Positions 1-42,243 of a DNA stretch of 42,243 bases are shown here, in pieces. The stretch is from Ruminococcus sp. Lineage in GTDB: Bacteria > Bacillota > Clostridia > Oscillospirales > Ruminococcaceae. A program made the translations under genes and the position numbers. A model generated the notes under the pieces. That model searched no databases. It worked only from the letters and a program-made list of their open reading frames with translations, and was not told where the DNA came from. Location: the NCBI GenBank assembly GCA_017622925.1, contig JAGAQC010000023.1, positions 1 to 42,243 on the forward strand, given 5' to 3'. Position 1 is the first letter of the stretch; each line of letters opens with the position of its first letter.

Positions 1-40
1 GCCAAAAGGTGTCAATATGAAAACTTGACACACACAAATT

Positions 41-88
41 TTTCCGAGACTGTTGCAATTTTGTAGGGGACGGCGCCCTCGACGTCCC
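41..88. repeat. dispersed TTGCAATT motif followed by a GGGACG/CGTCCC hairpin
   Basis: Bases 41-64 resemble two later stretches, at 30269-30306 and 30455-30494: all share a C-GA-C-[TA]-GTTGCAATT core. Here the core is followed directly by a hairpin with arms GGGACG (67-72) and CGTCCC (83-88). The later copies continue into a TATAAT-like box, but this one does not, so it looks like a repeat fragment rather than a working promoter. Confidence 0.45.
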
Positions 89-120
89 GAAATAATGAAT
101 GCTTTTTTCAGTTCCTGAAA

Positions 121-404
121 CAGGGTGCCAAAAGTGCCAAAGCTCCTTTTATGCCTGTTTTTTGGCTATATATCGGCATTTGTTTTGGCACCCTATGCGA
201 GTGCCAAAAGGTGCCAAAAGGTGCCAAAACTCCTTTTACGCCTGTTTTTTGGCTATATATCGGCATTTGTTTTGTCACCCTATGCGAGTGCCAAAAGGTG
301 CCAAAAGGTGCCAAAACTACTTTTACACCTGTTTTTTGGCTATATATCGGCATTTGTTTTGTCACCCTACGCGAGTGCCAAAAGGTGCCAAAAGGTGCCA
401 AAAC
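121..404. repeat. 87-bp tandem repeat made of 10-bp GTGCCAAAAG iterons
   Basis: Two near-identical 87-bp units occupy 201-287 and 288-374. A diverged first copy lies at 121-200 and a partial fourth begins at 375. Each unit opens with three head-to-tail 10-mers (GTGCCAAAAG, GTGCCAAAAG, GTGCCAAAAC), seen at 201, 288 and 375. The rest of the unit contains GGCTATATATCGGC and TTTTG[GT]CAC. In the first copy TTTTGGCAC and the following GTGCCAAAA form a 9-bp inverted repeat around a 9-nt loop; later copies have one mismatch. Because 87 is a multiple of three, frames stay open across the array, but nothing there has a ribosome binding site. Function unknown; a protein-binding array or a selfish repeat are both possible. 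Confidence 0.85.
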
Positions 405-585
405 TCCAAAAAACAACGTAATAAGCTGACGGCTATAAGCTCGTGGTACATGGTACAATGGTACAAAAGGTCATATAAACGGGGCGATATGATACCTTAC
501 AACATAGTTTCCAAAGGTATCCCCCTGCGTAAGTTTCCTGTCATAACATTAAAAATTGATTTCCGCGTTTTTGAAGAAAAAACTA
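405..585. other. intergenic, no gene; small inverted repeat at 491-521
   Basis: No supported gene. Visible structure: three close copies of GGTACA near 444-465, and an 8-bp inverted repeat GATACCTT (491-498) / AAGGTATC (514-521) around a 15-nt loop. There is no T-run after it, so it is not a convincing terminator. No T-box-like leader lies ahead of alaS. Confidence 0.4.
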
Positions 586-614
586 TTGACTTTTAAAAAA
601 AAATGGACTATAAT
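586..614 (+). promoter_or_regulatory. sigma-A promoter of the alaS operon
   Basis: TTGACT (586-591), a 17-bp spacer, then a perfect TATAAT (609-614). Transcription should start near 621, giving a leader of about 58 nt before the alaS ATG. It is the best promoter ahead of the tightly packed genes to 9322. Confidence 0.85.
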
Positions 615-678
615 AATATTGTATGAAAAAATTTACAGTATGCTGCTTTTCACAGGCGGAAAAAGGAGTAAAATATAT

Positions 679-3315
679 ATGCAGTGGACAGGACTTAATG
701 ACCTTCGTGAAAAATATCTTTCGTTTTTCGAGAGCAAAGATCATACAAGAATGGCAAGCGCTTCTTTAGTTCCTCAGGGGGACAAGAGCCTTCTTCTTAT
801 AAATTCGGGCATGGCGCCTTTGAAAAAATATTTTCTCGGACAGGCTGTACCTCCGAACGTGAGAGTTACAACGTGTCAGAAGTGTATCAGAACGCCCGAC
901 ATTGAAAGCGTGGGCAAAACTGCGCGTCACGGTACATATTTCGAGATGCTGGGAAATTTCTCTTTCGGCGACTATTTCAAATCCGAGGCTATTGCGTGGG
1001 CATGGGAGTTCCTGACGGGAGTTCTCGAAATTCCGGCAGACCGCCTTTGGATAACCATTTACGAAAGCGACGACGAGGCTGAACAGCTTTGGGAGAATAA
1101 CATCGGTATTCCTCATGACCGTATTATCCGTCTTGGAAAGAAGGATAATTTCTGGGAGCATGGTTCGGGTCCGTGCGGTCCGTGCAGCGAGATACATTTC
1201 GATAGAGTCGGCGGCGGCAGAAAGCTCGACAGAGCAGGATTTGAAGCCGAGGGCGACAAGGATAATATCATCGAGATCTGGAATCTTGTTTTCAGTCAGT
1301 TTGACAGCGACGGAAACGGTAATTACGCCGAAATGAAGAACAAGAATATTGATACGGGCATGGGTCTTGAAAGACTTGCTTGCGTAATGCAGGGCGTTGA
1401 CAATATTTTTGAGGTCGATACCGTTCAGAATATCATGAAGCACATTTCCTCGATTGCGGGAGTTTCCTATAAAACGGACGCTAAAACGGACGTTTCGCTC
1501 CGTGTTATCACAGACCATATAAGAAGTACGACGTTTATGGTCGGCGACGGTATTCTTCCCTCAAACGAGGGCAGAGGATACGTTCTGCGCCGTCTGCTCA
1601 GACGTGCGGCACGTCACGGAAGGCTTTTAGGCATTACTCGTCCGTTCCTATGCGAGGTATGCGACACGGTCATAAATGAAAACGCATGCGCATATCCCGA
1701 ATTGGCGGAAAAGCGCGATTATATAAAAAAGATAATAGGCGTTGAGGAGGAAGCGTTCGCAAAGACGGTCGATAAGGGTTCGGAGCTGCTGAACGGCTTT
1801 ATTTCGGCTCTTACGGAAAAGAAAGAGACTGTTCTTTCGGGCGAGGACGCATTCAGACTTTCCGATACATACGGTTTCCCGATAGACCTTACGATCGAGA
1901 TATGCGAGGAAAAGGGTCTGACTGTTGACGTTGACCGTTTCAAGGAGCTTGCTCAGGAGCAGCGCGCCAAAGCCAAGGCAGATCATCTTGCAAAGGCAGG
2001 GTCGTCATGGGCTGACAACAGCATAAAGGTTGACGCTCCAAAGACGATTTTCACGGGTTATACGGATTTTACGGCTGAGGACGCCGAAATACTTGCAATC
2101 TATAAGGATGGCTCGGAAGTGGAGCTTGCTACCGAGGGCGAGGACGTTGTTATCGTTCTTGACAAAACGCCTTTCTACGCTGAGAGCGGCGGACAAACAG
2201 GCGACACGGGTATCATATCAGACGGCGATAACTCAGCCGCTGTTGCCGACACTATCAAGTCCGAGGGACATTTTCTCCATATTGCGTCCGTTACCGAGGG
2301 TACTCTGAAAAAGGGCGGCAGGGTGAAAGCCGCTATCGACAGCGACAGACGTCTTGCTATAATGAGAAATCATACGTCGGCGCATCTTCTTCAGTATGCT
2401 TTACGTCAGGTACTCGGAGATCATGTTCATCAGGCAGGTCAGCTTGTAAACGAAAAGGCATGCCGTTTTGACTTCAACCATTTCAGCGCGCTGACGGCAG
2501 AGGAAACTGCAAAGGTAGAGGCTCTTGTAAATGCCGAGATAATGAAGGCTCTCCCTGTAACAATGGTGGAAATGCCTATAGACGAAGCGAGAAAGCTCGG
2601 CGCAATGGCTCTTTTCGGCGAAAAGTACGGAGATACGGTTCGTGTTGTAACGGCAGATAAGTCCGTGGAATTCTGCGGCGGTACTCATATTTCAAATACA
2701 TCTCAGATAGGACTTTTCAGAATAGTTTCCGAAAGCTCAGTTGCTGCGGGAGTAAGGCGTATCGAAGCGGTTACGGGCATGGGCGTTCTCGATCTTCTCA
2801 ACGAATACAGAAGCACGATCGTTAAGGCTGCCGGAGCCTTGAAGCTTGCAAATCTTAATGAGCTTCCCGAGAAGTGCGCGGCAGTTTCGGCAGAGCTTAA
2901 AGAGAAAGACAAGGCTCTTGAAAGTCTCGCTCAGCAGGCGGCAAACGCTAAGGCGGCTCAGATGTTCGATAATGCCGTTGAGATCAGCGGAGTTAAAGTC
3001 GTTGCAGCAAGAACGGACGGCGCAGCTCCCGACGCGCTCCGTAAAATGGGAGACAGCGTTAAGGACAGAGCCGACGATGTTATCGCTCTCTTTGCAGGCG
3101 TCAACGGCGAAAAGGGTACGCTTTACTGCGTATGTACGGCAGGCGCATTGAAAAAGGGCGCGCACGCAGGCAAACTGGTTCAGAAGGCTGCCGCTGTTAC
3201 AGGCGGAAAGGGCGGCGGACGTCCTGACAGCGCAATGGCAGGTATGGGCGATATTTCCAAGGCTGACGAAGCTGTAGCAGCATTTGCCGATATAGTTAAA
3301 GAATTTATAAAGTAA
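679..3315 (+). CDS. alaS: alanine--tRNA ligase
   Basis: Charges tRNA-Ala with alanine in the cytoplasm. The 878-residue product has the usual AlaS length and order: a class II catalytic core starting MQWTGLNDLREKYLSFF, then the anticodon-independent tRNA recognition region, an editing domain with the HTSAHLLQYALR zinc/editing motif and the later CGGTH motif, and a C-terminal oligomerisation/C-Ala region. The frame stays open upstream to 556, but ATG 679 is chosen because the protein begins there in family members and AAAAAGGAG sits about 10 nt before it. It heads a dense run, 11 bp ahead of the HIT gene. Many Firmicute alaS genes carry a T-box leader; the leader here is too short for one. Confidence 0.97.
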   Translation: MQWTGLNDLREKYLSFFESKDHTRMASASLVPQGDKSLLLINSGMAPLKKYFLGQAVPPNVRVTTCQKCIRTPDIESVGKTARHGTYFEMLGNFSFGDYFKSEAIAWAWEFLTGVLEIPADRLWITIYESDDEAEQLWENNIGIPHDRIIRLGKKDNFWEHGSGPCGPCSEIHFDRVGGGRKLDRAGFEAEGDKDNIIEIWNLVFSQFDSDGNGNYAEMKNKNIDTGMGLERLACVMQGVDNIFEVDTVQNIMKHISSIAGVSYKTDAKTDVSLRVITDHIRSTTFMVGDGILPSNEGRGYVLRRLLRRAARHGRLLGITRPFLCEVCDTVINENACAYPELAEKRDYIKKIIGVEEEAFAKTVDKGSELLNGFISALTEKKETVLSGEDAFRLSDTYGFPIDLTIEICEEKGLTVDVDRFKELAQEQRAKAKADHLAKAGSSWADNSIKVDAPKTIFTGYTDFTAEDAEILAIYKDGSEVELATEGEDVVIVLDKTPFYAESGGQTGDTGIISDGDNSAAVADTIKSEGHFLHIASVTEGTLKKGGRVKAAIDSDRRLAIMRNHTSAHLLQYALRQVLGDHVHQAGQLVNEKACRFDFNHFSALTAEETAKVEALVNAEIMKALPVTMVEMPIDEARKLGAMALFGEKYGDTVRVVTADKSVEFCGGTHISNTSQIGLFRIVSESSVAAGVRRIEAVTGMGVLDLLNEYRSTIVKAAGALKLANLNELPEKCAAVSAELKEKDKALESLAQQAANAKAAQMFDNAVEISGVKVVAARTDGAAPDALRKMGDSVKDRADDVIALFAGVNGEKGTLYCVCTAGALKKGAHAGKLVQKAAAVTGGKGGGRPDSAMAGMGDISKADEAVAAFADIVKEFIK

Positions 3316-3326
3316 GGAGCAGTATC

Positions 3327-3680
3327 ATGGACTGTTTATTCTGTAAAATTATAGCCGGAGAAATTCCGAGTACAAAAGTATATGAGGACGAGTTTGTGTA
3401 CAGCTTTAAGGACATTGCTCCTATTGCTCCCGTGCATGATCTCATCATACCCAAGAAGCATATTTGCTGCGCAAATGAAATTGACGAGAGCAATTCTTCC
3501 GTTGTTGCCAAGGTTTTTGAGGCGGCTGCGAAAATCGCAAAGGCTGAGGGAATCGAGAGCTACCGAATTATAAATAACTGCGGAGATGACGCAGGGCAGA
3601 CTGTCAAGCACCTCCATTTCCATATGCTGGCAGGTGTGAAAATGGGTTGGGGTCCTGAGTCTTTGGGCAAGAGCGAATAA
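3327..3680 (+). CDS. HIT family protein (histidine triad nucleotide hydrolase)
   Basis: A 117-residue histidine-triad protein of the HINT type. It begins with the family hallmark MDCLFCKIIAGEIPS and carries the catalytic triad HLHFHML near the end (His95, His97, His99). Such enzymes hydrolyse nucleoside phosphoramidates, including aminoacyl-AMP; that fits its place right after alaS, though the link is inference. AAGGAG lies ahead of the ATG. It is followed 14 bp later by a phosphoribosyltransferase gene. Length and motifs are intact. The true substrate cannot be told from sequence. Confidence 0.95.
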   Translation: MDCLFCKIIAGEIPSTKVYEDEFVYSFKDIAPIAPVHDLIIPKKHICCANEIDESNSSVVAKVFEAAAKIAKAEGIESYRIINNCGDDAGQTVKHLHFHMLAGVKMGWGPESLGKSE

Positions 3681-3694
3681 CAGGGGGACAGATC

Positions 3695-4234
3695 ATGGCA
3701 GGCACATATAAAATGACTATCGCAGGGCTGGAGCGTGAGCTTCCCCTGTGTCCCCTTAATGAAAAGATAGATATAGCGGCGTTTGTAATGTTTTCGGACG
3801 TTGAGATCACTGTTGCCGCAGCCGAGGAGCTTTTAAAAAAGTGTCCCGACTTTGACGTGATCCTGACAGCGGAGTCAAAGGGGATTCCGTTGGCTTACGA
3901 GATGTCCCGTCAGAGCGGAAAGCCTTACGCAGTTGCAAGAAAGTCCGTAAAGCTTTATATGAGCGACCCTGTGGCGGTTACAGTTAAATCAATTACTACC
4001 GCTGCCGAGCAGACCTTGTATCTTTCTGCGGAAAAAGCGGCTATGATAAAGGGAAAGTCCGTTCTTATCGTGGACGATGTTATCAGCACGGGAGAGTCTT
4101 TAAAGGCTCTTGAAAAGCTTGCCGAGGGCGCAGGCGGAAAAATTTCGGCAGAAGCGGCTGTCCTTGCAGAGGGCGATGCGGCGGAAAGAACCGATATAAT
4201 TTTCCTCGAAAAGCTGCCCCTGTTCTTTAAATAA
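3695..4234 (+). CDS. phosphoribosyltransferase family protein (adenine PRTase-like)
   Basis: 179 residues of the type I phosphoribosyltransferase fold. The PRPP-binding motif VLIVDDVISTGES is at residues 123-135, and an upstream AESKGIPLAYEMSR stretch matches the adenine/xanthine PRTase pattern. It should act on a purine base with PRPP in the cytoplasm, or be a regulatory relative. The stop is 4 bp before the comEC start, and an AGGGGGA ribosome binding site precedes the ATG. I do not call it apt because the N-terminus differs from classical Apt; a salvage role is likely but the base is undetermined. Confidence 0.85.
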   Translation: MAGTYKMTIAGLERELPLCPLNEKIDIAAFVMFSDVEITVAAAEELLKKCPDFDVILTAESKGIPLAYEMSRQSGKPYAVARKSVKLYMSDPVAVTVKSITTAAEQTLYLSAEKAAMIKGKSVLIVDDVISTGESLKALEKLAEGAGGKISAEAAVLAEGDAAERTDIIFLEKLPLFFK

Positions 4235-4238
4235 TAAT

Positions 4239-6278
4239 ATGAAGCGGAAAATGATTGGTGCGGCGGCAGCCTATATGTTCGGATTGTTTTTCGCTTCATT
4301 CTTTTTTGATAAATTCGGGGCTGTCATGACGGTCTGCGCCGCTCTGCTTACTGCGGTGTACGGGATAATAAAGAGGTTCAGCAGGGCTGATCATATTTTG
4401 ATAGTGTTTTCATTTGCGGCGGCGGTAACGGTAAATCGGCTGTATACCGAGCTTTGCTACGACAAAATAGTTTCATATGCAGGAAGCTGCGGCAGTTTTT
4501 GCGGCGAGGTTACCGACTACGACATTTATGACGGCGACCTTGCTTCATATGTTCTTAAAGGCAAAATAAACGATACTCAGAAAGCCGAGATAACCCTGCT
4601 GACAAATGAGCTTGACGCTGATTACGGCGATATACTGTCAATTGAAAGCTGTAACTTCAAAGAGTTCGAGAGCGATTACCTCTTTGACAGCAAGCTGTGG
4701 AATAAGTCCCGTCATATTTATCTTGAAGCGGACAAAATCGAGAGGCTGACCGTCACAAAGACCGACTCTGCAAAATTACGCCGTGTTTTGTCGGACTTTC
4801 GTGAACATATGGTATCGGAGCTGCGTGTGGAAATGGGCAGCGAAACGGGCGGCTTTCTGTCGGGAATGCTGTTCGGCGAAAAGCAGTACATGGAGGACAA
4901 CGTCCGCACCTCGCTTTACAGAACGGGAATCGGTCACATTTTGGCAGTTTCGGGACTTCATGTATCAATAATTGCAGCCGTTTTTATGCGGCTTATGAAG
5001 TCTGCGCGAATAAATAAATATATTCGGTTCGGCGTTGTAAACTGTATTATTGCGCTTTTGATAATGACGGCAAATTATCCAATATCGGCAATACGCGCCG
5101 CCCTCATGCTCGATATGATGTATTCGGCGGAGCTTTTCGGACAGCAGAACGATTCGTTTAATTCATTGAGCATCTCGGCGTTGGCAATTTGCCTTTGCGA
5201 CCCTTACGCCGTTTACAGCAGCGGCTTTATACTGTCGCTTTCGGGTACGTTTGGAATTGCGGTTTTTTCTCCGTATATGTCCGAAAAGTTCGATTCGGAC
5301 ACGTTATTCGGAAAGCTCGGCGGAATAGTATCGGCGGCGGTTTGTACGTCGTTAGCGGTAATGCCTGCTTCTGTTTATTATTTTGACGAAACATCGCTTA
5401 TTGCTCCTCTTGCAAATATTCTGCTCGTTCCGTTGTGTACGGTGTCAATGATACTTGGTCTTATATTTATTTTGACGGGCGGAATTTTTTCGGAGTTACT
5501 CATACCTGCGGAAATGATGCTTACTGCTGTGCTGAAAATTGCCGATATTACGTCGTCTGTAGGAGCTTTCAGCTTGCCGCAAACCTGTCGGTATATGCCC
5601 GTGCTGTTTTTCACATCGGCAGCGTTGACTGTATTTATATATCTTTTTAGCGGAAAGCGGTCGGCTGTAGCGGTAACCGTTGCAGCGGCAATTGCTTTGA
5701 ATTTTACGGCTGCTGCGGTTTTTCGGAAATATCGGGACGATCGGCTGACCGTTGCGGTTCTTGGCAAATCGGGTCAATGCGCCGCAGTAATATCTTACGA
5801 CGGTAGAACGATCGTTGCAGACCTGAGCGGACACAACAAAACAGCCGCATATGTAAAAAAGTACCTGACGGAAAACGGCTTCGCTGATGTGGATTCGCTT
5901 ATTCTGAATACGGCTGCGCAGTCGCAGTATTCTGTCTATATTGACGAGCTGAAATACTTTCCACCGAATAATGTATACGTAAGCGGAACTGAAATTATCG
6001 GCGGAAAGTCCGAGAGCTTCGGCGAAAAAGGCATGTCCGCACGCATTGGCGAATATGATCTGGAGCTTAGCGATAACGTGCTTACGCTCTCCGTCGGCGA
6101 AACTGAGCTGCTTTTGCTATCGGCGGCTCACGAATACGAGGAACAAGCTGAAATAACGGTATATTGGGGTAAAACCAAACCCGAGGAAAGACGGGACGGC
6201 TGTATATATCTTACGGATATAAACAATTTTGAAATATTATTCGAGATGGACGGAGAGTACGGTATAAGGAGATTATAA
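4239..6278 (+). CDS. comEC: ComEC/Rec2 competence DNA channel with degenerate C-terminal metallo-beta-lactamase domain
   Basis: A 679-residue polytopic membrane protein. Order: two N-terminal membrane segments, an OB-like DUF4131 region (about 80-190), the Competence domain with the signature GIGHILAVSGLHVSII, several further membrane helices, and a C-terminal region from about 500. ComEC carries single-stranded DNA across the membrane in transformation. The C-terminal domain normally has VGQGD and HxHxDH metal motifs; here the matching stretches read GKSGQC and NTAAQSQ, so the expected metal ligands are gone. ATG 4239 has no clear ribosome binding site, and ATG 4251 is an alternative start. 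The stop overlaps the holA start (TAATG). Confidence 0.9.
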   Translation: MKRKMIGAAAAYMFGLFFASFFFDKFGAVMTVCAALLTAVYGIIKRFSRADHILIVFSFAAAVTVNRLYTELCYDKIVSYAGSCGSFCGEVTDYDIYDGDLASYVLKGKINDTQKAEITLLTNELDADYGDILSIESCNFKEFESDYLFDSKLWNKSRHIYLEADKIERLTVTKTDSAKLRRVLSDFREHMVSELRVEMGSETGGFLSGMLFGEKQYMEDNVRTSLYRTGIGHILAVSGLHVSIIAAVFMRLMKSARINKYIRFGVVNCIIALLIMTANYPISAIRAALMLDMMYSAELFGQQNDSFNSLSISALAICLCDPYAVYSSGFILSLSGTFGIAVFSPYMSEKFDSDTLFGKLGGIVSAAVCTSLAVMPASVYYFDETSLIAPLANILLVPLCTVSMILGLIFILTGGIFSELLIPAEMMLTAVLKIADITSSVGAFSLPQTCRYMPVLFFTSAALTVFIYLFSGKRSAVAVTVAAAIALNFTAAAVFRKYRDDRLTVAVLGKSGQCAAVISYDGRTIVADLSGHNKTAAYVKKYLTENGFADVDSLILNTAAQSQYSVYIDELKYFPPNNVYVSGTEIIGGKSESFGEKGMSARIGEYDLELSDNVLTLSVGETELLLLSAAHEYEEQAEITVYWGKTKPEERRDGCIYLTDINNFEILFEMDGEYGIRRL

Positions 6279-7363
6279 TGGCTAATGTAAATGCAAAGGA
6301 GCTTACCGCTGCCTTAAAAAAGGGCGAATTGAGCCGAATTTACTATATTTTCGGAGCGGATACGGTAGGAGTCTCCGACCTGACGCAGAAAATTATAAAA
6401 GCGGCTGTCGGCGGCAGCGAGGAGTTCGCTCTGACAAAGCTTGACGGCAGGCGGCTCGATCTTTCGCAATTGGAAGATCTTGCAGGGCAGTTCAACATGA
6501 TGTCTGATTATAACTGCATTCTTATAAACGATTACAATTGCGAGAAGCCCTATGACGATATGCGCGGAAAGTCTGCCGATGATGTAACAAAAAAGCTGCT
6601 TGCGGCGTTAAAGGATATTCCCTCACAAACGGTTATTATTTTTAACGTTACAGGCTTTGAGGTCAAGGTTCAGCGTGATTACAGAAGCGGTAAGAATATC
6701 ATCAAGGATAAAAATAAAAAGTTAGCCGATTTTGCGGCGAAAAACGGCACTTTATGCGAACTGCCCATAAAAACGCCGCAGGAGCTTGCAAAGATAATTT
6801 CCACAAAGGTATCGGCAAGGGGCGGCGCGATCTCCTTGGATAATGCCCGTGAGTTGGCGGAGCTTTGTCTCTGCGACGAATTAACGATAGGAAACGAGAT
6901 CGACAAGCTCTGCGCATATGCCAACGGTCGGGAGATAACACGGGAAATGCTCGGCGAACTGGTTCACGAGCGCAGCGATACTACGATATATAACCTCGCA
7001 AACGCCGTTGCAGCGTTCAATGCGCGCGCGGCTTACGAGGCGATCGACGAGCTGAATGTTGATAACGATAACAGGGGAGCGGTGTTGTACGCCATTACGT
7101 CCGTTTTCATGGACTTATACCGTGCGGCTTGCGCAAAAAGAGCCGGCGTTTCGATCGAGCAGACAGTTTCTGATTTCAGCTACGGCGGACGTGCCTTTGC
7201 AGTGAAAAACGCTTTCAGGGACTGTTCGAGAATGAGCGTTGAAAGGCTTAGAAAATGTATCGTAATTCTTCGTGATACCGCAATGCGGCTCAATTCCTCG
7301 GCTTCCGACCCGAGGATCGCCATAGAACAGGCGGTAACTCAGATGATGAGGACGAAAAGATGA
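6278..7363 (+). CDS. holA: DNA polymerase III subunit delta
   Basis: A 361-residue clamp-loader delta subunit, which opens the beta sliding clamp during replication. The start MANVNAKELTAALKKGELSRIYYIFG and the end REITREMLGELVHE... then RNPxS-like SSASDPRIAIEQAV match the HolA family, whose usual length is 330-350. The comEC-holA adjacency is very common in bacteria and supports both calls. The ATG overlaps the comEC stop, with AAGGAG upstream; the stop overlaps the next ATG (ATGA). Translational coupling across comEC-holA-rnmV is likely. Confidence 0.93.
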   Translation: MANVNAKELTAALKKGELSRIYYIFGADTVGVSDLTQKIIKAAVGGSEEFALTKLDGRRLDLSQLEDLAGQFNMMSDYNCILINDYNCEKPYDDMRGKSADDVTKKLLAALKDIPSQTVIIFNVTGFEVKVQRDYRSGKNIIKDKNKKLADFAAKNGTLCELPIKTPQELAKIISTKVSARGGAISLDNARELAELCLCDELTIGNEIDKLCAYANGREITREMLGELVHERSDTTIYNLANAVAAFNARAAYEAIDELNVDNDNRGAVLYAITSVFMDLYRAACAKRAGVSIEQTVSDFSYGGRAFAVKNAFRDCSRMSVERLRKCIVILRDTAMRLNSSASDPRIAIEQAVTQMMRTKR

Positions 7364-7959
7364 TTAAAATAAACGAGGCGGTCATTGTCGAGGGAAAGTA
7401 CGATAAAATAAAGCTTTCTTCGGTAGTGGACGGAGTAATAATCGTTACAAACGGCTTCGGCATTTTCAAGGACAGGGAGAAACTGGAGCTTATACGGTAC
7501 TATGCGAAAAAAACGGGTATCGTCATATTGACCGATTCAGACAATGCGGGACGGAAAATTCGGGGTTACATCAAGGGCGCTGTAAAAGGCGGAAACATCA
7601 AAAATGTCTATATACCCGATATTTTCGGCAAGGAAAAGCGGAAAACGAAGCCGTCTGCGGAGGGCAAGCTCGGCGTTGAGGGAATAGATGTGAAAACGCT
7701 TGCCGAAGCCTTTGAGAAAGCAGGGATAAGCTCCGAGGAACGAACCGTTCCAAAGGATATAACAAAGCTTACCTTGTTTGAACTGGGACTTAGCGGAGGG
7801 CAGGAAAGCAGCCGTTTGCGGAAAAGGCTGCAAAAAAGTCTCGGACTTCCCGAAATGCTGTCGGCAGGTGCGCTTCTTGAAGTGCTGAATACAATGATGA
7901 CCGCGACTGAGCTGAGGGATTATACGGTGGCTCTTTGGGAGGAAAATAATGACGTATAG
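7360..7959 (+). CDS. rnmV: ribonuclease M5 (5S rRNA maturation), TOPRIM domain
   Basis: A 199-residue TOPRIM nuclease. The N-terminal AVIVEGKYDK carries the catalytic glutamate (Glu11) and ILTDSDNAG carries the acidic DxD pair. The GVEGID stretch and a C-terminal domain fit RNase M5, which trims precursor 5S rRNA in Firmicutes with help from ribosomal protein L18. Length is normal (about 180-200). It starts inside the holA stop (ATGA) and its last 11 bases overlap the MBOAT start. The GGAGG ribosome binding site of that next gene lies inside this coding region. Confidence 0.92.
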   Translation: MIKINEAVIVEGKYDKIKLSSVVDGVIIVTNGFGIFKDREKLELIRYYAKKTGIVILTDSDNAGRKIRGYIKGAVKGGNIKNVYIPDIFGKEKRKTKPSAEGKLGVEGIDVKTLAEAFEKAGISSEERTVPKDITKLTLFELGLSGGQESSRLRKRLQKSLGLPEMLSAGALLEVLNTMMTATELRDYTVALWEENNDV

Positions 7960-9322
7960 CAGTCTGCTGTTTATATATATATTTCTGCCTGCGGCTTTGG
8001 GGGCATACTGTATAGTTCCAAAAAAGCTGAAAAACGTGGCTCTATTGCTGGAAAGCATGATATTCTGCGGTTTTTGGGGACTTAAAATGCTGCTGTTCAT
8101 AATGCTTTTCTGTGCCGTGAACTATACCGCCGCACTTTTCATATACAGCATAAGACCGAAGATTAAGTGCATTCCTATGGCGGCGGCGATACTTTTTGAC
8201 ATTGTGATGCTTGTGTCGTTCAGAGCGGAGGATTTTTCTTATCTGCATGGCTTTATGGGACTTCCCGAGGGAGCGTTCCCGTGGGGCATATCCCTGTTCA
8301 CTCTGTCGGCGATAGGCTATCTTATTGACGTTTATAAGGGGAATATAAAGGCTGATAAGAATTTTGTGCGTTTTTCCCTGTACATCATGATGTTTCCGAG
8401 AATCATCATGGGACCTGCTGTCAGCTATGATATTTTTGCTGTCGCCCTCAGAAAACGAAGGCTCAATATTGCAGAAATAGGCGCAGGTCTTACGCTTTTT
8501 ATCAAAGGACTTGCAAAAAAGGTAATTCTTGCAGATCAGTTGTATATGCTGTATTCTGCGTCAATGAGCGGCGATTTCGGGAATACCTCGGCTGCTGCGG
8601 CATGGCTTGGGGTAATTTCATATTTGTTCTGCTTGTATTTTACGCTGTCAGGTCTTTCGGATATGGGCGCAGGACTTAGCAGATGTTTTGGATACCGCTT
8701 CTCGGGCAGTTTCAGTTACCCGATCTTCAGCGGCAGAATACGGGTTTTCGCTTCACGCTGGCATATACAGATAATCCATTGGTTCAGAAAATATATTACT
8801 CGTCCGCTTTCCTCGATGACCGATTCTCCTATTCTGAGCAAGCTTGTCTTTGCCGGCGTATGGTCGCTGGCAGGCTTTTGGTACGGATTCAGTTGGGGAG
8901 GAGTTTTGTGGGGAGGACTTATGGGAATTGCTATCATGACTGAAAATAGGCTCCGCAAATTTAAGCTCCTGAGATCAAACGGAATATTTTACACAATACC
9001 GGTCATAATGATCTTGTCGGTCTTTTTGGCGTTGGGGGACGTTTCCGACGCACTCAGATGCTTGTGGACAATGGTCGGCGGCAGCGGTATTTTGGCGGAC
9101 TCCATGACGGCGTATCTGCTGAGATCTTATGCTGTGGTGCTGATCGTGGCTGTTTACGCCTCTACCGACCTTTTCAGAAATACGGTCACAAGAGTAAAGA
9201 ACTCACGGTTAGGGTGGACGCTGTCGGTTCTTACACCGATAGCTATGCTCGGACTTCTGTGCATATGTACATCGCTTATGGCGTACAGCGGATATTCTGA
9301 GATGATGATAATAAAACTTTAG
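7949..9322 (+). CDS. MBOAT family protein (AlgI-like), catalytic histidine replaced
   Basis: A 457-residue multi-pass membrane protein of the AlgI/DltB membrane-bound O-acyltransferase family. Family landmarks are present in order: an N-terminal LFIYIFLP segment, IGYLIDVYKG, LYIMMFPRIIMGPAVSY, LSGLSDMGAGLSRCFGYRF, and SRWHIQIIHWFRKYI with His272. The family's key WHGxxW...LHG motif reads WYGFSWGGVLWGGLMG, so the catalytic histidine is Tyr312 (TAC) and the second histidine is Met325. Active members move acyl groups to cell-envelope polysaccharide together with a DHHW/AlgJ-like protein, and such a gene follows at 9577. With these changes I expect no ordinary acyltransferase activity; export, binding or regulation are alternatives. 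Confidence 0.88.
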   Translation: MTYSSLLFIYIFLPAALGAYCIVPKKLKNVALLLESMIFCGFWGLKMLLFIMLFCAVNYTAALFIYSIRPKIKCIPMAAAILFDIVMLVSFRAEDFSYLHGFMGLPEGAFPWGISLFTLSAIGYLIDVYKGNIKADKNFVRFSLYIMMFPRIIMGPAVSYDIFAVALRKRRLNIAEIGAGLTLFIKGLAKKVILADQLYMLYSASMSGDFGNTSAAAAWLGVISYLFCLYFTLSGLSDMGAGLSRCFGYRFSGSFSYPIFSGRIRVFASRWHIQIIHWFRKYITRPLSSMTDSPILSKLVFAGVWSLAGFWYGFSWGGVLWGGLMGIAIMTENRLRKFKLLRSNGIFYTIPVIMILSVFLALGDVSDALRCLWTMVGGSGILADSMTAYLLRSYAVVLIVAVYASTDLFRNTVTRVKNSRLGWTLSVLTPIAMLGLLCICTSLMAYSGYSEMMIIKL

Positions 9323-9355
9323 TAAGGGCGATGTCGTCAATTTTAAGAGGATATT

Positions 9356-9540
9356 GTTACCCTTTACTTTCTGTCAAACAGGTAACTTTTGGTGTCCATT
9401 CTCGTGAATTGGAATGTGGTAATCATGGAGAATAACAGTATCGCATTAATTGGGGGATTACCGCAGTCCAATTCACGACAACAGAGATTCCAAAGGGGTC
9501 ACCTCTTTGGCAGGGGGTATGGGGGACAGAGTCACCCACT
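9356..9540. repeat. structured dispersed element, copy A (variable stem plus constant flank)
   Basis: Fills most of the 254-bp gap between the MBOAT and DHHW genes. A 23-nt stem pairs 9402-9424 with 9456-9478 around a 31-nt loop, with two non-Watson-Crick positions. It starts TCGT and ends ACGA. A constant tail follows: CAACAGAGATTCCAAAGGGG, then a hairpin CCAAAG...CTTTGG (9490-9510), then a G-rich run and TGGGGGAC/GTCACCCA (about 9519-9537). The same tail and stem layout recur at 42029-42156 with a different stem sequence. A 6-bp repeat GTTACC (9356-9361)/GGTAAC (9381-9386) lies just before. Could be an RNA element, a regulatory site or a non-autonomous mobile repeat. Confidence 0.75.
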
Positions 9541-9576
9541 TAAATAGGCGACATTGAACAAAAGGGGTGTGACGGC

Positions 9577-10653
9577 GTGAAAAGAACCGAAAAAATTACT
9601 GCGGCTGCGGTCATGACGTTTATAACAGCGTTTTCTGCTGTTACATTGTTTGGCGGCAGATGCGAAGTTCCGAAAACAGACAAAAAAGCTCTCCTTGACG
9701 GAGGTTTTTCCGAGGGGCTTATGAACTGCACGGCAGAGAATTTTCCGATGAAAAACAAGTGGCGTTCAGTTGGAGCAGAGTTAAGCTCAAAGGTCGGCGA
9801 ACCGATCGTCAACGGAGTGTATATAGCGGACGACCGACTGCTTTCAGTAGGTTCTGCATCTCTTGAGGACATGGATCCGGCGGCTGAATTTGTCAACGAT
9901 TTTACAGAAAAATATGACGGAGCGGTTTATTTTGCGGCGATACCTACTTCCACAGGTATATACGGAGACACGCTGCCGTCTTATCTGCTTCCTGTCACAG
10001 AGAAGCAGCAAGCTGACCGCTTGTATGAGAAGCTTTCGGCAGATATACGTAAAATCGACGCTTATACCATACTTAAAATGCTCAGCGATAATTACATTTA
10101 CTGCCGAAGCGACACACGCTGGACAAGCTACGGTGCGTACTGCGTATACAGGACGGTAATACAAAAGCTTGGATTCATACCTGTTTCCTATGATAAATAT
10201 ACTATCCGCCACGTTACCGACAGTTATCACGGAAACCTTTACAGCCGCACAAGCTACATGGAGTCAAAGCCTGATATACTCGATATTTACGAGTACGACG
10301 ACGGAACGGTCATCGAGGAATGCACGGGCATTGATCGTGACGGAGTAAAACGCCGCCTTATACCGTATGATGAAACAAACAGCGGCTATGAGCTGTATCT
10401 TGGCGAGCCTATGCCGTTTGTGAAGATACGTACAACAGTCAACAATGATAAAAAGCTGCTTGTAATAGGCGATAAGTCGGCTGACTGCTTTATCCCGTTC
10501 CTGACTAAGCATTACAGCGAAATAGCGATCATTTCCGCTCAGTGTGCCGATGGAGACATTGAGAAATACGTTGCTTTTGATGATTATGAGCAGACGCTTT
10601 TTCTTGTGGGACTTGATTCTGTTGCAGAGAGAATATTAGATAATATAAAATAA
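9577..10653 (+). CDS. DHHW/AlgJ-like protein with altered catalytic motifs
   Basis: 358 residues with an N-terminal signal anchor (about residues 8-26) and an extracytoplasmic domain of the DHHW family, the SGNH-like partner of MBOAT acyltransferases. The motif that names the family is replaced: SDTRWTSYGAY gives Asp179-Thr-Arg-Trp182 instead of D-H-H-W. The usual DSYA nucleophile block reads IGDKSADCF, so Lys300 holds the serine place, with Ser301 one residue later. GTG start at 9577 with AAAGGGGTG upstream. It lies 254 bp after the MBOAT gene across a structured repeat. Family assignment rests on overall pattern, length and neighbour; with both motifs altered, SGNH-type esterase/acyltransferase activity is doubtful. 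Confidence 0.78.
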   Translation: MKRTEKITAAAVMTFITAFSAVTLFGGRCEVPKTDKKALLDGGFSEGLMNCTAENFPMKNKWRSVGAELSSKVGEPIVNGVYIADDRLLSVGSASLEDMDPAAEFVNDFTEKYDGAVYFAAIPTSTGIYGDTLPSYLLPVTEKQQADRLYEKLSADIRKIDAYTILKMLSDNYIYCRSDTRWTSYGAYCVYRTVIQKLGFIPVSYDKYTIRHVTDSYHGNLYSRTSYMESKPDILDIYEYDDGTVIEECTGIDRDGVKRRLIPYDETNSGYELYLGEPMPFVKIRTTVNNDKKLLVIGDKSADCFIPFLTKHYSEIAIISAQCADGDIEKYVAFDDYEQTLFLVGLDSVAERILDNIK

Positions 10654-10689
10654 TTTTTTAAACATATTGATATAATTCAGAGGTGAAAT

Positions 10690-11442
10690 ATGAAAGCATT
10701 GATCACAGGAGCAACATCGGGTATTGGGCTGAATATAGCCAAAAATCTCAGAAAGAGGGGCTGGGAGCTTATCCTTACGGGCAGAAACGAGGAGGTTCTG
10801 GAAAAATTGCAGAAACGCTTTGGAAACTGTGAAATTATAGCCGCCGATCTTTCCGAGCGTTCGGAGGTCTTTAAGGTTTACGAGTTCTGCCGCGGCAAGG
10901 GCGTGGATATGCTCGTAAATAACGCAGGCTACGGAATTTTTGGAAAGTTTTATGAAACCGATCTTGACGATGAACTTAATATGATAAACGTTAATATTGC
11001 CGCCGTCCATATCCTTATGAAGCTTTTTCTCCGTGATTTCAGGAACCAAAATCACGGCATTATACTCAATGTAGCGTCGTCTGCCGGTTTTCTTACAGGA
11101 CCTTTGCTGTCCTCCTATTACGCATCAAAAAATTATGTTGTAAGGTTGTCGCTTGCGGCAGCCGAGGAGCTGAGACGTGAAAAGTCCGACGTTAAGATAA
11201 CCGTACTATGCCCCGGACCTGTCGATACGCAGTTCAACAACAGGGCAGGCGTTTCTTTCAGCATGCGACCCATATCAGCCGAGTATGCGGCGGAATATGC
11301 CGTAAGATCGGCGTTATCGGGAAAGCTCATAGCCGTTCCGGGACTTACTGTGAGATTGGGGGTCATGGCTGCAAAATATGTTCCCCATAAGCTGTTGGCA
11401 AGGCTTGTTTACGGTATGCAGGAAAGGAAAAAAAGCTTATGA
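10690..11442 (+). CDS. SDR family NAD(P)-dependent oxidoreductase
   Basis: A 250-residue classical short-chain dehydrogenase. The nucleotide-binding TGATSGIG is at residues 6-13, NNAGYG follows near residue 77, and the active-site pair is Tyr143/Lys147 in YYASK with the serine in ASSAGF. The start lacks any signal peptide, so it is cytosolic. AGAGGTG precedes the ATG. The last codons overlap the next start (ATGA), so the two are probably one transcript. The substrate is not evident; members with this pattern include 3-ketoacyl reductase-like and YqjQ/DltE-like enzymes. Confidence 0.93.
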   Translation: MKALITGATSGIGLNIAKNLRKRGWELILTGRNEEVLEKLQKRFGNCEIIAADLSERSEVFKVYEFCRGKGVDMLVNNAGYGIFGKFYETDLDDELNMINVNIAAVHILMKLFLRDFRNQNHGIILNVASSAGFLTGPLLSSYYASKNYVVRLSLAAAEELRREKSDVKITVLCPGPVDTQFNNRAGVSFSMRPISAEYAAEYAVRSALSGKLIAVPGLTVRLGVMAAKYVPHKLLARLVYGMQERKKSL

Positions 11443-11981
11443 AAGATGTAAGCTACCGTGTGGCTCTTGGGGGGATAGTTTCCGCTCTGTGTCTGCTTTG
11501 CATGTTTTTGGCAGGAATAATGCCCGCATTTTACCTTATTCTGCCAATGGCGGCAGGAACGCTGCTTATGCTCATTGCCGAGGAGGTCAGCATAAGCTGG
11601 GCGTGGCTGACGTACATATCCGTAAGCCTGCTTTCCATGTTCATTACAGCAGATAAGGAAGCTGCGCTGGTCTTTGTTATGCTTTTTGGACACTACCCGA
11701 TATTCCGCATATACCTCGATAAACTTAAACTGAGGGTATTGCGGTTTCTTATCAAGGCGGCAGTGTTTAATATCTGCGCCGTGGCGTACTTTTATGTGAC
11801 AGTGTTTTTATTTGGCATAGACCAGATGCTTGATGATATGAATGACATAGGAAGATACGGCGGCTGGGCGTTTCTCGGCTTGGGCAACCTGATATTTCTG
11901 CTGTACGACTTTAACTTAGAGGCAACATATACCCTTTACATCAAGAGACTTATGCCGACGTTTCTCAGAGGAAAAAGATAA
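11439..11981 (+). CDS. small integral membrane protein, ECF transporter S-component-like
   Basis: 180 residues with about five hydrophobic segments, at roughly 8-28, 30-47, 55-70, 75-90 and 105-130, plus one near the end. The opening VALGGIVSALCLLCMFLAGI resembles the N-terminus of ECF-type vitamin/metal transporter S components, and I recall related Clostridia proteins annotated that way. No substrate motif is recognisable and no EcfA/EcfT genes are nearby, so it would have to use a shared module. It is translationally coupled to the SDR gene and ends 4 bp before yunB, which converges on it. Moderate certainty on fold, low on function. Confidence 0.6.
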   Translation: MKDVSYRVALGGIVSALCLLCMFLAGIMPAFYLILPMAAGTLLMLIAEEVSISWAWLTYISVSLLSMFITADKEAALVFVMLFGHYPIFRIYLDKLKLRVLRFLIKAAVFNICAVAYFYVTVFLFGIDQMLDDMNDIGRYGGWAFLGLGNLIFLLYDFNLEATYTLYIKRLMPTFLRGKR

Positions 11982-11985
11982 CAGT

Positions 11986-12639
11986 TTACAGCGCATTCCA
12001 CGCCTTTGCGGTAAACTGCGGAACATCGCCGATAATTACCGTTTCTGCAAGCAGATAATCGAATTTTACATTGGTATCAAAGCTGTAGAGGGTTGTTGCG
12101 GAAACCATATCCGCTGAAATTTCAGCGTAGATCCTGTGCCGCGTCTGATTTATCCCTGCTGAATCGAAGGTGCTTGTGAGTCTGACCTCCGCAGAGCCTA
12201 CGGGACATATCCGCACTTTGACCGTTGGTCCTTTGCCTGCCAAAAGGTACGAGCCGCTGAGAGACCCTAAAGATATTTCAGCGTTCGATTCTCCCGAGGT
12301 ATTTAACTGTCTGTTAATTTCAGCCGTGAGTTCAGCCTGAACACGGTTTATGTTTTCGGACAACGCCTCAACTGCCGATGCATGCCCTGATTCATCGTAC
12401 AATACTGCTGCAAAATCGCTGTATGTATATTCGTTTTTGGCTATATACTGTGATATTACATCATTTATTATAATGCTTGCCGTTTTCTGTGAGAGCTGCT
12501 GAGCCTGTAATTCTGCCGCAGGTCTTACCGCTTTGTCAAGTCGTGCCATTGACAATATAAGAAGAACAACTATCACTATAAGTATAAATGCGCCTGTTAT
12601 TCCTCGGGTATTATGTCTCCTTTTTCTGCGCCGTCTCAT
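11986..12639 (-). CDS. yunB: sporulation protein YunB
   Basis: 217 residues: a basic N-terminus (MRRRRKRRH), one membrane helix (about 16-31) and an extracytoplasmic domain. The conserved middle FDSAGINQTRHRIYAEI and the end AETVIIGDVPQF match YunB, a sigma-E-controlled protein needed for normal spores in Bacillus subtilis. AGAGGTGAT lies just before the ATG. It is the only gene on the minus strand in the first 38 kb and stands divergent from the GTPase-nuclease gene. No clear sigma-E promoter was recognised. It suggests this organism keeps part of the spore programme. Confidence 0.85.
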   Translation of the reverse strand: MRRRRKRRHNTRGITGAFILIVIVVLLILSMARLDKAVRPAAELQAQQLSQKTASIIINDVISQYIAKNEYTYSDFAAVLYDESGHASAVEALSENINRVQAELTAEINRQLNTSGESNAEISLGSLSGSYLLAGKGPTVKVRICPVGSAEVRLTSTFDSAGINQTRHRIYAEISADMVSATTLYSFDTNVKFDYLLAETVIIGDVPQFTAKAWNAL

Positions 12640-12697
12640 TTAATATCACCTCTTTTATTCTTTTTTTATTATATTCGTTACAATGAGAAATTGTGTA

Positions 12698-12726
12698 TTG
12701 AATTACTTTCGGAAATATGTTATAAT
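12698..12726 (+). promoter_or_regulatory. sigma-A promoter of the TetM-Rae1 fusion gene
   Basis: TTGAAT (12698-12703), a 17-bp spacer, TATAAT (12721-12726). The leader is about 50 nt to the ATG at 12783, with AAGGAA as ribosome binding site. There is no long leader-peptide region of the kind that controls tetM by attenuation. Confidence 0.75.
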
Positions 12727-12782
12727 TACTTTAAATATTCAAAACAGAAAAAACGACTTATCGGATAAAAGAAGGAATTGCA

Positions 12783-15350
12783 ATGAAGAATTTGATATTG
12801 GGTATCACGGCTCACGTAGATTCGGGAAAAACCACTCTTGCGGAGGCTATGCTGTATAAGACGGGGACGATACGCAAAATAGGACGTGTTGACTTCGGCA
12901 GCTCGTTTCTTGATACAAATCAAATAGAGCGTGATAAGGGTATCACGATATTTGCAGGACAGGCAGAGCTTACTCACGGAGATACACGGTTCACCCTGTT
13001 GGACACTCCGGGACATGTGGACTTTTCTGCCGAAACCGAGCGTACCATGCAGGTTCTTGATTATGCCGTACTTGTAATAAGCGGTACAGACGGTGTGCAG
13101 AGCCATACTTCTACACTTTGGAAGCTGCTTATGCGTTACGAAGTGCCTGTGTTTATATTCGTTAATAAAATGGACTTAACAGGTGCGGACAGACTTGCGG
13201 TTTTGGATAACATCAGAAAACGTCTTTCTCAGAACTGTACCGATTTTTCAGAAGCTGACATGATCTCGGAAAATGCCGCAGCTTGTGACGAAGAACTTAT
13301 GGATATTTTTTTGGAGACAGGAGATCTTCCCGATGCTGCGCTGATACGTGCTGTCGCAGAAAGAAGGGTATTCCCGTGTTTTTTCGGTTCTGCGCTGAAA
13401 ATGGAGGGAATCTCCGAGCTGCTTGACGGTCTTGACAGATTTACAGAGTGTAAAGAGTTTTCGGAAACATTCGGAGCGAAGGTCTATAAAATTTCCTACG
13501 ACAGTAAGGGAACTCGTCTTACTCATATGAAGATTTTGGGCGGACAGCTTAAAGTGCGTTCGGAGCTTTCATATAAAACCGCTGACGGCGAAGAAATAGC
13601 GGAAAAAGTCAGTTCCATAAGATTTTATTCGGGAGAAAAATTCCGAACTGCCGAAGTTGCAATGGCAGGGGAGGTATGCACGGTAACGGGACTTGAAGCA
13701 ACTTATTCAGGGCAGGGAATAGGCTGTATCCCTAATTCCGAGCGTGTCGTCCTCGAGCCTGTTATGACGTATCAGGTCATACTGCCTGCGGATAAAAATG
13801 TTTTTGAAGCGTTGAAAGAGCTTCGGCAGCTTGAAGATGAAGATCCTCAGCTTCACATAGTTTGGAATGAACAGCTAAGGCAGATACATATACAGCTTAT
13901 GGGAGCTGTCCAACTGGAGGTACTGAGCCTTATAATAGCCGAAAGATTCGGATATGAGCCGATTTTCGGCAGCGGAGCGGTCGCCTATAAGGAGACTATC
14001 GCCAACGTGGTGGAGGGAGCAGGTCATTACGAGCCGCTGCGACATTATGCGGAAGTTCACCTTATACTTGAACCTCTGCCGAGGGGCAGCGGACTTGTAT
14101 TTGATACGATCGTCCATGAGGACGAGCTTGACCGCAACTGGCAGCGGCTTATTCTCACTCATCTGGAGGAAAAGGTTCATATCGGGACGCTTACGGGGTC
14201 GCCGATAACCGATATGAAAATAACTCTTGCGGCGGGCAAGGCTCACTTAAAGCATACCGAGGGAGGAGATTTCCGTCAGGCAACATACCGTGCCGTCCGT
14301 CATGGACTGAGACAGGCTGAGAGCGTTCTTCTTGAACCGTTTTACGACTATGAGCTTGAGGTTCCGCAGGAGTGCGTTGGTCGCGCCATTTCCGATCTAC
14401 AGCGTATGTCGGCGGACTTTGAACCTCCCGAAATATCAGGTGATACGGCTGTTATCAGAGGGTGTGCGCCTGTATCGGAAATGAACGATTATGTTTCGGA
14501 GGTTATCGGATTTACACGGGGCAGGGGACGGCTGACCTGCGTGAACGGCGGTTTTCGTGAATGCCATAATGCGGAGGAGGTAATAGCTTCAATTGCCTAC
14601 GACCCTGACGGAGATACGGAAAACACCGCAGATTCGGTATTTTGCAGTCATGGTGCAGGTATGAATGTAAACTGGAAAGATGCGGCGGAACATATGCACC
14701 TTCCAAGCTGTCTGCGTTCAGAATCCGAGACTCCCGAGGACAGCAAGAAAGTCAGAAAAAACGCCTCAAAAGTCGTTTCAGAGGAAGAACTTATGGAAAT
14801 ATTCGAGCGAACCTACGGCAAGACGGACAAGGAGCCGAGAAAGGCGTTCAAGTCCGCAAAGGTGAAAAAAGATTATTCAAGGCCCGTAACGCTCCCCGAA
14901 TATGACGGTCCTGACTATTTGCTTGTAGACGGTTACAACATAATTTTTGCTTGGGACGAACTGAAAAAAATCGCCGCCGCCGACCTTGACGCAGCAAGAG
15001 CGGAACTTGTTAAAATAATGAGCAATTATCAGGGCGTGTCGGGGTACGAAATAATTGTGGTTTTTGACGCATACAGGGTCAAGGGCAAGCATCGGGAGAC
15101 TGAAAAGCACTTTAATATCAGCGTGGTTTACACAAAAGAGGCGGAGACTGCGGACAGCTATATAGAACGGGTCACTCATGAGCTGTCAAAGAAACACAGA
15201 GTTCGTGTTGCAACTTCGGACGGTATCGAGCAGATGATAATATTGGGCAGCGGAGCTATGAGAATGTCGGCTAACGAGCTGAAAAAGCGTGTATCTGATA
15301 CTGAAAACGATCTGAGAGAGTTTATGGAAAATCAGAGTCTGCTCACATAA
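12783..15350 (+). CDS. TetM-like ribosomal GTPase fused to a C-terminal Rae1/YacP NYN ribonuclease domain
   Basis: 855 residues in two parts. Residues 1 to about 640 form an EF-G-like GTPase of the TetM/TetW ribosomal-protection type: G1 AHVDSGKTT (10-18), G2 RDKGITI, G3 DTPGH (74-78), G4 NKMD (128-131), then domains II-V including the LLEPFYDYELEVPQE block. After a charged linker (about 640-705), residues about 710-855 match Rae1/YacP, a ribosome-dependent mRNA endonuclease of Bacillus: LLVDGYNIIFAW with Asp716, VVFDAYRVKG, YTKEAETAD with Asp791, and VATSDGIEQ. Both parts look intact. It stands alone under its own promoter. I infer a factor that enters the A site and cleaves or rescues; tetracycline resistance is possible but unproven. 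Confidence 0.9.
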   Translation: MKNLILGITAHVDSGKTTLAEAMLYKTGTIRKIGRVDFGSSFLDTNQIERDKGITIFAGQAELTHGDTRFTLLDTPGHVDFSAETERTMQVLDYAVLVISGTDGVQSHTSTLWKLLMRYEVPVFIFVNKMDLTGADRLAVLDNIRKRLSQNCTDFSEADMISENAAACDEELMDIFLETGDLPDAALIRAVAERRVFPCFFGSALKMEGISELLDGLDRFTECKEFSETFGAKVYKISYDSKGTRLTHMKILGGQLKVRSELSYKTADGEEIAEKVSSIRFYSGEKFRTAEVAMAGEVCTVTGLEATYSGQGIGCIPNSERVVLEPVMTYQVILPADKNVFEALKELRQLEDEDPQLHIVWNEQLRQIHIQLMGAVQLEVLSLIIAERFGYEPIFGSGAVAYKETIANVVEGAGHYEPLRHYAEVHLILEPLPRGSGLVFDTIVHEDELDRNWQRLILTHLEEKVHIGTLTGSPITDMKITLAAGKAHLKHTEGGDFRQATYRAVRHGLRQAESVLLEPFYDYELEVPQECVGRAISDLQRMSADFEPPEISGDTAVIRGCAPVSEMNDYVSEVIGFTRGRGRLTCVNGGFRECHNAEEVIASIAYDPDGDTENTADSVFCSHGAGMNVNWKDAAEHMHLPSCLRSESETPEDSKKVRKNASKVVSEEELMEIFERTYGKTDKEPRKAFKSAKVKKDYSRPVTLPEYDGPDYLLVDGYNIIFAWDELKKIAAADLDAARAELVKIMSNYQGVSGYEIIVVFDAYRVKGKHRETEKHFNISVVYTKEAETADSYIERVTHELSKKHRVRVATSDGIEQMIILGSGAMRMSANELKKRVSDTENDLREFMENQSLLT

Positions 15351-15378
15351 TAACCTCGTGGTGAGAAAGGGAGAGAAA

Positions 15379-15864
15379 ATGAATTACAATATACGAGAAA
15401 TAAAAAAATCAGAATATGCCGTTTTGAACGATTTTCTGTATGAAGCGATTTTTATCCCGAATGGTATTGAACCTCCGCCTAAGTCGATTATTGAAAATGA
15501 AGATTTGCAGGTATATGTAAAGGATTTCGGCAAATATCCCGATGATAAGTGCCTTGTAGCCGAAGTCGGGAATAAAATAGTCGGCGCAGTCTGGACTCGC
15601 ATTATGAACGATTACGGTCATATTGACGACGAAACGCCGTCATTGGCAATTTCGCTTTATAAGGAATACCGCGGAAAAGGTATCGGTACGGAACTTCTCA
15701 GGCAAATGCTTGAAATGCTGAAAAAGTGCGGCTGTAAACAGGTATCGCTTTCCGTGCAGAAAGAGAATTATGCGGTTAAGCTTTATACTCGCGTCGGCTT
15801 TAAGGTCGTCAAAGAAAATGACGAGGAGTATATTATGGTTTACAGGTCAAATGAAGAACAATAG
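15379..15864 (+). CDS. GNAT family N-acetyltransferase
   Basis: 161 residues of the GNAT fold, which moves acetyl groups from acetyl-CoA. The acetyl-CoA motif YRGKGIGTELL lies near residues 97-107, preceded by a beta-4 strand (SLAISLYKEY) and followed by NYAVKLYTRVGF, a typical motif B end. ATG 15379 is preferred over an in-frame upstream GTG at 15358 because AAGGGAGAG sits 4-12 nt before it. It starts 28 bp after the fusion gene's stop, so it may ride on that transcript. Substrate unknown. Confidence 0.9.
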   Translation: MNYNIREIKKSEYAVLNDFLYEAIFIPNGIEPPPKSIIENEDLQVYVKDFGKYPDDKCLVAEVGNKIVGAVWTRIMNDYGHIDDETPSLAISLYKEYRGKGIGTELLRQMLEMLKKCGCKQVSLSVQKENYAVKLYTRVGFKVVKENDEEYIMVYRSNEEQ

Positions 15865-15906
15865 TCGGAAAAATGTTTTGAACATCTATGAAAGGCGGAC
15901 ATAAAA

Positions 15907-16836
15907 GTGAATCTTCTTCATCTTAAATATGCTGTTGAAACGGAAAAGGCAGGCTCGATAAACAAGGCGGCGGAAAATTTGTATATCGGTCAGCCTAATC
16001 TCAGCCGTGCTATAAAGGAGCTTGAAGCTTCTCTCGGGATAACGATATTTGCACGTTCCACAAAGGGAATGACAGTCACCCCCGAAGGCGAGGAGTTTCT
16101 CAGAAGTGCGAGAAAAATTTTAGCGGAAATAGATTCCCTTGAATCCATGTACAAAAGCGGAGTGAAAATAAAGCAGAAATTTTCGATTTCCGTACCTCGT
16201 GCCTGCTACATTTCCGAAGCCTTTGCAAGATTTTCAAGATCGCTCGATCGGGAAAGTCCTGCCGAATTGTTCTACAACGAAACAAATACCATGAACGTTA
16301 TAAAAAATATCCTTGAAAATGATTACAAGCTTGGAATTATCAGATATGCCGAGGATCATGACATGTATTTCAGAGAAATGCTGAATGGAAAGAACATCGT
16401 TCATGAGCTTGTTGCGGAGTTTTCATATGTACTGATAATGAGCGAGAAGCATCCTCTTGCAGAATGCGAGGACATACGCTATGAGGATCTTAAACCGTAT
16501 ATCGAGGTTTCTCACGCAGACCCGTTCATATCGTCTATGCCTGCTTGTGCGGTGAAAAAATCAGAACTGCCCGATGATATAGATAAAAAAATATTTATCT
16601 TTGAACGGGCAAGTCAGTTTGACCTGCTTTCCGAAAATACCGATACATTTATGTGGGTGTCTCTTGCGTCACAGGAGCTTCTTGAAAGATACGGTCTGGT
16701 TCTGAAAAAATGCTCGGACAACCGCCGTATTTACAAAGATGTTCTTATTTATCGTAAGGATTACCACCTCACCGACCTTGACAGGTGTTTTATCACAGAG
16801 CTTTGCAGATCGAAAAGACAGTATATTTCAAATTAA
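15907..16836 (+). CDS. LysR family transcriptional regulator
   Basis: 309 residues. The N-terminal winged helix-turn-helix (about 1-60) has the LysR pattern KAAENLYIGQPNLSRAIKELE followed by FARSTKGMTVTPEG. The C-terminal part is a weakly conserved effector-binding domain. GTG start at 15907 with AGGCGG upstream. It precedes the adhE promoter in the same direction, so it could act on adhE or on a distant target; LysR proteins usually act on divergent neighbours, and there is none here. The effector cannot be inferred. Confidence 0.9.
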   Translation: MNLLHLKYAVETEKAGSINKAAENLYIGQPNLSRAIKELEASLGITIFARSTKGMTVTPEGEEFLRSARKILAEIDSLESMYKSGVKIKQKFSISVPRACYISEAFARFSRSLDRESPAELFYNETNTMNVIKNILENDYKLGIIRYAEDHDMYFREMLNGKNIVHELVAEFSYVLIMSEKHPLAECEDIRYEDLKPYIEVSHADPFISSMPACAVKKSELPDDIDKKIFIFERASQFDLLSENTDTFMWVSLASQELLERYGLVLKKCSDNRRIYKDVLIYRKDYHLTDLDRCFITELCRSKRQYISN

Positions 16837-16875
16837 CTAAACGCCGCATAATTCCGCATATACAGCAGATAATAA

Positions 16876-16923
16876 AGGCAACACCGCACAAAGACCGCAT
16901 GACGGCTTTTTACGGTATTGCCT
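16876..16923. repeat. intergenic hairpin, REP-like
   Basis: Arms AGGCAACACCG (16876-16886) and CGGTATTGCCT (16913-16923) pair with one mismatch. An inner AAAGACCG/CGGCTTTT nearly pairs as well. No T-run follows, so it is a poor terminator for the LysR gene and may be a small palindromic repeat. The rest of 16837-17045 holds only the adhE promoter region. Confidence 0.5.
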
Positions 16924-16970
16924 AAATCGGGTATATCATAAAATACATTACTCATATATCAAAGAAGCAA

Positions 16971-16999
16971 TTCCCAAAGTATAAAAAGTGTGTTATAAT
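16971..16999 (+). promoter_or_regulatory. adhE promoter (extended -10)
   Basis: TTCCCA (16971-16976, weak -35), a 17-bp spacer, and TATAAT (16994-16999) preceded by TG at 16991-16992, an extended -10. Transcription should begin near 17006. It probably serves adhE and perhaps the whole run to hydA2, since no terminator is visible between them. Confidence 0.7.
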
Positions 17000-17007
17000 T
17001 TTAACAA
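16990..17007. promoter_or_regulatory. Rex-type operator overlapping the adhE -10 box
   Basis: GTGTTATAATTTTAACAA compares with the clostridial Rex consensus TTGTTAANNNNTTAACAA: 5 of 7 in the left half and 7 of 7 in the right. It covers the -10 box, the usual place for Rex repression. Rex leaves DNA when NADH/NAD+ is high, which would turn on ethanol formation. No rex gene is in the window. Confidence 0.7.
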
Positions 17008-17045
17008 GGATGAACTTTACGTAATAATTATACGGAGGAAATAAA

Positions 17046-19751
17046 ATGGAAACGAAAAATTATGAGATCGTTGACGGCGTTGAAAAGCTTGAAGCTGCAA
17101 TTGAACGTATAAGAAAGGCACAGCAGATTTTTTCCGCCTATACTCAGGAGCAGGTCGATAAAATTTTTCTTGCTGCCGCTTCTGCTGCAAACAAGCAGCG
17201 CATTCCCTTGGCAAAGCTTGCCGTTGAGGAAACGGGAATGGGTATCGTTGAGGATAAGGTGATAAAGAATCACTACGCCTCGGAGTACATTTATAACGCC
17301 TATAAAAATGTAAAAACCTGCGGCGTTATCGAGGAAAACAAGTCCTACGGCATAAAAAAAGTCGCCGACCCGATAGGCGTAATTGCCGCTGTTATACCTA
17401 CTACAAATCCTACGTCAACGGCTATATTTAAGACGCTCCTTGCTCTTAAAACACGAAACGGAATTATCATCAGTCCTCACCCGAGAGCGAAAAAGTCCAC
17501 AATTGAAGCTGCAAAAGTAGTCCTTGAAGCGGCTGTCGAGGCAGGCGCGCCCGAGGGCATTATCGGCTGGATAGACGTTCCGAGCCTCGAAATGACTAAT
17601 CTCGTAATGAAGGAAGCGGACATTATCCTTGCAACAGGCGGTCCGGGAATGGTCAAGGCTGCCTATTCAAGCGGAAAACCGGCTCTCGGAGTAGGCGCGG
17701 GAAATACTCCTGCAATTATTGACGAAACAGCCGATGTTATCCTTGCGGTCAATTCCATTGTCCATTCAAAGACCTTTGATAACGGTATGATATGCGCTTC
17801 CGAGCAGTCGGTTATAGTTCATGAGAAAATCTACGATGCGGTCAAAAACGAATTTTCCGCACGGGGCTGTTATTTCCTCGATCTCGAGGAGACTGAAAAG
17901 GTTCGCAAAACTATCCTTATCAACGGTGCGCTGAACGCTAAAATAGTCGGTCAGACGGCTCATACCATTGCAAGGCTTGCAGGCGTGAGCGTCCCCGAGG
18001 GTACAAAAATTCTCATAGGCGAAGTTGAAAGTACGGATATTTCTGAGGAATTTGCTCACGAAAAGCTTTCTCCCGTACTTGCTATGTACAAAGCAAAGGA
18101 TATTGAGGACGCTTTCGGTAAGGCGGAACAGCTTATTGCGGACGGCGGATACGGTCATACTTCTTCAATTTATCTCAATGCGGCAACTGAGACAGATAAG
18201 CTCGACGAGTTCGCCGCGCGCATGAAAACCTGCCGTATACTGGTGAATACTCCCTCATCGCAGGGCGGTATCGGCGACATTTATAACTTTATGCTTGCTC
18301 CGTCCCTCACTCTCGGCTGCGGTTCATGGGGAGGAAATTCCGTCAGTGAGAACGTCGGTGTAAAGCATCTTATAAATATCAAGACTGTTGCGGAGAGGAG
18401 AGAAAATATGCTGTGGTTCAGAGCGCCCGAAAAGATTTATTTAAAGCGAGGCTGTCTGCCTTTGGCTCTCGACGAGCTGAAAAATGTCATGGGCAGGAAA
18501 AAGGCGTTTATCGTTACCGACAGTTTCCTTTCCAAAAACGGTTATACCAAGCCTATTACCGATAAGCTGAACGAATTGGGCATACGTTATGCGGAGTTCT
18601 CCGACGTTGAACCCGATCCGACTCTTGCAAGCGCAAAAGCAGGCGCAGAGCTGATGAAGTCCTTTGAACCTGACTGCATTATCGCATTGGGCGGCGGTTC
18701 GGCTATGGACGCCGCAAAGATAATGTGGGTCCTTTACGAGCATCCCGAGGCTGACTTTATGGATATGGCTATGCGCTTTATGGATATACGCAAGCGTGTA
18801 TACACGTTCCCGAAAATGGGCGAAAAAGCGTACTTTATCGCTATCCCCACATCGGCTGGAACAGGCTCTGAGGTCACTCCCTTTGCCGTTATTACCGATG
18901 AAAAAAGCGGTATAAAATATCCTCTTGCCGACTATGAATTACTTCCGAATATGGCTGTTATCGACACTGATTTCCACATGAGCGCGCCCAAGGGACTTAC
19001 TGCCGCTTCCGGAATAGACGCTGTAACTCATGCTCTTGAAGCATACGCTTCTATGCTTGCTACGGACTATACCGACGGTCTTGCGCTTCGTGCGTTAAAG
19101 GTTATTTTTGAATATCTGCCCCGTGCATACGACAACGGTCAGAATGACACCGAAGCCCGTGAGAAAATGGCTAATGCAGCGACTATGGCAGGCATGGCTT
19201 TCGCTAACGCATTTTTGGGCGTATGCCACTCAATGGCGCATAAATTAGGAGCATTCCACCACCTTCCCCACGGCGTTGCAAATGCGCTTATGATCGAGGA
19301 GGTTCTGAGGTTCAATGCAAGCGAAGCTCCCGTTAAAATGGGTACTTTTTCTCAGTACGGTCATCCCCATACCCTTGCGCGATATGCGGAGATTGCCGAT
19401 TACTTGGGAGTTGTCGGCAGAAACGATAATGAAAAGTTAGAGGGACTTATTGCTAAGATAAACGAACTCAAGGAACGTGTGGGAATTAAGAAGTCTATCA
19501 GAGAGTACAATATTGATGAGAAGGACTTCCTTGAACGTTTGGACGAAATGACCGAGCAGGCGTTTGACGACCAGTGTACAGGAGCAAATCCACGCTATCC
19601 TCTTATGAGCGAGATCAGGCAGATGTATCTTAACGCATACTACGGCGGAAAGCATTTTACCGAGAATGAAATGCCCGATAATGCTTCGGAGCTTAAAAGC
19701 GCCGATTCGGACAGCGTTAAGCAGACTTATGTAAAGTCACTCAGAAAGTAA
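17046..19751 (+). CDS. adhE: bifunctional acetaldehyde-CoA/alcohol dehydrogenase
   Basis: 901 residues. The N-terminal half is a CoA-acylating aldehyde dehydrogenase with Cys250 in the catalytic block MICASEQSVIV and the nucleotide site GGPGMV. The C-terminal half is an iron-dependent alcohol dehydrogenase: GGGSAMDAAK, GTGSEVTPFAVI, and the metal-binding histidines around HSMAHKLGAFHH and LPHGVANAL. It reduces acetyl-CoA to ethanol with two NADH and forms spirosomes in related bacteria. Full length and intact. AGGAGGAAAT-type ribosome binding site at about 17034-17040. In Ruminococcus albus the homologue (Aad) heads the transcript with hydS and hydA2, the same order seen here. Confidence 0.98.
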   Translation: METKNYEIVDGVEKLEAAIERIRKAQQIFSAYTQEQVDKIFLAAASAANKQRIPLAKLAVEETGMGIVEDKVIKNHYASEYIYNAYKNVKTCGVIEENKSYGIKKVADPIGVIAAVIPTTNPTSTAIFKTLLALKTRNGIIISPHPRAKKSTIEAAKVVLEAAVEAGAPEGIIGWIDVPSLEMTNLVMKEADIILATGGPGMVKAAYSSGKPALGVGAGNTPAIIDETADVILAVNSIVHSKTFDNGMICASEQSVIVHEKIYDAVKNEFSARGCYFLDLEETEKVRKTILINGALNAKIVGQTAHTIARLAGVSVPEGTKILIGEVESTDISEEFAHEKLSPVLAMYKAKDIEDAFGKAEQLIADGGYGHTSSIYLNAATETDKLDEFAARMKTCRILVNTPSSQGGIGDIYNFMLAPSLTLGCGSWGGNSVSENVGVKHLINIKTVAERRENMLWFRAPEKIYLKRGCLPLALDELKNVMGRKKAFIVTDSFLSKNGYTKPITDKLNELGIRYAEFSDVEPDPTLASAKAGAELMKSFEPDCIIALGGGSAMDAAKIMWVLYEHPEADFMDMAMRFMDIRKRVYTFPKMGEKAYFIAIPTSAGTGSEVTPFAVITDEKSGIKYPLADYELLPNMAVIDTDFHMSAPKGLTAASGIDAVTHALEAYASMLATDYTDGLALRALKVIFEYLPRAYDNGQNDTEAREKMANAATMAGMAFANAFLGVCHSMAHKLGAFHHLPHGVANALMIEEVLRFNASEAPVKMGTFSQYGHPHTLARYAEIADYLGVVGRNDNEKLEGLIAKINELKERVGIKKSIREYNIDEKDFLERLDEMTEQAFDDQCTGANPRYPLMSEIRQMYLNAYYGGKHFTENEMPDNASELKSADSDSVKQTYVKSLRK

Positions 19752-19763
19752 GGAGGTCAGAGT

Positions 19764-20513
19764 ATGAATCTTGAAAGAGTTATCGCAGTAAGAAATGCCA
19801 AGACCGTGTACCGTGACGGAAATCGGTGCATTAAAATTTTCGATTCGGATTATTCAAAGGCTGATGTTCTGAACGAGGCTCTCAATCAGGCTCGTGTTGA
19901 GGAAACAGGTCTGAATATCCCGAGAATAATCGAAGTAACTACGATAGACGGCAAGTGGGCTATCGTTTCGGATTACATCAAAGGACAGACTCTTGACAGG
20001 CTTATGGCTGAAAATCCCGATAAAAAGGACGAGTATCTTGAAATGTTCACGGAGCTTCAGCTTGAAGTGCAGTCAAAGAACTGCCCAATGCTCAACAAGC
20101 TTAAAGACAAAATGAACCGTAAAATTTCACAGGCTGAGCTTGACGCCACAACGCGCTATGACCTGCATACACGTCTTGAGGGTATGCCGAAGCACAACAA
20201 GCTGTGTCATGGCGACTTCAATCCCTCCAATATCATTATTGATGAGAACGGAACGCCGTATATTCTTGATTGGTCGCATGCAACTCAGGGAAACGCCTCC
20301 GCAGACGCTGCAAGGACGTATCTGCTTTTTTGGCTCAGCGGCGACATTGATGCAGCCGAAAAATATCTGTACCTTTTCTGCGACAAGAGCGGAACGCCTC
20401 GTTCCTACGTGCAGAAGTGGCTGCCTATCGTTGCGGCTTCACAGTCCGTCAAGGGCAACGAAAAGGAACGTGAATTTCTGCTCTCTTGGGTAGACGTTGT
20501 GGACTATGAATAG
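19764..20513 (+). CDS. APH/choline-kinase-fold phosphotransferase
   Basis: 249 residues with a protein-kinase-like fold. The catalytic loop CHGDFNPSNIIID has Asp151, and ILDWSHA carries the metal-binding aspartate. AAGGAGG precedes the ATG, 12 bp after adhE. In the R. albus unit a kinase is listed at this position, so this is probably its counterpart and may phosphorylate a signalling partner of the HydS system; that is inference. The APH family also includes sugar and antibiotic kinases, but the setting gives no reason to expect drug resistance. The TAG stop is formed by the first bases of the palindromic element, so the C-terminus might have been trimmed by its insertion. Confidence 0.85.
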   Translation: MNLERVIAVRNAKTVYRDGNRCIKIFDSDYSKADVLNEALNQARVEETGLNIPRIIEVTTIDGKWAIVSDYIKGQTLDRLMAENPDKKDEYLEMFTELQLEVQSKNCPMLNKLKDKMNRKISQAELDATTRYDLHTRLEGMPKHNKLCHGDFNPSNIIIDENGTPYILDWSHATQGNASADAARTYLLFWLSGDIDAAEKYLYLFCDKSGTPRSYVQKWLPIVAASQSVKGNEKEREFLLSWVDVVDYE

Positions 20514-20673
20514 ACCTACTCGGGAACTGGGAAGCACTGTCTGACTTGTCTTTTTTGCGCTGTGCTTTGCCAGCTTTCCTTGCAATACATACAGTATTCC
20601 TGCGGAAACCTGACTTTGCACAGCACAAAAAATCCTGCGTCATACAGCACTTTCCAGTTTCCGAGGAGGTCTA
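20511..20673. mobile_element. 163-bp palindromic MITE-like element
   Basis: The whole stretch is one imperfect palindrome with arms of about 80 nt. The ends are TAGACCTACTCGGGAACTGG and its near reverse complement CCAGTTTCCGAGGAGGTCTA. Inner arms TTTTTTGCGCTGTGC and GCACAGCACAAAAAA also pair. A 75-bp relative lies at 30123-30197. Both begin and end with TA, as expected for elements that duplicate a TA target. It fills the gap between the kinase and [2Fe-2S] genes and supplies the kinase stop codon. No coding capacity. Confidence 0.78.
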
Positions 20674-20694
20674 ATAAAAACGGAGGTTTTATCT

Positions 20695-20937
20695 ATGAAA
20701 GTAACAGTATGTATAGGCAGCTCATGCCACCTGAAAGGCTCTCGTCAGGTGGTGGAGCAGCTCCAGCACCTGATCGGTATGAATGATCTGAAAGATTCCG
20801 TAGAGCTTGGCGGTACGTTCTGCATGGGCAAATGTCAGCAGGGCGTATGCGTTTCCGTAGACGATAAATGCTTCTCGGTAACGCCAGAGACCGTCGGCGA
20901 ATTTTTCAGGACCGAAATTCTTGAAAAACTTACATAA
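20695..20937 (+). CDS. small [2Fe-2S] thioredoxin-like ferredoxin
   Basis: 80 residues resembling the NuoE/HydC-type thioredoxin-like [2Fe-2S] domain. Cys6 and Cys11 (CIGSSC) and Cys43 and Cys47 (CMGKC) give the C-x4-C...C-x3-C ligand set. It should act as a small electron carrier in the cytoplasm, most likely serving HydS or HydA2. ACGGAGG precedes the ATG. Its stop overlaps the ribosome binding site of hydS, so the two are coupled. Confidence 0.9.
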   Translation: MKVTVCIGSSCHLKGSRQVVEQLQHLIGMNDLKDSVELGGTFCMGKCQQGVCVSVDDKCFSVTPETVGEFFRTEILEKLT

Positions 20938-20950
20938 GGGAGTGCGCACG

Positions 20951-22624
20951 ATGTCAGACTACCTGAAACTTAAAAAATCCAACTGTAAAAACTGCTATAA
21001 ATGTATCCGTCATTGTCCCGTGAAATCAATTCGTTTTTCGGGAAATCAGGCTCATATCATCGGAGATGAGTGCATTCTCTGCGGACAATGCTTTGTGGTA
21101 TGTCCTCAGAATGCCAAGGAGATAGTTGACGATACGGAAAAGGTAAAGGTTCTCATGCAGGATAGTCCTGTTGTTGTTAGTCTTGCGCCGTCCTTTGCGG
21201 CTAATTACAACGGCGTAGGCATCGGAGCAATGACCGAGGCTCTGAAACAACTGGGATTCCATGCGGTCGAGGAAACTGCGATAGGCGCGACTATGGTCAA
21301 AACGGAATACGAGCGCATGATCAATGAAGAAAACCGTGATGTGGTAATTTCTTCTTGCTGCCATTCCGTAAATCTGCTTATTCAGAAATATTTTCCAACG
21401 GCTCTGCCGTATCTTGCGGACGTTTTGTCGCCCATGCAGGCTCATTGTTCCGACCTGAAAAAACGCTATCCTGCGGCAAAAACGGTGTTTATCGGACCGT
21501 GCGTTTCCAAAAAGGACGAAGCAGGCAGATATAAGGGAACGGTTGACGCCGTATTGACCTTCGAGGAGCTTTCCGCATGGCTTAAAGCCGAAAATATCGA
21601 GCTGAAAGAAGTTCCCGACAGCGAGGAAAAAAGCCGTGCGAGATTTTTCCCCACAACAGGCGGAATCCTCAAAACTATGGCGTGCAATAATCCCAAATAT
21701 ACATATATGGCTGTAGACGGTGTGGAGAACTGTATTGCCGCGCTGAAAGAGATCGAGAGCGGTAATATCAAAAACTGCTTCATAGAAATGTCAGCCTGTG
21801 TGGGAAGCTGCGTGGGCGGTCCTGTTATGGAAAAGCGTCATCGTTCGCCTATCCGCGATTATTCGGCAATTGCGAGATTTGCAGGTAAGCTGGATTTTGA
21901 TGTGGATATGCCCGAGTCGGAGGAGATCAGGAGACCATTTGAAATGATCGACCGCAATATCCGACAGCCCTCCGAGAGTGAGATAGCCGCTATTCTTCGT
22001 CAGATGGGCAAGATAAAGCAGTCCGACGAGCTGAACTGCGGTTCGTGCGGCTACAATACCTGCCGTGAAAAAGCGATCGCTATATATCAGGGCAAGGCGG
22101 AGATCTCAATGTGCCTGCCTTTCCTGAAAGACAAAGCCGAGAGCTTTTCGGACAACGTGGTGAACAATACTCCCAACGGACTTATTGTTCTTAACGAGAG
22201 CCTTGAAGTTCAGCAGATAAACAATGCCGCAAGAAAGATCATGAATATCCGCTATGCTTCCGATGTTCTTGGAGAACAGGTGATCCGTATCCTTGACCCT
22301 GCCGTTTTCTTAGAAGTTCTCAACGGCGGAAAAGATGTGCGTGATCGGCGTATCTACCTTGCGGAATACAAAAAATATGTTGAACAGTCTGTTATATACG
22401 ACAAGGAATATCATCTGCTTATCTGCATTATGAGCGATGTTACCGACGAGGAAACAGAACGTGAGAAGAAAGAAAATATCAGCCGTCAGACTGTTGAGAT
22501 CGCTGATAAGGTCGTAGACAAGCAGATGCGCATCGTTCAGGAAATAGCGTCGCTTTTAGGTGAAACTGCGGCTGAAACGAAGATCGCGCTTTCCAAATTA
22601 AAGGAGAGTATCGCAGATGAATAA
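20951..22624 (+). CDS. hydS: putative H2-sensing [FeFe]-hydrogenase with PAS domain
   Basis: 557 residues. Two [4Fe-4S] sites come first (Cys12, 15, 18, 22 and Cys41, 44, 47, 51). The H-cluster domain follows: L1 SSCCHSVN (Cys136, 137), L2 GPCVSKKDE (Cys184), L3 EMSACVGSCVGG (Cys283, 287). Then comes a CGSCGYNTC Fe-S motif, a PAS domain (about 405-510, NTPNGLIVLNESLEVQQINNA) and a helical tail. This layout is that of group C sensory hydrogenases (HydS). ATG 20951 is preferred over 20921 because AAGGGAG lies 9 nt before it and the protein then starts just ahead of the first cluster. The PP2C gene overlaps its stop, pointing to a sensor-phosphatase pair. Confidence 0.93.
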   Translation: MSDYLKLKKSNCKNCYKCIRHCPVKSIRFSGNQAHIIGDECILCGQCFVVCPQNAKEIVDDTEKVKVLMQDSPVVVSLAPSFAANYNGVGIGAMTEALKQLGFHAVEETAIGATMVKTEYERMINEENRDVVISSCCHSVNLLIQKYFPTALPYLADVLSPMQAHCSDLKKRYPAAKTVFIGPCVSKKDEAGRYKGTVDAVLTFEELSAWLKAENIELKEVPDSEEKSRARFFPTTGGILKTMACNNPKYTYMAVDGVENCIAALKEIESGNIKNCFIEMSACVGSCVGGPVMEKRHRSPIRDYSAIARFAGKLDFDVDMPESEEIRRPFEMIDRNIRQPSESEIAAILRQMGKIKQSDELNCGSCGYNTCREKAIAIYQGKAEISMCLPFLKDKAESFSDNVVNNTPNGLIVLNESLEVQQINNAARKIMNIRYASDVLGEQVIRILDPAVFLEVLNGGKDVRDRRIYLAEYKKYVEQSVIYDKEYHLLICIMSDVTDEETEREKKENISRQTVEIADKVVDKQMRIVQEIASLLGETAAETKIALSKLKESIADE

Positions 22625-23789
22625 TCTTTGTACAGATATAGGCTGGAAAAGTATAAATCATGCAGGAGAACAGTTGTGCGGCGATCATGTTGACATTGTT
22701 GAGCAGGATGAAAATTCTTCCGTAATTGTGCTTGCCGACGGTCTGGGAAGCGGCGTTAAGGCAAGTATACTGTCCACTCTGACATCAAAAATAATCTCGA
22801 CCATGATGGCGAACGGTCTGTCGATCGAAGACTGCGTGGAAACTATTGCCGCAACGTTGCCGATATGTTCGGTTCGGGGAGTTGCCTATTCAACGTTCAC
22901 CATAATTCATCTCATTAACAACGAAACGGCAGAGCTTATCCAGTATGACAACCCAATGGCAATACTTATTCGTGACGGCAAAAATTACGATTACAATGCC
23001 ACGGAAATGCACATCGGCGGCAAAAAGATATTCCGTTCGTCTATCAAGCTTCAGGAGGGCGATGTTTTTGTTGCCATGAGCGACGGCTGTCCTCATGCGG
23101 GAATAGGCATAGGATATAATTTCGGCTGGCAGAGGGACGATATAATAACGTATATGGAGGCTCTTGCAAATGCGGGATATACGGCAAAAACGCTATCAAC
23201 ATATCTCGTTGACGAGGTAAACGATCTTTACGGGGGACAGCCGGGGGACGATGCCACAGCCTGTGTGGTCAAGGTACGCAGACGCGAGCCTATGAACATA
23301 CTTTTCGGACCTCCGTCAAATCGTGACGACTGCGGACGCATGATGTCGCTGTTTTTCTCCAAGGAGGGCAAGCATATCATATGCGGAGGAACGACTTCAA
23401 CGATCGCCGCAAAATATCTCCGCCGTCCTCTAAGAGCAAGTATCGAATATGAAAAATCGGACGTTCCTCCAATTGCCAAGATAGAGGGCGTAGACCTTGT
23501 TACGGAGGGCGTTATTACAGTGAATAAAGTGCTTTCCTATGCGGAGGATTACCTCAGCGGAAATGAGCTTTACGAGGAATGGAGTCAACGCAGAGACGGT
23601 GCTTCGCTTATATGTCAGCTTCTGTTCGAGGAGGCTACGGACATCAATTTTTACGTTGGCAGAGCCATGAATCCGGCTCATCAGAATCCCGATCTTCCCA
23701 TAAATTTCAGCATCAAAATGAAGCTTGTGGAGGAGCTTTCACGCTGTCTGAAGCAAATGGGAAAGCGAATTAAAGTCAGCTATTTCTAA
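22617..23789 (+). CDS. PP2C/SpoIIE-type serine/threonine phosphatase
   Basis: 390 residues. The N-terminal domain (about 1-225) is a PP2C phosphatase with metal-binding motifs ADGLGSG (Asp41), VAMSDG and PGDDATACVVKV. A further domain (about 228-390), opening MNILFGPPSNRDDCGRMM, is not one I recognise but seems to belong with hydrogenase-linked phosphatases. AAAGGAGAG upstream; it overlaps the hydS stop by 8 bp. Its likely job is to reverse phosphorylation under control of HydS. Dephosphorylation targets are unknown; the upstream kinase is the obvious counter-enzyme. Confidence 0.88.
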   Translation: MNNLCTDIGWKSINHAGEQLCGDHVDIVEQDENSSVIVLADGLGSGVKASILSTLTSKIISTMMANGLSIEDCVETIAATLPICSVRGVAYSTFTIIHLINNETAELIQYDNPMAILIRDGKNYDYNATEMHIGGKKIFRSSIKLQEGDVFVAMSDGCPHAGIGIGYNFGWQRDDIITYMEALANAGYTAKTLSTYLVDEVNDLYGGQPGDDATACVVKVRRREPMNILFGPPSNRDDCGRMMSLFFSKEGKHIICGGTTSTIAAKYLRRPLRASIEYEKSDVPPIAKIEGVDLVTEGVITVNKVLSYAEDYLSGNELYEEWSQRRDGASLICQLLFEEATDINFYVGRAMNPAHQNPDLPINFSIKMKLVEELSRCLKQMGKRIKVSYF

Positions 23790-23799
23790 GGAGACATAT

Positions 23800-25224
23800 A
23801 TGAGAAAGTTCGATACAAAAATACAGCACTTGAAATACAAGGTACTCCGTGAGGTGGCTCGTCAGGCGTGGAACGATACGCTGTACGATAATCTGCTCGA
23901 CATTCCGAAATTGATAGTTCCCGGAAAAGTTCCGACAATGCGCTGCTGTGTCTATAAGGAAAGAGCTATCGTGTCTGAGCGTGTTAAGCTGGCAATGGGC
24001 GGAAACAAAGAGAATCCCAATGTGATAGAGGTTATTGATATTGCCTGCGATGAATGTCCCGTCGGCGGATATGAGGTGACAAATGCCTGCCGTGGATGCC
24101 TTGCACACCGCTGTGAGGACGTATGCCGATTCGGGGCTATTACCTTTGACAGCGACCATGCCGCTCATATTGATAAATCCAAGTGCAAGGAATGCGGTCA
24201 ATGTGCTAAGGTATGTCCGTATACGGCTATTGTAAGCCGAAAGCGTCCTTGTCAGAACGCATGTAAGGTCAAGGCTATATCAATGAATGAAAATAAGGCG
24301 GCAACCATTGACAACGACAAATGTATTTCATGCGGAGCATGCGTATACCAGTGTCCTTTTGGAGCTATCATGGATAAATCCTTTATGCTTAACGCTGTCG
24401 ATCTGCTGAAAAAGAGCAGCGAAGGAAGAAATTACAAGTTGTATGCAGTGGTTGCGCCGTCAATATCAAGTCAGTTTACATATGCAAAGCTCGGTCAGGT
24501 GGTAACGGGCATTAAAGAGCTTGGATTCCACACGGTCGTGGAAGCGGCTCTCGGCGCTGATATGGTAGCTTTGGCGGAATCGAAAGAGCTTGCGGAAAAA
24601 GGCTTTCTCACAAGCTCCTGTTGTCCTGCTTTCGTGGAATATATACACAAGTCTTTTCCCGAGTTAGAGCCGTTTGTTTCACATAATTTATCACCCATGG
24701 CGGCGATCGCGAAATACATAAAAGAAACCGATGAAAACGCTAAGGTCATTTTTATCGGACCGTGTACAGCTAAAAAGGCGGAGGTGCAAAAGGAATCCGT
24801 CAAGCCGTATGTTGACGCGGCTCTGACGTTCGAGGAATTGCAGGCTCTTTTTGACAGCCGTGACATTGATATAACTACTCTTGAACAGGGAGTTCTTGAC
24901 AACGCGTCGTATTTCGGACGAATTTTCGCTCGCTGCGGAGGTCTTTCCGACGCAGTATCCGAGGGACTGAAAGAACAGGGACTTGACGGCTTTGAGCTGA
25001 AACCCTGTTCCTGCGACGGGATCGAAGCCTGCCGTACTGCGCTTATAAAAAAATCAAAAAATCTTCTCGATGCAAACTTTATCGAGGGTATGGCGTGTTC
25101 GGGCGGATGTATCGGCGGCGCAGGGTGTCTCACTCACGGAGCTAAAAGTAAATCCGATGTTGACAAATACGGTAATGAGGCAATGGAGAAAAATATCTCC
25201 GATGCCGTTGCTGTACTTAAATAG
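23800..25224 (+). CDS. hydA2: ferredoxin-dependent [FeFe]-hydrogenase
   Basis: 474 residues. Cysteine-rich N-terminal ferredoxin-like domains carry several [4Fe-4S] motifs (CDECP, CRGC...CEDVC, CKECGQCAKVCP, CISCGACVYQCP). The catalytic domain has L1 SSCCPAF (Cys274, 275), L2 GPCTAKKAE (Cys322) and L3 EGMACSGGCIGG (Cys433, 437). This is the layout of monomeric group B hydrogenases and of R. albus HydA2, which makes H2 from reduced ferredoxin. AAGGAG lies 10 bp after the phosphatase stop. A strong terminator follows, closing the cluster. Maturation genes hydEFG are not in the window. Confidence 0.95.
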   Translation: MRKFDTKIQHLKYKVLREVARQAWNDTLYDNLLDIPKLIVPGKVPTMRCCVYKERAIVSERVKLAMGGNKENPNVIEVIDIACDECPVGGYEVTNACRGCLAHRCEDVCRFGAITFDSDHAAHIDKSKCKECGQCAKVCPYTAIVSRKRPCQNACKVKAISMNENKAATIDNDKCISCGACVYQCPFGAIMDKSFMLNAVDLLKKSSEGRNYKLYAVVAPSISSQFTYAKLGQVVTGIKELGFHTVVEAALGADMVALAESKELAEKGFLTSSCCPAFVEYIHKSFPELEPFVSHNLSPMAAIAKYIKETDENAKVIFIGPCTAKKAEVQKESVKPYVDAALTFEELQALFDSRDIDITTLEQGVLDNASYFGRIFARCGGLSDAVSEGLKEQGLDGFELKPCSCDGIEACRTALIKKSKNLLDANFIEGMACSGGCIGGAGCLTHGAKSKSDVDKYGNEAMEKNISDAVAVLK

Positions 25225-25295
25225 ACAGGTCTGTTATATGAACAGGCTCTAAGGTACCGTCCGCACTGATTTTTCCTTTATTTGCAAGAATAAAT

Positions 25296-25330
25296 GCACG
25301 TTGTTCCGAGGGGAACAGCGTGCCTTTTTT
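25296..25330 (+). terminator. Rho-independent terminator after hydA2
   Basis: A 12-bp stem with GCACGTTGTTCC (25296-25307) and GGAACAGCGTGC (25312-25323), one central mismatch, a 4-nt loop and then a T-run (25325-25330). It ends the adhE-hydA2 transcript. Confidence 0.92.
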
Positions 25331-25361
25331 GTCTATAAATAACAATTTAATATGTTTAGAT

Positions 25362-25377
25362 TTGTATAACTATACAA
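25362..25377. promoter_or_regulatory. palindromic operator-like site TTGTATAACTATACAA
   Basis: Two perfect 7-bp arms around 2 bp. It lies upstream of the peptide and lipoprotein genes in AT-rich DNA. A possible promoter follows: TTGCCT (25412-25417), 17 bp, TATAGA (25435-25440). The binding protein is unknown. Confidence 0.45.
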
Positions 25378-25440
25378 ACTTTAAAAATTTTTTAAAATCA
25401 TTTAGTCCTTATTGCCTTTTAATAACAAAATATATATAGA

Positions 25441-25518
25441 AACCTCTGATTTAATTAGAGGTTGCTACATAAAAATTTTACTAAAATCCAAATGGTCATT
25501 TGCAATGACTTTTTGGAT
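25441..25518 (+). promoter_or_regulatory. two leader hairpins ahead of the peptide/lipoprotein genes
   Basis: The first hairpin has arms AACCTCT (25441-25447) and AGAGGTT (25457-25463). The second has outer arms ATCCAAA (25486-25492)/TTTGGAT (25512-25518) and inner arms GTCATT/AATGAC around TGC, with a T-run at 25510-25514. The second ends 6 nt before an ACGGAGG ribosome binding site and could act as an attenuator or mask translation start. No known riboswitch class was recognised. Confidence 0.45.
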
Positions 25519-25537
25519 AGAAAACGGAGGACTTACA

Positions 25538-25612
25538 ATGAATAATTACGCGGACGTTACGTCAACTAACAGAGAAATAAGAGTATCTGTAACGGGAGGT
25601 GATGAAGCATGA
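25538..25612 (+). CDS. 24-residue peptide coupled to the lipoprotein gene
   Basis: MNNYADVTSTNREIRVSVTG followed by GDEA. It has a good ACGGAGG site 7 nt before its ATG, and its stop overlaps the next start (ATGA). The coding region also contains the GGGAGGTG site of the next gene. No hydrophobic segment. It may be a translational coupler or leader for the solute-binding protein, or a small protein in its own right. I do not recognise it. Confidence 0.5.
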   Translation: MNNYADVTSTNREIRVSVTGGDEA

Positions 25613-27051
25613 GCATTATAAAAAAATCGGCAGTTCTTGTGTGTTTGGCAATGATCATGTCAAACGTAGCTTCATGCAGTTCGGTCAAGTCCGATTCTTC
25701 TGCACCGTCTGATTTTTCTGCACCGTCCGATTCTTCGGTATCAGACGGTAAAAGCTCAGATGAAAAGAAAGACGATATTGTCTTAACACTGGCAATGTCA
25801 GGAGATTCAAGCGGTATCGAAAAAACAATTGAAGAATTTAACGCTGCCGACAACGGCTGTCAAGTACAGATAAAGCGTTATTCCGAACAATTTGATGAAG
25901 ATGGTTTACCAATTACGCAAAGTGAAGAGGAGTCCCAATATCAGGACCTTGAAATACTACAGGACATCATTAATACCACCGAAATTGATATTGTATGTAA
26001 TGTGAGCTTTACGTATGAATCGAATTATCAAATACTTCAGAACAAAGGCGCGTTTGTTGATTTGTACTCGTTTATGGAAAACGATCCCGAAGTCAATACG
26101 GACACTCTTGATACGCACATTCTGGAGGTAAACGAAATCGACGGAAAGCTATACACACTGCCTGATTTTTATAATATAAACACCCTTGTTGGTGAATCGC
26201 AGTATGTGGGAACTAAAGAAAACTGGACGTTTGATGAATTTGTGGAACACTGGAACGCTATGCCCGAGGGTTCTACGATTGCAGGGGCGAATCAGGCGGA
26301 GAATATTTATTCTGTCGTTCTCAGAAGCAACCTGTCCGGCTTCATTGATTATGAAAATGCACAGGTGCATTTTGATTCTCCGAATTTTAAAAAAATGCTG
26401 GAGTTCTGTAATCAGTTTGAATCAACAAATGGTGAAAAAGGAACATATGACTATGATGCCCCGAATTTTGTTTGGGAAGGATATTCAAACGGTATAATGG
26501 CGTCGAGTATGTTTAATCCTGACAACGGCTTTACTTGCGTTGGTTATCCCTCTGAGGACGGTAATGGAGCATATTTTACATCAGCAGGTTACAGTTATTC
26601 CATAAACGCAAAAGCTTCGCCCGAAAAACAGCAGGCAGCATGGGAGTTTATAAGAACCTTTGTTACAGAAGAATGGCAAGTGGAAAATGTTATTCCGTTC
26701 GTAGAGGGAAGCGAAGTTACAGAGGCGTATTACTCTACGGAATTGGGGTATTGCGTTAATAAAAACGCTTTTGATAAAATTGCTGAAAAAATCATTAACA
26801 AAGAATATTATTCTTTAACAATGACAAATAAAGACGTTGAATATGAACGCCGTTTTCCAAATGAAGAAGATGTGGTGCAGCTTCGCAGATACATTGATTC
26901 TGTAAACCGTTGGGAAACAGTAGTCGGCAGTTCAGTATGGAACATTGTCAATGAAGAAGTATTGGCATATTTCGCAGGGGAAATTTCTGTTGACGAGTGT
27001 ATCGAACGTATACAAAACCGTGCCTCTATCTGGATAAGCGAACAAAGCTGA
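25609..27051 (+). CDS. extracellular solute-binding lipoprotein (family 1-like), orphan
   Basis: 480 residues. The signal peptide ends in a lipobox VASC, so Cys23 would be lipid-modified and the protein tethered outside the membrane. A Ser/Asp-rich linker (24-50) follows, then a periplasmic-binding fold with features of ABC sugar-binding proteins, such as SYSINAKASPEKQQAAWEFI near residues 325-344. No permease or ATPase gene is next to it; instead a terminator follows at once. It may share a distant transporter or feed a sensor. The nearest membrane sensor kinases begin at 30528. GGGAGGTG ribosome binding site. Confidence 0.85.
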   Translation: MSIIKKSAVLVCLAMIMSNVASCSSVKSDSSAPSDFSAPSDSSVSDGKSSDEKKDDIVLTLAMSGDSSGIEKTIEEFNAADNGCQVQIKRYSEQFDEDGLPITQSEEESQYQDLEILQDIINTTEIDIVCNVSFTYESNYQILQNKGAFVDLYSFMENDPEVNTDTLDTHILEVNEIDGKLYTLPDFYNINTLVGESQYVGTKENWTFDEFVEHWNAMPEGSTIAGANQAENIYSVVLRSNLSGFIDYENAQVHFDSPNFKKMLEFCNQFESTNGEKGTYDYDAPNFVWEGYSNGIMASSMFNPDNGFTCVGYPSEDGNGAYFTSAGYSYSINAKASPEKQQAAWEFIRTFVTEEWQVENVIPFVEGSEVTEAYYSTELGYCVNKNAFDKIAEKIINKEYYSLTMTNKDVEYERRFPNEEDVVQLRRYIDSVNRWETVVGSSVWNIVNEEVLAYFAGEISVDECIERIQNRASIWISEQS

Positions 27052-27060
27052 TAGTATAGT

Positions 27061-27091
27061 AACCCTACTTGTTTGGTTTTTAAGTAGGGTT
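27061..27091 (+). terminator. hairpin terminator after the lipoprotein gene
   Basis: A 10-bp stem, AACCCTACTT (27061-27070) and AAGTAGGGTT (27082-27091), with a T-rich loop. The tail ATTTCAT is only weakly T-rich, so efficiency may be moderate. Confidence 0.7.
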
Positions 27092-27339
27092 ATTTCATAT
27101 TAGAGGAATGTTAATGTTCTTAACCGCAGGGCTTGAAAGGGGACGAATGACAGATACATTGATACTAATGTGACTGAAAAATAAACTGTGTAAATGCAAT
27201 AACAACCAAAATTTTGACAATACTAAAAATGCAGCAAGTTCGGAAAGGAGCCTACACAATACTCACATCACCTGTGGAGTCCGACCGCAGTCAAGCGGAT
27301 TTTGAGCAATTAGATTTCCGTGGTATAAACAACCGATAG
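27092..27339. other. intergenic stretch without a gene
   Basis: No supported gene or strong repeat. A short hairpin CCGC/GCGG lies near 27289-27302, followed by ATTTT. I see no recognisable LexA box here, though the next gene is a lesion-bypass polymerase. Confidence 0.35.
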
Positions 27340-27368
27340 TTGACAGAAAAAAATAAAAGATGTATAAT
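27340..27368 (+). promoter_or_regulatory. consensus sigma-A promoter of the Y-family polymerase operon
   Basis: Perfect TTGACA (27340-27345), 17-bp spacer, perfect TATAAT (27363-27368). Transcription should start near 27375, about 47 nt before the ATG. Such a strong promoter for an error-prone polymerase suggests an operator that I have not recognised. Confidence 0.88.
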
Positions 27369-27421
27369 TAAAGTAACAGATAAACCGAGGAACAACGGCA
27401 GTCCTCAAAGGAGGCTTGAAA

Positions 27422-28945
27422 ATGCAGGACAGAGTATATGCGGCTATTGACCTGAAATCTTTTTACGCTTCTGTCGAATGTGTGGAAAGAGGGCTTGACC
27501 CCATGACTGCGCATCTTGTTGTTGCAGATCCGACGAGAACCGAAAAAACGATATGTCTTGCAGTTTCGCCCGCCTTGAAGTCATACGGGATACCCGGACG
27601 AGCAAGGCTTTTTGAAGCTGTTCAGATCATGAAAAAAGTAAACTCCGAAAGGCTGAATGACTACCGCAGAAAAATACATGATTCCCGAGCCGTATTCAAA
27701 GGCGAATCCGCGGATTCCGAGGAGCTTAAAACACACCCCGAGCTTGCGGCAGGGTTTGTTACCGCGCCTCCGCAGATGGCGCATTATATGGAGTTCAGCA
27801 CGAAAATTTATGAAATTTATTTGAAATATGTGTCGCAGGAGGATATACACGTTTACTCAATTGACGAGGTTTTTATTGATCTGATGTCATACTTGAAAAC
27901 CTATCGCATGACCGCCCATGAGCTTACCATGACTATTATACGCGATGTACTCAGTTCTACGGGTATTACGGCAACAGCAGGTATCGGTACTAATTTGTAT
28001 CTGTGCAAGATAGCTATGGATATTGTTGCAAAAAAAATGCCTGCGGACAAGGACGGAGTGCGTATTGCCGAGCTTGACGAGATGAGCTATCGGCGGCTTT
28101 TATGGGAACACCGTCCGCTTACGGACTTTTGGCGTATAGGACGCGGATATTCCGATAAACTTGAAGCCGCAGGACTTTACACTATGGGCGATATTGCGCG
28201 GTTTTCCATTGATTACGAGGACTGTCTCTTTAAAATGTTCGGAGTCAATGCCGAGCTTCTTATAGACCATGCGTGGGGGTATGAGCCGTGTACTATTGCG
28301 GATATTAAGGGGTATCGTCCCGAAAATAACAGTTTATGCTCGGGACAGGTGCTTCAGGAGCCGTGCGATTTTGAGCAGACAAGACTTATAGTCCGTGAAA
28401 TGGCGGATATGCTGGCTCTCGAACTGGCGGAAAAGGGACTTGTGACAAGTCAGATAACGCTTACCATAGGCTATGACATTAAGAACCTGACAGACGATAA
28501 AATAAAAAATAAATATTCGGGCGAAGTTAAAACCGACCGCTACGGCAGAAAAGTTCCGAAGCATTCTCACGGGACTGCTAATTTAAGCAGAAAAACGGCG
28601 TCGTCAAGGCTTATAACGGACGCAGTTACCGAGCTTTACGAGAAAATAACGAACGGCAGTCTTTTGATAAGACGAATAACGTTGACGGCGAATAATATAG
28701 TTGCCGAAAGCTCTGCTGATAGTGAAAATGATTTTGAACAGCTTGATTTTTTCACTGATTACGAAGAAAAGGAGCGAACGCGCCGACAGGAGGAGCAATG
28801 CCTTGAACGTGAGAAAAAGCAGCAAAGGGCGATACTGGATATTAAGCGGAAGTTCGGCAAAAATGCCATTATCAAGGGCATGAGCTTGCAGGAGGGCGCT
28901 ACGGCAAGAAGCAGAAACGATCAGATAGGCGGTCATAAGGCATGA
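27422..28945 (+). CDS. Y-family DNA polymerase (UmuC/UvrX-like)
   Basis: 507 residues. A lesion-bypass polymerase with catalytic Asp10 in AAIDLKSFYASVEC and Asp148-Glu149 in SIDEVFIDL. Palm, finger, thumb and little-finger regions follow. A beta-clamp-binding motif QLDFF sits at 440-444, then a charged helix and a conserved tail (RKFGKNAIIKGMSLQEGAT). ATG 27422 is used rather than the in-frame TTG 27416 because AAAGGAGG is 7 nt upstream of the ATG. It overlaps the YolD-like gene (ATGA). This pairing copies the uvrX-yolD type seen in Bacillus and mobile elements, pointing to damage-tolerance mutagenesis. Confidence 0.93.
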   Translation: MQDRVYAAIDLKSFYASVECVERGLDPMTAHLVVADPTRTEKTICLAVSPALKSYGIPGRARLFEAVQIMKKVNSERLNDYRRKIHDSRAVFKGESADSEELKTHPELAAGFVTAPPQMAHYMEFSTKIYEIYLKYVSQEDIHVYSIDEVFIDLMSYLKTYRMTAHELTMTIIRDVLSSTGITATAGIGTNLYLCKIAMDIVAKKMPADKDGVRIAELDEMSYRRLLWEHRPLTDFWRIGRGYSDKLEAAGLYTMGDIARFSIDYEDCLFKMFGVNAELLIDHAWGYEPCTIADIKGYRPENNSLCSGQVLQEPCDFEQTRLIVREMADMLALELAEKGLVTSQITLTIGYDIKNLTDDKIKNKYSGEVKTDRYGRKVPKHSHGTANLSRKTASSRLITDAVTELYEKITNGSLLIRRITLTANNIVAESSADSENDFEQLDFFTDYEEKERTRRQEEQCLEREKKQQRAILDIKRKFGKNAIIKGMSLQEGATARSRNDQIGGHKA

Positions 28946-29361
28946 AAAATTATGATGATATTATAGAGCTTCCTCGTCCGAGATCGGAATATCCGAGAAT
29001 GTCGCGGCATGACAGAGCGGCTCAGTTTTCGCCGTTTGCTGCGCTTACGGGATATGAGGACGAAGTTGAGGAGACTGCGCGAATTACGGACAGCCGTATC
29101 GAAGCGGACGAGGACAGAGCTGCAAGGATCAACGACAGTCTAAGGTATATATCCGAAAATATATACAATCTTCCAAAAGCTGAAATAATATATTTTGTCC
29201 CCGATGAAAGAAAATCAGGAGGAAAATATATCAAGGTCATTGGAGAGATACGTCTGCTTGAAGAATATGGATCGGCTGTTATTTTTAAGGACGGCAGAAA
29301 AGTTCCGATAAAGGATATATATGAAATTAATTTAATTAAAAGGAAGGATACAGATGTCTAA
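28942..29361 (+). CDS. YolD-like protein
   Basis: 139 residues. The N-terminal RMSRHDRAAQFSPFAALTGYEDEV matches the YolD-like family, small proteins encoded beside Y-family polymerases and proposed to play a UmuD-like partner role. The C-terminal part (about 80-135) is a small beta-rich domain with ERKSGGKYIKVIG. It overlaps both neighbours, by 4 bp upstream and 8 bp downstream, so the three genes are coupled. No catalytic motif is visible. Confidence 0.88.
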   Translation: MKNYDDIIELPRPRSEYPRMSRHDRAAQFSPFAALTGYEDEVEETARITDSRIEADEDRAARINDSLRYISENIYNLPKAEIIYFVPDERKSGGKYIKVIGEIRLLEEYGSAVIFKDGRKVPIKDIYEINLIKRKDTDV

Positions 29362-30007
29362 AAAGGAATTGGTAAAAAGATATGTTTTATGCGCTGTAAG
29401 CTTATTTGTTTCAGCGCTCGGGGTCGCACTTACAAAGCACGGAGAATTGGGAATGTCGCCCATTTCTTCGGTTTCAAATATTCTGAGCCTGAAATTCACA
29501 CAGCTTTCGCTCGGCAGCTGGCTTATAATTTGGAACTGTATTCTTATAGCAGGGCAGGTTATAGTCCTGCGTCGAAAATTTCAGCCCATACAATTGCTCC
29601 AGATACCGCTTTCATTTTTGTTCGGCTGGTTTACGGATATTTGCATGATGATAGTTGAGCATATTCCGGCGGACTTATACATAGTTAAAATGTTGATGGT
29701 AATATCGGGTATAGTTGTGCTTGGATTCGGCATATCTCTTGCTGTGACGGCTAATGTAATCATGAATTCGGGTGAAGCGTTCGTCAAGGCTGTTTCCGAT
29801 GTGTCACAAAAGCAGTTCGGCAATATGAAAATAGTTTTTGATATATTCTGCGTTGTTTTATCCATAATATTGTCAATGATATTTTTTGATATGAAGATTC
29901 TCGGAACTCGCGAAGGTACGGTAATATCTGCGCTGTTTACGGGATTTACGGTGAAATTTTTTACAAAAGCTACAAGAGAGTCATTGGAAAAGTTATTGAC
30001 AAAATGA
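29354..30007 (+). CDS. YczE/YitT-like integral membrane protein
   Basis: 217 residues with about five membrane helices, at roughly 8-26, 50-68, 78-98, 108-130 and 155-175. The GVALTKHGELGMSPISSVSNILS region fits the YczE/YyaS (DUF6198-like) membrane family, whose function is not established. AAGGAAGGA precedes the ATG, which lies inside the yolD-like gene. Its link with DNA-damage tolerance is not obvious; coupling suggests at least shared expression. Confidence 0.78.
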   Translation: MSKKELVKRYVLCAVSLFVSALGVALTKHGELGMSPISSVSNILSLKFTQLSLGSWLIIWNCILIAGQVIVLRRKFQPIQLLQIPLSFLFGWFTDICMMIVEHIPADLYIVKMLMVISGIVVLGFGISLAVTANVIMNSGEAFVKAVSDVSQKQFGNMKIVFDIFCVVLSIILSMIFFDMKILGTREGTVISALFTGFTVKFFTKATRESLEKLLTK

Positions 30008-30122
30008 ACATGCTCTCAGACCTGTTCAAAAGTCCGCCCGTCTTTCGGCAGAAGTTTCGTTTTTCTTCGATTTTCGGGAATGGCGTATTGCTTATGATTT
30101 TATAAAAAATAATTCTACATAT

Positions 30123-30197
30123 TAGACCTTCTCTGGAACTGAAAAGCAGCGAAAAAAGACAAATCAGACGGTGCTTTTCAGTTTCCGAGGAGGTCTA
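30123..30197. mobile_element. 75-bp palindromic MITE-like element, short form
   Basis: Ends TAGACCTTCTCTGGAACTG and CAGTTTCCGAGGAGGTCTA pair with few mismatches. In reverse complement, its arm with GTCTGATTTGTCTTTTTT matches the left arm of 20511-20673. TA at both ends. It may work as a weak bidirectional terminator after the polymerase operon. Confidence 0.75.
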
Positions 30198-30268
30198 TTA
30201 CGCTTGAAAATCCACACACGCCGAGATACTGAACAGGCTTTAAGAGAAAAATTAAACTGAAATTTATC

Positions 30269-30306
30269 GTCGCGACAGTTGCAATTTTGAAGCTAATATG
30301 ATATAA
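30269..30306 (+). repeat. promoter-like repeat, upstream copy
   Basis: Shares most of a 38-bp sequence with 30455-30494: GACAGTTGCAATTTTGAAGC, then ATATGATATAA. TTGCAA and TATAAG are 17 bp apart, so it could be a second, weaker promoter. A GCGGC/GCCGC hairpin follows at once. The stretch between the two copies (30307-30454) holds no supported gene. Confidence 0.55.
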
Positions 30307-30454
30307 GCGGCGAGCCGCCGCAGGCATTGCCGACCGTAATCTTATGTACGGGATATGCGTCCCCGAAGCCACCTGTCGCAGGAAACGGCAAGTATCGAAA
30401 GAAGCCTGTCGCTGCATCCGATTCACGCTAAAAAATGACTAAATTGAAAAATCT

Positions 30455-30494
30455 TTCCGCGACTGTTGCAATTATGAAGCTGATATGATATAAT
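30455..30494 (+). promoter_or_regulatory. promoter of hybrid kinase 1, within a repeated motif
   Basis: TTGCAA (30466-30471), 17-bp spacer, TATAAT (30489-30494), about 34 nt ahead of the ATG at 30528. The GACTGTTGCAATT part recurs at 51-60 and 30274-30286. A common regulator or a repeat-borne promoter would both explain it. Confidence 0.65.
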
Positions 30495-30527
30495 AAAAGT
30501 ATCTAAAGTTTTAGTGGGTGATACGTT

Positions 30528-32789
30528 ATGAATGGGAATACATTTTTCAGGTTATGCCGCATTTTCATTTTGCCGATTATGTGCTGCGCCTTAATTATGT
30601 CAACGGAAGTATTTTCTGCATTTGCAGATACAGAACGCACAGAAATAGAACTTACGGAAGAAGAACGGGCTTACTGTGAACGGACAGAAGAAATTACAAT
30701 AGGCTGTCCGATAGATAATTGTCCGATACTTTTTAAGAACGAAAAAACAGGGCAGCTTGACGGAATTTCTATTGAAGTTATGAATATGATCTCGGAGAAA
30801 ACAGGTCTTGCCTTTCGATACGAGGCGCTGCCCTCCGGCAATATTACATATAAAGATCTGCTTGATTCAGGGGTAGATATGGTTGCAGGCGTTGAGTACA
30901 ATCCGATCAATGAGAGTTCTGTCGGCATTGCTGTGACAGAACCATACATTCACTCAGAGAAGGTGTTTGTTTGCAAAAAGGGAGTAGTATTTCAGCCGGA
31001 CAGCAAAATGGTGATAGCTGTTGCCTCGGGTTCACAGACGGTTGAACAGGTCATTCACGAGCGGTACCCTGAGTTTCAGGTAGTACTCTGCGACTCAACT
31101 AAGAATGCGTTTGACGCTCTCCTGAACGGGAAAGCCGACGCTGTCCTGCAAAATCAGTACACAGTGGAAAGGATACTTTGCAAGCCTGTTTATGAAGATC
31201 TACAGGTCGTGTCCACAGCGTCCGTGGGCGACAGTCAGTGTCTTGCATGTATCGTACCCATTGACAATGACAAGAAGAATAATATATCCGAGGATACCGA
31301 GCTTCTTTTATCTGTAATTAATAAAGGAATAGCCTGTCTTGAGACAGACAGCGTTTCCTTTGTTACTATTAAGGAGACAACGGAAAATGCCTATCGGTTT
31401 ACCATGTGGGACATTTTGTACCGTTACCGATCTGCAATAACCATAGGGATCATAAGTTTTCTTATAATCGCAGTTCTTTTGTGCAACAACTATCGGCTGC
31501 ATAAAAAGCATAAGGAGCAGTTGGCAACTCAGGAGCGCGCAAGAGAGCTTGCCGCTATAAACGAACGCATGAAAGAACAGCAGCTTCTTCTTATAGATTC
31601 GCTTAAACTGGCGGAGGAGGGGAATCGTGCAAAAACGACGTTCCTGTTTAATATTTCTCATGATATACGCACTCCTATGAACGCGATTTTAGGCTTTGCG
31701 GAGATCGCACGCCGTGATGCAGGCAATACCGCAAGGGTCACGGATTGTATTGAAAAGATACAGACGTCGGGCAAGAGCTTAATGTGCCTGATAGATAATA
31801 TTCTTGACATGTCAAAGATCGAAGCGGGAAATTCCGCAAATTCCGAGGAGGGCTGCGACCTTCGCGAATGTATCAAAATGGCGTCCGATACTTTGCAGCC
31901 CGAGCTTGAAAAAAAGCATATCACATTTACGGCGGATATGTCAGCCTTGGAAAACCAATGGGTATATTGCGATAAAAACCGTATTTATCATATTTTATAC
32001 GCTATATTGGATAACGCCGTAAAATTCAATAAGCAAAACGGCAGTATAACGGTAACGGTGAGTCAGAAAAATTGCAACATCAAGGAGTACGCCACTTACG
32101 AGATACGCATTAAGGATACGGGCGTGGGAATGACGCAGGAGTTTTTAGCGCGTATTTTCGAGCCTTTTGAAAGAGAGCATACTTCTACGATAAGTAAGAC
32201 GCAGGGCGTCGGACTTGGAATGTCGATCACAAAAAATCTTGTGGACCTGTTGGGCGGAACGATACGGGTATCGAGCAAGGTCGGTGAGGGAACTGAATTT
32301 ATTCTTCAGTTTACTTTTAAATTGTACGAGCCTGAACAGGTGCAGCCTGAGCAGCAGACTACTGGTGAAACCGAAGATGCAAATGATTTTTCGGGCAAAC
32401 GTCTGCTTCTTGTTGAGGATAACGAGCTGAATATGGAAATTGCCGGCGTTATTCTTTGCGATGCAGGATTTTTGGTAGAGACAGCTCAGAACGGTCAGAT
32501 AGCCGTTGAAATGGTTCAAAATTCCACAGCGGGATATTATGATGCTATTTTGATGGATATTCAGATGCCGGTGATGGACGGCTTTGAGGCGTCTCATAAG
32601 ATACGCAGTCTGGAGAAAAAGGAACTGGCAGAAATTCCGATCATAGCTTTGACCGCAAACGTATCCGACGACGACCAGAAGAAAGCGCTGTCGAACGGAA
32701 TGAACGCCTACATTGCAAAACCGCTCGATGTCAAGGTGATGTATGAAGTTTTGGGGAATATTCTTAGCGATAAAGCAAAGTTCGTCTGA
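30528..32789 (+). CDS. hybrid sensor histidine kinase 1 (periplasmic solute-binding sensor)
   Basis: 753 residues. A signal anchor (about 8-33) is followed by an outside domain resembling bacterial SBP family 3 (about 50-270; EITIGCPIDNCPILF, SGVDMVAGVEYNP), a membrane helix (about 302-322), a coiled coil, HisKA with His378 in NISHDIRTPMNAI, an ATPase domain (DNAVKFN, DTGVGM, GVGLGMSI), and one receiver domain with LLLVEDNELNMEI and ILMDIQMPVMDG. It should sense an amino-acid-like ligand outside. There is no HPt domain. GGGTGAT ribosome binding site. First of three large hybrid kinases in a row. Confidence 0.92.
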   Translation: MNGNTFFRLCRIFILPIMCCALIMSTEVFSAFADTERTEIELTEEERAYCERTEEITIGCPIDNCPILFKNEKTGQLDGISIEVMNMISEKTGLAFRYEALPSGNITYKDLLDSGVDMVAGVEYNPINESSVGIAVTEPYIHSEKVFVCKKGVVFQPDSKMVIAVASGSQTVEQVIHERYPEFQVVLCDSTKNAFDALLNGKADAVLQNQYTVERILCKPVYEDLQVVSTASVGDSQCLACIVPIDNDKKNNISEDTELLLSVINKGIACLETDSVSFVTIKETTENAYRFTMWDILYRYRSAITIGIISFLIIAVLLCNNYRLHKKHKEQLATQERARELAAINERMKEQQLLLIDSLKLAEEGNRAKTTFLFNISHDIRTPMNAILGFAEIARRDAGNTARVTDCIEKIQTSGKSLMCLIDNILDMSKIEAGNSANSEEGCDLRECIKMASDTLQPELEKKHITFTADMSALENQWVYCDKNRIYHILYAILDNAVKFNKQNGSITVTVSQKNCNIKEYATYEIRIKDTGVGMTQEFLARIFEPFEREHTSTISKTQGVGLGMSITKNLVDLLGGTIRVSSKVGEGTEFILQFTFKLYEPEQVQPEQQTTGETEDANDFSGKRLLLVEDNELNMEIAGVILCDAGFLVETAQNGQIAVEMVQNSTAGYYDAILMDIQMPVMDGFEASHKIRSLEKKELAEIPIIALTANVSDDDQKKALSNGMNAYIAKPLDVKVMYEVLGNILSDKAKFV

Positions 32790-32848
32790 CAATTTGTGCG
32801 ATATTGTCTTAAAATCGCAGTATATTTTATCACATATCAACAAAGGTC

Positions 32849-32877
32849 TTGACAATACGGTAAAAAATGAGTATAAT
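32849..32877 (+). promoter_or_regulatory. consensus sigma-A promoter of hybrid kinase 2
   Basis: TTGACA (32849-32854), 17-bp spacer, TATAAT (32872-32877). The start near 32884 would give a leader of about 160 nt, long enough to hold structure. Confidence 0.85.
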
Positions 32878-32970
32878 ATTATTATGATTCGATTGCAGAA
32901 CAGACGTAATAAAAGTGACAAAATTTATTCCGAAAGATATTGTATATTTTGCAATAGAGCCAAGTATAAA

Positions 32971-33041
32971 CAGTGACCAAAAGAAAATAGGAATCACTGC
33001 CTTAGCAAAGGCAGCGCCCTGTCGCTAAAAAGTTGGGGGCC
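32971..33041 (+). promoter_or_regulatory. structured leader of hybrid kinase 2
   Basis: CAGTGA (32971-32976) pairs with TCACTG (32994-32999). CTGCCTT (32997-33003) pairs with AAGGCAG (33008-33014). AGCG/CGCT pair at 33013-33026. The first two stems share three bases, so they compete at the junction. GCGCCC (33014-33019) could pair with the GGGGGC (33035-33040) just before the ATG, with one mismatch. I match it to no known riboswitch. Confidence 0.35.
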
Positions 33042-33046
33042 GGAAA

Positions 33047-35725
33047 ATGAATATAAATTATGAGAACAATATCTATATTATAGATCGGGATTTTCGCCTT
33101 GTGGAATTTGACAAGGCTGTGGCGGACAGGTATCCGGGTATCAAGACGGGCGATTTTTGTTACAGCGCAGTAATGAACAGGAATACGCCGTGCGCCCATT
33201 GTCCGATCGCGGACTGCTCGGATAATCCTTCCGTGGTGTATTACGACAATGTTTATGACGGGTTTGTGGAGGCGACTTTTTGCGAGCTTACGGGTGGAAA
33301 ATTCTGCGTAACACGTCACAAGGTGGGCGTGGAGAGCGAACATATCAAGAAGCAGATAGAACGCTCCATAGGCTTTTTTGACGCATACAGCCATGTGTTC
33401 GTATCAACTTATTATGTGGATTTTTCGTCGGGTACATATTCGGTGTTTAACCGTGAAAGCTTTTTTGACGAGCGTTACAGCAAAGACAACCATTGGGAGC
33501 AGTTTAACGACTATATCCATAATTTTATCCATAAAGACGATCAGGAAAAGCTTTTTCATGCAAGCCGTATCGAGACTATGCGTGAACGGCTTCAGAAAGA
33601 ACCCCGATACTCTCTGGTCGTCAGGGAGATAACAAATAAGGGCATGCGTTGGCTGCGCTTCGAGGTGAATCGTGGCGTTGACGGAAATCATGCGGCTGTC
33701 AGTCTGATGGACGTTTCCGAAGAAAAGGAAATAAAGCTCAAACTGGAGAAAATGGACATCATAAAAGCCCTAAGCAGCGATTACACGGAGATAGCTCAGG
33801 TCGATCTGGAGGAAAATACGTCCGTTGCTTTCAAGTCGCGCGGTGAAATGGTCGATGACGACAACAAAAAAATTAATAAATATGACAAAACATGGGAGTG
33901 GGTCATCGAAAAATACGTCTATCCGGCAGATCGGGATACATTCAGAGAAAAGATCTCCGCCAAATCGCTTGAAAACTCGTTGAAAGATACAGATTCGCTG
34001 ATCATATTTTTTCGGGCGACGATAGACAACGAACTTCATCACTATCAGGTGAAGGTCGTAAGAGCAGGGGACGACAGTCGGCATCTGATCATGGGCATAC
34101 GCAACGCCGATGCTGAGGTCAGGGTCGAGGAAGAAAGAAGAAAGGCTCTGCAAGATGCGTTGGCTGCTGCCGAACACGCAAACAGAGCAAAGACCACTTT
34201 TCTAAACAGTATGTCCCACGACATTCGTACTCCGATGAACGCCATAATCGGTTTTACTGCCCTTGCTGCGGCGCATATTGATAACAAAAAGCAGGTCTCG
34301 GATTATCTCGGGAAAATATCCGTGTCCAGCAAACATCTGCTCTCTTTGATAAACGACGTTCTTGACATGAGCAGGATAGAAAGCGGCAAGGTCAAGCTTG
34401 AGGAAAGGGAAACTCATCTGCCGGACGTTCTCCACGATCTCAGAACCATTATTCAGGCAAACGTGCATTCAAAGCAGCTTGAATTATTCATAGACACCGT
34501 TGATGTAGTCCATGAGGATATTATCTGCGACAGGCTTCGTCTGAGTCAGATACTGCTGAATCTTATCAGCAATGCTGTGAAGTTTACCAAGCCGGGAGGT
34601 ATGCTGAGCATACGTGTGATCGAGAGGGAAGACGCACCTAACGGCTATGCGGGCTACATGTTCCGTGTGAAGGATTCAGGCATCGGTATGAGCAAGGAGT
34701 TTCAGAAGCACATCTTTGAATCCTTTACCCGTGAGCAGACCGCTACCGTCAGCGGAATTCAGGGAGCAGGACTTGGCATGGCGATCACTAAGAATATCGT
34801 TGACATGATGGGCGGAACAATATCCGTGGAGAGCGAGATCGGTAAGGGTTCGGAGTTTACGGTCTGCCTACAGTTCCGCATCTGCGGAAGCGCCACGTAC
34901 TGCGAGCGCATACCCAAGCTTGACGGACTTCACGCCCTTGTCGCTGACGATGATTTCAATACCTGCGCAAGCGTTACACGTATGCTCGGGAAGATCGGAA
35001 TGCGCGCGGAATGGACCACATCGGGCAAGGAGGCGATACTTCGTGCGCAGCTTGCCATTGAAAACGGCGATGAATTCAGCGCATATATAATCGACTGGCT
35101 GATGTCCGATATGAACGGCATCGAGATAGTTCGCCGCATTCGGTCGATCATTGGCGATAGTAAGCCAATTATTATTATGACCGCTTACGACTGGACGGAC
35201 ATTGAGGAAGAAGCTCGGGAGGCAGGCGTTACGGCGTTTTGTTCAAAGCCGCTGTTTATGTCGGAGCTTCGAGAGGTACTTCTGAGACCCATTGAGGAGG
35301 AAGAAGCGGCAGAGGAGGCGGCAGAATCGCCCGATGAGAGTTTCGCAGGCAAAAGACTTCTTCTTGTGGAGGATAACGAGCTTAATCAGGAGATCGCGGC
35401 GACTATTCTGGAGGAGCATGGATTTTTGGTCGATGTTGCAGGGGACGGCACTGTTGCCGTTGAGAAGATGGAAACAGCCGAAGCAGGCAGCTATGATATT
35501 ATCCTCATGGATATACAAATGCCGCATATGGACGGCTACGAGGCAACTCGCCGCATAAGGGCTATGGAGGACAAAGCCAAGGCGAATATACCGATTTACG
35601 CAATGACTGCGAACGCCTTTCAAGAGGATCGGGAAAAGGCATTGAATGCCGGTTTGAACGGTCATATTGCGAAGCCTATAGATATAGCGAATCTTATGAC
35701 TGTTTTGAAAGATGCATTAGGTTAA
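33047..35725 (+). CDS. hybrid sensor histidine kinase 2 (soluble, PAS sensors, two receivers)
   Basis: 892 residues with no membrane helix. An N-terminal PAS-like domain has four clustered cysteines (Cys38, 49, 52, 57 in CYSAVMN...PCAHCPIADC). Two further PAS-like regions follow (about 115-230 and 245-360), a coiled coil, HisKA with His391 in SMSHDIRTPMNAI, an ATPase domain (SNAVKFT, DSGIGM, GAGLGMAI), and two receivers: the first with ALVADDDFNT and YIIDWLMSDMNG, the second with LLLVEDNELNQ and ILMDIQMPHMDG. The cysteines suggest a metal, Fe-S or redox input. Only 33 bp separate it from kinase 3. No HPt. Ribosome binding site is weak (GGGGGCCGGA). Confidence 0.92.
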   Translation: MNINYENNIYIIDRDFRLVEFDKAVADRYPGIKTGDFCYSAVMNRNTPCAHCPIADCSDNPSVVYYDNVYDGFVEATFCELTGGKFCVTRHKVGVESEHIKKQIERSIGFFDAYSHVFVSTYYVDFSSGTYSVFNRESFFDERYSKDNHWEQFNDYIHNFIHKDDQEKLFHASRIETMRERLQKEPRYSLVVREITNKGMRWLRFEVNRGVDGNHAAVSLMDVSEEKEIKLKLEKMDIIKALSSDYTEIAQVDLEENTSVAFKSRGEMVDDDNKKINKYDKTWEWVIEKYVYPADRDTFREKISAKSLENSLKDTDSLIIFFRATIDNELHHYQVKVVRAGDDSRHLIMGIRNADAEVRVEEERRKALQDALAAAEHANRAKTTFLNSMSHDIRTPMNAIIGFTALAAAHIDNKKQVSDYLGKISVSSKHLLSLINDVLDMSRIESGKVKLEERETHLPDVLHDLRTIIQANVHSKQLELFIDTVDVVHEDIICDRLRLSQILLNLISNAVKFTKPGGMLSIRVIEREDAPNGYAGYMFRVKDSGIGMSKEFQKHIFESFTREQTATVSGIQGAGLGMAITKNIVDMMGGTISVESEIGKGSEFTVCLQFRICGSATYCERIPKLDGLHALVADDDFNTCASVTRMLGKIGMRAEWTTSGKEAILRAQLAIENGDEFSAYIIDWLMSDMNGIEIVRRIRSIIGDSKPIIIMTAYDWTDIEEEAREAGVTAFCSKPLFMSELREVLLRPIEEEEAAEEAAESPDESFAGKRLLLVEDNELNQEIAATILEEHGFLVDVAGDGTVAVEKMETAEAGSYDIILMDIQMPHMDGYEATRRIRAMEDKAKANIPIYAMTANAFQEDREKALNAGLNGHIAKPIDIANLMTVLKDALG

Positions 35726-35758
35726 AATTAAAAAAATTTTAGGTTGGTGTGTAAAACA

Positions 35759-38323
35759 ATGAAAAACAAAATAAAACATTTTTTAGTTGGTAGTCTGATC
35801 AGCGTGTGCATTGTTTGCATTGTGTCTTTTGCGGCGTTGGCAGTTTACCTTAACCGTCAGAATGAACAGGCTGTAACTCAGTTAGGCAACATATATATGT
35901 CGAATATCAACGAGCGTATCACCATGCACTTTGACGCCATCAGCGAGCAATGCCTGACCCCGATGACAACATTTGCCGAAAACATTCCGCCTTCGTGCGA
36001 CAGCAACAAGGAGGAATATGTAAAATGGATGACCTACTATGGGCATAGCCGTAACTACGAGTCCATAAGTTGGTTGGACGCCGAGGGAAATGTCGAGACA
36101 ATATACGGAGATCCGCTCCAGCCCATCAATTCCGCATCATTTGCTAAGTCGCTGCAAAACGGGGAGGGGAGGGTCGCCGTTGGCCGCAACATCATCGATG
36201 AACAGGTCGTTCTGATGTGCGCGCCCGTCAATCTCAGTATTCCGGGTATGGAGGACTGCGTTGCCATGGTAGGGGCGTTGCCTATCAGCTATTTGTACGA
36301 TATTCTCTCCTTAGAGGATAACGACACTCTCGTTTATTCTATGGTCATACGAAATGACGGAACTTTTGTTGTCCGTAATTCCGCTGCGATGAGGGACAAC
36401 TATTTTGATCGTGTCCGCGCAGTATATGAAAATACCGATGAAAAATCCAAGGAGGATTACATTAAAGAACTACAGGCTGCTATGGAAACCGACAGCGATT
36501 ACTCCACAATGGTCAAGGTCGATGGTGTGCGCCAGCATATGTACGCTTCTACCTTGCCCAACAGCGTATGGTATCTGGTAACGTTCATGCCATACGGTGC
36601 GCTGAACGAATCAGTGGAGACCTTGGGAGATCGCTCTGTTTCCTCAGCAGTAACAGTTTGTGCGGTCATACTGCTGGCTCTGATCGTTGTGTTCGTGTGG
36701 TATTTCAATCTGAATCGTTTGCAGATGAAGGAATTGGAGAAGGCAAAGCAGCAGGCAGAGGAAGCCAAACAGGAGGCGGAATTTGCAAGCAAGTCCAAGG
36801 GAGAGTTCCTATCCAACATGAGCCATGACATACGAACGCCAATGAACGCCATTGTAGGCATGACGGCGATAGCTACGGCGCACATAGACGATCCGCAGCA
36901 GGTGCAGAACTGCCTGAAAAAGATCACAACGTCCAGCCGTCATTTGCTCGGTCTGATAAACGACGTGCTTGATATGTCCAAGATCGAAAGCGGAAAGATG
37001 ACGCTCAACGAGGAGCTTGTATCTCTGCGTGAGGTCATGGAGAGCATCGTCAGCATCGTGCAGCCGCAGATAAAGGCGAAGCATCAGCATTTTAACATTT
37101 CAATATTCAACATTATCTCCGAGAACGTGCATTGCGACAGCGTTCGTCTTAATCAGGTAATGCTCAATCTGCTATCCAACGCTATCAAGTTTACGCCTGA
37201 AAACGGCTCAATCGAGGTAATTCTTTACGAGGAGGTATCTCCGAGGGGCGAGGACTATGTACGTATCCGCATTAAGGTCAAGGATACCGGCATAGGAATG
37301 TCGGAGGAATTCCGTCAGCACATATTTGAATCGTTTTCAAGAGAGGACAACAAGCGTATTCACCGTACCGAGGGTACAGGTCTTGGCATGGCTATCACAA
37401 AATACATAGTTGACGCCATGAAAGGCGAGATCACAGTCGAAAGTCAGCAGGGCGTGGGTACTGAGTTCCAGTTGGTTCTCGATCTGCTGCGAGCGGAAGA
37501 ACGCGAGGAGGACATGGTACTGCCCGACTGGATAATGCTTGTGGTAGACGATGACAGGCAGCTTTGCGAAAGCACCGTTGATTCCCTGCGCTCTATCGGT
37601 ATTCGTGCGGAGTGGGTACTTGACGGCGAGGACGCTGTAAAAATGGCAGCGCAGCACCATAAGGAACACAAGGATTATCATGTCATACTGCTTGATTGGA
37701 AGCTTCCCGACATGGACGGCATTCAGACTGCCCGTGAACTTCGCAAACAGCTTGGCGATGACGTACCGATTCTGCTGATGTCCGCCTATGACTGGACAGA
37801 GATCGAGGACGAGGCTCGTTCGGCAGGAATAAGCGGATTCCTGATGAAGCCGCTGTTCCGTTCAACGCTGTTCTACGGCTTGAAGCATTATGCCGACGAT
37901 GATGATGTTCAGACAGATGAGGAGGAAGATACTCTTCGCTTCACAGACAGGCACCTTCTCGTTGCGGAGGATAACGAGCTTAACTGGGAGATCGCCAATG
38001 AACTGCTTAAAGACCTCGGCTTTGAACTGGAATGGGCTGAAAACGGCGAGATCTGCGTTGATATGTTCAAAAAATCCGAGATAGGCTACTATGACGCTAT
38101 ACTTATGGATATCCGAATGCCGATCATGGACGGCTATAAGGCGACCGACATGATACGTGCAATGGACAGACCGGACGCTTCTCTGCCTATTATCGCTATG
38201 ACGGCGGACGCATACTCCGACGATATAAAGAAATGTCTTAGTCACGGCATGAACGCCCATGTGGCGAAGCCTATTGACATTAACGATGTCGCCCGCATAC
38301 TGGAAAAGTATATGGAGAATTAA
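35759..38323 (+). CDS. hybrid sensor histidine kinase 3 (membrane, dCache-like sensor, two receivers)
   Basis: 854 residues. A membrane helix (about 8-30), an outside region resembling a dCache sensor (about 35-285; SWLDAEGNVETIYG, GRNIIDEQVVLMCAPV), a second helix (about 297-318), a coiled coil, HisKA with His356 in NMSHDIRTPMNAI, an ATPase domain (SNAIKFTPEN, DTGIGM, GTGLGMAI), and two receivers with ILLDWKLPDMDG and ILMDIRMPIMDG. ATG 35759 is used, since upstream TTG/GTG codons lie in the AGGTTGG ribosome binding region. The receiver pair and the DWTxIExEAR stretch closely mirror kinase 2, suggesting duplication. Probably co-transcribed with kinase 2. Confidence 0.92.
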   Translation: MKNKIKHFLVGSLISVCIVCIVSFAALAVYLNRQNEQAVTQLGNIYMSNINERITMHFDAISEQCLTPMTTFAENIPPSCDSNKEEYVKWMTYYGHSRNYESISWLDAEGNVETIYGDPLQPINSASFAKSLQNGEGRVAVGRNIIDEQVVLMCAPVNLSIPGMEDCVAMVGALPISYLYDILSLEDNDTLVYSMVIRNDGTFVVRNSAAMRDNYFDRVRAVYENTDEKSKEDYIKELQAAMETDSDYSTMVKVDGVRQHMYASTLPNSVWYLVTFMPYGALNESVETLGDRSVSSAVTVCAVILLALIVVFVWYFNLNRLQMKELEKAKQQAEEAKQEAEFASKSKGEFLSNMSHDIRTPMNAIVGMTAIATAHIDDPQQVQNCLKKITTSSRHLLGLINDVLDMSKIESGKMTLNEELVSLREVMESIVSIVQPQIKAKHQHFNISIFNIISENVHCDSVRLNQVMLNLLSNAIKFTPENGSIEVILYEEVSPRGEDYVRIRIKVKDTGIGMSEEFRQHIFESFSREDNKRIHRTEGTGLGMAITKYIVDAMKGEITVESQQGVGTEFQLVLDLLRAEEREEDMVLPDWIMLVVDDDRQLCESTVDSLRSIGIRAEWVLDGEDAVKMAAQHHKEHKDYHVILLDWKLPDMDGIQTARELRKQLGDDVPILLMSAYDWTEIEDEARSAGISGFLMKPLFRSTLFYGLKHYADDDDVQTDEEEDTLRFTDRHLLVAEDNELNWEIANELLKDLGFELEWAENGEICVDMFKKSEIGYYDAILMDIRMPIMDGYKATDMIRAMDRPDASLPIIAMTADAYSDDIKKCLSHGMNAHVAKPIDINDVARILEKYMEN

Positions 38324-38327
38324 CAAT

Positions 38328-38355
38328 AAAAGGGACTGCACAGACAGTCCCTTTT
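38328..38355. terminator. bidirectional terminator between converging genes
   Basis: An 11-bp stem, AAAAGGGACTG (38328-38338) and CAGTCCCTTTT (38345-38355), with a 6-nt loop. A and T runs on either side let it work for kinase 3 on the plus strand and for the minus-strand module. Confidence 0.92.
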
Positions 38356-38370
38356 GTATTTTTATTTATG

Positions 38371-39258
38371 TTAAAACATCAGCTTTATTTTAAGCGTATT
38401 TATATCGAGTTTGGCAGAAATGTGTCCGCCTATTGCCTCTGTAAGCGTTTTTGCGATAGAAAGTCCGATACCCGTTGTTTTGTCCGCTGTCTCGACTGTA
38501 TAGAACCTGTCGAACAGCCTGCCGACGGTAATTTCGTCGAGCTGCTCCGCCGTGTTCTCAAACAGGATAGAGCCGTCAGGGGAAAGCGTTATTTTTAAAT
38601 CGCCGCTGCTGTATCGGACGGCGTTTGAAATGATATTTGAAAAAATTCTCGACAGCGCAGTTTTATTAAGAGTTCTGCGGACTCTTTCTTCGCATATGTT
38701 TATTTCGGGGACTATTCCTCGATTCGTCAGAACGGCGTAAAATGCGGAAATACTTTCCTCCAGAACGTCGTTTACGGTAATTTCCTCCATATTCAGCTTA
38801 GTTTCATCTGAAACAGCCGCAGAATATTTCAGAAGCTCTTTTGTAAGCTGCTTCATTGCTTCGGTACGCCCCGAGATTATGTTCAGGTATCTTCTCGTCT
38901 GTTCGGGCAGTTCCTCCTTTTCGAGCATATCGAGATAGCCTCGGATAGCCGTCAGAGGAGTGCGAAGGTCGTGGGAGATATTTGTGACGGCTGTTTTCAG
39001 TTCAATATCGCCCTGTCTGAAACGTATCTGTTCCTCACGCAGTATTTTAAGCTGAACGTTCAGAGCTGAGGCAAGACTTTTCATATCCTTGTCGGAGCTT
39101 GAAATATCAATGAGCATATTTGTGTCTGTGGAAATTATTTCGGCAAGCTTGTTTCGTATCTCCCTTGACGATCTTTTCAGAAGATATATTTTTACGGACA
39201 GCAATATTACTGCGGCAGTCAGCCCTGCCGAAATAAATATCCACAACCACAAATTCAT
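38371..39258 (-). CDS. sensor histidine kinase of an ABC-transporter module
   Basis: 295 residues. One N-terminal membrane helix (about 5-27) and almost no outside loop, a short coiled linker, HisKA with His96 in NISHDLRTPLTAI, and an ATPase domain with NIISNAVRYSS and TTGIGLSIAKTL. The lack of a sensing domain fits 'intramembrane-sensing' kinases that read their partner transporter. AGGTG precedes the ATG. It is the last gene of the minus-strand module, 10 bp after the permease, and pairs with the OmpR-type regulator at 41160-41828. Confidence 0.92.
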   Translation of the reverse strand: MNLWLWIFISAGLTAAVILLSVKIYLLKRSSREIRNKLAEIISTDTNMLIDISSSDKDMKSLASALNVQLKILREEQIRFRQGDIELKTAVTNISHDLRTPLTAIRGYLDMLEKEELPEQTRRYLNIISGRTEAMKQLTKELLKYSAAVSDETKLNMEEITVNDVLEESISAFYAVLTNRGIVPEINICEERVRRTLNKTALSRIFSNIISNAVRYSSGDLKITLSPDGSILFENTAEQLDEITVGRLFDRFYTVETADKTTGIGLSIAKTLTEAIGGHISAKLDINTLKIKLMF

Positions 39259-39268
39259 TATGTTTCAC

Positions 39269-40123
39269 CTATTTCAAATCTTTTTTACGGAATATGACAA
39301 TTCCCACGCCGCTCGACAAAACTATAAGAATTGCCGAATATACCGCCATTATCCCTATGTTTTCCTCTGTATTCTTTGTAACTTGATAAAACTGGTTGAC
39401 AGGCAGGGCGTTATTCAGAAATTCATATATTTCACGCTTTGTACCTGCAATGTAAGCAGGATTTTTTCTTGTCTGCGGTTCATCGTATATTTCACCTGTA
39501 TAAGAAACACGCGTCGTATAGTATTCTTCTTCTTCGAGTTTTGCTGATATATAAAGGGTTGCAAAAACCATTACCACTGTTAAAATAAGCGCCGTAACGG
39601 AACCTGTCGCCTTGCTTTGGATAATCATTGAAAAAAGAACCAGTATCGCCGTAAATGCAGCCATAGCAGCACATTGGCTTAGTGTGAAAACGACAATTTG
39701 GGTAAAACTTAGATATGATGCGCTTAAAAGAAGTTCTCCTACGCCTAATGTAGTGATGATAAATACCAATAAAAAAGTAATATTGGCAGTAAGGCAAACA
39801 ATAAAGTTTGACAGGTATATTTCCCAACGCTTATGCCCCACCATCAGCTTGTTTCTGATAGTTCCGTCAGAATATTCAGTGCCTAAGAAGATACCGACAA
39901 ATGCGGCAGCAGCGAAAACAATATACAATGCTCCGCTGAACACAAAACCGTCAGCGGCTTTATATTGCGCGCCTAAGCCTTCGTATATCTCGGGATTTTT
40001 CTGAATGTCAGCATAACGGGAAAAATCAAGAAGTATCCCCAATCCTGCTGAAAAGATAATACATACCTTGAAAAATACGCTTTTGAAAAGCCGCGCAAAG
40101 TTTGCTTTTATAAGTCTGCTCAT
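39269..40123 (-). CDS. ABC transporter permease (ABC-2 type)
   Basis: 284 residues with six predicted membrane helices: one at about 20-35, a cluster from 62 to 190, and one near 258-276. The early stretch FVGIFLGTEYSDGTIRNKLMVG is typical of ABC-2/BcrB-like permeases of antibiotic or lantibiotic efflux systems. Its ATG overlaps the ATPase stop (ATGA), so the two are a pair. The substrate is not evident; peptide antibiotics are the common targets of such modules. Confidence 0.9.
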   Translation of the reverse strand: MSRLIKANFARLFKSVFFKVCIIFSAGLGILLDFSRYADIQKNPEIYEGLGAQYKAADGFVFSGALYIVFAAAAFVGIFLGTEYSDGTIRNKLMVGHKRWEIYLSNFIVCLTANITFLLVFIITTLGVGELLLSASYLSFTQIVVFTLSQCAAMAAFTAILVLFSMIIQSKATGSVTALILTVVMVFATLYISAKLEEEEYYTTRVSYTGEIYDEPQTRKNPAYIAGTKREIYEFLNNALPVNQFYQVTKNTEENIGIMAVYSAILIVLSSGVGIVIFRKKDLK

Positions 40124-41031
40124 TTTCTTTCACCTCCGACAAGATTCACAAAGTAGCTTTCAAGGCTTTCGTCACGCTCCGTAATTGTAAGCAGAACGCA
40201 TTTTTCTCCCGATAAAGCCTCAACAAGCTCTGTGACGCTTATTTTGGCGAAAAGGTCAGCCGTTTCATCGTCAACTACGCTGTATTCCATGCCCATTGCA
40301 TCAAAAACCTTAACGGCTGCCGTCATATCCGAGACTTTCAGACGCATACATTTTCGGCATGCGTTTTCAAGCTCCTCTGCGCTTATTTCCTTTACCATGC
40401 GTCCGCTCTCAATAAAGCCGTAATGCGTGGCAAGACGTGAAAGCTCGTCCAGAATGTGACTTGAAATGAGGACGGTTATCTGCTTCTCCTTGTTCAGTTT
40501 CAGAATAAGTTCGCGTATCTCGATGATACCCTGAGGGTCAAGACCGTTTGTCGGCTCGTCCAGTACGAGAAAATCGGGGTCACCTGCAAGAGCGACAGCG
40601 ATTCCGAGCCTTTGTCTCATTCCGAGGGAGAAGTTTTTCGCTTTTTTCTTCCCCGTGTTTTCAAGTCCCACAAGGCGGAGCAGTTCGGGTATGTTGTCGA
40701 ATGAGGGCAGCCCTAAAATACGGTACTGCTCTTTCAGATTGTCCTTAGCCGTCATTCCGAGGTAGATAGACGGCGTTTCCACTACCGCCCCCATTCTGCG
40801 TCTTGATTTGCAGATGTCAAGGTCGGTGCTTTTTTTGCCGTACAAGGTAAAGAACCCCGAGGTTGCCGGCTGAAGTCCGCTGATAAGGCGGATAAGGGTG
40901 GTCTTGCCTGCGCCGTTTTTCCCAACAAAGCCGTATATCGAGCCTTTGGGGACGTTCATTGTCAAGCCGTTGAGCGCATTGAAATTCCTGTAATGCTTGC
41001 ACAGGGCTTTTGTCTGTAACACGTAGTCCAT
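40120..41031 (-). CDS. ABC transporter ATP-binding protein (BcrA-like)
   Basis: 303 residues. Walker A GKNGAGKTT (37-45), signature FSLGMRQRLGIA, Walker B FLVLDEPTNGLD, and the H-loop ISSHILDEL. The C-terminal 80 residues are an accessory region common in bacitracin/lantibiotic-type ATPases. AAAGGAG precedes the ATG. It powers the permease at 39269-40123. The 128-bp gap upstream, after the regulator gene, contains direct repeats that look like a regulator binding site, so this half may have its own inducible promoter. Confidence 0.94.
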   Translation of the reverse strand: MDYVLQTKALCKHYRNFNALNGLTMNVPKGSIYGFVGKNGAGKTTLIRLISGLQPATSGFFTLYGKKSTDLDICKSRRRMGAVVETPSIYLGMTAKDNLKEQYRILGLPSFDNIPELLRLVGLENTGKKKAKNFSLGMRQRLGIAVALAGDPDFLVLDEPTNGLDPQGIIEIRELILKLNKEKQITVLISSHILDELSRLATHYGFIESGRMVKEISAEELENACRKCMRLKVSDMTAAVKVFDAMGMEYSVVDDETADLFAKISVTELVEALSGEKCVLLTITERDESLESYFVNLVGGERK

Positions 41032-41122
41032 TTTTATTACTCCTTTGCATAATTATTAAGAAGATAATTTCAAACCTCCGTTTCGGTTTGCTTACCTTCT
41101 GATACTGATTTTATCAAGCAAA

Positions 41123-41164
41123 GGTTAAGATAGCGGTTAAGAAAATCGTTAAGATACGGTTAAG
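41123..41164. promoter_or_regulatory. four GGTTAAG direct repeats, probable response-regulator binding site
   Basis: GGTTAAG at 41123, GGTTAAG at 41135, CGTTAAG at 41147 and GGTTAAG at 41158, so steps of 12, 12 and 11 bp, about one helical turn. OmpR-family regulators bind such direct repeats. The last copy overlaps the regulator's stop codon. Read on the minus strand, they lie upstream of the ABC genes. A weak -35-like TTGATA follows near 41110-41115. Confidence 0.65.
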
Positions 41165-41828
41165 ATTTTTCACGCATTTTGAAACCGATACCCCAGACAG
41201 CTTCGATGTAATCCTTGCCGCAGGGTTCGCGGAGCTTTCGGCGAAGATTGCTTATATGGACTTTCAGGGAACTCTCAACGCAGTCGGGAGTATCAAGGCT
41301 TATCCTGTCAAGTATTACCGACCTTGCAATGACCTGAGAGGGGTTCACCATAAGAAGCTTTAAAATGGCAAATTCAGTCTTGGTCAGTTTTACGGGAACT
41401 CCTGAAATATCAACGGAATGAGAGGTAATGTCAAGCGTTATTTCCTCGAATTTAAGAACGTCCGATCTGTCCGTCATGCTGCTCATGCGAAGTACGGCGG
41501 TTATTCTTGCAAGAAGCTCACGGGTATCAAACGGCTTTGTAACGTAGTCTGCCGCGCCGTTTAACAGCAGATTTACTTTGTCGCTGACATCGGCTTTGGC
41601 GGACACTACTATCACGGGAATATTGCCTATTTTCGGAAGAATATCTTCTCCGCTGAGTCCGGGAAGCATAAGGTCAAGCAGTATCAGATCGGGTCTGCTG
41701 TTTTCGAGAGCCATTAAAGTCTCCGTACCCGAGTATGTCCGAAGTGTTCCGTAGCCCTCCTTGTTAAGCAGTTCTTCAAGCATGTTTCCAATGTAAATAT
41801 CGTCGTCTGTTATCATGATCGTTTTCAT
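41160..41828 (-). CDS. OmpR-family response regulator
   Basis: 222 residues. An N-terminal receiver domain has the acidic pocket at Asp8-10, phospho-acceptor Asp52 in LILLDLMLPG, and KPF near residue 102. The C-terminal winged helix ends SSLKVHISNLRRKL...WGIGFKMRE, typical of OmpR/PhoB. The frame is open to 41897, but ATG 41828 is chosen because GGGGTGAC lies just before it and the receiver then starts normally; the upstream codons include the promoter. It should control the ABC module through the GGTTAAG repeats next to its stop. Confidence 0.95.
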   Translation of the reverse strand: MKTIMITDDDIYIGNMLEELLNKEGYGTLRTYSGTETLMALENSRPDLILLDLMLPGLSGEDILPKIGNIPVIVVSAKADVSDKVNLLLNGAADYVTKPFDTRELLARITAVLRMSSMTDRSDVLKFEEITLDITSHSVDISGVPVKLTKTEFAILKLLMVNPSQVIARSVILDRISLDTPDCVESSLKVHISNLRRKLREPCGKDYIEAVWGIGFKMREKS

Positions 41829-41868
41829 TATGTCACCCCACAGGATCATATTTTTACTTAACATGTCT

Positions 41869-41897
41869 ATTATAACATAGAAAAAAATATAAGTCAA
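41869..41897 (-). promoter_or_regulatory. sigma-A promoter of the response regulator
   Basis: Read on the minus strand: TTGACT (41897-41892), 17-bp spacer, TATAAT (41874-41869). A GTTAAG motif like the repeats at 41123-41164 lies in the leader near 41862-41857, so autoregulation is possible. Confidence 0.8.
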
Positions 41898-41959
41898 ACA
41901 GCAGAAAAAGTATGTGTCAAGGCAACCTCCAGTTTTTTATAGATTGCTCATTAAAAAAT

Positions 41960-41985
41960 CACTATCCACAACTTAGCGGATAGTG
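41960..41985 (-). terminator. minus-strand terminator for a gene beyond the window
   Basis: An 8-bp stem, CACTATCC (41960-41967) and GGATAGTG (41978-41985). On the minus strand it is followed by ATTTTTT, so it would end transcription arriving from the right. The plus-strand tail TTTCCTTT is weaker. Confidence 0.65.
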
Positions 41986-42028
41986 TTTCCTTTATCTTTT
42001 GCCAAAAGGTAAACTCTTGAACCCTATA

Positions 42029-42156
42029 TCGTAAATTTTCCTGTATAAAGTCACAAAAATATGGATTCTGATGTATACGGCAGACTTTATACAGGAAAAT
42101 TTACGACAACAGAGATTCCAAAGGGGTCACCCCTTTGGCAGGGGGTGTGGGGGACC
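42029..42156. repeat. structured dispersed element, copy B
   Basis: A perfect 24-bp stem pairs 42029-42052 with 42083-42106 around a 30-nt loop; the arms start TCGT and end ACGA. Then comes the constant tail CAACAGAGATTCCAAAGGGG, a hairpin CCAAAGGGG/CCCCTTTGG (42118-42138) and a G-rich run to GGGGGAC. Copy A at 9402-9527 has the same plan and tail but other stem bases. From 42157 to the end nothing further is supported. Confidence 0.8.
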
Positions 42157-42243
42157 AATGCCAACAACTTAAGGTTTTTGACATTTACTCCGCATAAAAG
42201 ATCAAATGGAATATTTAGGACAAAACACTTTACGCTGATGAGA

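Follow-up and report, generated by a model that had tools for sequence, protein, structure and literature searches.

The window, the whole 42,243-nucleotide stretch of DNA analysed here, comes from a gut Ruminococcus relative and carries on its forward (+) strand a fusion gene at positions 12783..15350. Translation gave a single frame of 855 residues plus stop, with an ATG start and one terminal stop, and the uninterrupted frame described by the sequence-only reading was thus borne out. A sigma-70-like promoter match (TTGAAT-17-TATAAT with TG before the -10; 12698..12726, +) agreed with the consensus at 10/12 positions; the consensus scan returned 12 matches in the region versus 5.8 expected in shuffles, and a match alone is no proof of function. 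A Shine-Dalgarno-like AAGGA (12772..12776, +) was read in the sequence 6 bases 5′ of the ATG. The gene is preceded on the other strand by a YunB-like sporulation gene and followed by GNAT, LysR, and then AdhE-like genes, and no Rfam element in the window matched over its gathering score. Among 81 loci with flanks, the largest common neighbour cluster was found at only 9, so the fusion looks like a self-contained gene. Elsewhere in the window (20921-22621) lies a gene for an iron-only hydrogenase-like protein, possibly a sensory hydrogenase, which has ferredoxin domains as well as a weak match to PAS.

The domains, all on the + strand, were assigned by Pfam (GTP_EFTU, 1.5e-49; EFG_IV, 4.5e-18; EFG_C, 9.8e-17), alignment, and a structure model. 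The G domain (residues 1-219, 12783..13439) was placed by PF00009 and by motif alignment with relatives, the TetM type, and EF-G, and its motifs AHVDSGKTT (G1, residues 10-18), DTPGH (G3, 74-78), and NKMD (G4, 128-131) lie where they had been reported. Domains II and III (approximately residues 225-395, 13455..13967) rest on the structure model and on EF-G_D2 and EFG_III matches that score slightly below the curated Pfam cut-offs. Domain IV (residues 398-512, 13974..14318; Pfam and relatives' alignment) includes the tip loop III, HLKHTEGGDFR (residues 488-498, 14244..14276; alignment with relatives), a subfamily signature, and is followed by domain V (residues 515-597, 14325..14573; PF00679). 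A C-terminal extension (residues 598-640, 14574..14702; SVFCSHGAG...W...MH), recognised by alignment, found in unfused relatives too and modelled as a hairpin and a helix, leads into a variable, mostly disordered linker (residues 641-710, 14703..14912; assigned by pLDDT and identity), in which one helix ends in a TYG motif (667-679). The pLDDT of this linker was below 50 at residues 647-667 and 678-703, and across fused proteins the stretch bounded by the positions equivalent to 639 and 714 measured 66-150 residues. The NYN_YacP nuclease domain (residues 711-848, 14913..15326; Pfam, 5mq8 alignment, and model) completes the protein, and the C-terminal motifs LLVDGYNIIFAW (713-724), YTKEAETAD (783-791), and VATSDGIEQ (809-817) were likewise recovered at the residues first given for them. 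Averaged across 59 relatives, identity to the window protein was highest in domain IV (75%), followed by the G domain (58%), the NYN domain (56%), and the linker (23%). It was thereby confirmed that the window protein consists of a complete EF-G-type GTPase (domains I-V), ending in a conserved hairpin, and of an NYN nuclease of the Rae1/YacP type that is attached through a disordered linker.

The kinship of the nuclease with Rae1/YacP, claimed earlier, was supported by the match of residues 713-851 to NYN_YacP (PF05991; 6.1e-50, 169.9 bits versus a curated cut-off of 24.6) and by alignment with chain 5mq8, a solved structure of B. subtilis YacP (1e-28). A structure search was dominated by the GTPase and therefore says little on the NYN fold, and in the structure model the position of the NYN domain relative to the GTPase is untrustworthy (linker pLDDT <50). 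Residues D716, N719, D762, D791, and D813 correspond in the 5mq8 alignment to D7, N10, D53, D81, and D104 of B. subtilis YacP, and are by homology presumably the metal-binding catalytic residues. All five were kept in 140/140 fused rows (139 distinct sequences), so that the loss of acidic residues that had been named as a possible objection was not seen, and in 22/22 rows labelled stand-alone, two of which (L210 and L212) are pieces of fused genes. Judged by these residues, the fused nuclease looks active. The domain is homologous to Rae1/YacP of B. subtilis (PDB 5mq8, 5mq9) and has the same putative catalytic residues, whereas the B. subtilis protein is stand-alone and the window domain is fused and covers Pfam model positions 1-143 of 166, the last ~23 being missing; the domain of G500, from another fused line, covers positions 1-165. 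Three fused proteins (L089, L090, and L094) are devoid of the motifs of domain IV loop I and loop III and of the extension motif FCxxG, and keep the catalytic residues of the nuclease.

In the family sample (119 genomes), the whole fusion gene was found in 48 genomes, as one open frame in 47 and with one in-frame TGA in G111, and it was found in pieces in four more. In G007 and G008 it was apparently split over contigs; in G039 (L210, G039:C30, 1980-4672) the GTPase and the NYN domain lie in two adjacent, overlapping frames, which may reflect either a genuine splitting of the gene or a frameshift, the assembly being 64% complete; and in G012 (L216, G012:C33, 3791-14947) it was broken near codon 598 by a mobile element of ~11 kb. 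An unfused GTPase was present in 9/119 genomes and neither part in 58/119, and NYN_YacP scored over cut-off in 52/119, all 52 matches mapping to places of the fusion gene. In the phylum sample (398 genomes; GTPase called at E 1e-110 or better), the GTPase was found in 35 genomes, fused in 28 from 13 families (25 from the match itself, and G249, G386, and G478 after the sequence had been fetched) and unfused in 7, one of which, G451 (L209), is distant. Other families carry the fusion as well, in genomes assembled as one contig (e.g. G232, G334, G468, and G500). A scan of named genomes gave at least 599 matching stretches, at least 590 of which encode a relative, and the best 80 loci of these include Ruminococcus flavefaciens FD-1, Lachnospiraceae, Intestinimonas, Anaerovorax, and Fusibacter. 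The two-domain architecture, for which a search beyond the window genome had been advised, is thus present in both samples. The element in L216 has MobC/NikA-like, relaxase, RepA_N, and large serine recombinase genes, and also carries a TetM-type gene passing the NCBIfam model. Two unannotated 'Bacteriophage sp.' records from human faeces (MT835563.1 and MT835514.1) encode near full-length fused homologues (54% and 49%), which may represent prophage cargo or host DNA.

Whether genomes with the fusion lack a stand-alone yacP, as had been asked, was answered in the affirmative: 28/28 fused phylum genomes had exactly one NYN match and a second was found in 0/28, and in the 119 family genomes no NYN over cut-off lay outside the fusion gene or its pieces, the only further match there being below cut-off (G094, 20 bits). 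The window genome (assembly 87.8% complete) has a single NYN match, inside the fusion, and none was found there after rlmB, the best rlmB-like gene (L226, 3965-4789) being followed by an unrelated 835-aa frame; a place after rlmB is not a defining feature of the Rae1/YacP domain. In genome G510, by contrast, translations of the surrounding frames put the stand-alone NYN behind mrnC- and rlmB-like frames and ahead of a sigH-like one. The fusion therefore appears to replace stand-alone Rae1. Among phylum genomes without the GTPase, an NYN over cut-off was found in 183/363 (the 215 NYN genomes without the 28 fused ones and the 4 that encode the two parts separately), a few of which may be fused to a more distant GTPase, and NYN-bearing frames among the matches listed for this sample were ~840-940 or ~170-300 residues long. 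The unfused GTPase often occurs without any NYN (9/9 family genomes and 3/7 phylum genomes), so the GTPase does not need the nuclease; its co-occurrence with a separate NYN (4/7) showed no association against the background of 183/363.

The GTPase motifs and EF-G domain order of the EF2-type translational GTPase superfamily are present in the window protein, which nevertheless fell below the cut-offs of the models listed here: 410 of 775 bits for NCBIfam tet_protect (NF012153), 265.4 of 1100 bits for the TetM/W/O/S model (NF033148), and 293.2 of 659.4 bits for EF-G (TIGR00484). A control gene of the window genome, L002, passed tet_protect (831.9) and TetM/W/O/S (1246.6) while staying below the narrower Tet(M) cut-off, and the window genome thus holds a TetM/W-type gene beside the fusion. 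L002 lies on a small contig (L227, G000:C22, 4288-6219) with a SPOUT methyltransferase-like frame nearby. With a profile of the fused GTPase core, unfused relatives scored 597 to 1007 bits and the distant G451 532, two other EF-G-like genes 446-456, and two TetM-type genes 377-380. An HTxGGDF-like domain IV tip was present in 132/135 fused and 17/17 unfused members and the extension motif FCxxG in 128/135 and 17/17, whereas SPVSTPAD, a stretch of the TetM-type rows, was present in 0/135 and 0/17; the split L210 is counted among the 17 with its GTPase half, and G451, without the extension motif, was counted apart. Accordingly, the Tet-type domain IV loop III is absent from the window protein, which has KHTEGGDF where TetM types have SPVSTPAD. 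On sequence grounds, fused and unfused members together make up a GTPase subfamily of their own, marked by HTxGGDF at the tip of domain IV and by FCxxG in the C-terminal extension, and the window protein is not a tetracycline-protection protein. The description 'TetM-like' therefore holds for the fold only. TetM/TetO/TetW have the EF-G fold in common with the window protein and the TetM-type gene of the window genome is ~30% identical, but the window protein has another domain IV tip and C-terminus and carries a nuclease; likewise, domains I-V and the GTPase motifs are common to EF-G, but loop I is shorter and loop III different, and the genome has its own EF-G-like gene (L004).

In a tree of NYN domains (70 rows), 48/48 fused rows fell on one side of a starred branch, together with three rows labelled stand-alone: the split gene L210, the contig fragment L212, and the operon copy L186, which stands in a run read from translations as cysS-mrnC-rlmB-yacP-sigH. 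With L210 and L212 counted as fused, the fused group forms one side of a branch supported at no more than 71/80. In the GTPase tree, a single clade of 50 fused-like rows was not rejected (p-AU 0.758). The unfused L197 and L217 were placed inside the fused clade in the first GTPase tree; the likelihood rose when the fused-like rows were kept as one group, and a loss of the NYN domain in L197 and L217 is therefore only a possibility. The unfused members that branch outside the fused clade come both from other phylum families (e.g. G424 and G320) and from the family of the window genome, so the GTPase probably predates the fusion. A single fusion event is the simplest reading of these trees, and is not proven by them.

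Tet proteins with a YacP-like NYN domain were reported from ten Clostridiales species, with a suggestion of rRNA cleavage, in Atkinson 2015 (PMC4342817). In architecture those proteins are the same as the window protein, an EF-G-type GTPase followed by a YacP-like NYN in Clostridiales; they were filed under the Tet subfamily with the rRNA-RNase idea, whereas here a separate subfamily, unfused kin, and missing stand-alone Rae1 were found. The sequence-only reading named no functional study, and none was found in a literature search whose reach lay outside the main Rae1 papers; the fusion itself had been in print since 2015 (PMC4342817). Within the same scope, four of the present findings had no counterpart in print: that the protein stands apart from true Tet proteins, that it has unfused relatives, that fused genomes lack stand-alone Rae1, and that tip and extension carry conserved motifs. 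The architecture has thus been known since 2015 and is widespread in Clostridia.

EF-G-type GTPases place domain IV in the A site. Rae1 is described in three reports as a ribosome-dependent A-site mRNA endonuclease (PMC6613710, PMC10100781, PMC12320835), and S1025 is given as the first of its substrates to be characterised (PMC11780869). The reading preferred here, to which about an even chance of being right is assigned, is that the protein belongs to translation rather than resistance, as a chromosomally encoded factor of a distinct subfamily in which a tethered Rae1-type nuclease would cut A-site mRNA on stalled ribosomes detected by the GTPase, with a GTP-linked hand-over. It draws on what the sequence shows: the domains, the intact GTPase motifs and nuclease residues, a tip peculiar to the subfamily, and fused genomes that have no NYN besides the fused one. 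Judging from known families, the EF-G-fold GTPase would bind ribosomes, the specialised tip of its domain IV reaching into the decoding site, and would test the A site of a slow or stalled ribosome. Domain IV and a docked Rae1 would presumably compete for one A site, and any coupling must then be sequential or use the long linker, whose disorder makes a sequential hand-over possible. GTP hydrolysis would release domain IV, the tethered NYN domain would take the vacated place and, on its variable linker, cut mRNA within or beside the A site, leaving a truncated complex for trans-translation to clear; SmpB and tmRNA are both present. The GTP coupling, the hand-over, and the link to stalling are inferred only. 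Points against this reading are the frequent occurrence of the unfused GTPase in genomes without any NYN, the 58/119 family genomes with neither part, the expected competition for the A site, the loss of tip and extension motifs in three fused proteins, and the lack of conserved neighbours.

A translational GTPase paired with an mRNA endonuclease on stalled ribosomes is known from eukaryotic no-go decay (Hbs1/Dom34 plus nuclease), where the proteins are separate and unrelated, in contrast to the one polypeptide here; the comparison is an analogy only. The bolder form of the preferred reading, that the fusion is a one-polypeptide bacterial no-go-decay machine in which a dedicated GTPase probes the A site through a domain IV tip of its own and, once GTP is hydrolysed, cedes the vacated site to the tethered Rae1, is put forward with low confidence. 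If it is true, mRNA cleavage would be gated by GTP and ribosome state, whereas stand-alone Rae1 would act without such a gate. A natural, widespread fusion seemingly replacing Rae1 opens two matters to direct testing: the way in which Rae1 reaches stalled ribosomes, and a possible gating of ribosomal mRNA cleavage by a GTPase.

The serious rival to the coupled mechanism is an uncoupled tether, in which two ribosome factors were simply joined, the NYN domain being an ordinary Rae1, the GTPase having a separate role, and the fusion only keeping the nuclease near ribosomes. This was judged possible, if rather unlikely. The GTPase exists unfused (9/119 family and 7/398 phylum genomes), in many of these without any NYN domain, and does not co-occur with a separate NYN above background; the linker is long, variable, and disordered; and tight coupling is further opposed by L089, L090, and L094, whose nuclease residues are intact although the tip and extension motifs have gone; on the other hand, fused genomes had no second NYN match beside the fusion (0/28), and the fused form was retained in 13 families of the phylum sample.

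An improbable alternative is a ribosome maturation factor whose GTPase checks the 70S or subunit state and whose NYN domain trims rRNA or tRNA. A role of the NYN domain in rRNA or tRNA maturation has been proposed (cited in PMC4342817), and the rlmB-containing run around L186 would suit it. Against this, Rae1 was reported as an mRNA endonuclease in the papers quoted above, domain IV is retained with a strictly conserved tip, and neither part is present in 58/119 family genomes.

That the protein confers tetracycline resistance, with the RNase adding a new resistance mechanism as suggested in 2015, was considered highly improbable, and this candidate was rejected by the model scores, short of both tet cut-offs that L002 passes, and by the missing SPVSTPAD. 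In Atkinson 2015, the domain IV loops of Tet proteins are said to dislodge tetracycline (PMC4342817), and the window tip differs and is strictly kept, which argues for another task. Two of 20 plasmid records listed, one with a fused gene, are annotated 'translation factor GTPase family protein'. A frameshift or assembly artefact joining two genes, the weakest reading and one with next to no probability, has the two adjacent frames of G039 in its favour and was ruled out by the genes found in one open frame, both in 47/119 family genomes and, elsewhere, in genomes assembled as one contig.

Some genes annotated TetM/TetW/TetO/TetS thus belong to another factor, probably a housekeeping one, a point of consequence for surveys of resistance. 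Among the plasmid records listed, a fused gene in Agathobacter and an unfused one in Ligilactobacillus bear such resistance annotations. The latter (L217, 4986-6920; Ligilactobacillus salivarius pMP118, a 242 kb plasmid) adjoins rpsN and is annotated as a TetM-family resistance protein, yet scored below the cut-offs of the tet models listed. In an Agathobacter rectalis plasmid record (L219), a CopG/BrnT toxin-antitoxin pair (5313-5821) lies beside the fused gene.
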